A DNA stretch of 64,000 nt from assembly GCA_947495125.1 (NCBI GenBank), contig CANLXL010000013.1, positions 62,001-126,000 on the forward strand. Direction: 5' to 3'. The notes beneath the pieces are model-generated. The model was not told the DNA's origin. It saw only the letters and a program-made list of their open reading frames with translations, and did no database searches. Each line of letters begins with the position of its first letter. The first letter of the stretch is position 1. Below are positions 1 through 64,000 of this stretch, piece after piece. Source of the DNA: an uncultured Flaviramulus sp. (GTDB taxonomy: Bacteria; Bacteroidota; Bacteroidia; Flavobacteriales; Flavobacteriaceae). Made by a program: the position numbers and the translations under genes.

Positions 1-105
1 TTTAAATCATTAATGCAAGAGTCAAAAGCTGATAGAGGGATGGGATATACAATAAATGAAGATAATAGTGTTTACGAAACCTATCCGTATCAGGTGAGAT
101 GGTGA
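1..105 (+). CDS. C-terminal end of an unidentified protein (cut by window edge)
   Basis: An open frame runs in from the left edge and stops at a TGA at 103-105, giving about 34 residues that end in YPYQVRW. The piece is acidic and polar, with no membrane segment and no Gly-Gly leader motif. It is too short to assign. It lies about 140 bp before an amidohydrolase and a peptidase-ABC exporter on the same strand, so it may belong to the same cluster, for example as a tailoring enzyme, but that is inference from position only. Confidence 0.4.
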   Translation, partial: FKSLMQESKADRGMGYTINEDNSVYETYPYQVRW

Positions 106-243
106 AAAATTAAATTTATGATTATCAGACGATTATATTGTTATGAATATGAAACAATTCGGTTAAGAACGCGTGCGAAATCCCCTTGCAAACTTCTTGA
201 AAAAGACGAAAACAATTATTGCCAATTTTAAACAATACCAGAA

Positions 244-1563
244 ATGAAAAAACACATTTTAATACTATTAATAACTATTCAAACCTTAACTTCTTGTGAG
301 CAAGCTAAGAAAAAAGTAATCATAGATAAAGACGACGTTGTTAAAGATATGGTAGTCAAAGATGTTTCAGTAATTACTATGGAGAGTAGTAAAGTGCTTA
401 GGAATCAAGACGTTGTTGTTAACGATGGTAAAATTGTTTCTATTTCGGATACTGAAAAAACTGCATACAGGGATGTGGTTATAATAGATGGGAAGGGTAA
501 ATATATGATGCCTTCGCTAGCTGATGCCCATGTGCATTTTCCAGAGACAGAAGACGAGATGGAACATCTCATGCAACTTTATCTTATAAATGGGGTCACT
601 AAATTACGCTCCATGAGAGGTGACAGAAAACACATAAATTGGAGAAATAAATATAATACACCATCTTCCATATATCCGAAACTATATCTTTCTGCACCAC
701 CAATTAGTCGAAATTACGATTTAATCCCAAATCAAATAGAAGATTTGGTAAAAAATGCTAAAGAAAAAGGATTTGATTTAATAAAAATTTTGAGCGTAAA
801 AAATCAGGGTATTTTTGGGCAATTGGATGCTGCTTGTAAAAAATATAATTTACCAATTGGGGGGCATTTTCCCAGTAATGTTTCAGATAGTTCAATTTTT
901 AAATCAAATTACACATCGCTTGAGCATTTAGGGGGTTTAGTCGGTGTACCTGAATTATTAGAAAATAGATTACAGGAAATTAAAAAGAATAACATTTTTA
1001 TTTGCCCTACGTTAAACTGGTATAGTGTTGGGTCAGGCAAGTATTCGTATGAAGAACTAGGTAATATGCCAGGAATGGAATTTATTCCAGAAGCAACTGT
1101 TGGAGTATGGATTGATAAAACTAAACAGTATAGAGAAAAATTAGGAGATCAAGCTTATAAAGAAGAGGTTGCGAATGAACTGAAATTATTAGACGAAAAA
1201 TATTTAATTATTAAAAAGATTCATGATTTAGGTATAAATATGTTATTAAGTCCGGACAGTTCTTCAAAATACATGGTTTCAGGATTTAGTGTTTTAAGTG
1301 AAATGGAGCTTTTAAAAAATGCTCAATTGAGCAATTATGATATATTGAATATGGCAACAACCAATTTTGCTAATTTTTTTAAAGAAGAGTACGGCACTAT
1401 TGAAACTGGAAAGCATGCCGATTTTATTTTATTAAATCAAAACCCATTAGAAGACTTAAGTGCATTAAAGAAAATGGAAGGATTGTATTATAACGGTCAA
1501 TTTTTAGATGCAAAAAAACTCGATGCGATGCGTTCAAAACTGTTGCCCATTGCTCAAAACTAG
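244..1563 (+). CDS. Amidohydrolase-family lipoprotein (imidazolonepropionase-like)
   Basis: Metal-dependent hydrolase of the amidohydrolase superfamily, 439 residues. It starts with a lipoprotein signal peptide ending in the lipobox LTSC, so it is probably exported and lipid-anchored. The binuclear metal ligand set appears complete: HVH at residues 96 and 98, the bridging lysine in LIKIL near 181, His 208 (GGHF), His 228 (LEHLG) and Asp 338 (SPDSS). The C-terminus has the usual 'GTIETGKHADF' composite sandwich segment. The gene ends 1 bp before the start of a C39-peptidase ABC transporter and the two are probably cotranscribed. Relatives include prolidase-like and imidazolonepropionase-like enzymes acting on cyclic amides or dipeptides; the substrate cannot be read from sequence. 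Its place beside a peptide exporter suggests a role in peptide maturation, immunity or degradation. Confidence 0.85.
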   Translation: MKKHILILLITIQTLTSCEQAKKKVIIDKDDVVKDMVVKDVSVITMESSKVLRNQDVVVNDGKIVSISDTEKTAYRDVVIIDGKGKYMMPSLADAHVHFPETEDEMEHLMQLYLINGVTKLRSMRGDRKHINWRNKYNTPSSIYPKLYLSAPPISRNYDLIPNQIEDLVKNAKEKGFDLIKILSVKNQGIFGQLDAACKKYNLPIGGHFPSNVSDSSIFKSNYTSLEHLGGLVGVPELLENRLQEIKKNNIFICPTLNWYSVGSGKYSYEELGNMPGMEFIPEATVGVWIDKTKQYREKLGDQAYKEEVANELKLLDEKYLIIKKIHDLGINMLLSPDSSSKYMVSGFSVLSEMELLKNAQLSNYDILNMATTNFANFFKEEYGTIETGKHADFILLNQNPLEDLSALKKMEGLYYNGQFLDAKKLDAMRSKLLPIAQN

Positions 1564-1564
1564 G

Positions 1565-3760
1565 ATGCCAAAAAAAAACAATTTTCCTTTTTTTAGGCAA
1601 TTAGACTATCGCGATTGTGGACCAACGTGTTTAAGAATGATTGCCAAATTCCATGGTAAAAGTTTTTCCAGAGAATTTTTAAGAGATAAAGCTAGTATAA
1701 CTCGGCAAGGTGTTACCATGGCCGGTATCGCTGATGCCGCAGAAATCATAGAAATGCGAACACTGGGAATGCGTATTTCTTTGGAGAGTCTGGTTAACGA
1801 AGCTCCCACACCATTTATTATTCCTTGGAGACAGAGGCATTTCGTAGTTGTTTATAAAACCTCAAAATCAAAAATCTATATTGCAGACCCCGCACAAGGA
1901 CTATTAGAATACACTCACAAAGATTTTATAAAGGCCTGGACAAATACTACAGATGGTACCGGTTTTGTCTTAATATTAGAACCAAATACTAATTTCCATT
2001 TGCAACAGGAAGACAAATCAAAAAAGAAAGGTTTTTCTTTTTTGTATCCTTATGTAAAACCTTATAAGAAATTAATATATCAATTACTAATTGGTTTAAT
2101 CGTAGGAATTACTATCCAATTTATCACTCCTTTTTTAATGCAATCCATAGTAGATATTGGAGTAAATACACAAAACATTCAATTTATTTACTTGATACTA
2201 ATAGCGCAATTAATTCTTTTTATATCTCAGACATTAGTTAGGGTATTTAGAGAGTGGCTTTTAATACATATAACAAATCGGTTTCATATTAAAATGATTT
2301 CAGATTTTCTATATAAAATGCTGAAATTACCAATTAATTTTTTCGAAACCAGAAACACTGGAGAACATTTACAGAGAATACAAGATCATACAAGAATACA
2401 GAATTTTGTTTCTTCATCTACTTTTGGGATGGCATATTCAATTGTGTTATTTGTAGTTTTTAGTTTCGTACTTGTTTTTTATAATATAAAAATATTTTTA
2501 GTTTTTCTTATTGGTGCAATCCTTTATGTCGCATGGACATTCTTTTTTCTTAAAAAAAGAGCGGAATTAGATTTTAAACGTTTTGACGAGAGTTCACAGA
2601 GTCAAACATCTTTAGTTCAAATAATTAATGGGGTAAAAGAAATAAAAATTAATAATTCTCAAAGAAAAAACAGGTGGAAATGGGAACAGATACAAACAAG
2701 TTTGTTTAAAACATCTATTAGCTCTCTCGCTCTTGCGCAATATCAATCTATAGGTTCAAGTTTTATTAATGAGTTAAAAAACATTTTCATCACATTTTTA
2801 TCGGCTACAGCTGTTGTAAACGGAGAAATAACTTTAGGGATGATGTTATCAATACAATACATTGTTGGTCAATTAAATTCCCCTTTAAGCAGCTTTATAG
2901 GTTTTATTCAAGTATGGCAAGATGCAAAAATAAGTCTAGAACGCTTAATGCAAGTACATACTAAAAAAGATGAAGATGAACTTAAAGACAATAAGGTTAA
3001 AGAACTTCCGGAAACGAAAGATATTATTATTAAAGATTTATCATTCCGCTATGGTGGAAAATCAACACCTTTGGTGCTGAAAAATATTGATTGTATTCTT
3101 CCTGAAAGAAAAACAACAGCTATTGTAGGAGCTAGTGGTAGTGGTAAAACAACTCTTGTAAAATTACTTTTAAAATTCTATGAACCTACTAAAGGTTCCA
3201 TATCGATTAATACAGATAACCTTAGTAATATTCATAACGATTATTGGCGAATGAATTGTGGAGCGGTATTGCAAGACACTTTTATATTCAATGATACCAT
3301 AGCTGGAAATATTTCGGAGTCCGAACAAAATGAAATTATAGATAGAGAAAAATTGAAAACGGCATCTTTTATTTCAAACATCGAAGGGTTTATTGAAAAG
3401 TTGCCAAATAGATACAATACCGAATTGGGTACTTCAGGAATAAGGTTGAGCGGCGGTCAAGAGCAACGAATTATGATTGCCAGAGCCGTTTATAAAAATC
3501 CTTTTTTTGTGTTTTTCGATGAAGCCACGAGTGCTCTTGATGCCAATAATGAAAAAGTAATTATGGAAAACTTAAATGGGTTTGTAAAAGATAGAACATC
3601 TGTTATTGTTGCCCATCGCTTAAGTACTGTTAAAAATGCTGATAATATTATCGTTTTAGAGAATGGTGAGATCGTAGAGCAAGGAAATCATAAAGAATTA
3701 ACTATTAAGCGAGGGAAATATTATGAGTTAGTTAAAAACCAATTAGAACTTGGGAACTAG
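1565..3760 (+). CDS. Peptidase domain-containing ABC transporter (C39 peptidase, bacteriocin/RiPP exporter)
   Basis: A three-part exporter of 731 residues: N-terminal C39 cysteine peptidase that cuts double-glycine leader peptides, ABC membrane domain, and C-terminal ATPase. The peptidase triad is visible as Cys18 (YRDCGPTC), His92 (RHFVVVY) and Asp108 (IADPAQ). The membrane domain covers roughly residues 170-440. The ATPase has Walker A GASGSGKTT near 522, signature LSGGQ near 629 and Walker B VFFDEATSALD near 650. I chose the ATG at 1565, one base after the amidohydrolase stop; an upstream in-frame start at 1508 would overlap that gene and add residues foreign to the family. An HlyD-type adaptor follows. 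The family exports bacteriocins, lanthipeptides and related RiPPs; no precursor peptide is visible within the window. Confidence 0.92.
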   Translation: MPKKNNFPFFRQLDYRDCGPTCLRMIAKFHGKSFSREFLRDKASITRQGVTMAGIADAAEIIEMRTLGMRISLESLVNEAPTPFIIPWRQRHFVVVYKTSKSKIYIADPAQGLLEYTHKDFIKAWTNTTDGTGFVLILEPNTNFHLQQEDKSKKKGFSFLYPYVKPYKKLIYQLLIGLIVGITIQFITPFLMQSIVDIGVNTQNIQFIYLILIAQLILFISQTLVRVFREWLLIHITNRFHIKMISDFLYKMLKLPINFFETRNTGEHLQRIQDHTRIQNFVSSSTFGMAYSIVLFVVFSFVLVFYNIKIFLVFLIGAILYVAWTFFFLKKRAELDFKRFDESSQSQTSLVQIINGVKEIKINNSQRKNRWKWEQIQTSLFKTSISSLALAQYQSIGSSFINELKNIFITFLSATAVVNGEITLGMMLSIQYIVGQLNSPLSSFIGFIQVWQDAKISLERLMQVHTKKDEDELKDNKVKELPETKDIIIKDLSFRYGGKSTPLVLKNIDCILPERKTTAIVGASGSGKTTLVKLLLKFYEPTKGSISINTDNLSNIHNDYWRMNCGAVLQDTFIFNDTIAGNISESEQNEIIDREKLKTASFISNIEGFIEKLPNRYNTELGTSGIRLSGGQEQRIMIARAVYKNPFFVFFDEATSALDANNEKVIMENLNGFVKDRTSVIVAHRLSTVKNADNIIVLENGEIVEQGNHKELTIKRGKYYELVKNQLELGN

Positions 3761-3761
3761 T

Positions 3762-5054
3762 ATGGAAAACTTAAACGAAGGATTAAATGTTTATAGCGAA
3801 GAGGTTAAGGATGTTTTAGCGAAACCTCCAAAAGTTTTGTTTAGATGGGGAAACACCGTATTATTTGCTTTAATGATTATAGTTTTATTTCTTTCATGGC
3901 TAATAAAATATCCTGAGTTAATTACTGCACAAGCTATATTAACAACAGAAGTTCCGCCTCAAAAAGAATTCGCTAGAACATCAGGTAAGATTGATTCTCT
4001 GTTTGTAGTAAACTATCAAGAAGTAAAGGAAGAGGATCCATTAGCACTTATTGAAAATACAGCCAATTATAAAGATGTTATTTTTCTAAAAACTATTTTA
4101 GATACTCTAAATGTTAATCAATCTTCCTTTTACTTTCCATTGGATGATATGCCGATGCTTTTTTTAGGAGATATAGAAGATGCATATTCTTTGTTTGAGA
4201 ATAGCTATGTACAATACACTCTAAATAAAGAATCTCAATCTTTTCAAAGTAATGATTTGGCTAATAAATATTCTCTTTCACAGTTAAGGTTTAGATTACA
4301 AACACTTAATAATCAGAAAGAACTAAATGAAGAGGAGCTTTCGTTTAAAAGAAAAGATTTAAGCAGAGCAGAAACGCTGTTTAATAAAGGAATTATTTCT
4401 GCACAAGAGTTTGAAAACAAAAAGTTAGAGTTTCTTCAAGCTAAAAGAAGTTGTAAGAGCATAAGTGTGTCCATTTCTCAAATCAAGGAGGGTATTAGTA
4501 ATACAAGAAATTTAAAAAAACAAACCTCAATTAATAATGCTAGAGAAGAAATAAGTCTTCTTAAAGGGGTAATTCAGTCACTAGATCAATTAAAAACAGC
4601 CATTAAGGAATGGGAATTAAGGTATTTATTTAAGTCCAACATAGTTGGAACAGTTTCGTTTATGAAAATTTGGAATAAAAATCAAACCATAATCAATGGA
4701 GACTTTGTTTTTACTATTATTCCTAAAAACCATGCTTCATATATATGTAAATTACTAGCTCCTGTTTTAAATTCAGGAAAGTTGAGGATAGGGCAAGATG
4801 TGAACATTAAACTAAGTAGCTATCCAGACAATGAGTTTGGAGTTCTTAGGGGAAAAGTAAAAGATATTTCTCTCGTGCCAAATAGTGAAGGTTTATATCT
4901 TTTGGATGTCGATTTGTCAAATAGATTAGTTACAACCTACAATAGAAAAATTGAATTCAAACAAGAAATGCATGGCGTTGCTGAAATCATCACAGAAGAT
5001 TTAAGGCTTATTGATCGTGTATTTTATCAATTTAGAGAAATTTTTAATAGATAA
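3762..5054 (+). CDS. HlyD-family secretion (membrane fusion) protein
   Basis: Periplasmic adaptor of 430 residues that would link the preceding peptidase-ABC exporter to an outer-membrane channel. It has a single N-terminal membrane helix (about residues 30-50), a biotinyl-lipoyl-like segment around residues 70-100 (TSGKIDSLFVV), a long Lys/Glu-rich coiled coil (about 150-280), and a second lipoyl half plus beta-barrel (VGTVSFMKIW onward). I start it at the ATG at 3762, just after the exporter stop at 3760; an in-frame TTG at 3750 lies inside that gene. No TolC-like gene is present locally, so the outer-membrane partner must be encoded elsewhere. Confidence 0.88.
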   Translation: MENLNEGLNVYSEEVKDVLAKPPKVLFRWGNTVLFALMIIVLFLSWLIKYPELITAQAILTTEVPPQKEFARTSGKIDSLFVVNYQEVKEEDPLALIENTANYKDVIFLKTILDTLNVNQSSFYFPLDDMPMLFLGDIEDAYSLFENSYVQYTLNKESQSFQSNDLANKYSLSQLRFRLQTLNNQKELNEEELSFKRKDLSRAETLFNKGIISAQEFENKKLEFLQAKRSCKSISVSISQIKEGISNTRNLKKQTSINNAREEISLLKGVIQSLDQLKTAIKEWELRYLFKSNIVGTVSFMKIWNKNQTIINGDFVFTIIPKNHASYICKLLAPVLNSGKLRIGQDVNIKLSSYPDNEFGVLRGKVKDISLVPNSEGLYLLDVDLSNRLVTTYNRKIEFKQEMHGVAEIITEDLRLIDRVFYQFREIFNR

Positions 5055-5092
5055 TGTATACTAGCTAATAAATGGATATTTACTAAATTAAC

Positions 5093-5100
5093 TATCTTAG
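5093..5100 (+). promoter_or_regulatory. Candidate -7 promoter box before the Rrf2 gene
   Basis: TATCTTAG is one mismatch from the Bacteroidota -7 consensus TAnnTTTG and ends 4 nt before the ATG at 5105. A transcript from it would be leaderless or nearly so. No clear TTTG -33 element lies at the usual distance, so support is weak. Confidence 0.3.
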
Positions 5101-5104
5101 CACC

Positions 5105-5518
5105 ATGTTATCTAAAAAAACAAAATACGGATTAAAAGCACTGACCTATATCGCCAGGACCGATGGAGAAAGCCCGGTTCAGGTTGCCGAAATAGCAAAG
5201 AGTGAAAAAATTCCGCAAAAATTTTTAGAAAGCATTTTACTCACCCTTCGAAAGTCAGGATTTTTAGGATCTAAAAAAGGAAAGCATGGGGGGTATTACC
5301 TTATTAAAAAGCCTTCAGATATTAAAATGTCTGATGTGATGCGCGTATTAGAAGGGCCAATAGCCATGGTGCCCTGTGTAAGTTTAAATTTCTACGAAAA
5401 ATGTGACGACTGTCCGGACGAGCATGAATGCAGTGTACATAAACTAATGATCCAGGTTAGAGATAATACGCTTTATGTTTTAAGAAGCAATACTTTAGAA
5501 GATTTAGCAGGTAAATAA
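5105..5518 (+). CDS. Rrf2-family transcriptional regulator (IscR/CymR-like)
   Basis: DNA-binding regulator of 137 residues, the normal Rrf2 length. The N-terminal winged helix begins LSKKTKYGLKALTYIA, and the recognition region runs through about residue 70. Four cysteines cluster near the C-terminus (Cys91, 100, 103 and 109), consistent with an iron-sulfur cluster or redox sensing, as in IscR. It stands directly before the sulfate-assimilation operon on the same strand, separated by a 197-bp region holding a strong promoter and an inverted repeat near the predicted transcription start. The likely job, by inference, is control of cysteine/sulfur genes, like CymR in Firmicutes. It could instead be a general Fe-S or redox regulator. 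Confidence 0.88.
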   Translation: MLSKKTKYGLKALTYIARTDGESPVQVAEIAKSEKIPQKFLESILLTLRKSGFLGSKKGKHGGYYLIKKPSDIKMSDVMRVLEGPIAMVPCVSLNFYEKCDDCPDEHECSVHKLMIQVRDNTLYVLRSNTLEDLAGK

Positions 5519-5640
5519 AATTAAGACTTCTAAATATTTAAAATTTGGCCTTTTTTACAAGAATTTTTTCTGTAAAACTTAAGAATTTTGTGCATTTCCT
5601 TAAAAAATCAATCATTTAATCTAAAAAAACGTTAATAAAG

Positions 5641-5670
5641 TTTGCCATATAATAAAATGTACTACTTTTG
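5641..5670 (+). promoter_or_regulatory. Promoter of the sulfate-assimilation operon
   Basis: TTTG at 5641-5644 and TACTTTTG at 5663-5670 match the Bacteroidota -33/-7 consensus exactly, with an 18-nt spacer. Transcription should start around 5675-5678, leaving about 40 nt before the DUF2061 start at 5716. Confidence 0.7.
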
Positions 5671-5674
5671 TAAT

Positions 5675-5693
5675 TCCTAGTAAGCCGATAGGA
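5675..5693 (+). promoter_or_regulatory. Inverted repeat at the predicted transcription start (candidate Rrf2 operator)
   Basis: TCCTA (5675-5679) and TAGGA (5689-5693) form an inverted repeat with a 9-nt spacer, beginning where transcription of the cys operon should start. A protein bound here would block the promoter. The neighbouring Rrf2 regulator is the obvious candidate; this is inference. Confidence 0.4.
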
Positions 5694-5715
5694 TTAATAT
5701 TTAAAATTATAAAAA

Positions 5716-6015
5716 ATGATTATTGATAGTGTTTTAAATAGAAATACAAAAGATGTAAAAGTGATCGATATTAATAATCCATCTAAAGACAATGTGTCGA
5801 ACACTAACGGGCAACCGGTCGAAAAGGTTAAACGTAGTTTAGCAAAAACGATTAGCTGGAGAATTATTGGTACACTGGATACGCTTCTTTTATCTTGGAT
5901 CATAATTGGAGAAGTTTCAACAGCTGCAGCGATTGCTTCGGTAGAATTTATTTCTAAGATGATATTGTATTTCTTTCATGAACGTGCTTGGAGTAATATA
6001 AAATGGGGAAAGTAA
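5716..6015 (+). CDS. DUF2061 domain-containing small membrane protein
   Basis: Protein of 99 residues with a polar N-terminal half and a C-terminal DUF2061 module of two membrane segments (about residues 43-66 and 70-88). It carries the family-type motif RSLAKTISWRIIGTLDT and ends with HERAWSNIKWG. DUF2061 proteins are often encoded with cysteine and sulfate-assimilation genes, but their biochemical role is unknown. It is the first gene of the operon and overlaps the cysH start by one base (TAATG), so the two are translationally coupled. A role in sulfate uptake or membrane association of the pathway would fit, but nothing in the sequence proves it. Confidence 0.82.
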   Translation: MIIDSVLNRNTKDVKVIDINNPSKDNVSNTNGQPVEKVKRSLAKTISWRIIGTLDTLLLSWIIIGEVSTAAAIASVEFISKMILYFFHERAWSNIKWGK

Positions 6016-6635
6016 TGATAGATCAAAATAAAATCGACGAATTAAACAAGCTTTATAAAGAAGCTAAACCATCAGAGATTATTCAAAAAGCTCTGGAATT
6101 AAGTCAGGAGGCCGTAGTTACTACCAATTTCAGACCTTATGAAGCAGCAATTTTACATGCGGTTAGTTCTGTTGAGACAAATATTCCGGTTGTTTGGTGC
6201 GATACCGGTTATAACACGCCACAAACATATAGACACGCCAATCAGGTTATTGAAGATTTGCAATTAAACGTGTTTTTATATGTACCTAAACAAACTTCGG
6301 CTCATAGAGATGTCGTTATGGGAATTCCAAGTATCGAAGACCCTAAGCATGCTTTGTTTACAGAACAAGTTAAGTTAGAACCGTTCAAACGTGCCATGGA
6401 AATACATAAACCTAAAGTTTGGTTTACAAATTTACGTCAAGGACAGACCGCTTTTAGAAATAGTATTGGTATTTTTAGTGTGAGTAAAGACGGTGTTTTA
6501 AAAGTAAGCCCGTTTTACTATTGGTCTGATGAAAAGTTAGATGCATATTTAGGCGACAACAACCTGACAAATGAATTTAAGTATTTCGACCCAACAAAAG
6601 CTCTAGAAAACAGAGAGTGTGGTTTACATGCATAA
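6015..6635 (+). CDS. cysH: Phosphoadenylyl-sulfate (PAPS) reductase family protein CysH
   Basis: Reduces activated sulfate to sulfite using thioredoxin. The 206-residue protein has the PP-loop-type nucleotide fold and the C-terminal catalytic motif ECGLH. It contains only two cysteines, WCDTGY and ECGLH, and lacks the paired cysteines that hold the [4Fe-4S] cluster in APS reductases, so it looks like a PAPS-type enzyme. I prefer the ATG at 6015, which overlaps the DUF2061 stop by one base; an in-frame ATG at 6003 would add four residues. No APS kinase is present in the operon, which is a puzzle for a PAPS enzyme. It is followed by a short palindromic repeat and then cysD. Confidence 0.9.
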   Translation: MIDQNKIDELNKLYKEAKPSEIIQKALELSQEAVVTTNFRPYEAAILHAVSSVETNIPVVWCDTGYNTPQTYRHANQVIEDLQLNVFLYVPKQTSAHRDVVMGIPSIEDPKHALFTEQVKLEPFKRAMEIHKPKVWFTNLRQGQTAFRNSIGIFSVSKDGVLKVSPFYYWSDEKLDAYLGDNNLTNEFKYFDPTKALENRECGLHA

Positions 6636-6636
6636 A

Positions 6637-6670
6637 ACTTCTTGCAAGGGTTTCGAAACCTTGTAGGTGT
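6637..6670 (+). repeat. Palindromic intergenic repeat (REP-like) between cysH and cysD
   Basis: An imperfect palindrome centred on GGTTTCGAAACC (6649-6660), with flanking arms ttgcaag/cttgtag. It resembles the 'acctacaagg...ccttgtaggt' intergenic palindromes I remember from Bacteroidota genomes. It could fold as a hairpin in the operon mRNA and affect RNA processing or stability. Confidence 0.5.
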
Positions 6671-6691
6671 AATAAAATATAAAAAATAAAA

Positions 6692-7597
6692 ATGAATAAA
6701 GACACATCACATATAAATTCGCTTGAAAATGAAGCGATATATATCATGAGAGAGGTAGCAGCACAATTTGAAAAACCAGTGCTGTTATTTTCAGGAGGAA
6801 AAGATTCTATCACTTTAGTAAGGTTAGCTGTAAAAGCGTTTTATCCTGCGAAAATACCCTTTCCGTTAATGCATATAGATACCGGGCATAATTTCCCGGA
6901 AACTATTGAGTTTAGAGATCGTTTGGTAAAAGAACTAGGCTTAGAATTAATTGTTAGAAATGTACAAGATTCTATCGATCAAGGAAAAGTAAAGGAAGAA
7001 TCAGGAAGATATGCGAGTAGAAATCAACTGCAAACAACAACGCTTCTGGACGCTATCGAAGAATTTAAATTCGACGCTTGTATTGGCGGAGCGCGTCGTG
7101 ATGAGGAAAAAGCCAGAGCTAAAGAACGTGTTTTTTCCGTACGTGATGATTTTGGACAATGGGATGAAAAGAATCAGCGTCCGGAATTGTTTGATATGTT
7201 AAACGGTGATATCGACCATGGACAGAATGTTCGTGTATTTCCAATTTCTAACTGGACAGAGTTGGATGTTTGGTCTTATATAGAAAAAGAGAATATTGAG
7301 ATTCCTTCAATTTACTTCGCACATCCCAGAGCTACTTTTTTAAGGGACGGATTAATATGGTCTGCCGAAGATGATGTTGTTTTTAGAGATGAAGATGAAG
7401 AAGTTTTAGAACGTGTCGTTCGTTTCAGAACCGTTGGCGATATGAGTTGTACCGCAGCAGTGCTGTCTGATGCTTCAGATATTGCAACGGTTGTACAGGA
7501 AATTAGAGAAAGTACCATCTCTGAAAGAGGTGCGCGTATTGACGACAAACGTTCGGAAGCGGCCATGGAAAAACGTAAGCAGCAAGGGTATTTTTAA
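6692..7597 (+). CDS. cysD: Sulfate adenylyltransferase subunit 2 (CysD)
   Basis: Catalytic subunit of ATP sulfurylase, making APS from sulfate and ATP, with CysN as GTPase partner. The 301-residue length is normal for the family. The PP-loop SGGKDSITL is near residue 31, followed by the CysD signatures HIDTGHNFPET, GGARRDEEKARAKER and the C-terminal RSEAAMEKRKQQGYF. It sits between cysH and cysN in the operon. Identification is secure from full-length agreement with the family. Confidence 0.96.
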   Translation: MNKDTSHINSLENEAIYIMREVAAQFEKPVLLFSGGKDSITLVRLAVKAFYPAKIPFPLMHIDTGHNFPETIEFRDRLVKELGLELIVRNVQDSIDQGKVKEESGRYASRNQLQTTTLLDAIEEFKFDACIGGARRDEEKARAKERVFSVRDDFGQWDEKNQRPELFDMLNGDIDHGQNVRVFPISNWTELDVWSYIEKENIEIPSIYFAHPRATFLRDGLIWSAEDDVVFRDEDEEVLERVVRFRTVGDMSCTAAVLSDASDIATVVQEIRESTISERGARIDDKRSEAAMEKRKQQGYF

Positions 7598-7617
7598 AAT
7601 TTGCTGTAACAAATTTC

Positions 7618-7706
7618 GCCTTTAGCTTTTGGCATTTAGCCTTTAGCAAACAATTAAAACGAATATTAAATAGGCTAAAAGCCAAGCGCAAATAGCCAAG
7701 AGCCAA
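7618..7706 (+). repeat. Inverted repeat array of AGC-TTTTGGC units between cysD and cysN
   Basis: The 114-bp cysD-cysN gap holds degenerate copies of 'agcttttggc/tttagcc' on its left (about 7620-7648) and their complements 'ggctaaaagcc', 'atagccaagagcc' on its right (about 7673-7705). They could pair into a long hairpin in the operon mRNA. No coding potential is seen. Confidence 0.5.
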
Positions 7707-7711
7707 ATAAA

Positions 7712-8959
7712 ATGGAAGTATTAAAAATAGCAACGGCAGGAAGTGTAGACGATGGGAAAAGTACCTTAATTGGGCGAATCCTTTACGATACAAAATCATT
7801 GACTACAGATAAGTTAGAAGCCATTGAAAAAACAAGTAAACAACGTGGGTATGATTATTTGGATTTTTCGTTAGCTACCGATGGTTTGGTTGCTGAAAGA
7901 GAACAAGGAATAACGATTGATGTCGCACATATTTATTTTTCAACCGCTAAGAAAAGTTACATTATTGCCGATACACCAGGGCATGTGGAGTATACTCGGA
8001 ATATGGTTACCGGAGCATCAACTTCACAAGCATCCATCATTTTAATAGATGCCAGAAAGGGTGTTATTGAACAAACCAATCGTCATTTCTTCATTAATAA
8101 TTTATTGAGAATTAAAGACATCGTGGTGGCTGTTAATAAAATGGATTTGGTTGATTATTCTGAAGATGTTTATAATAAAATTAAAACAGATTTTGAGGCA
8201 TTGATGAGTAAAAGAGACTATCAGGACCAGAAAATCACCTTTATTCCGGTAAGTGCGTTAAAAGGGGACAATGTGGTGAACAAATCAGAAAAAATGCCAT
8301 GGTATCACGGGGAAGCTTTATTGGAGCACTTGGAGCAATTAGATAAAGCGGATATTTTTAATATAGGAACCCCGCGTTTCCCGGTGCAGTATGTGATTCG
8401 ACCAAAAACGGAAGAGTTTCACGATTTCAGAGGGTATGCCGGTAAAGTTTACGGGGGTAATTTGAGTGTTGGAGATGATATTGTGGTATTACCATCGCAA
8501 ACGAAATCTAAGATTAAAGACATTTATTTCTACGATGAAAAATATGAAACGGCTTCAAGACGATCTTCGGTAACGATTACATTAGAAGACGATATTAATG
8601 TGAGTCGTGGCGATATGATTGTAAAAGCGGGCGATTTACCCACCATTGAAAAACAATTTACAGCCAATGTATGTTGGATGGACTCAAACCAATTGACGGC
8701 TGGTACAAAATATGTGGTTCAGCATGGAATAAATAAAGTACTGGCTAAAGTAGACAGAATTCATCATAAAATTAACCCTGATTACTCAGGAATAGAAACC
8801 GATGTTTCCGGCTTAGGAGTTAACGATATTGCCGAAGTAACTTTTAAACTAAATAAGCCAATTTTTTATGATCAGTTTAGAAATCATAGAACAAATGGGT
8901 CTTTCATAATCATCGATCCACAATCAAATAATACGGTTGGAGCTGGTTTCATCCAGTAA
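7712..8959 (+). CDS. cysN: Sulfate adenylyltransferase subunit 1 (CysN GTPase)
   Basis: Regulatory GTPase subunit of ATP sulfurylase, an EF-Tu-like protein of 415 residues. GTPase motifs are clear: G1 AGSVDDGKST near residue 9, switch II DTPGH near 88 and G4 NKMD near 143, followed by beta-barrel domains II and III. It is the short form. The C-terminal APS kinase (CysC) domain found fused in NodQ-type proteins is absent, since the protein ends right after domain III (NTVGAGFIQ). This matters because no separate cysC occurs in the operon. Operon position is between cysD and the sulfite reductase. Confidence 0.96.
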   Translation: MEVLKIATAGSVDDGKSTLIGRILYDTKSLTTDKLEAIEKTSKQRGYDYLDFSLATDGLVAEREQGITIDVAHIYFSTAKKSYIIADTPGHVEYTRNMVTGASTSQASIILIDARKGVIEQTNRHFFINNLLRIKDIVVAVNKMDLVDYSEDVYNKIKTDFEALMSKRDYQDQKITFIPVSALKGDNVVNKSEKMPWYHGEALLEHLEQLDKADIFNIGTPRFPVQYVIRPKTEEFHDFRGYAGKVYGGNLSVGDDIVVLPSQTKSKIKDIYFYDEKYETASRRSSVTITLEDDINVSRGDMIVKAGDLPTIEKQFTANVCWMDSNQLTAGTKYVVQHGINKVLAKVDRIHHKINPDYSGIETDVSGLGVNDIAEVTFKLNKPIFYDQFRNHRTNGSFIIIDPQSNNTVGAGFIQ

Positions 8960-9009
8960 AAAAAATAAACACTAAATAAATTCCTTTCGTTTGGGAAGGT
9001 AAGAATAGA

Positions 9010-11121
9010 ATGCAAAGTTTTAGAACAGAAATAGAAAATCCGGTTGTTGAAAATGACATTATAGAGTTGGCGAATAAAATTGAGCTTTTTCATAATGGGA
9101 AAATTGATGAAGAGAAATTCAGAAGCCTTCGTTTAGCGAGAGGTGTTTATGGTCAGCGTCAGGAAGGTGTGCAAATGATTCGTATAAAATTGCCTTACGG
9201 AAAAGTTTTGAGCAATCAATTACATAGAATTTCTGATGTTTCCGATGAGTATTCTCGTGGTCGTTTGCACATTACAACACGTCAAGATATTCAAATCCAC
9301 TATGTTGATTTAAACAGAACACCGGAACTTTGGGCAGAATTGGAGCGTGATGACGTAACGCTAAGAGAAGCTTGTGGAAATACGGTTCGTAACGTAACAG
9401 CAAGTGAAACTGCTGGGATTGATGTCAATGAACCGTTTGATGTATCCCCGTATGCTGATGCCTTATTTCGTTTCTTTTTAAGAAACCCTATTTGTCAGGA
9501 AATGGGACGTAAATTTAAAGTCTCTTTTTCCGCTTCAGATGAAGATACCGGGTTATCGTATATGCACGATTTAGGATTTATAGCTAAAATTGAAAATGGT
9601 GTTCGTGGTTTTAAAGTCATGCTAGCCGGTGGTTTAGGGTCACAGCCGCGTCATGCCGATGTGTTATATGAATTTTTGCCATCTGATAAAATCATTCCTG
9701 TAATGGAAGGTGTTTTAAGAATTTTTGATCGTCATGGAGAGCGTAAAAGTAGAGCCAAAGCAAGAATGAAATTCTTACTTAAGGACATCGGTTTAGAAGC
9801 TTTTAAGGCTTTGGTTGAAGAAGAACAAAATGCGATCGAACTTAAATCGGTGCCAATCGATGCGGGTGTTTATAAAGCTTCAGAACCAGTTTCAGTTGAA
9901 GCGCCTAAAGTTGAAATTGCGGATCGAGATGCTTTCAATTTATGGAAGTCGACCAATATAATTCCTCAAAAACAAAAGGGCTATGTGGCTATCGGGATAA
10001 AAGTTTTGCTAGGAGATTTTTATACCGATAAGGCAAGGTTATTGGCAGATTTAGTTGAAAACTATGCCGCAGGAGAAATTCGTTTAACCTTACGTCAAAA
10101 TATATTGATTCCGTTTGTAAAAGAAGAATTGTTAGAATTCTTTTATCTGGAATTGGAAAAATTAGGATTCGTTGAAGCAGGTTATAATAAAGCTGTTGAT
10201 ATTACAGCTTGTCCGGGAACGGATACTTGTAATTTAGGAATTGCAAGTAGCACCGGAATTGCTGATGAGTTAGAGCGTGTTATAAAAACGGAATACCCAC
10301 AATATTTAGAAAATGAAGACTTAGTCATAAAAATTAGCGGTTGTATGAATGCTTGTGGGCAGCATAATATGGCAAACATTGGCTTTCAAGGCATGTCTGT
10401 TCGTACACCGGATAAATTGGTGGCACCGGCCTTACAAGTATTATTGGGTGGTGGTAACTTAGGAGATGGGAATGGCGTTTTTGCCGATAAAGTAGTGAAA
10501 GTACCGAGTAAAAGAGGTCCGGAAGCTTTACGCAGAATTTTAAATGATTTTGAACGTAATGCTCAAGGAAAACCGTTTGTAGAATATTATAAAGAGAAAG
10601 GGGAAAAGTACTTTTATGATTTCTTGACAGATCTTTCGGATGTTTCAAATTTAACTCAAGACGATTTTATCGATTGGGGTGAGGACGAAAAATATGTAAA
10701 AGAAATTGGTATTGGCGAATGTGCCGGAGTGGTTATTGATTTAATTGCAACCCTGTTTTTAGAAAGTGAAGAGAAAATTGAAAACGCTAAGAAATCCTAT
10801 GATGAGAAAGTGTATTCAAGTGCGATATATCATGCTTATAGTTCTTTAGTGAATTCGGCGAAAGCACTATTATTGGCTGAGAACAAAAAAACGAATACGC
10901 ACGCTGGTATTGTAAGTCAGTTTGATGAATTATTTATTACCAGTGGAAGAATTAATATGGGAGTTGATTTTTCGGAGCTGATTTATCAAATCAAAAAACA
11001 TGCACCAACTCAAGAATTCGCAGCGAAATATATTGAAAATGCTAACCAGTTTTTGGATAAAGTGAGAGCTTATAGAGAAACTGAAACGGCAGAAAACAAG
11101 CTTCAAAGGAAAGCAGTTTAA
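9010..11121 (+). CDS. Ferredoxin-type sulfite (nitrite) reductase fused to a C-terminal HEPN domain
   Basis: Six-electron reduction of sulfite to sulfide with siroheme and a [4Fe-4S] cluster, 703 residues. The first ~560 residues form the duplicated ferredoxin-like and siroheme fold, including RGVYGQRQEG and RGRLHITTRQDIQ. The cluster/siroheme cysteines are C-x5-C near 400-406 (ACPGTDTC) and C-x3-C near 445-449 (SGCMNACG). About 100 extra residues at the C-terminus (roughly 585-690) form a helical HEPN-like domain with SAIYHAYSSLVNSAKALL. Sulfite is the likely substrate because the gene lies among cysteine and siroheme genes. Electrons probably come from ferredoxin via the FNR encoded three genes downstream. 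The HEPN part has no known role in sulfite reduction. Confidence 0.9.
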   Translation: MQSFRTEIENPVVENDIIELANKIELFHNGKIDEEKFRSLRLARGVYGQRQEGVQMIRIKLPYGKVLSNQLHRISDVSDEYSRGRLHITTRQDIQIHYVDLNRTPELWAELERDDVTLREACGNTVRNVTASETAGIDVNEPFDVSPYADALFRFFLRNPICQEMGRKFKVSFSASDEDTGLSYMHDLGFIAKIENGVRGFKVMLAGGLGSQPRHADVLYEFLPSDKIIPVMEGVLRIFDRHGERKSRAKARMKFLLKDIGLEAFKALVEEEQNAIELKSVPIDAGVYKASEPVSVEAPKVEIADRDAFNLWKSTNIIPQKQKGYVAIGIKVLLGDFYTDKARLLADLVENYAAGEIRLTLRQNILIPFVKEELLEFFYLELEKLGFVEAGYNKAVDITACPGTDTCNLGIASSTGIADELERVIKTEYPQYLENEDLVIKISGCMNACGQHNMANIGFQGMSVRTPDKLVAPALQVLLGGGNLGDGNGVFADKVVKVPSKRGPEALRRILNDFERNAQGKPFVEYYKEKGEKYFYDFLTDLSDVSNLTQDDFIDWGEDEKYVKEIGIGECAGVVIDLIATLFLESEEKIENAKKSYDEKVYSSAIYHAYSSLVNSAKALLLAENKKTNTHAGIVSQFDELFITSGRINMGVDFSELIYQIKKHAPTQEFAAKYIENANQFLDKVRAYRETETAENKLQRKAV

Positions 11122-11128
11122 TAAAGAA

Positions 11129-11926
11129 ATGGCTAAGATCGTTCCAAAATTAACAGTCGTAGGTGCTGGGCCGGGTGATGTAGATTTAATTACGCTTAAA
11201 GCTATTAAAGCCATTGAATCGGCAGATGTTATCCTTTATGATGCGCTTATCAATGAAGAACTTCTTAAATATGCATCAAAACACGCAGAACTTATTTTTG
11301 TAGGTAAGCGTAAAGGATGTTACCGTTTTCAGCAAGATCAAATCAACGAGCTTATCGTGAGTAGGGCTTTGTCCCATGGACATGTGGTTCGATTAAAAGG
11401 AGGCGACCCATTTATATTCGGGAGAGGCGCTGAGGAAATTGATTATGCCAGACAATTTAAGATAGAAACTTATGTGGTGCCAGGAATAACATCCGCTATC
11501 GCAGTACCTGCATACCGAGGCATTCCATTAACAAAACGGGGAGCTTCAGAAAGTTTTTGGGTGATTACAGGGACTACGAAAGCTCACAAATTATCAAAGG
11601 ATGTTGCTCTGGCGGCAAAATCAACTGCAACCGTTGTCATCCTTATGGGGATGGGCAAACTCAATGAAATTGTTGAGGTATTCAAACGAGAAAATAAGCA
11701 CAGTATGGCCGTGGCCATTATTCAAGATGGGACGACCAACAATGAAAAGTTCGGAATTGGAACCATAAGTACTATTGCCAAAGTGGTTGAAGATGAAGAA
11801 TTGTCTTCTCCGGCCATAATCGTTATAGGTGACGTTGTTAAGGAAAGTGTAGCACTATCGTCTATTAAAGAAAATATAAAACAAGAATCGTTTAATAGTC
11901 TTCTTCCTTTAGGAGAACTTGGATAA
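11129..11926 (+). CDS. cobA: Uroporphyrinogen-III C-methyltransferase
   Basis: SAM-dependent double methylation of uroporphyrinogen III to precorrin-2, the first step toward siroheme. The 265-residue tetrapyrrole methylase shows VGAGPGDVDLITLKA at the N-terminus and the substrate-side motif LKGGDPFIFGRGAEE near residue 90. It starts 7 bp after the sulfite reductase, which needs the siroheme product, and is followed at 6 bp by the siroheme synthase gene. In many bacteria both activities are fused in CysG; here they are separate genes. Confidence 0.94.
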   Translation: MAKIVPKLTVVGAGPGDVDLITLKAIKAIESADVILYDALINEELLKYASKHAELIFVGKRKGCYRFQQDQINELIVSRALSHGHVVRLKGGDPFIFGRGAEEIDYARQFKIETYVVPGITSAIAVPAYRGIPLTKRGASESFWVITGTTKAHKLSKDVALAAKSTATVVILMGMGKLNEIVEVFKRENKHSMAVAIIQDGTTNNEKFGIGTISTIAKVVEDEELSSPAIIVIGDVVKESVALSSIKENIKQESFNSLLPLGELG

Positions 11927-11932
11927 GGGCTT

Positions 11933-12526
11933 ATGGAAAGAAACAATTTATACCCCATTTTTTTAAAAACTAAAAACTTAAACGTGCTCATCGTTGGTGG
12001 GGGCTATGTGGCTGAAGAGAAGTTAACCTTCTTGTTAAAGTCAAGTCCTGATGCCTGTGTAACAATAGTGTCACCTATGTTTAGGGAAGATACTATATCT
12101 TTGTCTAAGAAAGGAAATGTTACGTTAATACAGGATAAATACCGTAAGCGCTATTTAAAAGGAAAGCATATGGTTGTAGCAACGACAGATGTTCCTAAAG
12201 TCAATATAAAGATTTATAAACATTGTAGAAAGCAAAGTGTTTTGGTTAATGTTGCAGACAACCCACCATATTGCGATTTTTATATGGGTGGTATTGTAAC
12301 CAAAGGACATGTGAAGGTAGCAATCTCAACCAATGGTAAGTCGCCAACAACAGCGAAGCGATTACGACAATTTTTCGAAGATGTCATCCCGGAAAATATT
12401 GACGACTTGGTCAAAAATTTAAATGAATATAGAAAAACAATAAAAGGTGATTTTGAACAAAAAGTGGAAACCCTTAACGAATTCACCAAAGGATTAATTG
12501 CAAAAAAAGAAACCTATAATGATTAA
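11933..12526 (+). CDS. Siroheme synthase, precorrin-2 dehydrogenase/ferrochelatase type
   Basis: Oxidises precorrin-2 to sirohydrochlorin and probably inserts iron, completing siroheme. The 197-residue protein matches the N-terminal half of CysG (Met8p/SirC type): NAD-binding motif IVGGGYVAEEKL near residue 20, NVADNPPYCDFYMGGIV near 104 and the dimerisation segment ISTNGKSPTTAKRLR. It overlaps the next gene by 8 bp (ATGATTAA), so translation is coupled. Whether it has chelatase activity as well as dehydrogenase activity cannot be told from sequence alone. Confidence 0.9.
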   Translation: MERNNLYPIFLKTKNLNVLIVGGGYVAEEKLTFLLKSSPDACVTIVSPMFREDTISLSKKGNVTLIQDKYRKRYLKGKHMVVATTDVPKVNIKIYKHCRKQSVLVNVADNPPYCDFYMGGIVTKGHVKVAISTNGKSPTTAKRLRQFFEDVIPENIDDLVKNLNEYRKTIKGDFEQKVETLNEFTKGLIAKKETYND

Positions 12527-13574
12527 AACAGATATACTAATAATTGGTGCTGGACCTACTGGATTATTTACAGTTTTTGAAGCGGGATTGTTAAAACTTA
12601 AGTGCCATTTAATAGATGCATTACCACAGCCCGGTGGACAATGTTCAGAGATTTACCCTAAGAAACCTATTTATGATATCCCAGGTTTTCCGGAAATATT
12701 AGCCGGAGATTTAACCAAAAATCTGTTGGAACAAGGGAAGCAGTTCGAACCCGGTTTTACTTTAGGTGAACGTGCAGAAACCATAGAAAAACAAGAAGAT
12801 GGATCTTTTATTGTGACAACTAATAAAGGAACGCAACATCAGGCGCCGGTCGTGGCCATAGCTGGCGGACTTGGGTCTTTCGAGCCAAGAAAACCTGCTA
12901 TTGAGGGTATAACGAATTATGAAGATAAAGGTGTTGAGTATTTTATTAAGGACCCTGAAATGTATAGAAACAAAAAGGTAGTGATTTCCGGAGGAGGAGA
13001 TTCCGCCTTAGATTGGAGTATCTTTTTGGCCGATGTCGCTTCAGAAGTAACCTTAATTCATAGAAGAAATGAGTTCAGAGGAGCCTTAGATTCTGTTGAA
13101 AAAGTGGGAGAATTAAAGCTTTTAGGAAAAATAAATTTGATCACACCTGGCGAGGTTAAAGAGATTCATGGAGATGGTAAAGTCGAAAGTGTTACCATTG
13201 TAAAAGAAGGCGAGGAGCAAACATTGGAAACCGATCATTTTATTCCTTTATTCGGATTATCACCTAAATTAGGACCTATCGGAAATTGGGGCTTGGAAAT
13301 TGTGAAAAATGCTATAAAAGTTGATAATACATTAAATTATCAAACAAACATTCCCGGTATTTTTGCTATTGGAGATGTGAATACTTACCCTGAAAAACTA
13401 AAGCTTATTCTTTGTGGTTTTCATGAGGCGACGTTAATGTGTCAGGCAGCATATAGAATTATTAACCCTGGAAAAAGATATGTTTTAAAGTATACCACAG
13501 TAAGTGGTGTTGATGGTTTCGATGGGACACGTAAAGAAGCTCCTAAGGCTGTAGTTCGTGCTATTGAGGCATAA
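12519..13574 (+). CDS. Thioredoxin-reductase-like ferredoxin--NADP(+) reductase
   Basis: FAD enzyme moving electrons between NADPH and ferredoxin, 351 residues. FAD-binding IIGAGPTGLF is at the N-terminus, the NADPH-binding motif SGGGDSALD near residue 157, and the C-terminal FAD contact GIFAIGDVNTYP near 285. The CxxC redox pair of true thioredoxin reductases is absent, which places it in the TrxB-like FNR group. The start is the ATG at 12519, overlapping the previous stop; an upstream TTG was not chosen. In this operon it most likely supplies reduced ferredoxin to the sulfite reductase. Confidence 0.9.
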   Translation: MIKTDILIIGAGPTGLFTVFEAGLLKLKCHLIDALPQPGGQCSEIYPKKPIYDIPGFPEILAGDLTKNLLEQGKQFEPGFTLGERAETIEKQEDGSFIVTTNKGTQHQAPVVAIAGGLGSFEPRKPAIEGITNYEDKGVEYFIKDPEMYRNKKVVISGGGDSALDWSIFLADVASEVTLIHRRNEFRGALDSVEKVGELKLLGKINLITPGEVKEIHGDGKVESVTIVKEGEEQTLETDHFIPLFGLSPKLGPIGNWGLEIVKNAIKVDNTLNYQTNIPGIFAIGDVNTYPEKLKLILCGFHEATLMCQAAYRIINPGKRYVLKYTTVSGVDGFDGTRKEAPKAVVRAIEA

Positions 13575-13588
13575 ATATTTGTATTGAT

Positions 13589-14347
13589 ATGACATTATTT
13601 GGTAAACCTTTTAAATGCTTTAACCTCAGATTAAAAGAAACCGTTGAAAACTTTACAAAACAGTTGTTCTATGCGCTTTTTGAAGAAGAAGATGCTCAAG
13701 TCTGGACACAATTAAAGCAAACTTTTTTAGAAGTTGCTCAACAGGTATGTTCAGAAGACAGGACAGTGACCTGGGAGTCGTTTTATAAGGAATTACCTAA
13801 TGTAAGAAGACAATTAGATTTAGACGCGCTGGCATTTGAAAAGAATGATCCGGCATCTGAAAGCTTAGAAGAAATTTATCTGGCTTATCCTGGTTTTCAT
13901 GCGATTGCTATTTATAGAATTAGTCATGAACTGTATAAACTAAATGTACGTATCATTCCAAGAATGATGAGTGAGTATGTCCATGGAATTACGGGGATAG
14001 ATATTCACCCTGGAGCAACTATCGGTGAATCTTTTTTTGTTGATCACGGTACAGGAATTGTTATTGGTGAAACTTCGGTTATTAAAAATAATGTTAAGAT
14101 TTATCAAGGGGTAACCTTAGGAGGGTTGCAGGTAAAAAAGAATTTAGCCTCAACAAAAAGACACCCTACAATTGAAGAAAATGTAACAATCTATGCGAAT
14201 GCTACTATTCTGGGTGGTGATATAGTCATAGGAGCTAACAGTACCATTGGCGCCAATGTTTGGATTACGCAATCGGTTCCGCAAAATTCATTAGTTACTT
14301 ATCAAACCGAAATTAAAATAAGACCTAAGAAGAATGGTATACGGTAA
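13589..14347 (+). CDS. Serine O-acetyltransferase
   Basis: Makes O-acetylserine from serine and acetyl-CoA, the carbon acceptor for sulfide. It has 252 residues: an alpha-helical N-terminal domain and a C-terminal left-handed beta-helix of hexapeptide repeats with the motif GIDIHPGATIGESFFVDHG near residue 132. The length fits the plant/EpsC-like SATs of Bacteroidota. It overlaps the following cysteine synthase gene by 14 bp, so the two enzymes are made together and may associate. The C-terminus ends RPKKNGIR. Confidence 0.93.
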   Translation: MTLFGKPFKCFNLRLKETVENFTKQLFYALFEEEDAQVWTQLKQTFLEVAQQVCSEDRTVTWESFYKELPNVRRQLDLDALAFEKNDPASESLEEIYLAYPGFHAIAIYRISHELYKLNVRIIPRMMSEYVHGITGIDIHPGATIGESFFVDHGTGIVIGETSVIKNNVKIYQGVTLGGLQVKKNLASTKRHPTIEENVTIYANATILGGDIVIGANSTIGANVWITQSVPQNSLVTYQTEIKIRPKKNGIR

Positions 14348-15224
14348 TAGTGTTCTAAATCAAATTGGTAATACACCACTTGTTGAAGCGAGTCATATCA
14401 TTTCAAATAAAAATGTAAGACTGTTTTTAAAGCTTGAAGGTAATAATCCTGGCGGAAGTGTAAAAGATAGACCAGCTTTTAATATGATTAGCGAAGCGCT
14501 TAAACGTGGAGATATTAAAAAAGGTGGTTATTTGGTAGAGGCCACAAGCGGTAATACAGGGATAGCATTAGCATTTATAGCGGAGCTTTTAGGATTGAAT
14601 ATGGTTTTAGTAATGCCGGAAAACTCCACTGAAGAGCGTGTTAAAACCATGCGGGCTTATGGCGCTGAAGTTATTTTAACCCCGGCAGATATTGGAATAG
14701 AAGGATCGCGTGATGTAGCTTTTAAACTTAGAGATGAGAGGGGGTATGTGTTGTTAAACCAATTTGAGAATGACGATAATTGGAAAGCACATTATAAAAC
14801 TACGGGGCCCGAAATTTGGGAAGCGACTGGAGGCAAGATAACTCATTTCGTATCCGCTATGGGAACTACAGGAACTATTACGGGAGTTTCAAGATACTTA
14901 AAAGAAAAAAATAAGGGCATTACAATTGTTGGCGCTCAACCGGCCGACGGATCAAGAATTCCGGGTATTAGAAAATGGTCACCAGATTATGTTCCTAAGT
15001 TTTTTGACAGAAATAGAGTTGATCAAGTTGTGGAAGTTACTCAAGAAGAGGCTAAAGGCATGACACAACGATTAGCTAAAGAAGAAGGTGTATTCGCAGG
15101 GATGAGTAGTGGTGGTTCAGTACACTGTGCATTACAAATAGCAGAGTCTATCGAAGAGGGTATTATAGTTGCCATTATCTGCGACAGAGGCGATCGATAT
15201 TTGTCTTCAAGTTTATTTGAGTAA
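14334..15224 (+). CDS. Cysteine synthase (O-acetylserine sulfhydrylase, CysM-like)
   Basis: PLP enzyme joining sulfide to O-acetylserine to give cysteine. The 296-residue protein has the PLP lysine in GGSVKDRPAF (about residue 43), the substrate loop ATSGNTGIALA near 69 and the PLP-phosphate loop SAMGTTGTITG near 173. The shorter length and the sequence NQIGNTPLVEASHI favour the CysM subgroup over CysK, but the exact sulfur donor is not decidable here. It is the last gene of the ten-gene sulfate-to-cysteine operon. Confidence 0.92.
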   Translation: MVYGNSVLNQIGNTPLVEASHIISNKNVRLFLKLEGNNPGGSVKDRPAFNMISEALKRGDIKKGGYLVEATSGNTGIALAFIAELLGLNMVLVMPENSTEERVKTMRAYGAEVILTPADIGIEGSRDVAFKLRDERGYVLLNQFENDDNWKAHYKTTGPEIWEATGGKITHFVSAMGTTGTITGVSRYLKEKNKGITIVGAQPADGSRIPGIRKWSPDYVPKFFDRNRVDQVVEVTQEEAKGMTQRLAKEEGVFAGMSSGGSVHCALQIAESIEEGIIVAIICDRGDRYLSSSLFE

Positions 15225-15264
15225 ATTTACAGTGGCCAAGCCTTAATTTTGGTTGTCATCTTCA

Positions 15265-16158
15265 ATGAAAAATATATTCTTTTTAGTCATAATTCTAATG
15301 GCATGTAAATCAAATCCCGAAACCGAGGTGCATTCGGATTTTGAAATTGGAATCATTGCCGATTGCCAATACTGCGATTGTGACTCACAAGGGAATAGAT
15401 TTTACAGGCAATCTCCGGATAAGTTCAGAATAGCTATTGAAAAATTAAACACCCAGGAACTTGATTATACGATTCATTTGGGAGATTTTATTGATCGCAA
15501 TTTTGAAAGTTTTGATACGCTGTTACCCATTTGGAATAGCCTAAAATCTGAAAAATATCACGTTCTCGGTAATCACGATTTTAGTGTCAGCGACTCTTTA
15601 AAGCCTTTGGTTCCGCCGAAGATGGGATTAAAAAAACGATATTACAGTTTTATAAAAAATAATTGGCGTTTTATCGTTTTGGACGGAAATGATTTAAGCT
15701 ACCATGGTGCCATATCACCGGAAAAGCAAAAAGAAACGGATTCACTTTTTAAGCTGCTGAAAAAAGAGAAGCAGCCACATTTACAAACTTGGAATGGTGG
15801 TTTGAGCTCAGAACAATTAAAATGGATTGAGGAAGAACTGAATATGGCAAAGCATAAAAATGAATATGTTGGTTTTTATTGTCATTTCCCTACCGGAAGG
15901 GAAGGAGAAGCTCATAACTTATGGAATTATAAAGAGGTTCTTCAGCTTATTGAAAACTACGATAATGTGAAATTCTATTTTAACGGCCATAATCATAATG
16001 GTGACTACCTTGAAAAAAATAATGTCCATCATCTCACATTTAAAGGGATGTTAGACACCGAAGATACTTCGGCATTTGCGACAGCAAGGTTTACCAAAGA
16101 TTCAATTTTTATAAAAGGCTATGGAAGAGAAATTTCCCGGGCGTTAAAAATTGACTAA
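15265..16158 (+). CDS. Lipoprotein metallophosphoesterase, ADP-ribose/CDP-alcohol diphosphatase-like
   Basis: Calcineurin-like phosphoesterase of 297 residues with a lipoprotein signal peptide ending in the lipobox LMAC. Metal motifs are GIIADCQY near residue 35, GDFIDR near 79, GNHD near 104 and GHNHNGD near 245. The order and the DCQYCDCD...RFYRQS segment resemble the ADPRM family, which hydrolyses ADP-ribose and CDP-alcohols, rather than generic phosphatases. I took the ATG at 15265 because the signal peptide begins there; a TTG at 15253 would add four residues. It lies 40 bp after the cysteine operon and before the SAM riboswitch. Substrate is inferred from resemblance only. Confidence 0.75.
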   Translation: MKNIFFLVIILMACKSNPETEVHSDFEIGIIADCQYCDCDSQGNRFYRQSPDKFRIAIEKLNTQELDYTIHLGDFIDRNFESFDTLLPIWNSLKSEKYHVLGNHDFSVSDSLKPLVPPKMGLKKRYYSFIKNNWRFIVLDGNDLSYHGAISPEKQKETDSLFKLLKKEKQPHLQTWNGGLSSEQLKWIEEELNMAKHKNEYVGFYCHFPTGREGEAHNLWNYKEVLQLIENYDNVKFYFNGHNHNGDYLEKNNVHHLTFKGMLDTEDTSAFATARFTKDSIFIKGYGREISRALKID

Positions 16159-16207
16159 TTAGCCTCACTTTTTTTAATAAAAAAGGAACAAATAAAGTTA
16201 ATTGTAT

Positions 16208-16215
16208 TACTTTTG
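16208..16215 (+). promoter_or_regulatory. -7 promoter box of the methionine operon
   Basis: TACTTTTG matches the TAnnTTTG consensus and lies 31 nt before the riboswitch P1 helix, the right place to start the leader RNA near 16222. No good TTTG -33 element was found upstream. Confidence 0.5.
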
Positions 16216-16246
16216 TACCTCAGTTCATAAATGTAATAATATTGTT

Positions 16247-16380
16247 ATCAAGAAAGGCAGAGGGATTAGACCCTATGAAGCCTTGGCAACCCTTTACCCT
16301 ATAAAGAAGGTGCTAAATTCTACTAATATTCTGATGATATTAGAAAGATAACGAAAAGTACTTCTTTTGCTTTTCTTGAT
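16247..16380 (+). ncRNA. SAM-I (S-box) riboswitch
   Basis: S-adenosylmethionine-sensing leader RNA before the methionine operon. The closing helix P1 is a perfect 9-bp pairing of ATCAAGAAA (16247-16255) with TTTCTTGAT (16372-16380). Inside are the S-box landmarks GAGGGA, CCCTATGAAGCCTTGGCAACC (the kink-turn and GCAACC core), AAGGTGCTAAATTC and GAAAGATAACG, in canonical order. The first gene starts 26 nt downstream. No clear T-tract terminator follows, so control may act on translation initiation or on an unusual terminator. High SAM is expected to switch the operon off. Confidence 0.93.
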
Positions 16381-16406
16381 GACATACAGATGTAAATAAT
16401 ATCAAA

Positions 16407-17426
16407 ATGTCAAACATACAACAGGTCTTACAGGACCGTATTTTAGTGCTCGATGGTGCCATGGGTACAATGCTACAGGCCTATAAGTTTTCCGAGGAAG
16501 ACTTTAGAGGAGAACGTTTTAAAGATTATCCAACCCCGTTGCAGGGCAATAACGATTTGCTCTCTATTACGCAACCGGAAGCGATTAAAACCATACACGG
16601 AAAATACTTTGAAGCCGGAGCTGATATTGTAGAAACCAATACATTTTCGGGAACTACTATTGCTATGGCGGATTACCAAATGGAAGATTTGGTTTACGAG
16701 TTGAACTATGAATCTGCAAAAATCGCGAAAGAAGTGGCGAACAAGTTTACGGCTAAAGAACCCGATAAACCTCGATTTGTTGCCGGTTCTATCGGTCCAA
16801 CAAATCGTACTGCGAGTATGTCGCCAGATGTTAACGACCCTGGATATAGAGCTGTTACCTTTGATGAATTGCGGATCGCATACAAACAGCAGGTAGAAGC
16901 ATTGATTGATGGTGGTGTGGACTTACTATTGGTAGAAACGGTGTTCGATACACTAAATGCCAAAGCAGCATTATTTGCTATTGAAGAGGTTAAAGAAGAA
17001 AAGCAGATTGATATTCCAATAATGTTAAGTGGAACGATTACTGATGCTAGTGGGCGTACGCTATCTGGTCAAACAGCAGAAGCTTTTCTAATTTCCGTTT
17101 CACATATCCCATTATTATCAGTTGGTTTTAATTGTGCTTTAGGAGCCAATTTATTGCAACCTCATTTGGAGGCCATTGCGCCCAAAACAGACTTTGCTAT
17201 TTCTGCACATCCCAATGCGGGTTTACCCAATGCTTTTGGCGAGTATGATGAAACCCCGGAAGAAATGGGTGCTCAGATTGAAGAATATTTAAAGAAAGAT
17301 TTAATTAATATCATTGGTGGATGTTGTGGTACAAGCCCTGAGCATATAAGGGTGATCGCAGATATAGCAGCTAAATATAAGCCACGGCCATCGGCCGCCC
17401 TGAATAAGGTCGAAGAATTTCTTTAA
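16407..17426 (+). CDS. Homocysteine S-methyltransferase domain protein (N-terminal part of split MetH)
   Basis: Homocysteine-binding half of cobalamin-dependent methionine synthase as a separate 339-residue protein. It has the N-terminal [10 protein letters not shown] motif and the zinc-binding cysteines: one in [10 protein letters not shown] (about residue 245) and the pair in [12 protein letters not shown] (about 309-310). MetH of E. coli carries this as its first ~350 residues. The remaining domains are encoded 290 bp downstream at 17717, so the enzyme is split, as in many Bacteroidota. Expression is under the SAM riboswitch. Being stand-alone, it must associate with the second half to work. 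Confidence 0.93.
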
Positions 17427-17436
17427 CAACATTGTT

Positions 17437-17717
17437 ATGATTTTAGAAGTAGCCATATTAAACATAAAAAAGGGTCTTTCTGAAACTTTTGAAGCTAATT
17501 TTCAAAGGGCAGAGAAGATTTATCTTCAATGAAAGGCTATATATCTCATCAATTAAAAAAATGTATTGAGCAAGAACATAAGTATATTTTGTTGGTGCAT
17601 TGGGAAACCATTGAAGACCATGAAATAGGATTTAGAACATCTGAAGAATATCAACAATGGAAAGCGCTGTTACATCATTTTTATGATCCATTTCCAACTG
17701 TAGAACATTATAAATAA
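17437..17717 (+). pseudogene. Antibiotic biosynthesis monooxygenase (ABM)-like gene broken by a frameshift
   Basis: An ATG at 17437 opens MILEVAILNIKKGLSETF... and stops at a TGA at 17530. The reading continues in another frame from 17529 (MKGYISHQLKKC... to VEHYK), ending at 17717. Joined, the two parts give a ~93-residue ABM-type ferredoxin-like-fold protein with LLVHWETIEDHEIGFR and LLHHFYDPFP. The span is 281 nt, one short of a multiple of three, so a single-base loss around 17515-17528 would explain the break. The stop overlaps the next ATG (TAATG), showing that this gene was, or is, part of the riboswitch operon. It is either a recent pseudogene or a sequencing error. Confidence 0.7.
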
Positions 17718-20392
17718 TGAAGAATAAACAAACAAAATACATGAAGCTTTCTGGGTTAGAACCCCTGATCCTGAATGAAAACAGCAATTTCATCAATGTT
17801 GGAGAACGTACTAATGTAGCGGGATCTCGAAAGTTTTTGAGATTGGTAAAAGAAGAAAAGTTTGATGAAGCTTTAGATATTGCACGACATCAGGTAGACG
17901 GCGGGGCACAAATTATAGACATTAATATGGACGATGGTCTTATTGATGGTAAAGAAGCTATGGTGCGTTTTTTAAACTTAATTGCTGCAGAACCAGATAT
18001 TTGTCGCGTACCGATTATGATAGATAGCTCTAAATGGGAGATCATCGAAGCTGGTTTACAGGTAGTACAAGGAAAATGCGTAGTAAATTCCATTTCGTTA
18101 AAAGAAGGTGAAGAGAAATTTATTTGGGAGGCAAAACAAATCAAACGTTATGGAGCGGCCGTTATCGTCATGGCTTTTGATGAGGTTGGGCAGGCTGATA
18201 ATTATGAAAGACGTTTGGAAATTGCAGAACGTTCATATCGCGTATTAGTTGATAAGGTGGGTTTCCCTTCAGAAGACATCATATTTGACTTAAATATTTT
18301 TCCTGTCGCCACAGGAATGGAAGAGCATAGAAAAAATGCGATCGATTTTATTGAAGCCACACGCTGGGTTCGTCAAAATTTGCCAAACGTAAGTGTTAGC
18401 GGAGGTGTAAGTAATGTATCCTTTTCTTTTAGAGGAAATGATGGTGTTCGAGAAGCAATGCATTCGGTATTTCTATATCATGCTATTCAGGCAGGAATGA
18501 ATATGGGAATTGTGAACCCTGCCCTTTTAGAGGTGTATGATGATATTCCTAAAGATTTATTAGAACATGTTGAGGACGTTATTCTAGACAGAAGGGATGA
18601 TGCCACTGAACGCCTTTTAGATTTTGCTGAAACCGTAAAAGGTTCTAAAGTAGAAAAAGGTTTGGATTTATCATGGCGCGAAAATGCACTTCAAGATCGT
18701 ATTACGCATGCTTTGGTAAAAGGGATTGATGCCTACATCGTTGAAGACGTAGAACAAGCCAGACAAGAATCTGCAAAACCTATTGAGGTGATTGAAGGTC
18801 ATCTTATGATAGGAATGAATGTGGTAGGTGATTTATTCGGAGCGGGTAAAATGTTTTTACCTCAAGTGGTAAAATCTGCCAGAGTGATGAAAAAAGCTGT
18901 AGCATATTTAAATCCTTTTATTGAAGCCGAGAAAGGTGAAAAACAAGAGGCTCTGGGGAAGGTTTTAATGGCGACTGTAAAAGGAGATGTGCATGATATA
19001 GGTAAAAATATTGTGAGCGTTGTTTTAGGATGTAATAATTACGAAATAGTGGATTTAGGAGTGATGGTACCACCTGAAAGAATCATTGAAATGGCAAAAA
19101 AGGAAAATGTAGATGTCATTGGGCTTTCCGGGTTAATTACCCCATCGCTTGACGAAATGGTATATTTAGCCAAAGAAATGGAACGTCAGAATTTTAAAGT
19201 CCCATTACTTATTGGAGGAGCGACTACATCTAAGGCACATACCGCTGTAAAGATTGATACCCAATATAAAAACGCCGTAGTTCATGTCAATGATGCTTCC
19301 CGGGCAGTGACCGTTGTGGGTGATTTACTGAACAAAAAAACGGCTCATGAATATACAGCAAAGCTTAAAAAGGATTACGACGAATTTCGCAACAAGTTCT
19401 TAAAACGAGGTAAAGAAAAGTCATATATATCGATTAATGAAGCACGTCGTAAAAAGTTTAAAATTGATTGGGAATCAACAGAGATTATAAAGCCTAAAGA
19501 ATTAGGAGTTCAAATCCTGAAGCAGTTAAGTTTAAAAGAATTATTGCCTTTTATCGATTGGAGTCCTTTTTTTAGAAGCTGGGATTTACATGGTAAATTT
19601 CCCAATATTTTAACCGATGATGTCGTTGGAGAGCAGGCCACACAATTATACGAAGACGCTCAGGAAATGATTAACCAAATTGTGGCAAAACAATTGTTAA
19701 AGCCCAAGGCTGTTTTCGGATTATTTGAAGCAAATAGTATCAATGATGATGATATTTCTATTCAGAAGAAAGGGAAAGAAGTAGCTGTTTTTAGAACCTT
19801 ACGCCAACAACTAAAAAAGCGAGAAGGTATTCCAAATCATGCTCTAGCGGATTTTGTAGCACCAAAAGAAACCGGTAAGACAGATTATATGGGGGCCTTT
19901 TGTGTTGGGATATTTGGAGCCCAAGAGTTAGCAACATTTTATAAGGACAAAGACGATGACTATAATGCGATTATGGCACAAGCTATCGCCGATAGGTTTG
20001 CAGAAGCTTTCGCTGAATATTTGCACAAACAGGTGAGAATGAAACATTGGGGGTACGCTGCAAACGAAGATTTGTCCAATGAAGATTTGATTAAGGAAAG
20101 TTATAAAGGTATTCGTCCCGCACCGGGCTATCCAGCATGTCCCGATCATTTAGAAAAGGAAACGATTTGGCAGTTGTTGAATGTTGAAAAGTTAATTGGC
20201 GTTACCCTTACAGAAAGTTTGGCAATGTGGCCGGCGGCGGCTGTTTCAGGATATTATTTTGGAAATCCGGAAGCTAAATATTTTGGTTTAGGGAAAATTA
20301 CCGATGACCAAGTAACCGATTTTGCTTCTCGAAAAGGGATTCCAAAAGATAAAGCAAGAAAGTGGTTGCACCCAACACTTGCTGAAGAATAA
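17717..20392 (+). CDS. metH: Methionine synthase, folate/cobalamin/activation domains (split MetH)
   Basis: Cobalamin-dependent transfer of the methyl group from methyltetrahydrofolate to homocysteine, 891 residues. The pterin-binding barrel is first ([16 protein letters not shown] near residue 24, MIDSSKWE near 100). Next come the cobalamin cap and the cobalamin-binding domain, with DVHDIGKN near residue 424 giving the axial histidine, and [13 protein letters not shown]. The C-terminal SAM-dependent reactivation domain carries [12 protein letters not shown] near 803. It lacks only the homocysteine domain, which is the separate gene at 16407. It sits in the SAM riboswitch operon, so its level follows methionine status. 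Confidence 0.96.
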
Positions 20393-20401
20393 AAGAAAAA
20401 G

Positions 20402-20644
20402 ATGAACTCGAAATTTATTGAACTTACACTCGGTAGTCATATAATTAGTCACGGCTATGATAACGAGAATAATGAAATTACCGAAAACGTAAAAGTTGAT
20501 GGTTTTTCCAAGAAAATAGTGGCACTTTCCAGAGTTAAATCGATTAGTGAAAAGTATATCTTAACCGATTATATTGATGGTCGATGGATTTATTGGGAAT
20601 ATAAAGAAAAATTTGAAGATTTAGGAAACACACTGATTAAATGA
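20402..20644 (+). CDS. Small conserved-looking protein of unknown function between metH and metF
   Basis: An 80-residue soluble protein with alternating beta-strand-like segments (FIELTLGSHIISHGYD, IVALSRVKSISEKYIL) and an aromatic C-terminal part (GRWIYWEYKEKFEDLG). There is no signal peptide, membrane segment or recognised motif. Its stop overlaps the metF start (ATG at 20641), and it lies 9 bp after metH, so it is translated as part of the methionine operon. I do not recognise the family. The tight coupling suggests a real gene rather than a chance frame. Confidence 0.7.
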   Translation: MNSKFIELTLGSHIISHGYDNENNEITENVKVDGFSKKIVALSRVKSISEKYILTDYIDGRWIYWEYKEKFEDLGNTLIK

Positions 20645-21597
20645 AAGTAACAGAACATATAAAAAGCGCAAAGGGAAAAACATTGTTTTCGTTTGAAATT
20701 ATTCCACCAAAAAAAGGAAATAATATTCAGGAATTGTATAATAATATTGATCCTTTAATGGAATTCAATCCACCATTCATTGATGTAACGACGTCAAGAG
20801 AGGAATACGTTTATATTGATAAGGGAGAAGGACTCTTAGATAGAAAGATTACGCGTATGCGTCCCGGAACCGTTGGTATTTGCGCTGCAATTAAGCATAA
20901 GTATAATGTGGATACTATTCCGCACGTATTATGTGGGGGTTTTACTAAAGAAGAAACCGAATATGTGCTGGTCGACTGCCATTATTTAGGCATAGAAAAT
21001 GTGATGGCCCTACGTGGTGATGCGATGAAACATCAGCAATATTTTGAACCTTCGAAAGGCGGCAACCATTATGCCAGCGACCTCGTTAAGCAAATGAGTA
21101 ATTTAAATAAAGGAAAATATTTGCACGATGTTGTAGAATCTGATTATAAAACAGATTTCTGTATAGGCGTCGCAGGCTATCCCGAGAAACACTTAGAAGC
21201 TCCGTCTTTGAATACAGATTTAAAACGTCTTAAAGAAAAGGTAGATGCCGGTGCAGAGTATGTGGTTACACAAATGTTTTTTGATAATGAAAAGTATTTT
21301 GAGTTTGTCGAAAAAGCCAGACAAGCAGGAATTAATGTGCCCATTATTCCAGGAATAAAACCCATTGCCGTAAAGCGCCATTTACAATTATTGCCACAGG
21401 TTTTTAAAATTGATATTCCGGAAACCTTAATCAATGAAGTAGAAAAATGTAAGGACAATAAGGCTGTAAGACAAGTTGGCGTAGAATGGGCTATAGAACA
21501 GTCCAAAGCATTGCAAAAGTTTGGTGTACCTGTGTTACATTATTATTCTATGGGTAAAAGTGACAATATAAAAGCTATTGCCTCTGAAATGTTTTAA
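20641..21597 (+). CDS. metF: Methylenetetrahydrofolate reductase
   Basis: FAD enzyme reducing 5,10-methylene-THF to 5-methyl-THF, the methyl donor for MetH. The 318-residue length is typical of bacterial MetF. Recognisable segments include FSFEIIPPKKG at the N-terminus, VTTSRE near 49, MALRGDAMK near 122 and GAEYVVTQMFFDN near 205. It is the last gene of the SAM-riboswitch operon and is coupled to the preceding small gene. Confidence 0.96.
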   Translation: MKVTEHIKSAKGKTLFSFEIIPPKKGNNIQELYNNIDPLMEFNPPFIDVTTSREEYVYIDKGEGLLDRKITRMRPGTVGICAAIKHKYNVDTIPHVLCGGFTKEETEYVLVDCHYLGIENVMALRGDAMKHQQYFEPSKGGNHYASDLVKQMSNLNKGKYLHDVVESDYKTDFCIGVAGYPEKHLEAPSLNTDLKRLKEKVDAGAEYVVTQMFFDNEKYFEFVEKARQAGINVPIIPGIKPIAVKRHLQLLPQVFKIDIPETLINEVEKCKDNKAVRQVGVEWAIEQSKALQKFGVPVLHYYSMGKSDNIKAIASEMF

Positions 21598-21606
21598 ATA
21601 TTCTGT

Positions 21607-21614
21607 TACATTTG
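21607..21614 (+). promoter_or_regulatory. Candidate -7 promoter box for the PagL-like gene
   Basis: TACATTTG matches TAnnTTTG, 20 nt before the ATG at 21635. It overlaps a small ATTTGC/GCAAAT hairpin (about 21611-21629) that could also mark the end of the metF transcript. No -33 element is evident. Confidence 0.35.
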
Positions 21615-21634
21615 CTCTATAAGCAAATTTGTTA

Positions 21635-22735
21635 ATGAGATTATTACTCTTTTGTATGTTTTGTATGTTTTGTAGGCTTTCTTTTTCTCAGGAAAAAGAA
21701 CATACATCCTATTTTGAAATTAACTATTTTAAAGGGAATATTGCTTTACATAACAACGATATTCTACATCTCATTAAGGGACACCCCGAAGGCTTTGTTT
21801 TAAGTTGGAATAAAAAAACTTATGGATTTAAAGACTGGGAACAGCGCTATAACTATCCGGATTATGGTGTCTCTTTTGCATATCAAAACCTAAAAAATGA
21901 TGTTTTAGGAAATAATTATTCCCTTTATGCACATTATAATTTTTACTTCTTAAAACGAAACTTAATGTTTCGTATTGGGCAGGGATTAGCGTTGACATCC
22001 AACCCATACGATAAAGAAGAAAATTTTAGAAATATTGCCTTTGGTACGAAAGTCATGAGCAGTACCTATGTAATGCTTAATTATAAAAAAGAACGCCTTA
22101 TTGATCACTTTGGGCTTCAGGCGGGATTGTCATTTATTCATTATTCCAACGCCAATGTGAAAGCACCAAATACAAGTATTAATTCGTTGACTTTTAATAT
22201 GGGTGTTACTTATAATTTGGATGAAGAAGAACCGGAATATATAAGAACATTATCTGATAGTATTGATGAAAAATTTACTGAACCTATTAAATATAATATA
22301 GCCTTTAGAAGTGGTGTTAACGAGAGCGATGTGGTTGGTAGTGGCCAGTTTCCGTTTTATATTTTATCAGCCTATGCCGATAAACGCATCAATAGAAAAA
22401 GTGCTTTGCAATTTGGAACTGATATTTTCTTTTCTAATTTTTTAAAAGAATTCATACATTATAGAAGTGTCTCCTTTCCTGAAGACGATGTTACCGGCGA
22501 TGAAGATTATAAGCGGGTTGGTGTTTTTGTCGGGCATGAATTATTCATTAATAAAACATCATTAATTTCCCAATTTGGATATTATGTATATTACCCGTTC
22601 GATTTTGAAGGTAAAACCTATTTTAGAATCGGATTGAAACGCTATTTTAGCGATCGGTGGTTCGGGGCATTAACACTAAAATCACATGGTGCAAAAGCCG
22701 AAGCTGTAGAATTTGGAATAGGCGTAAGATTATAA
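21635..22735 (+). CDS. PagL-like lipid A deacylase / acyloxyacyl hydrolase family outer-membrane protein
   Basis: Predicted outer-membrane beta-barrel of 366 residues with a Sec signal peptide (MRLLLF...LSFSQ). Near residue 170 is SFIHYSNANVKAPN, matching the His-x-Ser-Asn catalytic element of PagL-type lipid A 3-O-deacylases. Barrel strands follow, and the chain ends in FGIGVRL. PagL itself is about 170-190 residues; this Bacteroidota version is about twice that and has a second barrel-like half (about 215-366) whose role is unclear. I start at the ATG at 21635, where the signal peptide begins. Lipid A remodelling is inferred from the motif. Confidence 0.7.
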   Translation: MRLLLFCMFCMFCRLSFSQEKEHTSYFEINYFKGNIALHNNDILHLIKGHPEGFVLSWNKKTYGFKDWEQRYNYPDYGVSFAYQNLKNDVLGNNYSLYAHYNFYFLKRNLMFRIGQGLALTSNPYDKEENFRNIAFGTKVMSSTYVMLNYKKERLIDHFGLQAGLSFIHYSNANVKAPNTSINSLTFNMGVTYNLDEEEPEYIRTLSDSIDEKFTEPIKYNIAFRSGVNESDVVGSGQFPFYILSAYADKRINRKSALQFGTDIFFSNFLKEFIHYRSVSFPEDDVTGDEDYKRVGVFVGHELFINKTSLISQFGYYVYYPFDFEGKTYFRIGLKRYFSDRWFGALTLKSHGAKAEAVEFGIGVRL

Positions 22736-22737
22736 TT

Positions 22738-23166
22738 ATGATGGAACAACGATTAACAATAGTGGGTCTAGGTGTAAACAGCTTAGAGCTGTCTTCTCGG
22801 TTTTATGAAGAAAAATTCGGGTGGAAAAAAATGAAATCAAGTAATGATGGTATTAGCTTCTTTCAGTTAAATGGCATTCTTTTATCGCTTTATCCAAGAG
22901 AAAAATTAGCAGAGGATGCAACGGTTAGTGCTGAAGGGAATGGGTTTAAAGGGTTTACTTTAGCCTTTAATACAAGGACAAAGGAAGAGGTAGATACCTT
23001 AATTGAAACTCTGGAAACTAAAGGTGTAAAAATTGTTAAAAGACCTGAAGCCGTATTTTGGGGTGGCTATAGCAGTTATATTGCTGATCCCGATGACAAT
23101 TTATGGGAAATTGCCTTTAATCCTTTTTTACCATTAGATGAACATGGAAATACCATAGAAGAATAA
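22738..23166 (+). CDS. VOC (glyoxalase/bleomycin-resistance) family protein
   Basis: Vicinal oxygen chelate fold protein of 142 residues: two beta-alpha-beta-beta-beta modules with RLTIVGLGVNSLELSSRFYEE at the start and GGYSSYIADPDDNLWEIAFNPF near the C-terminus. The family includes glyoxalases, dioxygenases and antibiotic-binding proteins; the specific reaction cannot be assigned. It starts 2 bp after the preceding outer-membrane gene and is probably cotranscribed. I used the ATG at 22738 (a second ATG follows directly at 22741), since a longer reading from 22657 overlaps the previous gene. Confidence 0.85.
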   Translation: MMEQRLTIVGLGVNSLELSSRFYEEKFGWKKMKSSNDGISFFQLNGILLSLYPREKLAEDATVSAEGNGFKGFTLAFNTRTKEEVDTLIETLETKGVKIVKRPEAVFWGGYSSYIADPDDNLWEIAFNPFLPLDEHGNTIEE

Positions 23167-23277
23167 CAAGTAAGGGAGTTTTTTTTAAAGCATGAAACAT
23201 TCATAACTAAATTTTCAATACGCCATGGAATGATGAAATGAATGTTACATCTGACCAAAAAAAATAATTATAAACAG

Positions 23278-24024
23278 ATGAAAAAAATAGTTTATATCGT
23301 ATTTGCAGTGTTGGTTTCAGCTTGTGATAGTGAGAATGCGGGGGATTGTTTTCAAAAAACCGGACGTATTATTCAACAAGAGGTTACGGTCGATGCTTTT
23401 AATAAAATATTGGTGAATAGGGATATTGAATTGATTATCAAAGAAGGGGCAGAGCAGAAGGTCGTTATTGAAACCGGTGAAAACTTAATGAATGATGTGA
23501 AGGTTTTAGTTTCAGAAGAGAAACTGATACTTACAGATAATAATACTTGCAATTATGTGCGTGATTATGGAATTACTAAAGTCTATGTAACCTCCGCAAA
23601 TATTTCAGAAATAAGAAGTTCTACACAATATGATATAAGTTCAGATGGTGTATTAACCTATCCGAGCTTGACCATCCTATCTGAAGATTTTAATGAACCG
23701 GAAACTTTTACAAACGGCAATTTCAGGCTAGAGATAGATAACCTTAGTTTCAGATTGGTTTTTAATAATCTATCCAATTGTTTTATTTCCGGAAAAACGA
23801 ATAACTTGAACGTCACTTTTGCTGCAGGAACTTCTCGTTTTGAAGGTCGAAATCTTATAACTCAGAATGTTCAACTGTGGAATCGATCTTCAAACGATAT
23901 GATAGTAAACCCACAGCAAGTTATAAAGGGTAAAATATCCGGTACGGGGAATGTTATTTCCGTAAATAAACCACCTGTGGTTGAGGTAGAAGAAGTGTAT
24001 AAAGGCCAATTAATTTTTGAATAA
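23278..24024 (+). CDS. GIN (DUF2807) domain lipoprotein
   Basis: Exported lipoprotein of 248 residues with lipobox VSAC. The body is repetitive beta structure of the head-GIN type: an opening like VTVDAFNKILVNRDIELIIKEG, VVIETGENLMNDV, then short strands resembling a right-handed beta-solenoid. GIN-domain proteins are common Bacteroidota envelope proteins without a known enzymatic function. The ATG at 23278 starts the signal peptide; a longer frame from 23242 was rejected. The 3' end overlaps the convergent ackA gene by 15 bp. Confidence 0.82.
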   Translation: MKKIVYIVFAVLVSACDSENAGDCFQKTGRIIQQEVTVDAFNKILVNRDIELIIKEGAEQKVVIETGENLMNDVKVLVSEEKLILTDNNTCNYVRDYGITKVYVTSANISEIRSSTQYDISSDGVLTYPSLTILSEDFNEPETFTNGNFRLEIDNLSFRLVFNNLSNCFISGKTNNLNVTFAAGTSRFEGRNLITQNVQLWNRSSNDMIVNPQQVIKGKISGTGNVISVNKPPVVEVEEVYKGQLIFE

Positions 24025-25197
24025 CCTCATAGCTTGTTTTGCTATTTCTAACTCTTCATTGGTTGGAACGACCAGAATTTGAACCTTCGATATGTCCTTG
24101 TGAATCGTTCGTATGGATGTAGAATTCGATTTATTTCTTGAATCATCCAATGCAATACCTAAAAAATCCAGATCGCTACAAACCATTTGCCTCATCAATT
24201 CCGAGTTTTCACCAATACCTGCGGTGAACACAATGGCATCCAGCCCATTTAAGATAGCGGCATAGCTTCCGATGTATTTTTTAATGCGATACGCGTTTAT
24301 CTGTAAGGCTAATTGACAGTCTCTATTCCCGTTTTTAGCCTCATTTTGGATATCTCTTAGATCGCTAAACCCTGTAAGCCCTAGCATACCACTGTCTTTT
24401 TGAAGTAAATGGTTAATCTCATCCAAATTCAGCTTTAGTTTTTTGGCCAAATAAAAAATAATAGCAGGGTCAATATCGCCAGATCGCGTTCCCATAACTA
24501 AGCCACTAACAGGAGAAAACCCTAAAGAATGGTCAATACTTTTTCCATTCTTAATGGCGGTCATACTGCAACCATTACCTAGATGAATGGTTATGATTTT
24601 GGACTTTTTTTTACCTAAGAAATCAATGGTCTTTTCGGAAACATATTTATGACTTGTACCATGAAATCCGTAGAGGCGAATACTGTGTTTGTCTGAGAAT
24701 TCTTTTGGAATAGCGTAGCGATAAGCATATTCAGGAATGGTTTGATGGAAAGCTGTATCGAAAACAGCGACTTGTTTTGCCGTTGGAAATATAGTTTCTG
24801 CAATGTCAATACCTTGTAAGTTCGCGGGATTGTGTAGCGGAGCCAAAGATGATAGTGCCTTTATTTTTTCTTTGACCTCGGGTGTGATTTCAGTAGTATC
24901 ACTAAAGTGTTTTCCGCCATGAACCACACGATGTCCCACTATTGAAATATCTTTTGGAGATTGAATAACACCGCTTTTATCATCTAGAAGCTGTTTAGCC
25001 AGAAGTTGCAATCCCTTTTTATGATTTAATATGGCCGTTCTTAGTGTAATGGTTTCATTTTCAGTTTTAAATTTAAACAGTGCATCCTCAAAACCAATGC
25101 GTTCAATTAGGCCGGAACAAATAATAGTTTCACCGGGCATTGCAAACAATTGAAATTTTAACGAGGAACTACCGGAGTTTAAAACTAATACTTGCAT
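24010..25197 (-). CDS. ackA: Acetate kinase
   Basis: Interconverts acetyl phosphate plus ADP and acetate plus ATP. The 395-residue protein has LVLNSGSSSLKFQ at the N-terminus, RVVHGG near residue 86, FDTAFHQTIP near 145 and the nucleotide-site region HLGNGCSM near 205. It lies 2 bp after pta on the same strand, the usual fermentation/overflow pair, and overlaps the convergent GIN-domain gene at its 3' end. Confidence 0.97.
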   Translation of the reverse strand: MQVLVLNSGSSSLKFQLFAMPGETIICSGLIERIGFEDALFKFKTENETITLRTAILNHKKGLQLLAKQLLDDKSGVIQSPKDISIVGHRVVHGGKHFSDTTEITPEVKEKIKALSSLAPLHNPANLQGIDIAETIFPTAKQVAVFDTAFHQTIPEYAYRYAIPKEFSDKHSIRLYGFHGTSHKYVSEKTIDFLGKKKSKIITIHLGNGCSMTAIKNGKSIDHSLGFSPVSGLVMGTRSGDIDPAIIFYLAKKLKLNLDEINHLLQKDSGMLGLTGFSDLRDIQNEAKNGNRDCQLALQINAYRIKKYIGSYAAILNGLDAIVFTAGIGENSELMRQMVCSDLDFLGIALDDSRNKSNSTSIRTIHKDISKVQILVVPTNEELEIAKQAMRLFKN

Positions 25198-25199
25198 AC

Positions 25200-27290
25200 T
25201 TAAAGTTCTTGAGCTTGAATAGCGGTAATGATTACTGTACTATAAATATCATCGGCCGTGCACCCACGACTTAAGTCGTTCACAGGTTTATTAAGGCCTT
25301 GTAAAACCGGCCCTATGGCTAACGCGCCGGTTTCTCGTTGAACGGCTTTATAGGTGTTATTCCCTGTATTCAAATCCGGAAAAATTAATACACTGGCCTG
25401 TCCAGCCACTTCAGAGTCCGGTAATTTGCTTTTTCCAATACGAATATCCACAGCCGCATCGTACTGAATAGGACCTTCTATTTTAATTTCAGGATTTTGT
25501 TTTTTTACAATCTCCGTGGCTAATCTTACCTTTTCAACATCCGCTCCTTTACCGGAGGTCCCGGAAGAGTACGAAAGCATGGCAACTTTAGCCTCAATAC
25601 CAAATGCTTTTGCAGTTTGAGCGGACGACATGGCAATTTCGGCTAATTGTTCGGCATTAGGGTTGGGATTAATGGCACAATCTCCAAAGACCGAGATTCT
25701 ATCTTCCAAGCACATGAAGAACACCGAAGACACAATATTGACATCAGGCTTTGTTTTTATAAACTGAAGTGCAGGTCGCAGTGTATGTTGTGTGGTATGA
25801 ACAGCTCCTGAAACCATACCATCGGCGTGCCCTTTGTAAATCATCATCGTAGCAAAATACGATACATCATTCATGGTTTCCCTGGCTATTTGTAAGTTTA
25901 CATTTTTATGCTTTCTCAGTTCATAATAAGTGTTTGCATAATCTTCAAAGTGTGGTGATTTTGATGGAGATATTGTATGTATCGCGTTGATGTCTAAAGG
26001 AATGTCATACTTTTCGATACATTCTTTGATTTTGCTTTTTTCACCGATTAAGGTTAATTCAACAACATTCGCATTAATCAGTTTAGATGCCGCTCGCAAC
26101 ACACGTTCATCATAACCTTCCGGTAATACAATATGTTTTTTATCCTTTAATGCCCGCTGCATTAAATTGTATTGAAACATCCTTGGAGTAAAGACGTCAG
26201 ACTCAAACGTAATTAAACGATCGGCCAGTTTATCCGAATCCACGTGTCTTTCAAAGGTTGATAATGAGGTTGCTATTTTTTGAGCATTCTCAGCGTATAT
26301 TTTAGATTTAATCGCACCAATATTGTTAGTAACATCGTAAGTTCCGCCGTTTACACTAATAATTGGAACTACGCTGGAAAGCCCTTCAATAAGTTTTAAA
26401 ATAGGGTCTTCCGGAATGAGTCCGCCAGTTAAAATAATACCGGAAATTTTCGGGTAGTTTTTAGAAATATTTGCTTGTAATGCGCCCAAAATAATATCGG
26501 CCCGATCACCGGGGGTAATAACTAATGTGTTTTCTTTTAGTTTAGTAAGATAGTTGCGTAATTGCATAGCACCAACACCAAAATTCTCGGTAAGATTGTT
26601 GAGCATACCTTTACCGAAAAGAACTTTACCGTCTAATACTTTAGAGATTTCTTTTACTGTAGGGCTTGATAAACCAGATATCTTGGGTATTATAGTAACA
26701 TCTGTATCGTGATTAATTTTAGAATTTAATAATGTTTTAAGTGCATCAATGTCCTGAGGTTTTACCTTATTCGCCATTATTGACAGCACATCGACTTCCT
26801 GTTTAAACGTATTATGAGCTAGTTGTACGCTATCCACAATTTCTTTAAGTGGCTTTTTATCGCCCTGGGCAACAATAATAACAGGGATTCCTAAGTTTTT
26901 GGATATTAAAATATTGATATCTAGTTCTAAGCTGGAGTTTTCATGAGAGAAATCGGTGCCTTCAACCAAAACAAAATCGAAGCGTTCTTCAAGATATTTG
27001 TACTTTTTAATAATCTCATCTATAACGTCGCCGGATTTCCCCTGATTATATAATTCTAAAACTTCATTTCTGGTATATGCAAACGCGTTTTTATAATTAA
27101 GATCAATGTCAAAATGCGACAGCACCGTGTTGATATGGTTGTCCATATCTCCAGCTTCCAGATCTTCAATAATGGGTCTAAAGTAGCCTACTTTGGCAGT
27201 TTTGCCTAAAAGCATACGCATTAAACCAAGAACAATAACAGATTTTCCACTGTTAGATTCTATTGTTGCAATATAAATTCCTTTGCTCAT
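25200..27290 (-). CDS. pta: Phosphate acetyltransferase
   Basis: Converts acetyl-CoA and phosphate to acetyl phosphate. The 696-residue long form has an N-terminal P-loop/BioD-like domain (YIATIESNSGKSVI), a middle DRTGG domain (about residues 215-330) and a C-terminal catalytic domain starting at about 365 (RMFQYNLMQRALKDKKHIVLPEG) with PDLNTGNNTYKAVQR near the end. It is first in the pta-ackA unit. A near-consensus promoter box (CACTTTTG on the minus strand, at 27307-27314) lies 16 nt upstream of the start. Confidence 0.97.
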   Translation of the reverse strand: MSKGIYIATIESNSGKSVIVLGLMRMLLGKTAKVGYFRPIIEDLEAGDMDNHINTVLSHFDIDLNYKNAFAYTRNEVLELYNQGKSGDVIDEIIKKYKYLEERFDFVLVEGTDFSHENSSLELDINILISKNLGIPVIIVAQGDKKPLKEIVDSVQLAHNTFKQEVDVLSIMANKVKPQDIDALKTLLNSKINHDTDVTIIPKISGLSSPTVKEISKVLDGKVLFGKGMLNNLTENFGVGAMQLRNYLTKLKENTLVITPGDRADIILGALQANISKNYPKISGIILTGGLIPEDPILKLIEGLSSVVPIISVNGGTYDVTNNIGAIKSKIYAENAQKIATSLSTFERHVDSDKLADRLITFESDVFTPRMFQYNLMQRALKDKKHIVLPEGYDERVLRAASKLINANVVELTLIGEKSKIKECIEKYDIPLDINAIHTISPSKSPHFEDYANTYYELRKHKNVNLQIARETMNDVSYFATMMIYKGHADGMVSGAVHTTQHTLRPALQFIKTKPDVNIVSSVFFMCLEDRISVFGDCAINPNPNAEQLAEIAMSSAQTAKAFGIEAKVAMLSYSSGTSGKGADVEKVRLATEIVKKQNPEIKIEGPIQYDAAVDIRIGKSKLPDSEVAGQASVLIFPDLNTGNNTYKAVQRETGALAIGPVLQGLNKPVNDLSRGCTADDIYSTVIITAIQAQEL

Positions 27291-27464
27291 GTTTATTTTA
27301 ATAATACAAAAGTGTTGGCTTTTGCTTTTATACTTAATGCTTTGAATGTTGATACAAAATTAGTGCCTATATGCATCGTTTATGATGATTTTTGTCATAT
27401 TTTTTAATAAATAACCAGTGCATTTTCACTGAGTTGGTATCCTGATCGATCATGACTTTTTTGA

Positions 27465-28919
27465 TTAACCTGAAAAATAATCTACCATGGAGAGTAGGCC
27501 TAAATAAGTCAGAATGGCACCGGCTAATAGCACTGCCAGCCACAAAAATTTGCCCATCCGCAATGGTTTTGGTAAGCGCGTTTTGTCAATGATCAACATC
27601 GCAAAGCACCAGAGGCCACAGGTAAGAGCTCCTCCAATGATGGCTCCAAAAACCATACGGTCTACAATATTTCCACTTACCGATTGCGGCAACCAGATAA
27701 GTGCTAAAGCGCCTATAAGACAATAACTGTTTGTTGCTTTATTCCAAAATTTTATATTTTTACCCGTAACGACTTTACTTTTAAATGCTCTTACAGCTTC
27801 CATAATACTATACCTGTAAATTTCAAAAGCGCCGTAGAGTGTTCCTATAAATGCCAGGACGACTCCAGCACGATAAACCCAAGTTAATTGTGGGTGCAGT
27901 ATTGCCAAAAAGCCTTCTTGTTTATTTAACAGGTCGTTTCCTGCCGGTATCTCATGTATGGGATGAAGTACCGATGCTCCCATAATCACAAAGAGTAAGG
28001 TTACCAACGTGACTAAAAAGAAAGATATGGAGGTGTCTATTAAGGGGGCTTTAATCCATGTTTTTGCCCGCTTCAGTTGTGCTTTATCTCTAATGGCTTC
28101 TTTTAAATCCTTTAGAGAGGCTACTTTTTTTCCTGCCATCCCCCATTTTTTTTCTCTTATCATGCCGACATAGCCTAAATAATCGTAAGTGCCTCCACCA
28201 ACTGCGGTGAGGTATAATGCCATTTCTTCCCATTTAGAATGATTGGCTATAGTATCGGCATATTTTTCGAATATCCAGGGTTCGTAATCGGGAATACGCC
28301 CCGGAATTAAACCTTGTGCAATATCTAAGATATTAGGTTGAAGTATGAAGACTGCAATTAATAAACATAGCAGTAATACAGCTAAAACAATAATGGAAAC
28401 CTTTTCCAGTACTTTTAAGTTGGTTAAGATACTTAGTATAAAACAGCTAACCAGTATGATGGTAGCCGCAAGATTTCCGGCAAATTCTCGGTAAGTCCAA
28501 TTACCTATAAAAGCATCGGTAAGTGTTATATTAAAAAGATTAAGCATGTAGTATCCTATAATTTCTGAAATTCCGGAAAACAAAATCGGCATGGTAAAAA
28601 AAGTCGGAATTGCAATAAAAATTACCGGAAACCACCATCTTAGTAAAGGTGTATTATTCCATGCGGTCATTGGGTGTTCGCCGGTGAGCGTTATATATCG
28701 TGTTGAAGCATATACTTGCACCCCTTTAAAGATTCCCGCCAGCAAAAATGCCCACATAAGAGCTGTGCCAAAAATAGCACCACTACGGGAAGCCCAAACC
28801 AATTCACCACTACCAATGGTTACAGAAGCGATTATAGCTCCAGGCCCTAAAAACCTTAAAATAGTTTTCCAATTTAATGATTTCAGTTTTTCCGGTGGAC
28901 TGGGAAATAGAACCGCCAT
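27465..28919 (-). CDS. Nramp-like membrane transporter lacking canonical metal-binding motifs
   Basis: Integral membrane protein of 484 residues with about 11 predicted helices, resembling the Nramp (SLC11) fold. The family opening FLGPGAIIASVTIGSGELVW aligns with the TM1 region, but the metal-binding DPGN is replaced by GSGE at residues 36-39. In the TM6 region, AVGGGTYDYLGYVG (239-252) stands where MPH is expected. It may therefore not carry Mn2+/Fe2+; Nramp-related groups with other substrates exist. It stands alone between pta and a cyclase-family gene on the same strand. Substrate unknown. Confidence 0.72.
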   Translation of the reverse strand: MAVLFPSPPEKLKSLNWKTILRFLGPGAIIASVTIGSGELVWASRSGAIFGTALMWAFLLAGIFKGVQVYASTRYITLTGEHPMTAWNNTPLLRWWFPVIFIAIPTFFTMPILFSGISEIIGYYMLNLFNITLTDAFIGNWTYREFAGNLAATIILVSCFILSILTNLKVLEKVSIIVLAVLLLCLLIAVFILQPNILDIAQGLIPGRIPDYEPWIFEKYADTIANHSKWEEMALYLTAVGGGTYDYLGYVGMIREKKWGMAGKKVASLKDLKEAIRDKAQLKRAKTWIKAPLIDTSISFFLVTLVTLLFVIMGASVLHPIHEIPAGNDLLNKQEGFLAILHPQLTWVYRAGVVLAFIGTLYGAFEIYRYSIMEAVRAFKSKVVTGKNIKFWNKATNSYCLIGALALIWLPQSVSGNIVDRMVFGAIIGGALTCGLWCFAMLIIDKTRLPKPLRMGKFLWLAVLLAGAILTYLGLLSMVDYFSG

Positions 28920-28945
28920 ATAATTATTGTATTCAGAAGTTAGTA

Positions 28946-29938
28946 TTAGTTGATCGCAATGGGTCGCCCGGGAGAGCCTGTTGCACCTTTAAACCTTACA
29001 GGTGTAAAGAAAAACATAAATTGATAAACCCGATCTTTGACCAAACCATCGAAATTGAGGTTTTCCAAGTTGAAAATTCCATTTTTCATTATCAGAAATT
29101 GATGTACAGGTCCTGCTAATTTAGGGTTAGGATAAGGCTCTACTTCCGTGCCATATTGATCGGAACCAACCATGGAAGCATTCATATCTGCAACCCAATT
29201 AGCGACTTCCAAGCCAATACCCGGAGGATGGTGATTGTATTTTTTGGGATCACTCCAGTATTTTGACCATCCGAATCGAAAAAAAATAGCATCCCCTTTT
29301 TTGATGTCACTTGGTTTAAGGCCTTGTTTGTTCATAGCACCTTCTACATCAGCGAGCGTTACTTCATAACTATTTGAAAGCACCTCTACATTTTTATAGC
29401 TTGCAATATCGATTAGAATGCCTCTTGTAATGATAGGCTTGATGTTTTCAATGCCTAATTTCCGTAACCCATTCGGACCATACATTTGATCCCCTGTATA
29501 TCCATTATAATAAACATCTTTTACGGAACCATCATCAAATGTTACTTGCGCACCGACATGGCCCGGTCCATCAAATTGGGTTCCGACCTGACCTATTTCA
29601 GTAGTTAGGAGCTCCTCATTAAAAACCAGGTTATTTTCTCCAACAGGACCACCCGACGGACCATTCGGGGTTGTTTTTAATTCATAACTTCTTTTACCAA
29701 AAAAAGGCATTTCGGGTTCATAGATTTGCCCTAATTCATATACTTTTCCGTGTTTTACTAATTGCATAGCGTCAAGTATTTTTTCAGGAGTTATCCAATT
29801 GGATCCGCCTGCCTGATCACCAGTCCCCCACAGAGGATGTGGCCACCAGGGGCCTTTTTCAGGTGTTTGAGAAAATGTGCAAAAGGTTATTAGAAATACA
29901 ATTAAAGGGACAAACTGAAGAATTCTTTTTTGCTTCAT
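28946..29938 (-). CDS. Cyclase-family (kynurenine formamidase-like) metal-dependent hydrolase, secreted
   Basis: Putative cyclase/kynurenine formamidase family protein of 330 residues with a Sec signal peptide (ILQFVPLIVFLITFCTFSQ). The family metal motif HxGTHxDxPxH appears as GQVGTQFDGPGHVG, so the first histidine positions are substituted while Asp and the final His remain. The mature start WPHPLWGTGDQAG is typical of the long form. I took the ATG at 29938 because the longer frame to 29980 precedes the signal peptide. It lies 26 bp from the transporter gene, so they may be cotranscribed. Substrate is unknown. Confidence 0.78.
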   Translation of the reverse strand: MKQKRILQFVPLIVFLITFCTFSQTPEKGPWWPHPLWGTGDQAGGSNWITPEKILDAMQLVKHGKVYELGQIYEPEMPFFGKRSYELKTTPNGPSGGPVGENNLVFNEELLTTEIGQVGTQFDGPGHVGAQVTFDDGSVKDVYYNGYTGDQMYGPNGLRKLGIENIKPIITRGILIDIASYKNVEVLSNSYEVTLADVEGAMNKQGLKPSDIKKGDAIFFRFGWSKYWSDPKKYNHHPPGIGLEVANWVADMNASMVGSDQYGTEVEPYPNPKLAGPVHQFLIMKNGIFNLENLNFDGLVKDRVYQFMFFFTPVRFKGATGSPGRPIAIN

Positions 29939-30095
29939 AAGATGATTTTCTGAAAATGCAATACCGTCTTGAGATTGCAAGTAAATATAAGAAATTACAT
30001 GTAATATGTTATAAGTAAATCATTGTAGGCTAAACTTATTTTAAAAATAAAGCTTTAGATTTTGGCATAATTACAGTCTTCTAAGATAACTAGAA

Positions 30096-30881
30096 TTATT
30101 GTTTAGGAATTATGGCTAAACGGAAACCTAGATTATAAAGGGAACCGTCTTGTGAGTACCAATCGCGTTTTGCTGCATAACAATCACCAGCTCCTTCATG
30201 CCAACTTGCTCCGCGGCTCGCTCTTACAGTACCTTTAGTAGGTCCTTGGGGGTCAATTAAATCTTTCTCGTTATATTCGTCGTAGAAATCAGAACACCAT
30301 TCCCAAACATTTCCGTACATATCATGCAATCCCCAGGCATTTGGCTGTTTTTGACCTACAGGGTGAGCATGCTGGTCTGCGTTTCCGTCAAACCATACGC
30401 TTAAGGCAAGATCTCCTTGAGGTTTTGGATATCCGGCACTACAAGCATATTCCCATTGAGCTTCTGTAGGAAGTCCGAATTTATAATTTTCAGGCAATTT
30501 GTCGGCATACTTGGCATTTAGTATTTTTATTAATTCTTGACACTCATTCCAAGAAACATAATAAATAGGAATCTGGTCACCTTGTCCTCTCAATGACCAA
30601 TCTTTATTTACCTTGTTTCTTTGATCAATAATTGTTCTGCCCATATATTTTTTCCACATTTTTTGGGTGCATTCGTATTTAGCCATCCAATAGCTTTTTG
30701 TGATTTTTATTTTACGAGAGGGTTGCTGATCCGCGTTACCTATATCCTTTCCCATAGTAAAACTACCAGGCACAATGTATTTAAATTCCATTTCGGCAAT
30801 ACTCAAGTCATTGTTTTGAGTAGTCTGTTTAGAGCAACTTTGTAAAAGAGCAATTAAAATTATAACTATATATCTTATCAC
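30096..30881 (-). CDS. SUMF1 / formylglycine-generating-enzyme-fold lipoprotein
   Basis: Lipoprotein of 261 residues (lipobox LQSC) with a single SUMF1 domain: PGSFTMG near residue 37, GLPTEAQWEYACSAG near 140, MYGNVWEWCSDFYDE near 190 and YNLGFRLAI at the end. True FGE uses two cysteines five residues apart for copper and catalysis. Here GASWHEGAGDC keeps only the second (Cys234) and has Glu at the first position. So it is probably not a formylglycine-generating enzyme, although it sits with a sulfatase. It begins with GTG at 30881, overlapping the sulfatase stop by 4 bp (GTGA), so translation is coupled. Its function may be binding or structural. Confidence 0.85.
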   Translation of the reverse strand: MIRYIVIILIALLQSCSKQTTQNNDLSIAEMEFKYIVPGSFTMGKDIGNADQQPSRKIKITKSYWMAKYECTQKMWKKYMGRTIIDQRNKVNKDWSLRGQGDQIPIYYVSWNECQELIKILNAKYADKLPENYKFGLPTEAQWEYACSAGYPKPQGDLALSVWFDGNADQHAHPVGQKQPNAWGLHDMYGNVWEWCSDFYDEYNEKDLIDPQGPTKGTVRASRGASWHEGAGDCYAAKRDWYSQDGSLYNLGFRLAIIPKQ

Positions 30882-32464
30882 TTAATTCCTTGTTTTTTAT
30901 TACGCTCTTCAGCATAATTTTTTGAAATAACTATGGCTTTGTTTTTTGCTTCTTTATCGTATTCCCAATATTCGTTGATAACCTTATTGACGGGGAATTT
31001 TTCATCGGCGGCCCCATTTTCTGATCGCATTTTAAAAAACTGTGCTTTTAATTGCATTACCAGTTTTGCATTTTTGGGATTGTCGTAGATATTATCCAAT
31101 TCATAGGGGTCTTTTTCCAAATCATACAATTCCCAAGCTGGGGGAGTTTCCGGTTTTAATTCATTTACTCTTGCCCCATAATACAGGATCAACTTATATT
31201 TTTTAGTTCTCAAAGCAATATGTCCCGGTACATCATGATGCGCCATGTGCATCCAATATTGATAATATGCCTCTTTTTTCCAGCCTTTAGGCTCTTTTCC
31301 TGTTTCTAAAATAGATCTAAAGCTTTTTCCCTGCATATAACCGGGTGTTGGTACTCCAGCAAAGTCTAACATTGTTGCAGGATAGTCAATATTCTCAATA
31401 ATTGCATCTGATTCACTTCCCGGTTTAATGACTTTAGGATATCTGACAATAAATGGCATTCTCATGGATTCCTCATAAGCCCAACGCTTGTCTTGATAAT
31501 CGTGTTCTCCAAGCATAAAACCTTGATCTCCAGTGTAGATAATAATCGTATTATCATAAAGGTTTTGACTTTTTAAAGATTCCACCAATCGAGCAATATT
31601 GTCATCGATCCCTTTTACACATCTTAAATATTTTTTTAGGTAACTCTGATAAGCCTGAGTTTTGGCTTGTTTTTCGTCTTTTATTCCTTTGGCCCAGGTA
31701 TTGGCATAGTTTCTACGATAATTTCTAAGGCCAATTGAAGTTCCTATATGGTGAATTAGTTCATTATCACTTCCTTTGGTTGCTAAAGACCCGTTATTTT
31801 CATTGTCCCACATGCTCTTTGGCTCAGGGACTTTTACATCCTTTAAATAGTCTTCATATCTTGGAGCATAATGAAAAAAATCATGAGGTGCTTTAAAGTG
31901 AAATTTTAAGAAGAAAGGTTTGTTTTTATTTCGTTTATTATTTAACCAATTTATAGCAATATCAGTTAAGCAGTCCGATGAGTGTCCTTTCATAACAACA
32001 GGTTTTCCTTTCTCGTCACCGTAGCTTCCTTCAAAAAAGTTAGGGTCATAATATTTACCCTGACCTGGTAATACCTTGTAGTAATCAAAAGCAGCCGGAC
32101 GCTTTTTTAAATGCCATTTACCTATCATAGCAGTTTCATAGCCGGCTTTTTTCATTTCATGAGCAAGGTATTGTTGTTCGCTCCCGAGCTCTCCTGTTAG
32201 GTCTAAAACGCCATTGGTATGTGCATATTGACCTGTAATAATTGATGCTCTACTTGGAGTGCAAATAGAATTACTACAAAAAGCATTGCGAAATATAATG
32301 CCTTCCTTTGCTATTTTATCAATATTAGGTGTCAGATTAAGAGGGGCAAGCCTACTGTTGTAGGCCCCTATTGCCTGCGATGTATGATCATCTGACATGA
32401 TAAAAATAATATTAGGTTTATTCGTAAATAAGGAGAGAAATAAACTGATAAAAATTAACTTCAT
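30878..32464 (-). CDS. Secreted formylglycine-dependent sulfatase (family S1)
   Basis: Sulfate-ester hydrolase of 528 residues. It has a short signal-like N-terminus, the metal-binding SDDHTSQAIG near residue 25, and the maturation site CTPSR with Cys68 as the residue converted to formylglycine. Further motifs are GKWHLKKRP and TGDQGFMLGEHD. The layout resembles GlcNAc-6-sulfatase-like S1 enzymes of Bacteroidota, so a sulfated glycan substrate is likely, but the exact one is not decidable. I start at the ATG at 32464; the open frame extends to 32521 with no signal peptide there. The gene overlaps the SUMF1-fold lipoprotein gene. No SusC/SusD pair is adjacent. Confidence 0.9.
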   Translation of the reverse strand: MKLIFISLFLSLFTNKPNIIFIMSDDHTSQAIGAYNSRLAPLNLTPNIDKIAKEGIIFRNAFCSNSICTPSRASIITGQYAHTNGVLDLTGELGSEQQYLAHEMKKAGYETAMIGKWHLKKRPAAFDYYKVLPGQGKYYDPNFFEGSYGDEKGKPVVMKGHSSDCLTDIAINWLNNKRNKNKPFFLKFHFKAPHDFFHYAPRYEDYLKDVKVPEPKSMWDNENNGSLATKGSDNELIHHIGTSIGLRNYRRNYANTWAKGIKDEKQAKTQAYQSYLKKYLRCVKGIDDNIARLVESLKSQNLYDNTIIIYTGDQGFMLGEHDYQDKRWAYEESMRMPFIVRYPKVIKPGSESDAIIENIDYPATMLDFAGVPTPGYMQGKSFRSILETGKEPKGWKKEAYYQYWMHMAHHDVPGHIALRTKKYKLILYYGARVNELKPETPPAWELYDLEKDPYELDNIYDNPKNAKLVMQLKAQFFKMRSENGAADEKFPVNKVINEYWEYDKEAKNKAIVISKNYAEERNKKQGIK

Positions 32465-32522
32465 GGAATTTCCGATTGTATTATTTAAATGCCACATAGC
32501 CCTTAAGCTAATGTTGTACACA

Positions 32523-32550
32523 CAAATATAATACTTTTAACCAGCACAAA
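32523..32550 (-). promoter_or_regulatory. Candidate promoter of the sulfatase-SUMF1 unit
   Basis: On the minus strand, TATATTTG (complement of 32523-32530) is a perfect -7 box, with TTTG (complement of 32547-32550) 16 nt upstream, a slightly short spacer. It would start transcription about 50 nt before the sulfatase ATG at 32464. Confidence 0.5.
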
Positions 32551-32786
32551 ATCAGGTGTTTGATTTGATTACTCAAAAAGAATGAAAGCGATTTAATAAA
32601 ATCACCTTTAATCTGATGATAAATTGTGGAAACTACTATAAAATTGTAAAAAGTTTATACTTAATATAGTGATGTTAGTTTTCAGAAAGTAACCTGTCTT
32701 TGTATAAGAATAAGAGGCATTCCAGATAAAAAACATTAAAGATTTTGTAGTAAGTTTCTACCCAAATAACTCAGGATAAATCTTCT

Positions 32787-33680
32787 TTATTGAGTTAACT
32801 CTCGAAACAAACTCTCCAAGCTTGCATTTTTCTGATTGAGCTGTAAAATTTTAAGTTGATTGTCATGCGCGAAATCAAAAACATAAGAGCGCATATCCTC
32901 AGAGGTTTTGAATGTGATTTCGTAGACGAAACCATGGGTGTTAATAACCCGTTCCACTTTTGGAAGTTTAAGTAAAAAAGCATCTTCAACGCGATAATCG
33001 AATTCAACGATAACGGTTTGCTCTTTATCTTCGCGAAGTTCTTTTAATTTTTTGTCGGCAACAATATTTCCTTTATTAATAATAATAACGCGGTCACACA
33101 TGGCTTCAACCTCCTGCATGATATGCGTTGATAAAAAAACCGTTTTAGATTTACCCATATCTTTAATTAGGTTTCTAATATCCACTAATTGATTAGGGTC
33201 TAAACCTGTTGTAGGCTCATCAAGTATTAAGACGTCCGGATTGTGTAATAAAGCATTTGCCAGACCTACCCGTTGTCGATATCCTTTAGAGAGTTGCCCG
33301 ATTTTTTTATGAACTTCCGGATTTAATCCGGTTAACTCAATAACATCCTCAATACGTTGTTTGGGGACTTTGTAAATGGAGGCATTAAAAGCCAAATATT
33401 CTCTAACGTACATGTCTAAATATAGCGGATTGTGCTCCGGCAAATACCCCACACTTTGTTGCACTTGTGGTTTGTTAAGTGCAATATCATTTTCATTGAC
33501 TTTCGCAGAACCACTTGTTGGATCGATATAGGTGGTTAATATTTTCATCATAGTTGATTTTCCGGCACCATTAGGTCCTAAAAAACCAACGATTTCAGGT
33601 TTTTCAATCTTAAACGATACATTATTCAGTGCCTTTTGGTTTCCGTAATGTTTTGAAATACCTTCAACTTCTATAGACAT
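32787..33680 (-). CDS. gldA: Gliding motility-associated ABC transporter ATP-binding protein GldA
   Basis: ATPase subunit of the GldA-GldF-GldG ABC transporter needed for gliding in flavobacteria, 297 residues. Walker A GPNGAGKST is near residue 35, signature LSKGYRQR near 133, Walker B LILDEPTTGLDP near 154, and the start SIEVEGISKHYG is typical of GldA. Its partners GldF and GldG are not in the window. It is a single gene, divergent from the aromatic operon, with a possible -7 box (minus-strand TATTTTTG, at 33697-33704) 16 nt before the ATG. Confidence 0.9.
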   Translation of the reverse strand: MSIEVEGISKHYGNQKALNNVSFKIEKPEIVGFLGPNGAGKSTMMKILTTYIDPTSGSAKVNENDIALNKPQVQQSVGYLPEHNPLYLDMYVREYLAFNASIYKVPKQRIEDVIELTGLNPEVHKKIGQLSKGYRQRVGLANALLHNPDVLILDEPTTGLDPNQLVDIRNLIKDMGKSKTVFLSTHIMQEVEAMCDRVIIINKGNIVADKKLKELREDKEQTVIVEFDYRVEDAFLLKLPKVERVINTHGFVYEITFKTSEDMRSYVFDFAHDNQLKILQLNQKNASLESLFRELTQ

Positions 33681-33784
33681 ATTAAAATAGTTTGTTCAAA
33701 AATAATAATAATCTAATGTAATGCTGTGTTTGCTGAAAAATCTTTAAAATTTTTAATAATTGTGTAAAAAACTAATTATTCAAT

Positions 33785-33814
33785 TTTGATTTCTTAAAAT
33801 ATTAATTACTTTAG
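33785..33814 (+). promoter_or_regulatory. Promoter of the aromatic amino acid operon leader
   Basis: TTTG (33785-33788) and TACTTTAG (33807-33814) with an 18-nt spacer, one mismatch from the Bacteroidota consensus. The spacing equals that of the cys operon promoter. Transcription should start near 33820, only a few nucleotides before the leader-peptide ATG at 33825. Confidence 0.6.
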
Positions 33815-33824
33815 CCGCGTAATT

Positions 33825-33908
33825 ATGACAACAACAATGCGTTATACATATTTTAACAACTGGTTTTATTTCTTTTTTAGCAAAAGGAACGAGACGTTGT
33901 ATGTATAA
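33825..33908 (+). CDS. Aromatic-rich leader peptide (transcription attenuation)
   Basis: A 27-residue open frame ending in TAA. Ten of its residues are aromatic (four Tyr, five Phe, one Trp), and nine of these fall within residues 7-18: YTYFNNWFYFFF. It lies between a promoter and an intrinsic terminator, upstream of pheA, and has the form of pheL/trpL-type leader peptides. Stalling at Tyr/Phe/Trp codons when the charged tRNA is scarce would change folding of the RNA behind it. An in-frame second ATG at 33837 gives a 23-residue version. It is too short for normal gene finding and is supported by composition, position and the RNA structures around it. Confidence 0.8.
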   Translation: MTTTMRYTYFNNWFYFFFSKRNETLYV

Positions 33909-33961
33909 TTTATAAACAATAAATTTAAATATAAGTCTCGATGAAAATCGGGACTTTTTTT
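33842..33961 (+). promoter_or_regulatory. Attenuator: alternative RNA structures before pheA
   Basis: Segment 1, TTATACATA (33842-33850, within the Tyr codons), pairs perfectly with segment 2, TATGTATAA (33900-33908, end of the leader frame). Part of the region between them, CGAGAC (33890-33895), pairs perfectly with GTCTCG (33935-33940), the 5' arm of the terminator. Formation of that antiterminator would destroy the terminator. Stalling in the aromatic block should favour antitermination, and completed translation should favour termination. The pairings are seen in sequence; the switching is inference by analogy with phe/trp attenuators. Confidence 0.7.
33933..33961 (+). terminator. Intrinsic terminator inside the aromatic operon leader
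   Basis: Stem AAGTCTCGAT (33933-33942) with ATCGGGACTT (33947-33956), loop GAAA, one G-U pair, followed by a run of T to 33961. It lies about 65 nt before the pheA start, with no gene end before it on this strand, which marks it as a regulatory terminator. Confidence 0.88.
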
Positions 33962-34024
33962 GTTCAACTAATAATCAAACAAACCTAAAGACAAACTAAG
34001 GGTTTAAAATATAAAATTAAAGTT

Positions 34025-34852
34025 TTGACTAGAACAGTAGCTATACAGGGAGCAAAGGGCTCAAATCATCATAAGGTTGCTCGCGATTTTTATGGTAATG
34101 ATATTATATTGAAAGAATGTTTGTCTTTTGATGTTTTGGTTGATAGCTTGTTGGATAAATCGTCAAGTCAGGCAATAATGGCTTTAGAGAATACCATTGC
34201 CGGTTCTATTATACCTAATTACGCTCTAATTGATAAGAATAACCTGCATATTTGCGGAGAGCGTTATTTAAGTATTCATCATCATTTAATGGCTTTGTCC
34301 AATCAAAAGATAGAAGATATTAAAGAAGTATGTTCTCACCCCATGGCCTTATTGCAATGTAAAGAATTCTTTAAGAAGTACCCGCATATTAAATTGGTTG
34401 AAGATGTTGATACGGCTGAAGTCGCCAAAAGAATAGCCAAAGAACAGTTAAAAGGCGTAGCAGCCATTGCACCAAAAATGGCGGCAGAGATTTTCGGATT
34501 GAACGTTATAGAAGACGAAATACAGACGATAAAGGATAATGCAACGCGTTTCGTGATCATTCAAACTGAAAAACCTAATAACGGCATTGATGAAATAAAT
34601 AAGGCCTCCTTGAAGTTTGAGACCGATCATAAGCGAGGGAGTTTGGCAACAATACTTAATGTGATGAGTGATTGTAAACTTAATTTAACCAAAATCCAGT
34701 CGTTACCAATTATTGAAACACCTTGGAAATATGCCTTTTTTGTTGATGTGACCTTCGAAGCGTATTCAGATTTTAAAAAGGCCAAATCTATTATAGATAT
34801 TATGGGGCAAGGCTTAAAAATATTAGGAGAATATAAAAATGCAAAATTATGA
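34025..34852 (+). CDS. pheA: Prephenate dehydratase
   Basis: Converts prephenate to phenylpyruvate in phenylalanine synthesis, 275 residues. The prephenate dehydratase domain comes first (AIQGAKGSNHHKVA; catalytic-type NATRFVII near residue 178), then a C-terminal ACT domain (about 195-275, RGSLATILNVMSDCKLNLTKIQS) for phenylalanine feedback. There is no fused chorismate mutase; that activity is on the DAHP synthase at the end of this operon. The start is a TTG at 34025: no in-frame ATG lies between the upstream stop and the conserved N-terminus. It overlaps the aminotransferase gene by 4 bp (ATGA). Confidence 0.94.
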   Translation: MTRTVAIQGAKGSNHHKVARDFYGNDIILKECLSFDVLVDSLLDKSSSQAIMALENTIAGSIIPNYALIDKNNLHICGERYLSIHHHLMALSNQKIEDIKEVCSHPMALLQCKEFFKKYPHIKLVEDVDTAEVAKRIAKEQLKGVAAIAPKMAAEIFGLNVIEDEIQTIKDNATRFVIIQTEKPNNGIDEINKASLKFETDHKRGSLATILNVMSDCKLNLTKIQSLPIIETPWKYAFFVDVTFEAYSDFKKAKSIIDIMGQGLKILGEYKNAKL

Positions 34853-35994
34853 TTGAAGTAGCAGATCGATTGCATACCGTTGAGGAATATTACTTTTCTA
34901 AAAAATTAAGAGAGGTTAATTTGCTTATTGCCAGTGGTAAACCGATTATTAATTTAGGGATTGGTAGCCCGGATCTACAGCCACCGCAAAAAGTAGTTGA
35001 GGCTCTAACTAAGGGATTATTAAATCCGGGAGCTCATAAGTATCAAAGTTATCAAGGTCTCCCCGAATTAAGAGAGGCTATTGCTGCTTTTTACAGGTTG
35101 CATTTCACAGTCAATTTAAGTCCCAATACGGAGGTTTTACCACTTATGGGGAGTAAAGAAGGCATCATGCATATTTCTATGGCTTATTTAAATGAAGGTG
35201 ATGAGGTGCTCATTCCAAACCCGGGTTATCCTACTTATCAATCGGTTACGAAATTGGTGGGAGCTAAACCCGTATTTTATGAGTTAGATGAAGTAAATAA
35301 TTGGTTGCCAAATTTAAAAGCTTTAGAGAATTCAGATTTAAGTAAAGTAAAACTTATGTGGGTCAATTATCCACATATGCCAACAGGAGCACAGCCAACG
35401 GAACAGTTGTTTGAAGATTTAGTTGCCTTTGCTCAACGTCAGAATATCTTAATCATAAACGACAATCCATACAGTTTTATACTTAACGATTCCCCTAAAA
35501 GCATATTAAGCGTAGACGGCGCTAAAGAGGTGTGTTTAGAGCTTAATTCTTTAAGTAAAACCTTTAATATGGCTGGCTGGCGCGTAGGCATGGTCGTAGG
35601 TGATAATGCACATATAAACAACGTGTTAAAAGTAAAAAGTAATATGGACTCAGGCATGTTTTATGGGATTCAAAAAGGAGCTATCGAAGCCTTAAGATGT
35701 TCAGAAATGTGGTATAGTACTTTAAATAGTGTATATCAGCAACGACGTCATTTAGTTTGGCAATTAGCAGATGCTTTAAACTGTACCTATGATAAAAATG
35801 CTACGGGTCTTTTTGTTTGGGCTAAATTACCAGCTTATGTTAAATCTGAAGAGTTTATAGATTTAATTCTTAAAGAGAATCATCTATTCATAACCCCGGG
35901 AACCATTTTTGGTAGCCAGGGAGAGGGTTACATTAGGTTTTCCTTATGTGCTTCGAATGATGTTTTAGAAGAAGCAATTACAAGAGTTAATTAA
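34849..35994 (+). CDS. Class I/II pyridoxal-phosphate aminotransferase (aromatic operon)
   Basis: Aminotransferase of 381 residues, fold type I. Seen are NLGIGSPDLQPP near residue 36, NPGYPTYQS near 124, the NYPHMPTGA region near 173 and the PLP lysine in NSLSKTFNMAGWRVG near 230. Lying between pheA and tyrA with a 4-bp overlap, it most likely transfers the amino group onto phenylpyruvate and 4-hydroxyphenylpyruvate to finish Phe and Tyr. Some relatives are annotated as aspartate or diaminopimelate aminotransferases, so specificity is by context. Confidence 0.88.
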   Translation: MIEVADRLHTVEEYYFSKKLREVNLLIASGKPIINLGIGSPDLQPPQKVVEALTKGLLNPGAHKYQSYQGLPELREAIAAFYRLHFTVNLSPNTEVLPLMGSKEGIMHISMAYLNEGDEVLIPNPGYPTYQSVTKLVGAKPVFYELDEVNNWLPNLKALENSDLSKVKLMWVNYPHMPTGAQPTEQLFEDLVAFAQRQNILIINDNPYSFILNDSPKSILSVDGAKEVCLELNSLSKTFNMAGWRVGMVVGDNAHINNVLKVKSNMDSGMFYGIQKGAIEALRCSEMWYSTLNSVYQQRRHLVWQLADALNCTYDKNATGLFVWAKLPAYVKSEEFIDLILKENHLFITPGTIFGSQGEGYIRFSLCASNDVLEEAITRVN

Positions 35995-36043
35995 CATGGA
36001 GTTTTACATTGGCAATAATCAATTTGATTTAATAATAGTGATA

Positions 36044-36058
36044 CTTCCCTTAGGGAAG
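36044..36058 (+). repeat. Short perfect hairpin between the aminotransferase gene and tyrA
   Basis: CTTCCC-TTA-GGGAAG, six base pairs with a 3-nt loop and a T-rich stretch after it. A similar structure (CCTTTC...GGGAAGG) lies just before the sulfite reductase at about 8984-9000. It could be an mRNA processing or stability element, or a weak internal terminator. Confidence 0.35.
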
Positions 36059-36081
36059 GTGTTTTGAAATTACAGATGGAA

Positions 36082-36933
36082 ATGAAAAATATATATATCA
36101 TAGGTGTTGGTTTAATAGGAGGTAGCTTGGCTATGGATATCAAAAGGAAGAATCCTGAAGTGGTCATTCATGGTATTAGCAGAAAAGAATCTACACTCGA
36201 TAAAGCCTTATCATTAGATTTAATTGATAAAAAAGCCACTTTAGACGATGTTGTTCATGCCGATTTGGTTATTGTGGCCATTCCTGTTGACGCTACTGTG
36301 AAACTGTTGCCTGGCATCTTAGATAAAATATCAGATAATGGCTTGGTCGTAGATGCGGGGTCAACCAAAGTAGATATTTGCAAAGCTGTTGAAAATCACC
36401 CTAAACGTAGAAATTTTTTAGCGATGCATCCTATTGCCGGAACGGAATACTCCGGTCCGAGCGCTGCAATAAATGACCTTTTTGTAGGTAAAACAAATAT
36501 TGTTTGCGAGGTGGAAAAGACCACGTTTAAACTTCAGGAAAAGGCTTTGAAACTCTTTTCAGAGATAGGAATGCGTATGCGTTATATGAACCCTGAAGCC
36601 CATGATAAACATATTGCCTATATGTCGCACTTATCACATATAAGTTCTTTTATGCTTGGGAAAACGGTTATTGAAAAAGAAAAGAACGAGCGGGATATTT
36701 TTGATATGGCGGGCAGTGGGTTTGCTTCCACGGTTAGACTTGCAAAAAGTTCTCCGGAAATGTGGACGCCTATTTTTAAACAAAATAAAGAGAATGTCAT
36801 TGAAACCTTAGAAGAGTATATTATTAACCTTACCCATTTTAAGGACATGATGAAACAGGACAATTTTGAGGGCATTTTTAACGAAATGAAAGATACAAAT
36901 CATATAAAAGATATTTTAAACGGAATAAATTAA
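36082..36933 (+). CDS. tyrA: Prephenate dehydrogenase
   Basis: NAD(P)-dependent oxidative decarboxylation of prephenate to 4-hydroxyphenylpyruvate for tyrosine, 283 residues. The Rossmann motif IIGVGLIGGS is at the N-terminus; VDAGSTKVDIC near residue 95, HPIAGTEYSGP near 115 and HDKHIAYMSHLSH near 175 carry the catalytic histidine region. I start at the ATG at 36082, directly before the Rossmann strand; ATG 36076 or TTG 36064 are possible. There is no ACT domain, so control is probably at the leader and the DAHP synthase level. Confidence 0.93.
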   Translation: MKNIYIIGVGLIGGSLAMDIKRKNPEVVIHGISRKESTLDKALSLDLIDKKATLDDVVHADLVIVAIPVDATVKLLPGILDKISDNGLVVDAGSTKVDICKAVENHPKRRNFLAMHPIAGTEYSGPSAAINDLFVGKTNIVCEVEKTTFKLQEKALKLFSEIGMRMRYMNPEAHDKHIAYMSHLSHISSFMLGKTVIEKEKNERDIFDMAGSGFASTVRLAKSSPEMWTPIFKQNKENVIETLEEYIINLTHFKDMMKQDNFEGIFNEMKDTNHIKDILNGIN

Positions 36934-37024
36934 AAACAAATCCCAAAAAAAATCTACAATTCCAATAATAAGACAAACACAAGGTTTGGGATTTGGAGTT
37001 CGATTTTTGAAATTTATTAACATT

Positions 37025-38107
37025 ATGGAAAACAAGAAAGAAATGAGAACGTGGTTAGATGACTTAAATCTAAGTCATCCATTAGTAATCGCAGGGCCTT
37101 GCAGTGCTGAAACAGAAGAGCAGGTTTTAAAAATAGCGCATGAGCTAAAAGATACTGATGTAAATTACTATAGAGCCGGTATTTGGAAACCAAGAACACG
37201 TCCGGGGATGTTCGAAGGTGTAGGGGCTTTAGGTTTAAAATGGCTGCAAAAAGTGAAGGAGGAAACCGGAATGAAAACCTGTACGGAAGTTGCAAACTCA
37301 GCACATGTAAAATTAGCTTTAGAACACGATGTGGATTTATTGTGGATTGGTGCACGTTCAACAGTAAGTCCTTTTATTATGCAAGAAATTGCAGATGCCT
37401 TACAAGGGACAGATAAAACCGTATTGGTGAAAAATCCGGTAAATCCAGATTTAGCCCTATGGTTAGGTGGTATTGAAAGATTGTATACTGCTGGTGTAAA
37501 AAATTTAGGAGCAATTCACAGAGGGTTTTCAACATACGAAAAATCGAAATACCGCAATATTCCAGAATGGCAATTAGCTATTGAATTTCAAAATAAATTT
37601 CCAGATTTACCATTAATAAACGACCCTTCGCATATTACAGGTAAAAGAGATATGATTTTTGAAGTATCTCAAGAGGCACTAGATTTAAATTTTGATGGGT
37701 TAATGATTGAAACACATCATGACCCTGAAAATGCTTGGAGCGATGCTGCGCAACAAGTAACACCAAAAGCATTAATTCAGATGATGATCGATCTTAAAAT
37801 AAGAAAGACAACGGATAAAGAAGCAGATTATATGAATGCCTTAAGTAATTTAAGAGCACAAATTGATATAGTCGATAATCAAATTATTGAACTGCTTGGA
37901 AAACGCATGAAAGCGGCTGATGGTATTGGAGAGCTAAAAAAGAGCAAAAATGTAGCCGTATTACAGTCTAAACGCTGGAATGAGATTTTAGGTAAAATGG
38001 TGTTAGAAGGAGATTCTAAAGGATTAAGCGAAGAATTTGTTTTAAAAATGTTTAAAGCCATTCATCAGGAGTCGATTAATCATCAAGAAAAGATAATTAA
38101 CGGATAA
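37025..38107 (+). CDS. Bifunctional DAHP synthase / chorismate mutase (type II)
   Basis: First step of the shikimate pathway fused to chorismate mutase, 360 residues. The N-terminal part (about 1-260) is a KdsA-like type I-beta DAHP synthase with IAGPCSAETEEQ, RAGIWKPRTRPG, WIGARSTVSPF and NDPSHITGKRD. The C-terminal ~85 residues are an AroQ-type helical chorismate mutase (LRAQIDIVDNQIIELLGKRM). Together with pheA and tyrA, the operon therefore covers DAHP formation and chorismate to Phe/Tyr. The mutase domain often also acts as the feedback sensor for such fusions. The ATG at 37025 is used; a TTG at 36986 is unlikely. A strong terminator follows 6 bp after the stop. Confidence 0.94.
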   Translation: MENKKEMRTWLDDLNLSHPLVIAGPCSAETEEQVLKIAHELKDTDVNYYRAGIWKPRTRPGMFEGVGALGLKWLQKVKEETGMKTCTEVANSAHVKLALEHDVDLLWIGARSTVSPFIMQEIADALQGTDKTVLVKNPVNPDLALWLGGIERLYTAGVKNLGAIHRGFSTYEKSKYRNIPEWQLAIEFQNKFPDLPLINDPSHITGKRDMIFEVSQEALDLNFDGLMIETHHDPENAWSDAAQQVTPKALIQMMIDLKIRKTTDKEADYMNALSNLRAQIDIVDNQIIELLGKRMKAADGIGELKKSKNVAVLQSKRWNEILGKMVLEGDSKGLSEEFVLKMFKAIHQESINHQEKIING

Positions 38108-38112
38108 TTTTA

Positions 38113-38142
38113 AAAAAAAGCCTCGCATTGCGAGGCTTTTTT
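38113..38142 (+). terminator. Intrinsic terminator of the aromatic operon (bidirectional)
   Basis: GCCTCGC (38120-38126) and GCGAGGC (38130-38136) with a 3-nt loop, preceded by an A-run and followed by T6. The symmetry lets it serve the convergent gene ending at 38156 too. Confidence 0.9.
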
Positions 38143-38155
38143 AATGGTTCTTTAT

Positions 38156-38608
38156 TTAGGATTTATTTCTTTTAAAAATATAACGTGTAATAAATATACC
38201 TTGACCATCGTCTTTACCGGCATCACTTTCAACACCGCTATTAACAAAAGCTAATTCCCAGCCTTCTTCTATCATGCTGTTGATTTTAGAAGTAATGACA
38301 GCATCGTTAGCCGCAATGTTTTGAAAACGAATACCCCCCAGATTGTAAAAGTTTAATAGCTTTGTTTCATCGAAGTCCTTAACTCTTATATCTCCACGTT
38401 TAGATTTGTTACGGGTATTGTCTTCCGCAGTTTGGGTCGAAGTATACTGCTTGAAATCTTTGTTTTCGTTAGCGCTAATAATTCTAGAACGCCCTAAACC
38501 ACTAGGTACAATAGATTCTACGCTAGTAACAATTTTGTACTCTACTTGAGCAGAAAGGTCCATAAAAGCAAATAAGCATACAGCCAAAACAATAAGTGAT
38601 TTTTTCAT
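38156..38608 (-). CDS. Small secreted protein of unknown function
   Basis: A 150-residue protein with a Sec signal peptide (MKKSLIVLAVCLFAFMDLSAQ). The mature part begins VEYKIVTSVES, and its C-terminus has MIEEGWELAFVNSG and FITRYIFKR. The 'EEGWEL' plus terminal strand pattern recalls DUF4177-type small proteins, but the match is weak. The open frame continues upstream to 38899 only because no stop intervenes; that part lies over rsgA and has no coding character, so I start at the ATG at 38608. It is convergent with the aromatic operon and divergent from rsgA. Confidence 0.7.
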   Translation of the reverse strand: MKKSLIVLAVCLFAFMDLSAQVEYKIVTSVESIVPSGLGRSRIISANENKDFKQYTSTQTAEDNTRNKSKRGDIRVKDFDETKLLNFYNLGGIRFQNIAANDAVITSKINSMIEEGWELAFVNSGVESDAGKDDGQGIFITRYIFKRNKS

Positions 38609-38682
38609 GTTGTTGAATTTTGTTAAAATTAATAATGACAAGAATAACCAATATCTATGCCAAAAAAAATATTTTTTAGCTT

Positions 38683-38690
38683 TACTTTTG
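38683..38690 (+). promoter_or_regulatory. Candidate -7 box 8 nt before the rsgA start
   Basis: TACTTTTG is a perfect TAnnTTTG match and ends 8 nt before the ATG at 38699. If used, the mRNA would start within a few nucleotides of the start codon. There is no TTTG at the -33 position. Confidence 0.4.
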
Positions 38691-38698
38691 ACATCATT

Positions 38699-39649
38699 AT
38701 GACAGGACTCGTTTATAAATCTACAGGTAGTTGGTACACCGTGAAAACACAATTGGGTGAAACATATGAGTGCAGAATAAAAGGAAAGTTTCGTATTAAA
38801 GGCATTAAAAGTACTAACCCAATTGCCGTAGGGGATCGGGTGGATTTTGAAGTAGAGACTGATAATAATCAAGAGTCTGGAATTATTTATAATATTCATG
38901 ATAGAACGAATTATATCGTCAGAAAGTCGGTGAATTTATCAAAGCAAACCCATATTATTTCAGCGAATATCGACCAGGTATTCTTAATGATAACCATTAA
39001 TAATCCACCAACATTAACAAGCTTTATAGACCGGTTTTTAGTTACAGCCAATGCGTATTCTATTAAAACCATATTGCTTTTTAATAAGATTGATACTTAT
39101 GATGAAGACACGCTTTTGGAAGTAAAATATTTAGCCCACTTATATCGAAAAATAGGCTATGATTGTATTGGTGTTTCCGCAATAACAGGTGAAAATGTGG
39201 ATAAGGTAAAATCGCTGATGCGTGATAAGGTTAGTGTGTTTTCCGGGCATTCAGGTGTTGGAAAATCCACTTTGGTAAACACTATCGAACCGGCTCTGAA
39301 TATTAAGACCAAAGAGATTTCTACACAACATATGCAAGGACAGCATACTACGACTTTTGCAGAGATGTTCGATCTGAGTTTTGGTGCCAAAATCATTGAT
39401 ACACCGGGAATAAAAGGTTTTGGAGTCGTAGATATGGATAAAGAAGAAGTAGGGGATTATTTTCCTGAATTCTTTGCACTTAAACAAGATTGTAAATTTA
39501 ATAATTGTTTACACTTGAAAGAACCTAAATGTGCTGTTAAAAAAGCTCTTGATAATGAGGAAATTGCCTTTTCGCGCTACCGCAGTTATTTGCAAATTCT
39601 TGACGGAGAAGATGAGCACTATAGAACCGATAATTGGGGAAAAGAATAA
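38699..39649 (+). CDS. rsgA: Ribosome small subunit-dependent GTPase RsgA
   Basis: Late 30S ribosome-assembly GTPase of 316 residues. Domain order is OB-fold (about 1-75), then a circularly permuted GTPase with G4 LLFNKID near 125, G1 GHSGVGKSTLVN near 183, G3 DTPGIKGFG near 236, and a C-terminal zinc knuckle (DCKFNNCLHLKEPKC). The ATG at 38699 is chosen because MTGLVYKSTGSWY is the conserved N-terminus; the frame is open further upstream. Confidence 0.95.
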   Translation: MTGLVYKSTGSWYTVKTQLGETYECRIKGKFRIKGIKSTNPIAVGDRVDFEVETDNNQESGIIYNIHDRTNYIVRKSVNLSKQTHIISANIDQVFLMITINNPPTLTSFIDRFLVTANAYSIKTILLFNKIDTYDEDTLLEVKYLAHLYRKIGYDCIGVSAITGENVDKVKSLMRDKVSVFSGHSGVGKSTLVNTIEPALNIKTKEISTQHMQGQHTTTFAEMFDLSFGAKIIDTPGIKGFGVVDMDKEEVGDYFPEFFALKQDCKFNNCLHLKEPKCAVKKALDNEEIAFSRYRSYLQILDGEDEHYRTDNWGKE

Positions 39650-39692
39650 TTTGAATTATACGTTTAATAGAACCAAACTAACACTTATAAAA

Positions 39693-40847
39693 ATGAAATT
39701 TTATGTTCTGTCTGCTTTTATTTCGATGCTATTGCTTGGATGTCTAAGCAAAAAATCAAAAAACACAATTAATCAGATTGATGAAAATCACTCAGAAGAA
39801 ACCAGCTTAAATACCTTATTTAAACAAGGTGATGATGGCTATGCTTGCTATAGAATCCCAGCGGTAGTAACAACTAACAGTGGAGTGATTTTAGCATTTT
39901 GCGAAGCTAGAAAATCAGGTTGTTCAGATACCGGAGATATCGATTTGGTGATGAAAAAATCTGTCGATAGCGGCAAAACATGGAGCGGTCTTAAAATTAT
40001 CTGGGATGATAGTACAAATGTATGCGGAAACCCTGCTCCGGTTGTAGATAAAGAAACGGGTGATATCCATCTATTGGCCACATGGAATAATGGGGAAGAT
40101 CATGAATCTGAAATTATTAATGGCACTAGTATTGATAGTCGTTTAGTATATCAACTCACCTCTGGTGATGAAGGAAAAACATGGACAAAACCAAGAGATA
40201 TTACCACAAGTGTTAAACGCGCGGATTGGACGTGGTATGCCACCGGTCCTGTACATGGCATTCAACTAAAAAAAGAAACATACAAAGGCAGGTTGGTAAT
40301 TCCTTGCGATCATATTGAACGGGATTCGAAAAAATACTATTCACATACTATTTATTCTGATGATCATGGAGCGACATGGAAACTAGGAGGGACTACACCA
40401 ACAGATCAGGTGAACGAATGTACCGTGGCAGAATTAACCAATGGTGATTTGTTATTGAATATGCGCAATTATGACAGAGAAGCTACGAAAGCCAGGCAAA
40501 TAGCGATTAGTAAGGATGGAGGAATGTCGTGGATCGACCAAAAGTTTGATGTCGAGTTGCCAGAACCGCGGTGTCAGGGAGCGTTACTTTCTGTACAAAA
40601 AGGAAGTAAAAATGTACTGTTGTTTTTAAATCCGGCGGATGCGAACTCAAGAGTAAATATGACACTATCATTGAGTGCTGATGAGGGACAGAGCTGGAAT
40701 AAAAAGATTCCAATACATAAATCGCATTCGGCTTATTCTGATTTAACCGAGTTAAAGAATGGTGATATTTTCCTTTTTTATGAGGCCGGTTATAAGAACG
40801 CTTATGAAGGGATTCATTATAAAATTATTTCAAAAAACGAATTGTAG
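39693..40847 (+). CDS. Lipoprotein exo-alpha-sialidase (neuraminidase, BNR repeats)
   Basis: Glycosyl hydrolase releasing terminal sialic acids, 384 residues, with a lipoprotein signal peptide (lipobox LLGC). The arginine-bearing YRIP motif (CYRIPAVV) is near residue 50. Five Asp-box repeats follow: SVDSGKTW, SGDEGKTW, SDDHGATW, SKDGGMSW and SADEGQSW, marking a six-bladed propeller. It begins 43 bp after rsgA and ends 7 bp before dtd, so it sits among housekeeping genes on one strand with no other glycan-utilisation genes nearby. The start at 39693 coincides with the signal peptide; the frame extends upstream over rsgA. GH33 is the likely family. Confidence 0.88.
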   Translation: MKFYVLSAFISMLLLGCLSKKSKNTINQIDENHSEETSLNTLFKQGDDGYACYRIPAVVTTNSGVILAFCEARKSGCSDTGDIDLVMKKSVDSGKTWSGLKIIWDDSTNVCGNPAPVVDKETGDIHLLATWNNGEDHESEIINGTSIDSRLVYQLTSGDEGKTWTKPRDITTSVKRADWTWYATGPVHGIQLKKETYKGRLVIPCDHIERDSKKYYSHTIYSDDHGATWKLGGTTPTDQVNECTVAELTNGDLLLNMRNYDREATKARQIAISKDGGMSWIDQKFDVELPEPRCQGALLSVQKGSKNVLLFLNPADANSRVNMTLSLSADEGQSWNKKIPIHKSHSAYSDLTELKNGDIFLFYEAGYKNAYEGIHYKIISKNEL

Positions 40848-40854
40848 TTAATCG

Positions 40855-41307
40855 ATGAAGGTCGTTATTCAAAGAGTATTAAAAGCCAGTGTAACCATTG
40901 ACAAAAAAATAGTAGCATCCATTGAGAATGGATTATTAATCCTTTTGGGTATTGTTAATGAAGATACCTCCGAGGATATTAACTGGTTGTCTAATAAAAT
41001 TGTAAATCTTCGTGTTTTTGCCGATGATAAAGGTGTTATGAATAAATCACTTTTAGATGTTGACGGTCATGCCATTGTGGTTAGTCAGTTTACCTTACAT
41101 GCCTCAACAAAAAAAGGAAACCGACCTAGTTATATCAAAGCTGCAAAACCGGATGTTGCTATACCATTATATCAAGCATTTATAAATCGCATAGAATTAG
41201 ATTTGGGCAAGACCGTGCAGACAGGACAGTTTGGAGCCGATATGAAAATAGAACTCATTAATGATGGTCCGGTAACTGTTATTATAGACTCAAAAAACAA
41301 AGTGTAA
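40855..41307 (+). CDS. dtd: D-aminoacyl-tRNA deacylase
   Basis: Removes D-amino acids mischarged on tRNA, 150 residues, the full family length. Both active-site cross-subunit motifs are seen: VVSQFTLHA near residue 78 and NDGPVTVII near 138. The N-terminus MKVVIQRVLKASVTID is typical. It overlaps the next gene by one base (TAATG). Confidence 0.96.
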   Translation: MKVVIQRVLKASVTIDKKIVASIENGLLILLGIVNEDTSEDINWLSNKIVNLRVFADDKGVMNKSLLDVDGHAIVVSQFTLHASTKKGNRPSYIKAAKPDVAIPLYQAFINRIELDLGKTVQTGQFGADMKIELINDGPVTVIIDSKNKV

Positions 41308-41834
41308 TGGCGTCAATCTTTGGACATGCTGTGGTAGGGTTTACCATGTCAAAAATAATAGATCATAATAGTTCGAAGTGCTTATTGTTCATAGCTATTA
41401 TGTCTACCATACTTCCCGATTTTGATGTTATCGGATTTAAGTTCGGAGTTCCGTATTCGCACCCTATGGGACACCGCGGGTTTACACATTCTATTTTATT
41501 CGCTATACTATGGGCATTTGTTGCAACCTTTGTGTTTGGGAAAAAGCATAAGCGCGTATGGTTTATAGTCATTGTTTTATCAACGCTGTCACATGGGGTA
41601 TTAGACGCTATGACTTCCGGTGGAGAGGGTGTTGGCTTTTTGATCCCTTTTAATAACGATCGTTTTTTCTTTCCCTTTAGAGCTATAAAAGTATCGCCAA
41701 TAGGGATAGAAGAATTTTTTTCTCATTGGGGAGTTCAGGTCATTTTAAGTGAATTAAAGTATATTGTTATTCCGTGTTTTCTTATATTTGGAATAAGATT
41801 TTTAATACGTCCCAATAAAAACAAGGGTTTTTAA
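41307..41834 (+). CDS. YdjM/DUF457-type membrane-bound metal-dependent hydrolase
   Basis: Inner-membrane protein of 175 residues with about four membrane segments. The family motifs are HAVVGFTMSK near the N-terminus, LPDFDVIGFKFG near 37, HRGFTHSILFA near 54 and LSHGVLDAMTSGG near 94, with His and Asp residues that could hold a metal. These proteins are called metal-dependent hydrolases by family, but the substrate is unknown; some act on membrane phospholipids. It is translationally coupled to dtd. Confidence 0.85.
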   Translation: MASIFGHAVVGFTMSKIIDHNSSKCLLFIAIMSTILPDFDVIGFKFGVPYSHPMGHRGFTHSILFAILWAFVATFVFGKKHKRVWFIVIVLSTLSHGVLDAMTSGGEGVGFLIPFNNDRFFFPFRAIKVSPIGIEEFFSHWGVQVILSELKYIVIPCFLIFGIRFLIRPNKNKGF

Positions 41835-41887
41835 ATCTAAATAAAGACCTTTCAAAGCATATTATAACTAAAGCTTAGACGGCATTT

Positions 41888-43813
41888 ATGAGCATTAAAT
41901 ACATTATCCGTGTCCTTATAATTTTCGCGACACACACACTTTTATCACAGGACCATTTATATTCAAGCCTAACCATTCCGGAGAATCTTAGTCAGCATGC
42001 TAATGCCGTTGTTCGACTTAATGAGGTTACCGTGACCTTAGAATCTTCCAGTGAAATGTCTGTTAGGGAAAAACGAATTATTACCGTGTTGAACAAAGAA
42101 GGAAATGAGAATATTAATGCCTATGTGCATTATGATAAAGGCATAAAAATAAGAGCATTGCAAGTACTGGCCTTCGATGCTTTTGGCGAGGAAATTAAAA
42201 AGGTTAAAAAGAACGATTTTAAAGATGTTAGTGCGGTTAGCGGAGGTACCTTGTATTCAGATTCCAGAGTTAAATATTTGGAATATACACCCATAAAATA
42301 CCCCTATACAATAGAATTTACATATGAAACAGTTTCCGGGAATACCGCCTTTATTCCATCGTTCACGCCCATTGGAGAATATTTTGTAAGCGTAGAAAAC
42401 AGTACATATACTATGAATTATCCTGAAACGATTACGATTAGGAAAAAAGAAAAGAATTTTAATGATGATATATTGAAGAAAGAAGAATCATCAGGTAGAA
42501 TTTTTTATGAAGCTCATAATTTAGAGGCTTTTAAACCTGAAGCTTATAGTCCATCATTTAGGAATATAGTACCAGAAGTTTTGTTAGCTACAAATGAATT
42601 TGTATATGAAGGTGTTCAGGCCAAAGTAGAAGATTGGAATACGATGGGGACTTGGTTTTATAATAACTTGTTAAAAGGAAGAGACCACATTTCAGAAAAA
42701 ACTAAGCAAGAGATTTTAAGATTAGTTGAAGATGTTACTGACCCAATTGAAAAAGCTAAAATTGTTTATAATTTCGTTCAGGAAAACACACGCTATATCA
42801 GTGTTCAGGTTGGTATTGGTGGAATGCAACCAATTGCTGCGATTGATGTTGACAATGTAAAGTATGGAGACTGTAAGGGGTTGACAAACTACACCAAATC
42901 ATTATTAGATTTGGTTGGTGTAAAATCCAATTATACAAGACTATATGCATCTCCTAGAGATCAAATAAGTGTAGATAAAGAGTTTGTTTCGTTTGGAGGG
43001 CAAACTAATCATGTCATTCTCAATATTCCATCAGAAAATGAAGAAAACATTTGGTTGGAATGTACCAGCCAAAAGTTACCATTCGGTTTTATTGGTGATT
43101 TTACCGACGATAGAGATGTTTTAGTTATTACACCTGAAGGCGGGAAGATCGTACATACCAAAAAATATACAACGAAAGAGAATACACAAACTCTTACGGG
43201 ACAATATTCAGTATCAAATGAAGGATCCATTGAAGCTGCTTTCATTGTCGTTTCGAAGGGTATTCAATATGATAATAAATATGGCTTGGCAACTAAACCT
43301 GAAAGAGATTTGGATAAGCATTATAAAGACCGATGGAGTTATATTAACAACATGACTATAGATAAAATGTCTATTGATAATGATAAAGATAATATTGAAT
43401 TTAGGGAAACCTTGAATTTTAAAGCGACCAATTATCCAAAAATTGTAGCTAATAGAATGTTACTAACGGTCAATGCTCTAAATAGAAATACCCATGTACC
43501 CGATCGTTACCGAAACAGAACCTTACCACTTAAAATAAAACGTGGCTTTAAAGATGTCGATGAGGTTGAGATTATACTACCATCAGATTATAAGGTAGAA
43601 TCCTTACCCGGGAAAAAAACCATCGAAAACAAATTCGGTAGTTATACCTCTGAGGTTATCGTTAAAGATGAAAACACATTGATTTATAAAAGAACATTTG
43701 TTATAAACGATGGAGAATTTCCGAAAGAAGGGTATTCCGATTTTAGAAATTTTTATAAGGAAGTAGCTAAACAAGATAATTCAAAAATAGCGCTAATTAA
43801 AAACCAATCTTAA
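41888..43813 (+). CDS. DUF3857 / transglutaminase-like secreted protein, catalytic residues present
   Basis: A 641-residue exported protein with a signal peptide (IRVLIIFATHTLLSQ), an N-terminal DUF3857 beta domain (about 50-210), a central transglutaminase-like domain (about 250-400) and a C-terminal beta region. The papain-like residues are Cys329 (YGDCKGLTN) and His375 (TNHVIL), with Glu391 (WLECT) where Asp is common. These proteins are frequent in Bacteroidota envelopes; substrates are unknown, and peptidase or amidase activity is as likely as cross-linking. It is followed 1 bp later by a paralogue that has lost the Cys and His. Confidence 0.85.
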   Translation: MSIKYIIRVLIIFATHTLLSQDHLYSSLTIPENLSQHANAVVRLNEVTVTLESSSEMSVREKRIITVLNKEGNENINAYVHYDKGIKIRALQVLAFDAFGEEIKKVKKNDFKDVSAVSGGTLYSDSRVKYLEYTPIKYPYTIEFTYETVSGNTAFIPSFTPIGEYFVSVENSTYTMNYPETITIRKKEKNFNDDILKKEESSGRIFYEAHNLEAFKPEAYSPSFRNIVPEVLLATNEFVYEGVQAKVEDWNTMGTWFYNNLLKGRDHISEKTKQEILRLVEDVTDPIEKAKIVYNFVQENTRYISVQVGIGGMQPIAAIDVDNVKYGDCKGLTNYTKSLLDLVGVKSNYTRLYASPRDQISVDKEFVSFGGQTNHVILNIPSENEENIWLECTSQKLPFGFIGDFTDDRDVLVITPEGGKIVHTKKYTTKENTQTLTGQYSVSNEGSIEAAFIVVSKGIQYDNKYGLATKPERDLDKHYKDRWSYINNMTIDKMSIDNDKDNIEFRETLNFKATNYPKIVANRMLLTVNALNRNTHVPDRYRNRTLPLKIKRGFKDVDEVEIILPSDYKVESLPGKKTIENKFGSYTSEVIVKDENTLIYKRTFVINDGEFPKEGYSDFRNFYKEVAKQDNSKIALIKNQS

Positions 43814-43814
43814 A

Positions 43815-45836
43815 ATGAAAAGCATAATTGTAATCATTGTTTTATTATTCACTTGTCAAATAGTACTGTCTCAGGATTATGGCTTTGGAAAAGTATCTAA
43901 GGAAGAATTAGAGGAAAAATTCAATCCCATGGATTCTTCGGCCAATGCTGCCTATTTATATAAGGAGAGGAAAACCTATTTTCAATATTTGGAAGGTGAA
44001 GGTTTTATGTTGTTTACTGATATACATGAACGCATAAAAATTTATAATCAAGAAGGATTTCATTATGCCACAAAATCGATTAATCTCTATAAAAGTAATT
44101 CGACTCTTGAAACGGTAAGTAACCTTAAAGCATACACTTATAACCTGATTGATGGAAAAATAGAAGAAACTAAGCTTAAAAAGGATGGTATTTTTAAAAC
44201 AGAAAAGAATAAATTTATTAACGAGACGAAACTTACTATGCCAAATATAAAGGAAGGTTGTGTGGTCGAACTAAGGTATAAAGTCAAGTCTCCTTTTTAT
44301 CAAAATGTTGATGAGTTTATTTTTCAACATGAGATTCCTGTAAAAAAATTGAAAGCAAGGTTTGAAGCTCCTGAGTATTTTGTCTTTAAACTAAATGTGA
44401 AAGGGTTTTTATCGATCGCTCCAAAAAAAGAGAGTAAAAATGACAAAATAGTGTTTACCCATAAATCGAGGAGGGGTGGAGATGGTTCTGGAAGTGCCAC
44501 AACAAAAACCACATATAGTTCGTCAAATTTAACATTCGTAAAATATATTTCATCTTATAATGTAGATAATATCCCGGCATTAAAGGAAGAACCTTATGTC
44601 AATAATATTAATAACTATAGAGCATCAGCTAAATACGAATTGTCTTATGTGAAATACCCTCAAGAACCAATTAAATACTATACAACCACTTGGGAAGATG
44701 TGGTTAAAACCATATATGAAGACTCCAGATTTGGAGCAGAATTAAACAAAAGCGGCTATTATGGGAAAGATATAGATGCACTTATTGGCACAATTTCGGA
44801 CCCTGTTGGAAGAATTGGACTGATTTACGATTTTGTAAAGTCCAAGGTTAAATGGAATAGTTATACCGGTAAGTACACAGACGGTGGTGTAAGAAAAGCA
44901 TATAAAGAACAGGTTGGAAACGTTGCCGAAATAAACTTAATGCTTACTTCAATGCTGAGATATGCAGGTTTAGATGCGAATCCGGTTTTAGTAAGTACAA
45001 GACGTAATGGCATACCCCTATTTCCAACCAGAGAAGGCTACAATTATGTTATTTCTTCGGTACAACTACCCCAAGGAGTCATTTTACTGGATGCGACCAA
45101 TAAATATGGAGCTCCTAATATTTTACCCTCCAGAACCTTAAATTGGGAAGGAAGAATTATTAGAAAAGACGGGAGTTCTTCACTCATTAATTTGTATCCT
45201 AAAAAGAAGTCGACGAGTTCAGTTTCAGTAATGGTCTCTTTAAATGAAAATGGTGATATAGAAGGCGGAATTAGAACGGTTAAAACAGACCATAAAGCGA
45301 TGCAGTATAGAGTGTCTTATTTGGAAACAAACAAAGATCAGTTCTTAGAAGATTTGGAAAACGACTATGAAGGTTTAGAGATTTCCGAATTTAATGTAAA
45401 AAACGCAGAAGATCTATCCAAACCAATTCTGGAGTCGTACAAATTTGTAAAAGAAAGCCAGGCCGATGTTATTGGAGATAAAATATATTTCTCACCGCTG
45501 TTCTTTTTAAGGTCTAAAGAAAACCCGTTTAAACTTGAAAAAAGGGAATTCCCCGTGGATTTTGGTTATCCCTCAAAAAGCACTTCTAGAATAGTTGTAA
45601 ATTTGCCTGAAGGATTTAAAATTGAATCCTTACCGGAATCATCGGCAGTGGCTTTACCGGATAATTTGGGTGTGTTTAAATTTAATATTTCAGGATCGGG
45701 GTCTAAGATCCAATTAATTTTGGATGCAGAAATCAACGTGCCAATTGTATCACCGGTTTATTATGATACTTTAAAAGAATTCTTTAAGCAAATGGTAGCA
45801 AAGGAAAACGAGCAAATAGTTTTAACTAAAGTTTAG
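43815..45836 (+). CDS. DUF3857 / transglutaminase-like secreted protein, catalytic Cys and His missing
   Basis: Paralogue of the preceding gene, 673 residues, with a signal peptide ending LSQ and the same domain order. Aligning by motif, the Cys position is Val370 (VGNVAEIN instead of GDCKGLTN) and the His position is Tyr411 (YNYVIS instead of NHVIL), while LLDATN keeps the acidic residue. It is thus probably a pseudoenzyme that binds rather than cleaves, possibly a partner of the first protein. The two genes are 1 bp apart and must be made together. Confidence 0.83.
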   Translation: MKSIIVIIVLLFTCQIVLSQDYGFGKVSKEELEEKFNPMDSSANAAYLYKERKTYFQYLEGEGFMLFTDIHERIKIYNQEGFHYATKSINLYKSNSTLETVSNLKAYTYNLIDGKIEETKLKKDGIFKTEKNKFINETKLTMPNIKEGCVVELRYKVKSPFYQNVDEFIFQHEIPVKKLKARFEAPEYFVFKLNVKGFLSIAPKKESKNDKIVFTHKSRRGGDGSGSATTKTTYSSSNLTFVKYISSYNVDNIPALKEEPYVNNINNYRASAKYELSYVKYPQEPIKYYTTTWEDVVKTIYEDSRFGAELNKSGYYGKDIDALIGTISDPVGRIGLIYDFVKSKVKWNSYTGKYTDGGVRKAYKEQVGNVAEINLMLTSMLRYAGLDANPVLVSTRRNGIPLFPTREGYNYVISSVQLPQGVILLDATNKYGAPNILPSRTLNWEGRIIRKDGSSSLINLYPKKKSTSSVSVMVSLNENGDIEGGIRTVKTDHKAMQYRVSYLETNKDQFLEDLENDYEGLEISEFNVKNAEDLSKPILESYKFVKESQADVIGDKIYFSPLFFLRSKENPFKLEKREFPVDFGYPSKSTSRIVVNLPEGFKIESLPESSAVALPDNLGVFKFNISGSGSKIQLILDAEINVPIVSPVYYDTLKEFFKQMVAKENEQIVLTKV

Positions 45837-45841
45837 GTATA

Positions 45842-46168
45842 GTGGATATCAAAAATGCACAAAAAATAGTTGATAGTTGGATTAACGAACATGGTGTTCG
45901 CTATTTTAATGAGCTTACTAATATGGCACAGCTCACAGAAGAAGTCGGTGAGGTGGCACGAATTATAGCAAGACGTTATGGTGAGCAAAGTGAAAAGGAA
46001 AGTGATAAACATAAAGATTTAGGTGAAGAATTGGCCGATGTGCTATTTGTGGTAATATGTCTGGCAAACCAAACCGGAGTTGATTTGCAAAACGCCTTCG
46101 ATAAAAGAATGGACAAGAAAGCAAAACGAGACCACGATAGACACCATAATAACGAAAAATTAAAGTAA
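45842..46168 (+). CDS. MazG-like nucleotide pyrophosphohydrolase
   Basis: Predicted NTP pyrophosphatase of 108 residues, all-alpha. The MazG motif EEVGEVARIIARRYG (about residues 32-46) with DLGEELADVLFVVICLAN (about 59-76) gives the ExxE...ExxD metal site. The start is a GTG at 45842, 5 bp after the DUF3857 stop; no ATG precedes the conserved helix. Likely a house-cleaning enzyme; exact substrate unknown. Confidence 0.88.
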   Translation: MDIKNAQKIVDSWINEHGVRYFNELTNMAQLTEEVGEVARIIARRYGEQSEKESDKHKDLGEELADVLFVVICLANQTGVDLQNAFDKRMDKKAKRDHDRHHNNEKLK

Positions 46169-46173
46169 ATTTG
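46166..46173 (+). promoter_or_regulatory. Candidate -7 promoter box for aroA
   Basis: TAAATTTG, a perfect TAnnTTTG match, overlaps the mazG-like stop and lies 29 nt before the aroA ATG. It would give aroA its own transcript with a short 5' leader. Confidence 0.4.
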
Positions 46174-46202
46174 CAAGCTTTAAGAAGCAAGACATTTTTA
46201 CC

Positions 46203-47429
46203 ATGAATATTACCCTTCACAAATCAGAAATTGTAAACCTTAAATCTAAAATTACCATAACAGGGTCCAAAAGTGAATCTAATAGATTACTATTGTTGAA
46301 AGCACTGTATCCTGGATTGAGTTTGGAAAATGTATCAAATTCAGACGATAGTCATTTAATGAACAAGGCTTTGAGTTCTACTTCTGAAACCGTAGACATC
46401 AATCATGCAGGAACAGCTATGCGTTTTTTAACGGCCTTTTTTGCGGTGCAGGAAGGTAGAGAAGTTACACTTACCGGATCGAAAAGGATGAAAGAGCGTC
46501 CCATTAAAATTTTGGTTGATGCGCTTCAAGATTTGGGAGCAGATATTCGTTATATCGAAAATGCGGGTTTTCCACCTATAAAAATAAAAGGTAAAAAATT
46601 AACTCGAAGTAAAGTAACGCTAAAAGCCAATGTGAGCAGTCAATACATTTCGGCATTACTCCTAATAGCCTCAAAACTGGAAAATGGTTTAGAACTAACT
46701 TTAGAGGGTGAAATTACATCTGTACCCTATATAAAAATGACATTAAGCTTATTAGATGAAATCGGGGTGAATTCTTCTTTTATAGGCAATACAATAACGG
46801 TAAAACCAAAAACAGATAGCCTTAAACCAAAAACTTTGACCGTAGAATCCGATTGGTCGTCTGCATCTTATTATTTTAGTATAGCTGCCGTAAGTGCAAT
46901 TGGTACGGAAATAACAATATCTTCATATAAAGAGAATTCGTTACAGGGAGATTCGGTACTCGTAAACATATATAAAGAGTTTGGCATTGAAGCAACGTTC
47001 GCAAATAATTCAATAAGTTTAAAAAAGGTTTCTGAAAATACTGCGTCGAAATCTTTCAATTTGGTTCATGCTCCGGATATTGCTCAAACCATTGCGGTAA
47101 CTTGTTTTGCATTAGGTATTTCATGTGAACTTACAGGATTGCATACCCTTAAGATTAAAGAAACAGATCGCTTAGTAGCCTTGAAGACAGAAATCGAAAA
47201 ACTGGATGGGCAAGTAGATATCACTAACGATTCACTGTATTTGCATCCTTCCGAATCGATTAAAGATATGGTCTCAATTGGTACCTATCATGACCATAGG
47301 ATGGCCATGGCCTTTGCACCATTAGCATTAAAAACATCACTTATTATAGAAGATGCGGCTGTAGTTTCAAAATCGTATCCAACCTTTTGGGACGATTTAA
47401 AAACCCTCGGATTTAGAATATCTGAATAA
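46203..47429 (+). CDS. aroA: 3-phosphoshikimate 1-carboxyvinyltransferase (EPSP synthase)
   Basis: Shikimate pathway enzyme joining PEP to shikimate 3-phosphate, 408 residues. Seen are TGSKSESNRLLLLKAL (phosphate/PEP site), NHAGTAMRFLTA near residue 63, TGSKRMKERPI near 91, and the C-terminal half with KIKETDRLVALKTE near 317 and HDHRMAMAFAP near 363. It lies apart from the attenuated aromatic operon, so this step is probably regulated separately. Confidence 0.95.
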   Translation: MNITLHKSEIVNLKSKITITGSKSESNRLLLLKALYPGLSLENVSNSDDSHLMNKALSSTSETVDINHAGTAMRFLTAFFAVQEGREVTLTGSKRMKERPIKILVDALQDLGADIRYIENAGFPPIKIKGKKLTRSKVTLKANVSSQYISALLLIASKLENGLELTLEGEITSVPYIKMTLSLLDEIGVNSSFIGNTITVKPKTDSLKPKTLTVESDWSSASYYFSIAAVSAIGTEITISSYKENSLQGDSVLVNIYKEFGIEATFANNSISLKKVSENTASKSFNLVHAPDIAQTIAVTCFALGISCELTGLHTLKIKETDRLVALKTEIEKLDGQVDITNDSLYLHPSESIKDMVSIGTYHDHRMAMAFAPLALKTSLIIEDAAVVSKSYPTFWDDLKTLGFRISE

Positions 47430-47468
47430 TAATCACTTAAATACTTGACAAGGCCTATTTGCAGATTG

Positions 47469-47476
47469 TATATTTG
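47469..47476 (+). promoter_or_regulatory. -7 promoter box for queA
   Basis: TATATTTG, a perfect TAnnTTTG match 32 nt before the ATG at 47509. A TTG at 47445-47447 lies 21 nt upstream and could be the -33 element. Confidence 0.55.
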
Positions 47477-47508
47477 CAGCTTTCTTAAAAATACTTAAAT
47501 TTTAATAA

Positions 47509-48558
47509 ATGAAATTATCACACTTTGGGTTCAATTTACCAGAAGAATTATTAGCAGAGTATCCTGCGGAAAATAGAGATGAATCTCGTTTAATGGTTTT
47601 GAACAGAAAAGAACAAACTATTGAGCATAAAATGTTTAAAGATCTTATCGAGTATTTCGATGAAGATGATGTTATGATTCTTAATGATACTAAAGTGTTT
47701 CCAGCCAGACTTTATGGTAATAAAGAAAAAACAGGAGCTAGAATAGAAGTTTTTCTATTAAGAGAATTAAACGAAGAACAGCGTCTTTGGGATGTTCTGG
47801 TAGATCCTGCTCGTAAAATAAGAATTGGTAATAAATTATATTTTGGAGATGATGATAACCTTGTGGCCGAGGTTATAGATAATACAACATCCAGAGGACG
47901 TACATTACGCTTTTTATATGATGGATCTTACACCGAGTTTAGAAATAAATTAAACGAATTAGGAGAAACACCACTCCCAAAATATATCAAAAGAGAGGTA
48001 GAACCGGAAGACGAAGAGCGCTACCAAACGATTTTTGCCGAAAATGAAGGTGCTGTAGCTGCGCCAACTGCAGGGCTACATTTTTCAAGGCATTTATTAA
48101 AACGCTTGGAAATTAAAGGCGTTAATTTCGCCAAGGTAACTTTACATGTTGGTTTAGGAACGTTTAATCCGGTTGAGGTTGAAGATCTTTCTAAGCATAA
48201 AATGGATAGTGAAGAGTTGCGAATTGATGAAAAAGCGGTGCAAATTGTGAATACGGGAATCAATAATAAAAAACGTGTTTGTGCCGTGGGTACAACTGCA
48301 ATGCGAGCTATCGAAAGCGCTGTGTCTTCAAATGGCATGCTAAATGAAATTGATGGTTGGACGAATAAGTTTATTTTCCCCCCATACGACTTTAGTATTG
48401 CGAACTGTATGATAACTAACTTTCATACCCCAAAATCAACCTTATTGATGATGGCTTCAGCATTTGCCGGGCATGACTTTATAATTCGTGCTTACGAAGA
48501 GGCCGTTAAAGAAAAGTATAAGTTTTATAGCTACGGTGATGCCATGTTAATTATATAA
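47509..48558 (+). CDS. queA: S-adenosylmethionine:tRNA ribosyltransferase-isomerase QueA
   Basis: Transfers the ribosyl part of SAM to preQ1 in tRNA to form epoxyqueuosine. The 349 residues match the family: [21 protein letters not shown] at the N-terminus, [12 protein letters not shown] near 62, [13 protein letters not shown] near 182 and [11 protein letters not shown] near 213. It is monocistronic, with its own promoter box and a clear terminator. Confidence 0.96.
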
Positions 48559-48566
48559 GAACGTAT

Positions 48567-48592
48567 AAGCCTTGTTTTAACAAGGCTTTTTT
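48567..48592 (+). terminator. Intrinsic terminator of queA
   Basis: GCCTTG (48569-48574) and CAAGGC (48581-48586) with a 6-nt loop, extended by A-T pairs and followed by T6, 10 nt after the queA stop. Confidence 0.85.
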
Positions 48593-48651
48593 AATGTATT
48601 CTTTAAACGAGAGTGGTTTCGTTCCTGAAGCATTAACCCATAAACTTTATT

Positions 48652-48659
48652 TATTTTTG
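48652..48659 (+). promoter_or_regulatory. Candidate -7 box 8 nt before the rlmN start
   Basis: TATTTTTG ends 8 nt before the ATG at 48668, the same distance as at rsgA and the polyprenyl synthase gene. No -33 element is seen. If used, the transcript would be nearly leaderless. Confidence 0.4.
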
Positions 48660-48667
48660 CATTATCC

Positions 48668-49708
48668 ATGGCATCCAAAAAAAAAGACATTCGTGCGTTA
48701 ACCAAAGAACAACTTAGAGATTTCTTTGTCAATGAAGGCGAGAAAGCTTTTCGAGGCAATCAGGTTTACGAATGGCTTTGGCAGAAATCTGCGCATAGTT
48801 TTGAGGATATGACCAATATTTCGAAAGAAACCCGGCAGATGCTTGAAGATAATTTCGTGATTAATCACATAAGAGTGGATACCATACAGCGCAGTAGTGA
48901 CGGTACGATCAAAAACGCTGTGCGATTGCATGATGGTTTGATTGTAGAATCGGTGCTTATTCCAACAGCAACCCGAACTACAGCCTGTGTGTCAAGTCAG
49001 GTTGGCTGTAGTTTAGACTGCAAGTTCTGTGCGACGGCAAGGTTAAAGCGTATGCGTAATTTGAATCCCGATGAAATTTACGATCAGGTGGTTGCCATCG
49101 ATAATGAAAGCAGGTTATATCATAACCGTCCATTAAGTAATATTGTATTTATGGGTATGGGAGAACCTCTTATGAACTACAATAACGTTATTAAAGCCAT
49201 CGATAAAATAACATCCGATGAAGGTTTAGGGATGTCTCCAAAGCGAATCACTGTCTCCACATCGGGGGTTCCAAAAATGATAAAAAAAATGGCCGATGAC
49301 GGCGTTAAATTTAATTTAGCTGTGTCGTTACATTCAGCTATTGATGATGTTCGTACACAGATCATGCCTTTTAACGAAACCTTTCCCTTAAAAGATTTAC
49401 GCGACGCTTTGGAATACTGGTACACCAAGACGAAACGCAAGATTAGTTATGAATATGTCGTTTGGAAGGGTATAAACGATACGCAAAAAGATATCGATGC
49501 TTTTGTTACGTTTTGTAAATATGTGCCATGTAAAGTCAATATTATTGAGTACAATCCTATAGATGATGGCGCATTTCAGCAAGCAACGAACGAGGCCCTG
49601 GAGAACTACATCAATACCTTAGAAAAAAATAGAATAGTCGTTAATGTTCGTCGTAGTAGAGGTAAAGATATCGATGCTGCATGCGGACAACTAGCAAATA
49701 AGAAATAA
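48668..49708 (+). CDS. rlmN: 23S rRNA (adenine-2503-C2)-methyltransferase RlmN
   Basis: Radical SAM methylase for A2503 of 23S rRNA, and of tRNA in some species, 346 residues. The radical SAM cluster motif is CSLDCKFC (about 117-124). The two methyl-transfer cysteines are present as TTACVSSQ (about 108) and the C-terminal DAACGQL (about 339). GMGEPLMNY near 160 is the SAM-binding GGE-like loop. Length and all catalytic residues are normal. Confidence 0.95.
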   Translation: MASKKKDIRALTKEQLRDFFVNEGEKAFRGNQVYEWLWQKSAHSFEDMTNISKETRQMLEDNFVINHIRVDTIQRSSDGTIKNAVRLHDGLIVESVLIPTATRTTACVSSQVGCSLDCKFCATARLKRMRNLNPDEIYDQVVAIDNESRLYHNRPLSNIVFMGMGEPLMNYNNVIKAIDKITSDEGLGMSPKRITVSTSGVPKMIKKMADDGVKFNLAVSLHSAIDDVRTQIMPFNETFPLKDLRDALEYWYTKTKRKISYEYVVWKGINDTQKDIDAFVTFCKYVPCKVNIIEYNPIDDGAFQQATNEALENYINTLEKNRIVVNVRRSRGKDIDAACGQLANKK

Positions 49709-49718
49709 GTTTAATTTG

Positions 49719-49797
49719 TCATTCCCGCTTTCATTGCAATCTCCTCAATATATCGGCTATAATTTCATCTGAAATAGTATATTTGAAACGGGAATGA
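49719..49797 (+). repeat. 9-bp inverted repeat spanning the polyprenyl synthase start codon
   Basis: TCATTCCCG (49719-49727) is the exact complement of CGGGAATGA (49789-49797), which contains the ATG at 49794. On a transcript beginning upstream, the pairing could hide the start codon. It also resembles the widespread 'TCATTCCCGC' intergenic repeats. Confidence 0.45.
49778..49785 (+). promoter_or_regulatory. Candidate -7 box 8 nt before the polyprenyl synthase start
   Basis: TATATTTG matches TAnnTTTG and ends 8 nt before the ATG at 49794. No -33 element is apparent. Confidence 0.4.
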
Positions 49798-50771
49798 AAA
49801 TAGTAGAACAAATAAAACAACCCATTGCTTACGAGATGGATCTTTTCGAACAAAAGTTCCAACTTTCCATGTCGAGTAAAGTGGCTCTTTTAAATAGGAT
49901 TACGCATTATATTGTTAATCGGAAAGGAAAACAAATGCGCCCGATGTTTGTGTTTTTGGTTTCTAAAATGGTTTCTAATGGTGAAGTGAGCGAACGTACC
50001 TATAGAGGCGCTTCGGTTATTGAACTTATTCATACGGCGACTTTGGTTCACGATGATGTCGTTGATGATAGTAATCGTCGACGCGGGTTTTTTTCAGTTA
50101 ATGCACTTTGGAAAAATAAAATTGCTGTGTTAATTGGAGATTATTTACTCTCTAAAGGCTTGTTGCTCTCTATTGATAATAATGATTTTGATTTACTTAA
50201 AATTATATCTATAGCGGTTCGTGAAATGAGTGAAGGGGAGCTGTTGCAGATTGAAAAAGCCAGAAAACTTGATATTACCGAAGATGTATATTACGAAATT
50301 ATTCGGCAGAAAACAGCAACCTTAATTGCGGCGTGTTGTAGCTTAGGCGCGGCATCAGTTAAGCCGGAATCACAAGATGTGGAAACCATGCGCAAGTTTG
50401 GAGAACTTATAGGCATGGCATTTCAAATTAAGGATGATTTATTCGATTATGGTGATGCGCAAATAGGAAAACCAACGGGCATAGATATTAAAGAACAAAA
50501 AATGACCTTGCCTTTAATTCACGTATTGAATCACGCGTCCAAAAAAGATAAAAGATGGTTGATTAATTCTATTAAAAAACATAATAAAGACGCTAAACGT
50601 GTTAAGGAGGTAATTGCCTTTGTAAAACAAAATGGTGGTTTAGATTATGCTATTAATAAAATGAAAGAATTTCAATCCGAAGCCCTTAAAATACTGGAAG
50701 CTTACCCCGAGTCAGATAATAGAAGTTCGCTTGAACTTATGGTGAATTATGTGATTGATAGAAAAAAATAA
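49794..50771 (+). CDS. Polyprenyl diphosphate synthase (octaprenyl-type)
   Basis: Trans-isoprenyl diphosphate synthase of 325 residues, making the long isoprenoid chain for menaquinone. First Asp-rich motif LVHDDVVDDSNRRRG near residue 81, second QIKDDLFDYGD near 210, and the substrate Lys/Arg in RKGKQMRPMFVF near 45. Family members in Bacteroidota are usually called IspB/octaprenyl synthase; the chain length cannot be read from sequence. Confidence 0.92.
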   Translation: MKIVEQIKQPIAYEMDLFEQKFQLSMSSKVALLNRITHYIVNRKGKQMRPMFVFLVSKMVSNGEVSERTYRGASVIELIHTATLVHDDVVDDSNRRRGFFSVNALWKNKIAVLIGDYLLSKGLLLSIDNNDFDLLKIISIAVREMSEGELLQIEKARKLDITEDVYYEIIRQKTATLIAACCSLGAASVKPESQDVETMRKFGELIGMAFQIKDDLFDYGDAQIGKPTGIDIKEQKMTLPLIHVLNHASKKDKRWLINSIKKHNKDAKRVKEVIAFVKQNGGLDYAINKMKEFQSEALKILEAYPESDNRSSLELMVNYVIDRKK

Positions 50772-50866
50772 CATCAGTATTATTTTTCTAAACGACGGAA
50801 AGACTCCGTTTATAGTACGTTAATTTTTGCTTCTTTTCGAATTATACTAAAAAAAAATAAATCTTA

Positions 50867-50893
50867 GGCAACCTTTAGCACAGAATTTGCGTC
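50867..50893 (+). promoter_or_regulatory. Candidate ECF-type promoter for the sigma factor operon
   Basis: GGCAACCTTT (50867-50876) contains the AAC core of ECF -35 elements, and CGTC (50890-50893) matches a typical ECF -10. The sigma gene starts at 50913. This points to autoregulation by the encoded ECF sigma factor and does not resemble the housekeeping TAnnTTTG promoters. Confidence 0.5.
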
Positions 50894-50912
50894 TTTGTAA
50901 ATAGAAGGCAAT

Positions 50913-51488
50913 ATGAAACCATTTTTGAAAGTTATTCAACTCCATAAAAATGAAGCTGCACTCATAAAAAGGGCAGCTAAAAATAATCGTGAAGCGCAGC
51001 ACATATTATTCGAGTTGCATGCTCCGAAAATGTTAAGTGTTTGCAGATATTATATAAAGGATTTACAACATGCTGAAGAAGCCATGCTTAACGGGTTTTT
51101 AAAGGTCTTTTCTAATATTAAAAGCTATAAAGGAGAAGGCAGTTTTGAAGGCTGGATTCGGCGGATTATGGTAAGAGAATCCATTTCGTTTTTACGACGG
51201 AAAAAGCAAATCGAATTTGCAACAGTGGATGTGGACATAAAGCATGATTTCAAAAACACGATAAAAACAGATATCGAAGTTGCCGAAATACAACAGCTTA
51301 TAGACAGATTACCAGAGGGGTATAAAATGGTATTTGTTATGTACGCCATAGAAGGTTACAAACATAACGAGATCGCAGACATGCTCAAAATAAGTGAGGG
51401 CACTTCCAAATCGCAGTTGTTTAAAGCAAGGAAATTATTGCAGCAACAAATTAATCACATTAATAAAAGGAGTTATGGCACCAGTTAA
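50913..51488 (+). CDS. ECF-type RNA polymerase sigma-70 factor
   Basis: Extracytoplasmic-function sigma factor of 191 residues. Region 2 is about residues 28-95 (LFELHAPKMLSVCRYYIKD... GSFEGWIRRIMVRESISFLRR) and region 4 about 125-178 (LIDRLPEGYKMVFVMYAIEGYKHNEIADMLKISEGTSKSQL). The next gene overlaps by 14 bp and encodes a one-helix membrane protein fitting an anti-sigma factor, followed by an outer-membrane protein. This suggests an envelope-stress circuit. Confidence 0.93.
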   Translation: MKPFLKVIQLHKNEAALIKRAAKNNREAQHILFELHAPKMLSVCRYYIKDLQHAEEAMLNGFLKVFSNIKSYKGEGSFEGWIRRIMVRESISFLRRKKQIEFATVDVDIKHDFKNTIKTDIEVAEIQQLIDRLPEGYKMVFVMYAIEGYKHNEIADMLKISEGTSKSQLFKARKLLQQQINHINKRSYGTS

Positions 51489-52245
51489 ATTTGATGAAAA
51501 TATAAGGGAGAAGCTTGATGATCGTACTTTGCAGCCTTCGGCTGAGGCTTGGAATCAATTATCAAAACGATTGGATGGTCAGGGGAAAAAAGGAAGTTAT
51601 AAAACTATATGGTTGGTTGGTATTGCGGCAAGTGTCGTTGGTGTTTTGCTGTTTGTGTCTCAGTTTTTAAATGATAAGTCGGCTCAAGAGATTATACCAC
51701 AAGTTGTAGATACACCAGAATCAGAAACGATAATGGAACAGGAGTCTAAAACCGTTATTGCTAATGAAGATATTAATAAAAACATTGAAACCATCAAAAC
51801 ACCTGAAAAGCCTCAGTTAAAAAATGTTGAAAGTTCGGTGGCAACTATTAAAGGTAATATAGTTTCAGAAGATAATGTCATTATAAAGAAAAATGTTGCT
51901 TCGGAGTTAAAAGGTGAAGCTAATAATAAGGTTGCTGTAGTTCCTGAAAAATTAACGTTTGAAGAAGAAACGATACAACATGTTGTGGCGAAGATTAAAA
52001 TGCTGCAAGATCAAGATAACCATAAAGAAGTTACAGATGAAGCTATTGAAGCTTTACTATTACAAGCCCAGAACGAAATTACATTGCAAAAATTGTTTAA
52101 AGAAAATAGCAAAGTGGTTGATGCCGATCTATTACTTCAAGACGTTGAAGCAGAATTAGATCAATCCTTTAGAACCAAAGTTTTCGAAACTTTAAAAGCA
52201 AGTTACTCTACGGTAAAAACTGCAGTTGCCCAACGTAACGATTAA
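51475..52245 (+). CDS. Putative anti-sigma factor (single-pass membrane protein)
   Basis: A 256-residue protein with a short cytoplasmic N-terminal part (KFDENIREKLDDRTLQPSAEAWNQLSKRLD), one membrane helix at about residues 42-62 (TIWLVGIAASVVGVLLFVSQ) and a charged periplasmic tail. It overlaps the sigma gene by 14 bp. No zinc anti-sigma motif or recognised domain is seen. The anti-sigma role rests on topology, overlap and the common Bacteroidota arrangement. The ATG at 51475 is chosen; a longer reading runs into the sigma gene. Confidence 0.72.
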   Translation: MAPVKFDENIREKLDDRTLQPSAEAWNQLSKRLDGQGKKGSYKTIWLVGIAASVVGVLLFVSQFLNDKSAQEIIPQVVDTPESETIMEQESKTVIANEDINKNIETIKTPEKPQLKNVESSVATIKGNIVSEDNVIIKKNVASELKGEANNKVAVVPEKLTFEEETIQHVVAKIKMLQDQDNHKEVTDEAIEALLLQAQNEITLQKLFKENSKVVDADLLLQDVEAELDQSFRTKVFETLKASYSTVKTAVAQRND

Positions 52246-52313
52246 AGTCTCCGTAGGCGGAGATTTCATTATTAGAAGTTCAATCAATTAATCATTAACA
52301 GATGCCGAAATAA

Positions 52314-52330
52314 CCCTGATAGCTATCGGG
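52314..52330 (+). repeat. Short inverted repeat (cctGATAGCTATCggg)
   Basis: A near-palindrome of the 'CCCGATAGCTATCGGG' type, which I recall as frequent between genes in Flavobacteriaceae. It lies in the 108-bp gap before the outer-membrane protein gene. Confidence 0.45.
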
Positions 52331-52353
52331 ACGGCTTAAAAAAACGAACAGTT

Positions 52354-53433
52354 ATGCAAACTATTACTAAATATTTGGCATTAGCGATATTATGCCTGCA
52401 TGTGCAATTCATCAATGCACAGGATACAATTTCTAAAACTAATAATCATATAAAAATCGAACACCTCAAAAAGGTTAAGGAAAAAATAAAAAATGAAGAA
52501 CGGGAATATCTGAAAATTGAGGTAGAAGCTATTAATGTGAGGTTAGATGAGGGAGAGATAACTAGCCAAGATGCAGAGAGACTAAAGAAAGAGGCTGCAA
52601 AGAAAAGAGCTTTAAATATTGAAAATCGTATCTTAATAATAGACAATAAAATTGCGCTTTTACAACGAAATGAAGAAGGTTACAATAACAATGATGATAC
52701 TGATCTTTCTCAAGTAGGATTTAGTTTAGGCGGTGATGGAGACAGCTTTGCCGGGATTAGAATTAAAAAAAGAAACAAACCTAAAAAATACGACAAACGA
52801 ACCACAAGCGATCTGGTATTGGCCTTTGGGTTGAACAATGCCATTATTGACGGTGAATCCTTGGGAGATTCTCCATATAAATTTGGAGGTTCACGCTTTT
52901 TCGAAATAGGTTGGGCTTGGAAAACACGTGTATTTAAGAATACTAATTTTGTACGATTTAAATATGGGTATTCACTTCAAATAAATGGATTAAAACCAAA
53001 CGATAATCAATATTTTGTGCAACAAGGGGGGCAAACGCTATTGCAGGAATTCCCGGAAGAATTAAAAAAATCGAAGTTATCTATTAGTAATTTGGTGTTT
53101 CCGATACATTTTGAATTTGGACCTTCAAAGAAAATAGACAAAGACACCTATTTTAGGTATTCAACACATAACAAGTTTAAAATTGGAATAGGGGCCTATG
53201 GCGGATTTAATATTGGTACGCGTCAAAAATTAAAATACAAATTGGATGGAGAACATGTTAAAGATAAGCAAAAACGTGGTTTTAACACCTCTAATTTAGT
53301 ATACGGAGTTAGTGGTTATCTCGCTTTTGATAGTACAGCTCTATATATAAAGTATGATCTATCGCCAATTTTTAAAGATCAGATTGTAGACCAGAATAAT
53401 ATTTCCATCGGAGTACGTTTCGATATGGATTAA
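52354..53433 (+). CDS. Outer-membrane beta-barrel protein with N-terminal coiled coil
   Basis: A 359-residue protein with a signal peptide (YLALAILCLHVQFINAQ), then a Lys/Glu-rich helical stretch (about 28-110, with coiled-coil periodicity), then a Gly/Asp-rich linker and an aromatic-rich part ending SIGVRFDMD, typical of an outer-membrane barrel (about 150-359). It follows the sigma/anti-sigma pair and is the probable envelope target or effector of that circuit. The pore substrate is unknown. Confidence 0.78.
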   Translation: MQTITKYLALAILCLHVQFINAQDTISKTNNHIKIEHLKKVKEKIKNEEREYLKIEVEAINVRLDEGEITSQDAERLKKEAAKKRALNIENRILIIDNKIALLQRNEEGYNNNDDTDLSQVGFSLGGDGDSFAGIRIKKRNKPKKYDKRTTSDLVLAFGLNNAIIDGESLGDSPYKFGGSRFFEIGWAWKTRVFKNTNFVRFKYGYSLQINGLKPNDNQYFVQQGGQTLLQEFPEELKKSKLSISNLVFPIHFEFGPSKKIDKDTYFRYSTHNKFKIGIGAYGGFNIGTRQKLKYKLDGEHVKDKQKRGFNTSNLVYGVSGYLAFDSTALYIKYDLSPIFKDQIVDQNNISIGVRFDMD

Positions 53434-53461
53434 TTTTTATGAGATAGTTAAAAAAACAAAC

Positions 53462-53530
53462 ATCATTCAGAGCAGAACGAAGAGCCTCCTAAATTAGTGA
53501 AAAAGGCTTCATTCATGCGCTTTGAATGAT
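53462..53530. other. Strong intergenic stem-loop between convergent genes
   Basis: ATCATTCAGAGC (53462-53473) pairs with GCTTTGAATGAT (53519-53530): 12 bp with one G-U. Inside, AGCCT (53483-53487) pairs with AGGCT (53504-53508). There is no T-run of terminator type. It lies between the outer-membrane gene and the convergent phosphatase. It may be a bidirectional transcription stop, an mRNA 3'-end stabiliser or a small structured RNA. Confidence 0.5.
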
Positions 53531-53554
53531 ATGCTTTAAGAAATGGCGCTCGAC

Positions 53555-54538
53555 TTACTCCTTAATTACGGCACTGTCCCACACCTTTCCGGTTTTTTGA
53601 TCAATCATTTCGATAGACACCTTATCACCATCAATTTTTACGGAAAGCACATAATACATGGCTTCGGGTAAACCAGTTTCGATACCGTTAGCTTTATGAA
53701 ACTTAAAAGGAGCATTTATTTTCGCGACATCCTTTTTTAACACCCTGCCATAGTAGACATCGTCAGTAATAGCATCCTTTTCCCGATGAAGGCCATAAAT
53801 AGGAGCTCCGGCTCCGGCCGAGATAATATAGTTAGTCCCATGTCGTTTGGTTCTGTAATAGATATGATCGTGTCCGCTAAAAACAGCAGTAACATTATAT
53901 CTATCATAGAGCTTAGTGGTTGCGGTTTCAATACCGTCCACGTCTTCATAAGACTTAGAGCCTACGGTATAATGTGGACGATGCTTGTATATAAAGATAT
54001 GCTTACCACGCGCTCTTCTTAGTTCTTTCTTTAGCCATTTAAGTTTTTTCTTATTGTTGTTTATTTTCGGCCAGGGCAAAGCAATAAATTTAGCATTTCC
54101 ATAGTCAAAACTGTACATGGCTTTTTTCATTCCAAAGAAATTGCTAAAGTTCTCAATGCCATCATTACCGCCAGCTTCTTCATGATTCCCCACGGTGGGC
54201 CACATAGGATATTTTCGCATGAACCACCCGCCTAATTCATCCAGAAGCGCATAGTCGATTTTCCCTTGTTTTCCACCACCTTTATTTACCAAATCAGCAG
54301 TCGTTATGCAAAAATCAGGTTGTAAGGTGTCTGCGCGCTTTAATACAAGTGGGAAATACTTCGATCCTTTAGAATCTCCAAAGACGAGAAAGTGCATCTT
54401 TGTAATGTTCTTGCCTTTTCTTTCTTTCAATGCTTCCATTTTAGCTTCAGGATTGTAAGGATTTGTAGTTTCCTGTGCTGATGTGCTAAAAATGAAACCA
54501 ATAATTGATACAATTAATAGAAGTTTGTCGCGTGTCAT
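53555..54538 (-). CDS. Secreted metallophosphoesterase (purple acid phosphatase-like)
   Basis: A 327-residue exported phosphatase with a signal peptide (LLLIVSIIGFIFSTSAQ). Metallophosphoesterase motifs in order are FGDSKGSK near residue 53, TTADLVNKGG near 79, GNHEEAGGND near 117, YKHRPHYTVG near 184 and SGHDHIYYRT near 220. The second motif is TADLVNKG instead of GDxxxxG, a family variation. The general form resembles purple acid phosphatase/TRAP catalytic domains; natural substrate unknown. Confidence 0.83.
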   Translation of the reverse strand: MTRDKLLLIVSIIGFIFSTSAQETTNPYNPEAKMEALKERKGKNITKMHFLVFGDSKGSKYFPLVLKRADTLQPDFCITTADLVNKGGGKQGKIDYALLDELGGWFMRKYPMWPTVGNHEEAGGNDGIENFSNFFGMKKAMYSFDYGNAKFIALPWPKINNNKKKLKWLKKELRRARGKHIFIYKHRPHYTVGSKSYEDVDGIETATTKLYDRYNVTAVFSGHDHIYYRTKRHGTNYIISAGAGAPIYGLHREKDAITDDVYYGRVLKKDVAKINAPFKFHKANGIETGLPEAMYYVLSVKIDGDKVSIEMIDQKTGKVWDSAVIKE

Positions 54539-54727
54539 AATTATTGAAAAATTTATACAAAGCTTAAATGTAAAGTTTTTGAATGTAAGGTTCTAGCTAA
54601 ATAAAAATTATTTGGTTCTTCTTTATAGTAAAATTTATAACGGCTGTTGAATTTCAAAAATGATTTCTTTATATTACATTTACAACTTTGAGATCAGTTA
54701 ATAACCTTTTTTTACATTTTTTTCGCT

Positions 54728-56686
54728 TTGATATCGCAATCTTCCATTGATCAAGTTTTTGATACCGCCCGTGTTGAGGAGGTTATCGGTGATTTTGTTC
54801 AACTTAAAAAAGCAGGGAGTAACTTTAAAGGTTTAAGCCCTTTTAGTGATGAGCGTTCTCCTAGTTTTATGGTCTCTCCTGTTAAACAAATTTGGAAAGA
54901 TTTTTCAACGGGGAAAGGAGGGACCGCAGTGTCTTTTTTAATGGAGCATGAGCATTTTACCTACCCTGAGGCTATTAAGTATTTAGCAAAAAAATATAAC
55001 ATTGAGATTGAGGAGACCGAGCAAAGCAATGAGCAAAAAGAACAGGCCAACGAGCGAGAGAGTTTGTATTTGGTAAGTGAATTTGCGAATAGTTATTTTC
55101 AAAAGATACTTCATAAAACAGATCAGGGTAAATCAATTGGTTTAGGCTATTTCAAGGAGCGGGGTTTTACAGAGGAAACCATTAAGAAGTTCGACCTGGG
55201 TTATTCACTTGATGAGTGGCAGGCTTTTACAGATGAAGCCTTAAAGCAAGGTTACAACATTGATTATTTAGAAAAAACGGGATTGACTATTGTTAAAGAA
55301 TCCAAACGATTCGATCGCTTTAAAGGGCGTGTGATGTTTCCGATAAAAAGTATGAGTGGTCGTGTTTTAGGTTTTGGAGGACGAATTTTAACGACTGATA
55401 AAAAAGCAGCTAAGTACTTAAATTCTCCCGAGAGCGATATCTATTATAAAAGTAAAGTGTTATATGGAATATATCATGCCAAACAAAGCATCGCTAAAGA
55501 AGATAATTGTTATTTGGTTGAAGGGTATACAGACGTTATTCAATTTCATCAAACAGGAATTAAAAATGTAGTGTCCTCGTCCGGTACAGCACTAACCTCA
55601 GAGCAAATACGATTAATAAACCGGCTAACTAAAAACATTACGGTACTTTTTGATGGAGATGCCGCCGGACTTAGAGCGTCTTTACGTGGTATAGATTTGA
55701 TTTTAGAACAGGGTATGAATGTTAAGGTTTGTACTTTTCCTGAAGGAGAAGATCCGGATAGTTTTTCAAAAAAGAACACCCTTGAAGAGCTCACCTTGTA
55801 TTTAGATGAACATGCTAAAGATTTTATTCAATTCAAGGCGTCGGTGTTATTTGAAGACTCCAGGAATGATCCCATTAAAAAGGCTGAAACCGTTAGAGAT
55901 ATTGTCAATAGTATTTCCAAAATTCCAGACCGTATTAAAAAAGAAATCTATATTCAGGAGTGTGCCAGAATTATGGATATTAGCGAAGATGTTCTTTTTT
56001 CTACCTTAGCACAGATCAATAAAAAAGAGTTTCAGGAGGAAAATAAACAGTTTAAAAAAGAACAAAAAGCCTTCGAAGTTATAAAACATCAACAACCTGT
56101 AAAAAAGGTTGATGTGCAATATGTTCTGGAACGGAAAATTATTGAAGTATTATTGCTTTATGGCAATAAAACAGAAGATTTTGAAGATTTAGTTTTAAAA
56201 GAAAATGATCTGGGAGAGTTGGTTTTAGAGCCCGTAATACATCAGGCCAAAGTGTTTGAAAAAGTGTTTTTGGATTTACAGGATGATGAAATGGAGTTTT
56301 CTAATGCGCAGTTTAAAACATTGTATTATTCCATTATAGATACTTTAAATCAAAGCCCTGATTTTGAGCTTAAAACATTTATAAATACAGTGGATTCCAG
56401 TATGTCTAGCGAGATTACCACAATCTTGATGGAGGATGAACGCTATGCATTAGACAACTGGCAACGCATGAATATCTTTCCGAAGGAAAAAAATACGAGT
56501 GTCGCTCAGCTCGTGAGCGAAACTATTTTGAGCCTCCGTTGCTTTTTAATAGAGCAAAAAGTAAAAGAGTTTCAACAAAAGACAATACAGAGTAATACCG
56601 AAACTAATAGAAGTATTCTAGAAGAAGTCAAGGATTACTCTGGACTGAAAATGTTACTTTCGAGAAAGTTGAATCGTGTACTATAA
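54728..56686 (+). CDS. dnaG: DNA primase DnaG with a degenerate zinc-binding domain
   Basis: Makes RNA primers for replication, 652 residues: N-terminal CHC2-type domain (about 1-100), TOPRIM core with NCYLVEGYTDVIQFH near 259 and VLFDGDAAG near 308, and a C-terminal helicase-binding region. The four zinc ligands of CHC2 primases are all replaced: GLSPFSDE has Ser37 and Ser40 for Cys and His, and KDFSTGKGG has Asp58 and Thr61 for two Cys. The fold sequence is otherwise intact, so the domain is retained without zinc. The start is a TTG at 54728 before the conserved ISQSSIDQVF; there is no upstream ATG. The 3' end overlaps a convergent gene by 6 bp. Confidence 0.93.
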   Translation: MISQSSIDQVFDTARVEEVIGDFVQLKKAGSNFKGLSPFSDERSPSFMVSPVKQIWKDFSTGKGGTAVSFLMEHEHFTYPEAIKYLAKKYNIEIEETEQSNEQKEQANERESLYLVSEFANSYFQKILHKTDQGKSIGLGYFKERGFTEETIKKFDLGYSLDEWQAFTDEALKQGYNIDYLEKTGLTIVKESKRFDRFKGRVMFPIKSMSGRVLGFGGRILTTDKKAAKYLNSPESDIYYKSKVLYGIYHAKQSIAKEDNCYLVEGYTDVIQFHQTGIKNVVSSSGTALTSEQIRLINRLTKNITVLFDGDAAGLRASLRGIDLILEQGMNVKVCTFPEGEDPDSFSKKNTLEELTLYLDEHAKDFIQFKASVLFEDSRNDPIKKAETVRDIVNSISKIPDRIKKEIYIQECARIMDISEDVLFSTLAQINKKEFQEENKQFKKEQKAFEVIKHQQPVKKVDVQYVLERKIIEVLLLYGNKTEDFEDLVLKENDLGELVLEPVIHQAKVFEKVFLDLQDDEMEFSNAQFKTLYYSIIDTLNQSPDFELKTFINTVDSSMSSEITTILMEDERYALDNWQRMNIFPKEKNTSVAQLVSETILSLRCFLIEQKVKEFQQKTIQSNTETNRSILEEVKDYSGLKMLLSRKLNRVL

Positions 56687-57322
56687 ATCTAAATCTGATT
56701 CAGCATTAAGCTTCGCTTGATTAACTAAATCTACCAAATTGGTAACTTTAAGCTTTCTCATTAAGCGCGCTTTATAGGTGCTTACCGTTTTCTCGTTAAT
56801 GTCTAATTCTTTTGAAATTTCCTTGTTCTTTCTACCAATGGTCAAAAGTTTTAAAACTTCGGCCTCTCTGGTAGAGAGTTTTTTGTAAAAATTTCCCCCG
56901 CTGTGGGTTTTTCTTCCTAATGCTAACTGTTTTGTTAACGCTCCACTTAAGTAAATACCACCTTCTTGAACCCTTAAAATGGCTTCATTAATAGTGATAA
57001 TGTTTACAGATTTTGAAACGTAACCAGAAGCACCAGCCTTAATGGCATTAAGGGCGTACACCTCTTCAGGTTGGCCACTAAAAATAATGGTCTTAATATC
57101 AGGGTAATCTTTTTTCAAATACCTTAATACCGTCAATCCATTAAGTTTAGGGAGATCGGTCTCTGTCAATATAACATCAACAGGGTTTGTTTTAATGAAC
57201 TCTAAGATGGCTTCGCCATCACCAACACTTCCAACAATCTCAACATTTGCTGATGCTGAAAATAATAATTCGAGTCCTTTTCTAATGATTGGGTGGTTGT
57301 CTGCTATTAATAATTTTATCAT
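56681..57322 (-). CDS. NarL/LuxR-type response regulator with Glu at the phosphoacceptor position
   Basis: Receiver domain (1-120) and LuxR-type helix-turn-helix (about 148-205, KLSTREAEVLKLLTIGRKNKEISKELDINEKTVSTYKARLM), 213 residues. In the receiver, the Asp that is phosphorylated, four residues before the conserved Pro58, is Glu54 (LTETDLPKLNG), and one of the acidic pair is Asn9 (ADNHP). Ser82 and Lys104 are conserved. It may be active without phosphorylation. No histidine kinase gene is adjacent. Confidence 0.9.
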   Translation of the reverse strand: MIKLLIADNHPIIRKGLELLFSASANVEIVGSVGDGEAILEFIKTNPVDVILTETDLPKLNGLTVLRYLKKDYPDIKTIIFSGQPEEVYALNAIKAGASGYVSKSVNIITINEAILRVQEGGIYLSGALTKQLALGRKTHSGGNFYKKLSTREAEVLKLLTIGRKNKEISKELDINEKTVSTYKARLMRKLKVTNLVDLVNQAKLNAESDLDL

Positions 57323-57422
57323 AATTTAAGCTTTTTAGTATAATCATTTTGAGAGAATGACTATAAGTGAGAGAATAAGCTAATGCGGTAAAAGTAAGAT
57401 TTTTTTACGTATTTTACAACGT

Positions 57423-58211
57423 TTACATTAAATATGTAGGAATTTCACAAATTGGTATAGGAATCATTTTGTGTTTATTAGCATTATTAAAGCGCTTATA
57501 AATATTAAAAACGATATGCTCTCTTCCAGAAAAATCGTCTGCGGTTTTACCTTCGTCATCCATGGCCATAGCCCATTCTAGTTCGGGGTAAGACGCTCCT
57601 ATTTGGTCTTCGTCGCTTCTTGTATCTCCAAAAAGACCATCGCTTGGTGCGGCATCCATAATAGATTTCGGAACTTCCAAATAATCACCTAAATTATAAA
57701 CTTGAGATTTCACTAAATCTGCTATGGGGCTTAAATCCACACCACCATCGCCATATTTGGTGTAAAAACCAACTCCAAAGTCTTCCACTTTATTACCGGT
57801 TCCGGCAACTAATAGTTTGTAAAGTCCGGCATAATAGTAAAGAGTGGTCATACGAAGACGAGCACGCGTATTGGCCAAAGCCATGTCTATGGTTGCCTGA
57901 TCGCCATCAAAAAAGACTTCCGTTTTAAATTCTTCAAAAACTGGAGTTAAATCAGTTCTGGTAGTATCGACATTATCAAATCTTTTTTTCAGTTGCGCCA
58001 TATGCTCCTGAGCTCTGGTAACATGGCTTTCTGCTTGATGAATGGGCATTTCTAAGCATAAAACATTTAAGCCCGTTCTGGCACACAACGTCGAAGTTAC
58101 TGCAGAATCTATACCTCCGGAAACACCAACAACAAAACCATTAACACCTGCATTTGTAGCATAATCTTTTAACCAATTAACAATGAAATCTACAACTTTT
58201 TCTGTCTGCAT
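57423..58211 (-). CDS. nadE: NAD(+) synthase (ammonia-dependent type)
   Basis: Amidates deamido-NAD to NAD, 262 residues, the synthetase domain only. The P-loop VGVSGGIDSAV is near residue 30, with GTGNKVEDFGVGFYTKYGDGGVDLSPIADL near 145. There is no N-terminal glutaminase domain, so ammonia or an external amidotransferase is needed. I use the ATG at 58211; the frame is open to 58268 but the family N-terminus starts here. It is divergent from gldB, with candidate promoter boxes for both genes in the shared 93-bp gap. Confidence 0.93.
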   Translation of the reverse strand: MQTEKVVDFIVNWLKDYATNAGVNGFVVGVSGGIDSAVTSTLCARTGLNVLCLEMPIHQAESHVTRAQEHMAQLKKRFDNVDTTRTDLTPVFEEFKTEVFFDGDQATIDMALANTRARLRMTTLYYYAGLYKLLVAGTGNKVEDFGVGFYTKYGDGGVDLSPIADLVKSQVYNLGDYLEVPKSIMDAAPSDGLFGDTRSDEDQIGASYPELEWAMAMDDEGKTADDFSGREHIVFNIYKRFNNANKHKMIPIPICEIPTYLM

Positions 58212-58238
58212 TTTGAATGAATTTAAATCTAAGAATGG

Positions 58239-58246
58239 TACCTTTG
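58239..58246 (+). promoter_or_regulatory. Candidate -7 box for gldB
   Basis: TACCTTTG (58239-58246) fits TAnnTTTG, with TTTG at 58212-58215, 23 nt upstream. On the other strand, TATTTTTG (complement of 58251-58258) could serve nadE. The two overlap in the divergent region. Confidence 0.45.
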
Positions 58247-58304
58247 CAAGCAAAAATAACGGAATCACTCAATTAATAAAAATTTATAACGTTTTAAGTT
58301 GTAT

Positions 58305-59267
58305 ATGAAGAACACGTTACTAATATTAATGATTTTTATCGCTGTGTTTTCTTGTAAAAAGAGCAATCAATTAGAAAGCGACATCGCAAAGATAAATGCT
58401 GATGTAAAGATCGAGCGGTTTGATATGCTTTTTGCAAAAACCACGGCTAACAACTTACCTGATTTAAAGCAGGCCTATCCCTTTATGTTTTCTGAAAAGT
58501 ATGAAGATTCATTTTGGATTGATAAAATAGCAGATACCTTGCAACAACAATTATTTGACGAGGTTCGTAAAACATTTCAAAATTTTGATACTATAGAAAC
58601 CGATATTGAAGCCTTGTTCAATCACTTAAAATATTATTTTTCCGAGTTTAACCCACCCAGAGTTATAACGGTTACCAACGATGTGGATTATCGTTATAAA
58701 GTTATTGTTACGGATACAATTTCACTCATAGCGTTAGATAACTATTTAGGTAGTGATCATGAATTTTATGGAAACATACCAAAATATATTTGTCAGAATT
58801 TAAAAAGTGAACAGGTGGTGGTAGATCTGGCTACTGAATATGCAACAAAGTACATTCATCAACCTTCAAAAAAAACACTACTGGATGAAATGATATATTT
58901 TGGAAAGCAACTCTATTTTAAAGATGTAATGATTCCATTTAAGACCGAAGCAGAGCGAATTGGATATTCTCAGGAACAGTTGGATTGGGCTATGGCTAAC
59001 GAAAGCTATATTTGGCGTTTTTTTGTAGAGCGTGAGCTTTTGTTTAGTACAGATTCTAAATTACCAAGTCGGTTTATAAACCCGGCACCTTTTTCAAAGT
59101 TCTATTTGGAGCAAATCGATAGCGAATCACCAGGGCGCCTGGGACAATATATAGGTTGGCAAATTGTTAAGGCTTATATGGATCAAAATGATGTTTCTCT
59201 GAAGCAAATGCTTATGGCCAGTACAGAAGATATTTTTAATAATTCGAAGTTTAAACCGCGTAAATAA
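58305..59267 (+). CDS. gldB: Gliding motility lipoprotein GldB
   Basis: Lipoprotein of about 320 residues needed for gliding in Flavobacterium. Lipobox FSCKK follows the signal peptide. The mature sequence includes VKIERFDMLFA, YPFMFSEKY and ESPGRLGQYIGWQIVKAYM, consistent with GldB. The downstream gene is gldC, the conserved neighbour in Flavobacteriaceae, joined by TAATG overlap. A TTG two codons upstream is possible, but the ATG at 58305 is preferred. Confidence 0.9.
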   Translation: MKNTLLILMIFIAVFSCKKSNQLESDIAKINADVKIERFDMLFAKTTANNLPDLKQAYPFMFSEKYEDSFWIDKIADTLQQQLFDEVRKTFQNFDTIETDIEALFNHLKYYFSEFNPPRVITVTNDVDYRYKVIVTDTISLIALDNYLGSDHEFYGNIPKYICQNLKSEQVVVDLATEYATKYIHQPSKKTLLDEMIYFGKQLYFKDVMIPFKTEAERIGYSQEQLDWAMANESYIWRFFVERELLFSTDSKLPSRFINPAPFSKFYLEQIDSESPGRLGQYIGWQIVKAYMDQNDVSLKQMLMASTEDIFNNSKFKPRK

Positions 59268-59602
59268 TGTCTAAAAAGCACACTTCTAAAATTGAATTAA
59301 ACGTTGAACTTGATGAAAATCGAGTGCCTGAAAAGCTACAATGGACAGCACAGGATGGAGGGATTACCAACGCAGAAGCAAAGGCAATGTTACTTTCAGT
59401 TTGGGATAGTAACGCCCAAGAAAGTTTGCGTATAGACCTTTGGACAAAAGATATGCCTGTTGATGAGATGAAAGTGTTTTTTCATCAAACACTAGTGGCT
59501 ATGAGTGATACATTTCATCGTGCAACACAAGATGAAAAAATGACCGCTACAATGAAGGATTTTTGTGATTATTTTGCTGAAAAACTTGAGATTAAAAAGT
59601 AG
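59267..59602 (+). CDS. gldC: Gliding motility protein GldC
   Basis: Small cytoplasmic protein of 111 residues associated with gliding, translated after gldB through a one-base TAATG overlap. It begins MSKKHTSKIELNVELDENRVPEKLQWTA and contains AKAMLLSVWDSNAQESLRIDLWTKDMPVDEMK, matching the GldC family. Its biochemical role is not established; in F. johnsoniae GldC supports efficient gliding. Confidence 0.9.
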   Translation: MSKKHTSKIELNVELDENRVPEKLQWTAQDGGITNAEAKAMLLSVWDSNAQESLRIDLWTKDMPVDEMKVFFHQTLVAMSDTFHRATQDEKMTATMKDFCDYFAEKLEIKK

Positions 59603-59607
59603 TGTTT

Positions 59608-60051
59608 TTATTTTAGTATTTGATTCAAATGATGTTCTAAATGATCGACATAATCTGTAATCAAAAAACGCAAATCTGAAATTACACCGTTATCCATTTC
59701 AATTTTATAATTTATGGTATTTTCAGTTTGTTGCCTTATGAGTTCAAGTATTCTGCTATTTAGGGCTAGCCAAAATCCGGCAATTTCCTGTGGAGAAGCG
59801 TTGTGGTAATTGTTAGCTTTTACCAATCCGTTTTGGTCGTATGACCTGATTTTATACGGCTTACTTTCAAACTGAATCTCTGTAAATCGTTGAAGATTGT
59901 TAATGGCAGAATCAATTAAATGTCCAAGGATTTCTTTCTTAGACCATTTCGTTGGAGCTTGTCTTTGTTGCATGTTAAGATCGGAAGACTTAGAAACATA
60001 GTCGAATCCCGTTTTTAATAAACGATCTAATTTAAGCGTTACATCCGTCAT
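59608..60051 (-). CDS. DinB-family protein (putative metal-dependent enzyme)
   Basis: Four-helix-bundle DinB-type protein of 147 residues. The metal-binding histidines fit the family: HLIDSAINN near residue 45 and YVDHLEHHLNQIL near the C-terminus. It starts near WSKKEILGHLIDSA, typical of the DinB_2 group. DinB-fold proteins include bacillithiol-, mycothiol- and glutathione-dependent transferases; no activity can be assigned. Convergent with gldC (5 bp apart), 57 bp downstream of the sigma-factor gene on the same strand. Confidence 0.85.
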   Translation of the reverse strand: MTDVTLKLDRLLKTGFDYVSKSSDLNMQQRQAPTKWSKKEILGHLIDSAINNLQRFTEIQFESKPYKIRSYDQNGLVKANNYHNASPQEIAGFWLALNSRILELIRQQTENTINYKIEMDNGVISDLRFLITDYVDHLEHHLNQILK

Positions 60052-60108
60052 AATTAAAATTTTTTAGCAGCACAAATATTGAAATAACTGAAACTTTAAT
60101 CAGTTTTT

Positions 60109-61350
60109 TTAACCTTCAATTAACGATTTCTTTTTTTCTAAATAGGCTTTTTCTTGCTTGTTAGTTACATTATTTAAAGCCAAATTAATGTATTTAAGTG
60201 CTTCTGCCAAATTATGAGTCGCAAGGTAATAGTCCGATTGGGTACCATAATAGAGGTAATTACGCTGTCCCAAATCTTTTGGGTTTAGCTGGTCTAAATA
60301 ACCTTTCGCCATATTATAATCTTTATTTTGTAAACAAACAACAGCCATAGTAAGGATGTGTGTTGGCATGGGTTGCAGTGTGTTTAAACACTGGTACCAA
60401 TGTAGAATTTTATTCCAATCGGTATCTTCAAATGTTCTGGCGCGCAAATGTTCTATAGCTATAGCGGCTTCGTAGTGATAGCATGAAAATTCAGCTTGTT
60501 CTACCACGGCTTTATTCATCATGGTATTACCTAATTTTATTAAAGGAAAATACCACTGGCTTCTATCCTGATGTTTGAGATCTAAAAGTTCGTTTTCTGC
60601 ATTTGTTTTGGTTTCCAATCTCGCAGAATGAAAACACATTAATGCGCATAAAGCGTAAGCCTCCGGAGTTCGGGTAAGCTTATTTTTTAATAGCATTTGA
60701 CAAAGCCGAAGTGCTTCACCACATAAATCTTTACGGATTAGTTTCTCTTTTTTGTTAGAGTGAAACCCTTCATTAAAAATGAGATATAACACTTCCATAA
60801 CACTTTCCAAGCGCAGGGGCAGATCTTTTCCTTGAGGAATTTGAAATTTTAATTGTGATACCTTAATCGTTTTTCTGGCGCGTAGTAATCGTTTTTTTAT
60901 AGTATCTTCTTTGGTTAATAAAGCCGAAGAGATTTCTTTAATACTAAAACCGGAAACCGTTTTTAAAGCAAATGAAATACGATCTCTAGGATCCAGTTTA
61001 GGATGACACGCTGTAAAGATCATACGAAGTTGGGCATCTTCGATTTCGGTATCTAAAAAAAGCTCATTTATGGCAATTGCATCTGTTCCTTGATTGATGT
61101 TTGGAAGATGTTTTTGTGCCGTTTTTAGTTTCCTGAAAATATCGAGAACCCTATTTTTAGCCGCCTGGGTTAACCAAGCTTCCGGATATTCCGGTTGTTG
61201 ATTTCGCCAGCTAAGACTCGCCTTAATAAAAGTGTCCTGAACAGCATCTTCAATAATATCAAGATGTTTAAGTCCGAAGATTCGGGTTAATACAGAGACC
61301 ATCTTTCCGCTATGATAGCGAAACAGATGGTCTATAAGTTTAGATTCCAT
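60109..61350 (-). CDS. ECF42-type RNA polymerase sigma factor with C-terminal TPR-like extension
   Basis: A long ECF sigma factor of 413 residues: region 2 about 1-75 (DIIEDAVQDTFIKASLSWRN), region 4 about 110-165 (FALKTVSGFSIKEISSALLTKEDTIKKRLLRARK), and a long helical C-terminal part (about 180-413) with TPR-like pairs such as EAYALCALMCFHSARLETK and NYLYYGTQSDYYLA. Sigma plus this extension next to a YciI/DGPF gene is the ECF42 arrangement. The ATG directly follows the YciI stop, so both are made from one message. In ECF42 the extension is thought to control the sigma factor in place of an anti-sigma protein. Confidence 0.9.
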   Translation of the reverse strand: MESKLIDHLFRYHSGKMVSVLTRIFGLKHLDIIEDAVQDTFIKASLSWRNQQPEYPEAWLTQAAKNRVLDIFRKLKTAQKHLPNINQGTDAIAINELFLDTEIEDAQLRMIFTACHPKLDPRDRISFALKTVSGFSIKEISSALLTKEDTIKKRLLRARKTIKVSQLKFQIPQGKDLPLRLESVMEVLYLIFNEGFHSNKKEKLIRKDLCGEALRLCQMLLKNKLTRTPEAYALCALMCFHSARLETKTNAENELLDLKHQDRSQWYFPLIKLGNTMMNKAVVEQAEFSCYHYEAAIAIEHLRARTFEDTDWNKILHWYQCLNTLQPMPTHILTMAVVCLQNKDYNMAKGYLDQLNPKDLGQRNYLYYGTQSDYYLATHNLAEALKYINLALNNVTNKQEKAYLEKKKSLIEG

Positions 61351-61698
61351 TTATTGGTCGAATACCATAATTTCACGAATCTCGACCGTGCCACCTAAAT
61401 CGTAATCCGGGTAATCTTCGGCAATGCCTTGTACCTCGTCAAAATCTTTAGCCTTAACAATATAGTAGCCTCCTACAATTTCTTTGACCTCTGCTGAAGT
61501 TAAATCGGTTACCGTTCTATTAGCCCCAACAACGCGACGAATTTGAGGGGTTAAGGCGTTTCCGTGACTAACAATACCAGCCTGTGTCATTTTATCATTC
61601 CAGGCAAACCATTTACCCATTCGGTTTTGAAGGTCTTCCGGTGAAAGACCTAAATCGGTATAATCGGCACCAACGAAAATCATCATAAATTCTTTCAT
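61351..61698 (-). CDS. YciI/DGPF-domain protein (ECF42 partner)
   Basis: Ferredoxin-like-fold YCII domain protein of 115 residues: MKEFMMIFVG at the start, the IVSHGNALTPQ region near 43 and EIVGGYYIVKAKDFDE near 72. Members next to ECF42 sigma genes are named for a DGPF motif before this region; here the equivalent segment is VTDLTSAEVKEIVGGYY, so the motif is altered. It has no gap to the sigma gene. These proteins are usually the direct target of the neighbouring sigma factor, with unknown biochemical role. Confidence 0.88.
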   Translation of the reverse strand: MKEFMMIFVGADYTDLGLSPEDLQNRMGKWFAWNDKMTQAGIVSHGNALTPQIRRVVGANRTVTDLTSAEVKEIVGGYYIVKAKDFDEVQGIAEDYPDYDLGGTVEIREIMVFDQ

Positions 61699-61730
61699 AA
61701 TTATAAGTTTTTAAAAGTTTATATAGTTAA

Positions 61731-61758
61731 GACGTTTATAAATTTATTAAAGGAGACA
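61731..61758 (-). promoter_or_regulatory. Candidate ECF42 target promoter
   Basis: On the minus strand, TGTCTC (complement of 61753-61758), an 18-nt spacer and CGTC (complement of 61731-61734) lie 33 nt before the YciI start. As I recall it, ECF42 promoters carry TGTCGA at -35 and CGTC/CGAC at -10, so the match is 4 of 6 and 4 of 4. Confidence 0.5.
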
Positions 61759-61888
61759 GGTTTTTCAAATTTATTAAAACTTCTTAGGAATTTTGATCTT
61801 ATCGGGAATGATCTTTTACGAGAAAATTGAGCATAGTCATTTGATACCGCCTCAGGAAGCTAACGCTTAACTTCGTTTCTATCAATAT

Positions 61889-62512
61889 TTAGTTATTATT
61901 GCAATTATTGATTAGCTGTTCAACCAATTCAAGTCTTTTTACAATAGTGTTCTTTTCCAAGATTGTTCCGGGGGATAGGACACCATTCGCCCCAATTTTG
62001 GAATGGTCTCCAATTAAAGCTCCAAATTTCGTTACGCCCGTATCGATGACCTGATTTTTAAAACGCACGCGAATTCGTTTGTCTGTTCTTTCATTATAAT
62101 GATTTGCGGCGATAGAACCGCCTTCAAAGTTTACATTCCTGCCAACAATGCTGTTGCCTATGTAGTTTAAATGCGCCACTGAGGTGTTCGAAAATATCAT
62201 GCTACTTTTTATTTCTGAAGAAGGCCCTATTTTTACGTGACTGTCTAAAAAAACACCTTCTCTAAAGTAGGCATTAGCACAGATATGGCATTGATCCATT
62301 ATAATTATCGGGCCTTTAAACGTTATACCCTTTTCCAAAACAGCTGTCTTATGAATGGCAACACCATTTGAGATTTTAAAATCTATTCCAAGGGTTGGTA
62401 TGAGTTCCTCGATGATTTCTTTTATGTGGTCTGTGACTTTCCATGGGAAATTATACTTTTCTATTTGAAGAAATGAAGGAATATCTGTTATAAAATCTTT
62501 AACCTTAATCAT
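61889..62512 (-). CDS. Left-handed beta-helix (hexapeptide repeat) transferase-like protein
   Basis: A 207-residue protein whose middle and C-terminal parts are hexapeptide repeats typical of LbH acyltransferases or nucleotidyltransferase tails (HKTAVLEKGITFKGPIIIM, VFLDSHVKIGPSSEIKSSMI, GDHSKIGANGVLSPGTIL). The N-terminal ~45 residues are helical. It resembles the C-terminal domain of GlmU or sugar-1-phosphate nucleotidyltransferases, without the nucleotidyltransferase part. Acceptor and donor are unknown. It stands alone. Confidence 0.78.
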   Translation of the reverse strand: MIKVKDFITDIPSFLQIEKYNFPWKVTDHIKEIIEELIPTLGIDFKISNGVAIHKTAVLEKGITFKGPIIIMDQCHICANAYFREGVFLDSHVKIGPSSEIKSSMIFSNTSVAHLNYIGNSIVGRNVNFEGGSIAANHYNERTDKRIRVRFKNQVIDTGVTKFGALIGDHSKIGANGVLSPGTILEKNTIVKRLELVEQLINNCNNN

Positions 62513-62598
62513 TATGAATACACTTATAGGGTACCAAACGAAGTTATCCTATTTTTATCGTAAAATCAAGCATTACAGAAGAATGAAAAAACTTGAGT

Positions 62599-63990
62599 TT
62601 AATTTTTAATTAGCGGTACTTTTATCGAAGATTGAATCCAGCACCCAATTTTTAGTGTTTTACCAGCCATTCCTTCAATAAAAATTTCTTTTTTTGTTGG
62701 TGCTTTAGCGTTGTAATTAGCCGCAGATTGGGCTGCCATTTTTTTTAGAGTAGGATCAACCCTTGAAGCTTTTCGTGCTTGCTTAGCCGCCAGCCAATAA
62801 ACAGCCCTTTTATTAAAGTTTGATGACCCGCAATTTTTAGCACTGTCGTTATACATTGACGCAATAGATAAATGTGGCTTTCCACTGGATGGATTGAGTT
62901 TTAAAGCTTTGTGAAAATAGGTTCTCGCCTGGCTGTATTTGCCTTTATTTTTCAAAGTCAATCCTATTTTGTACGCTAATATACCTTTCCGATAGGAATC
63001 AGATTCCAGATCGAAGGCCTGTTTCAGGTAACTTTCGGCTTCAGTGTCTTTTCCATTTTGAAATAGGACCGTTGCCACAAAGTATTTGGTGTCGGCTGAT
63101 GGAGCGGTTTCATCATAAGCCTTAACAAGATTCTCATATAGCGACACATTGGTACACGCCTTATGGTACATCTTGCTCACTGCTCTTTTTAGCCAAACAG
63201 AATCAGATTTATGAGCTTGAAAATTGCTTTCATACAAAGGAATTAAGTTTTCACAATTAAGTCTTTGGTTTATTAATCCAAGCATGCTACCAGAGATTTG
63301 ATCATAAAATTTCAAATAATCTTCATAGTATTTTTTGTAGCGTTTCTCCTTTTTCGTTAAATCCTGTCCATTATCTTTTTTTATTATTAGGGTATTGAGT
63401 TTTTCAGAATAGTTTTTGACTTCAACTTCAATCTTTTCAGTAATATCATCGTATTTATTAAATAAATCTTGGGGAGATTTTACTCCGTTATCATAAAGGT
63501 CTACCATTAGTGAGAAATAAGTGTATAAACTTTTAGGATTTTTGAACGAGGCTTTATCCGTTTCAAACGCATTATCAAAACAATTATAGAGTTCAGAATT
63601 TGATATTCCTAATTCACTTCTATGGTCATATTTTAATTGACAAGCCATTGCAGCATATTGTCCCTGCTTAGTTTTGCTTGGGAAATATTGAGCACTTTGC
63701 TTCCATAATTTTAAAAGATCGTTTATAAAACTTACCCTGTCAGATCCGGAGGTCTGTTCAATCTTTGCTTCCAGAATACCTTTCCCTTCCTTATAAATAG
63801 CGATGTTCAATTTCGGGCAATTATCACGAACATACATCCAGGGTTCGTAAGCGGCATCATAATTTTTGGTGAGGACATGTCCATGAAATAAGGAAAGCTT
63901 TGTTTTGCATTCTTCTTCGATGCTTTGGGCGAATGTTGAATTCAAACAAATACATAATAACGTAAATAACGAAGTAAATTTAGTTTTCAT
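62599..63990 (-). CDS. Secreted TPR protein of unknown function
   Basis: A 463-residue exported protein with a signal peptide (FTSLFTLLCICLNSTFAQ). The N-terminal region is helical (FHGHVLTKNYDAAYEPW), and tetratricopeptide repeats lie in about 290-400, with motifs such as GKDTEAESYLKQAFDLE and GKYSQARTYFHKALKLNPS. TPR proteins of this form are common in the Bacteroidota cell envelope and usually mediate protein contacts. Start at the ATG at 63990, 10 bp from the window edge, so the gene is complete. No partner is identifiable. Confidence 0.8.
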   Translation of the reverse strand: MKTKFTSLFTLLCICLNSTFAQSIEEECKTKLSLFHGHVLTKNYDAAYEPWMYVRDNCPKLNIAIYKEGKGILEAKIEQTSGSDRVSFINDLLKLWKQSAQYFPSKTKQGQYAAMACQLKYDHRSELGISNSELYNCFDNAFETDKASFKNPKSLYTYFSLMVDLYDNGVKSPQDLFNKYDDITEKIEVEVKNYSEKLNTLIIKKDNGQDLTKKEKRYKKYYEDYLKFYDQISGSMLGLINQRLNCENLIPLYESNFQAHKSDSVWLKRAVSKMYHKACTNVSLYENLVKAYDETAPSADTKYFVATVLFQNGKDTEAESYLKQAFDLESDSYRKGILAYKIGLTLKNKGKYSQARTYFHKALKLNPSSGKPHLSIASMYNDSAKNCGSSNFNKRAVYWLAAKQARKASRVDPTLKKMAAQSAANYNAKAPTKKEIFIEGMAGKTLKIGCWIQSSIKVPLIKN

Positions 63991-64000
63991 AAATAAAGAT

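Follow-up and report, generated by a model that had tools for sequence, protein, structure and literature searches.

A predicted ribosome-mediated attenuator ahead of a pheA-aminotransferase-tyrA-DAHP synthase operon and its occurrence among related genomes

Organization of the pheA leader and operon

The analysed stretch of 64,000 nt (the window) is part of contig 13 of a 5.36-Mb genome and carries on its plus strand four aromatic amino acid biosynthesis genes preceded by a short leader ORF, several complementary segments and a terminator. The features are as follows.

33785-33814, + strand, promoter, presumably of the Bacteroidota type, read from the sequence as TTTG (33785-33788), an 18-nt spacer and TACTTTAG (33807-33814)
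33825-33908, + strand, leader ORF MTTTMRYTYFNNWFYFFFSKRNETLYV, 27 codons with a TAA stop (33906-33908), sequence read directly
33842-33850, + strand, segment 1, 5' arm of the protector (1:2) hairpin, TTATACATA, perfect 9-bp complement of 33900-33908
33843-33878, + strand, aromatic codon block Y-T-Y-F-N-N-W-F-Y-F-F-F (putative stall zone), 9/12 codons aromatic
33890-33895, + strand, segment 2 core CGAGAC, candidate antiterminator strand within the final leader codons, assessed by own-versus-swapped tests
33900-33908, + strand, 3' arm of the protector hairpin, TATGTATAA, overlapping the leader stop codon; comparative support weak
33933-33942, + strand, segment 3, terminator 5' arm, of which 33935-33940 is complementary to segment 2
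33947-33961, + strand, segment 4, terminator 3' arm (to 33956) and T-run (33955-33961)
34025-34852, + strand, pheA, prephenate dehydratase with an ACT-like end and a TTG start (Pfam PF00800, E 1.7e-53)
34849-35994, + strand, class I/II aminotransferase (Pfam PF00155, E 2.4e-60), overlapping the end of pheA
36064-36933, + strand, tyrA, prephenate dehydrogenase (Pfam PF02153 and PF20463; NF006307 above cut-off), start codon uncertain
36986-38107, + strand, DAHP synthase fused to chorismate mutase (Pfam PF00793 and PF01817), start codon uncertain

The leader ORF contains 10 aromatic codons, nine of which fall within codons 7-18, and the density of the block, nine aromatic codons in 12, was not matched by any of 5000 dinucleotide-shuffled versions of the upstream 300 nt. 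Segment 2 and GTCTCG at 33935-33940 are perfect 6-bp complements, and the terminator stem at 33933-33956 comprises 10 bp, including one G-U and four G-C pairs, followed by the T-run. A terminator scan of 601 bp on both strands found one terminator versus 0.1 expected in shuffles, and the fold of 33819-33970 reached -30.8 kcal/mol (z -3.4), with one of 200 shuffles equally good. A chance origin of the element was ruled out by the terminator scan, the aromatic-density shuffles and the comparative permutations described below. The coordinates, leader ORF, 9-bp and 6-bp pairings and 10-bp terminator given in a preliminary description of this DNA proved exact to the base, and the order of parts that it claimed ahead of the four genes was borne out by direct reading.

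Within the operon, the ACT match of PheA scores 19.4 bits, below the Pfam cut-off of 27, and none of the 25 NCBIfam models shown for the aminotransferase reaches its cut-off. The TTG start of pheA, already pointed out in the preliminary description, fits the comparison with relatives, several of which share TTG at this position; others have ATG (plus-strand loci).

Promoter, translation start and aromatic codons

The promoter assignment relies on what we take to be the Bacteroidota promoter consensus; a sigma-70 promoter scan, which does not cover promoters of this type, returned no site at 33785-33814. Of 166 distinct upstream sequences, 118 carry the motif TANNTTWG no more than 40 nt ahead of the leader ATG, versus 29 of 1660 control stretches inside pheA, and the commonest promoter spacing among the upstream sequences of relatives is 18 nt, as in the window. 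The leader ATG of the window lies 10 nt past the second promoter box, in agreement with its earlier placement close to the predicted transcript start, and the leader ORF would have to begin only a few nucleotides from that start. Among leaders with a recognised box, the gap between box and ATG is 12 nt or less in 33/120 and 13-25 nt in 79/120. Among 171 distinct ATG leaders, A stands at position -3 in 70%, and just five contain a Shine-Dalgarno-like 4-mer.

Across 144 distinct blocks, which were selected for aromatic content and thereby biased in favour of TTY over TTR in frame, the in-frame TTY:TTR ratio was 733:2, versus 315:77 and 362:276 out of frame; about a fifth of the block codons are non-aromatic, yet TTR occurs only twice in total. 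A U-rich RNA tract alone would not give such an in-frame bias. Both this bias and the presence of a leader at 186 of the 218 loci examined (see below) indicate that aromatic codons are retained in relatives, a point that the preliminary description had put forward for checking. Phe and Tyr codons occur together in 185 of the 186 leaders and Trp codons in 93. The Trp position varies within the window's type: 20 of its 31 leaders have TGG, seven have Phe, three Asn and one Leu, so that Trp is the optional member.

In alignment A2 (31 leaders), the block codons at 33867-33878 (TAT TTC TTT TTT) are nearly invariant at the nucleotide level, with one synonymous change; FFF formed part of the selection of these leaders, and codon choice did not. 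The same codons pair in the fold with downstream AAAAGGAA.

Joint change of the antiterminator and terminator

The two arms of the putative antiterminator change together across genomes, as seen in CGAGAC/GTCTCG, CGGGACT/AGTCCCG, AGCGGGA/TCCCGCT, CCGGGAT/ATCCCGG, AAGGCT/AGCCTT and AGAGCGGTC/GACCGCTTT. In the first run, which covered 51 of 55 leaders (four had no terminator under its stricter rule), the pairing of segment 2 with its own segment 3 scored 18.0 versus 14.6 for swapped partners; in 170 distinct leaders the values were 17.8 and 13.5, and in neither run were any of 10000 permutations as high. Because relatives share arms, branch-disjoint pairs were also used. Among 22 such pairs differing in the terminator core, picked by motif and placed on all branches of a FastTree PheA tree, supported or not, own pairing exceeded swapped pairing in 17, tied in four and lost in one (sign p 1.4e-4), in line with the compensatory changes in relatives that the preliminary description had proposed to look for. 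Under a simpler scheme, arms were classed by motif (169 rows, of which 13 fell in no class; 28 changes on the tree), and the matching segment 2 was present in 104/112, 56/64 and 76/86 decided rows, with 6, 42 and 2 rows undecided. Restricted to supported branches, this scheme left independent pairs numbering 5, 3 and 3 and was not significant (median p 0.25, 1 and 1), a comparison of low power.

In alignment A3, made with MAFFT from 27 of the 57 leaders belonging to the two main types, only 71.6% of antiterminator cells are paired, and sliding it by -1 gives an equal count. Between the two leader types the rows are shifted by one base at the antiterminator, and pairing was therefore scored per genome against swaps. 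In the same alignment, 13 antiterminator cells have changed on both sides, above all 500 shuffles, and the 7-bp core of the terminator helix is paired in 98.9% of cells (27 sequences).

In the window, folding of the protector hairpin is good. In the 31 leaders of the window's type, among which the window, the source of the structure, is itself counted, 87.3% of the hairpin cells are paired. Of 500 shuffles of these leaders, 33 reach the observed pairing and 36 the covariation score, and RNAalifold applied across the two main leader types, in an alignment of imperfect register, returned no pair before the terminator. The 9-bp pairing of the preliminary description stands as a perfect complement in the window; its covariation is not clearly above shuffles and it finds no counterpart across types, making it the weakest piece of the element. 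It may act just as a pause or buffer in the window's subgroup.

The positions of the parts were also compared with the footprint sizes of the ribosome. Between the last aromatic codon and the start of the pairing core lies a median of 10 nt (quartiles 9-11). The core stops a median of 11 nt short of the end of the leader stop codon, and the terminator starts a median of 25 nt after the stop. The core lies wholly within -20 to +14 of the end of the stop in 116 of 170 leaders, and in 158 of 170 it ends less than 18 nt before that point, or later.

Distribution among relatives

A total of 218 pheA loci were collected, with some genomes represented twice and the window's own locus included twice (L001 = L150). 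A PheA search of 98 relatives yielded 68 with PheA, and the upstream DNA of all 68 was taken; named loci were the best 80 of 588 confirmed PheA matches; and a search across 247 genomes of the phylum, with 215 matches, supplied the best 30 loci and 40 further ones. The 40 extra loci together with four of the best 30 represent 26 of the 27 matches in the window's class outside its order (G283, a weak match, was omitted), and the 40 also include one genome of the family and 17 of about 158 matches in other classes, a non-random set in which four were picked for outstanding PheA scores.

With a leader defined by at least seven aromatic residues in 12 codons, an aromatic leader ORF is present at 186 of the 218 loci, namely 55/68 relatives, 78/80 named loci (best 80 of 588), 27/30 and 26/40; shuffled upstream stretches reach this threshold in 0.5-3.1% of cases, depending on the sample. 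A terminator accepted by the search lies downstream of 181 of the 186 leaders. In the window's class, which we take to be Bacteroidia, leaders occur in 22 of 26 genomes outside the window's order, and in other classes they occur in 4 of 17 genomes, these being the four chosen for strong PheA. All 24 loci titled Flavobacterium among the named loci (best 80 of 588) have the leader, F. psychrophilum itself being absent from these 80. The closest named relative by PheA among the matches listed is an uncultured Flaviramulus (87% identity), in a collection that may omit records of the window's own genome or very near ones. By this distribution, the predicted attenuator is of old origin and common across one large bacterial class.

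The 32 loci in which the leader is absent by threshold include an early-ending contig (L027), weak PheA homologues of about 29% identity (L065-L068), near misses with five (L040 and L041) or six (L191) aromatic codons, and apparent true absences such as L029, L037, L080, L132 and L175-L177.

Four loci from other classes (L202, L203, L204 and L205, in genomes G228, G110, G162 and G250) have an aromatic leader and a terminator. In a quick tree, their PheA sequences group with the window's class, at four places in the best tree, of which at least two are forced by well-supported branches; the start of the operon was probably transferred together with its attenuator. The PheA sequences of L175, L176 and L177, from class genomes of another family and order, group with the window's order (moderate support, 81-93); these loci have no aromatic leader, possibly reflecting transfer without the attenuator or its subsequent loss. 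At L029, which has no leader, near-identical short ORFs (VKRSFY.FEERNK.N) lie upstream of pheA, a repeat that may have replaced the leader.

Proposed mechanism and alternatives

The element is very probably a classical ribosome-mediated transcription attenuator. This logic, already advanced in the preliminary description, is supported at the level of sequence by the parts and their order, the in-frame conservation of aromatic codons, the terminator, the compensatory changes of the antiterminator arms and the ribosome-scale spacing. From these we infer leader translation, termination, readthrough, the sensing of charged tRNA and the relative weight of the three amino acids. The leader ORF would be translated as soon as it is made. 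When charged Phe or Tyr tRNA (or Trp tRNA, where the codon is present) is short, the ribosome would stall in the aromatic block and leave segment 2 free, or nearly so at the last codon of the block, allowing it to pair with segment 3 at 33935-33940 and the polymerase to continue into pheA, the aminotransferase gene, tyrA and the DAHP synthase gene. When supply is plentiful, the ribosome would run to the stop codon at 33906-33908 and cover segment 2, so that segment 3 would pair with segment 4 and transcription would end near 33961.

A very unlikely alternative is nascent-peptide arrest, for which TnaC is the model, with a free aromatic amino acid bound by the leader peptide inside the ribosomal tunnel and the arrest, in place of a shortage of charged tRNA, setting the RNA fold. 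In favour of this, close relatives do share the leader peptide (e.g. YFFFS..ETLYV); however, what is kept more widely is aromatic content and not one peptide, since MKQICTFGLFYYFGFYYGDQSGRVCI, MSNNRFYFSNSFYFFFRK and MTKQYFWNGFYFYFFFKRGTGLL all stand before the same gene, and the conserved ETL codons coincide with the pairing core of the RNA, whose sequence varies in step with the terminator arm. The good fold and the terminator at its end would also suit an RNA leader that binds a ligand or protein (a riboswitch or an antitermination protein) and contains the ORF only incidentally. This is highly improbable in view of the confinement of the TTY bias to one reading frame, the lack of any Rfam family at gathering score within the element and the failure of RNAalifold to find a pair before the terminator shared by the two leader types.

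The chance that the leader mainly supplies ribosomes to pheA by reinitiation, as an 'antenna' with the terminator secondary, is close to negligible. In some relatives (e.g. L009, L014 and L023) the terminator ends about 10 nt from pheA or nearer, as such a role would favour, but in the window the leader stop lies 116 nt from pheA with the terminator in between, and the aromatic codons and the antiterminator would be left without purpose. The antenna idea is itself proposed for short distances in the passage of PMC4833913 that introduces it.

Building on the attenuator reading, a wider proposal, to which we give an even chance, is that the window's class ancestrally possessed a pan-aromatic (Phe, Tyr, often Trp) attenuator, gating the entry enzyme and the enzymes of the two branches, and that this attenuator has travelled with pheA to other classes as a portable control module. 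As part of this proposal, the nearly leaderless RNA without a Shine-Dalgarno sequence would demand tight coupling of ribosome and polymerase.

Comparison with known systems

The enterobacterial pheA attenuator (pheL; RF01859 Phe_leader) likewise places a leader ORF rich in codons for the product and an antiterminator/terminator before pheA. In contrast to pheL, the leaders described here would read codons for Tyr and Phe and, in many cases, Trp; tyrA and DAHP synthase belong to the operon, few leaders (5/171) have a Shine-Dalgarno-like sequence and the promoter is of the putative Bacteroidota type. The attenuators of the trp (RF00513 Trp_leader) and his operons share the logic with other codons, and multi-amino-acid leaders such as that of ilvGMEDA also read several related amino acids with one leader, through branched-chain codons there and aromatic codons here. 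Membership of RF01859 and RF00513 was rejected, with scores of 18.7 bits versus a gathering score of 55 and 18.4 bits versus 41, respectively.

The preliminary description knew of no described example in this lineage, a statement contradicted by a section of PMC9723704 (2021), which reports clues to leader-peptide attenuation before amino-acid operons in Flavobacterium psychrophilum and a structured 5' element of pheA that has no Rfam hit and recurs in other genera of the Flavobacteriaceae. That element shares the gene, the family and a structured nature with the one in the window, and the section gives for it no peptide, no pairing and no spread beyond the family. We infer that the two elements are the same, and the switch had probably already been glimpsed in this related fish pathogen. 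According to the introduction of the same paper, Bacteroidota promoters and translation starts differ from those of most other bacteria, and a passage of PMC7366714 describes short ORFs in Bacteroides thetaiotaomicron reminiscent of attenuation leaders. In the portions of the literature covered by the search, the element was described nowhere besides PMC9723704; the background passages of PMC4833913, PMC8305728 and PMC7819879 hold nothing on it, and PMC2965389 contains no word starting with Bacteroid, Flavobact, Cytophag or pheA. Relative to the PMC9723704 section, the present analysis adds the identity of the switch, the codon-level and compensatory evidence and the class-wide spread.

The predicted mechanism is a textbook one; what sets it apart is the class-wide spread, the apparent three-way aromatic sensing of a combined operon, the lack of a Shine-Dalgarno sequence and the probable transfer between classes with pheA. 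A comparative survey of attenuation, reportedly published by Lopatovskaya et al. in 2010, may cover the phylum. For Bacteroidota, the element offers a conserved and testable read-out of how ribosome and polymerase are coupled, with named codons and pairings that can be mutated and a named stop site, and documents, with phylogenetic control included, a classical attenuator retained ahead of pheA in much of one class. It would merit an Rfam family of its own.

Other regulatory leaders in the genome

Three further amino-acid genes of the same genome are preceded by leader ORFs followed by terminator-like hairpins: MTFIQAHHHHFYICSQAK with HHHH before hisG (L219, G000:C4), MKTILNNTWWWCFRNLCS with WWW before trpE (L220, G000:C7) and MKKQILNIVSIIVIVIISQR with an Ile/Val run before ilvD (L222, G000:C8). 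Simple pairing gave antiterminators of seven pairs for hisG and five pairs for ilvD, and for the trpE leader no convincing one (score 11). These His, Trp and Ile/Val leaders appear to follow a matching logic, a parallel that speaks for the attenuator reading of the pheA leader. No clear leader was found in this genome at a second Anth_synt_I_N match, two homoserine dehydrogenase genes or leuA; at the homoserine dehydrogenase genes and leuA, the search returned a single weak ORF containing Thr/Ile, which lies on contig 11. The window itself also contains a SAM riboswitch (RF00162, 92.7 bits) at 16242-16354, located before ORFs 16407 and 17717, which we take from their translations to be homocysteine methyltransferase-like and MetH-like, respectively.
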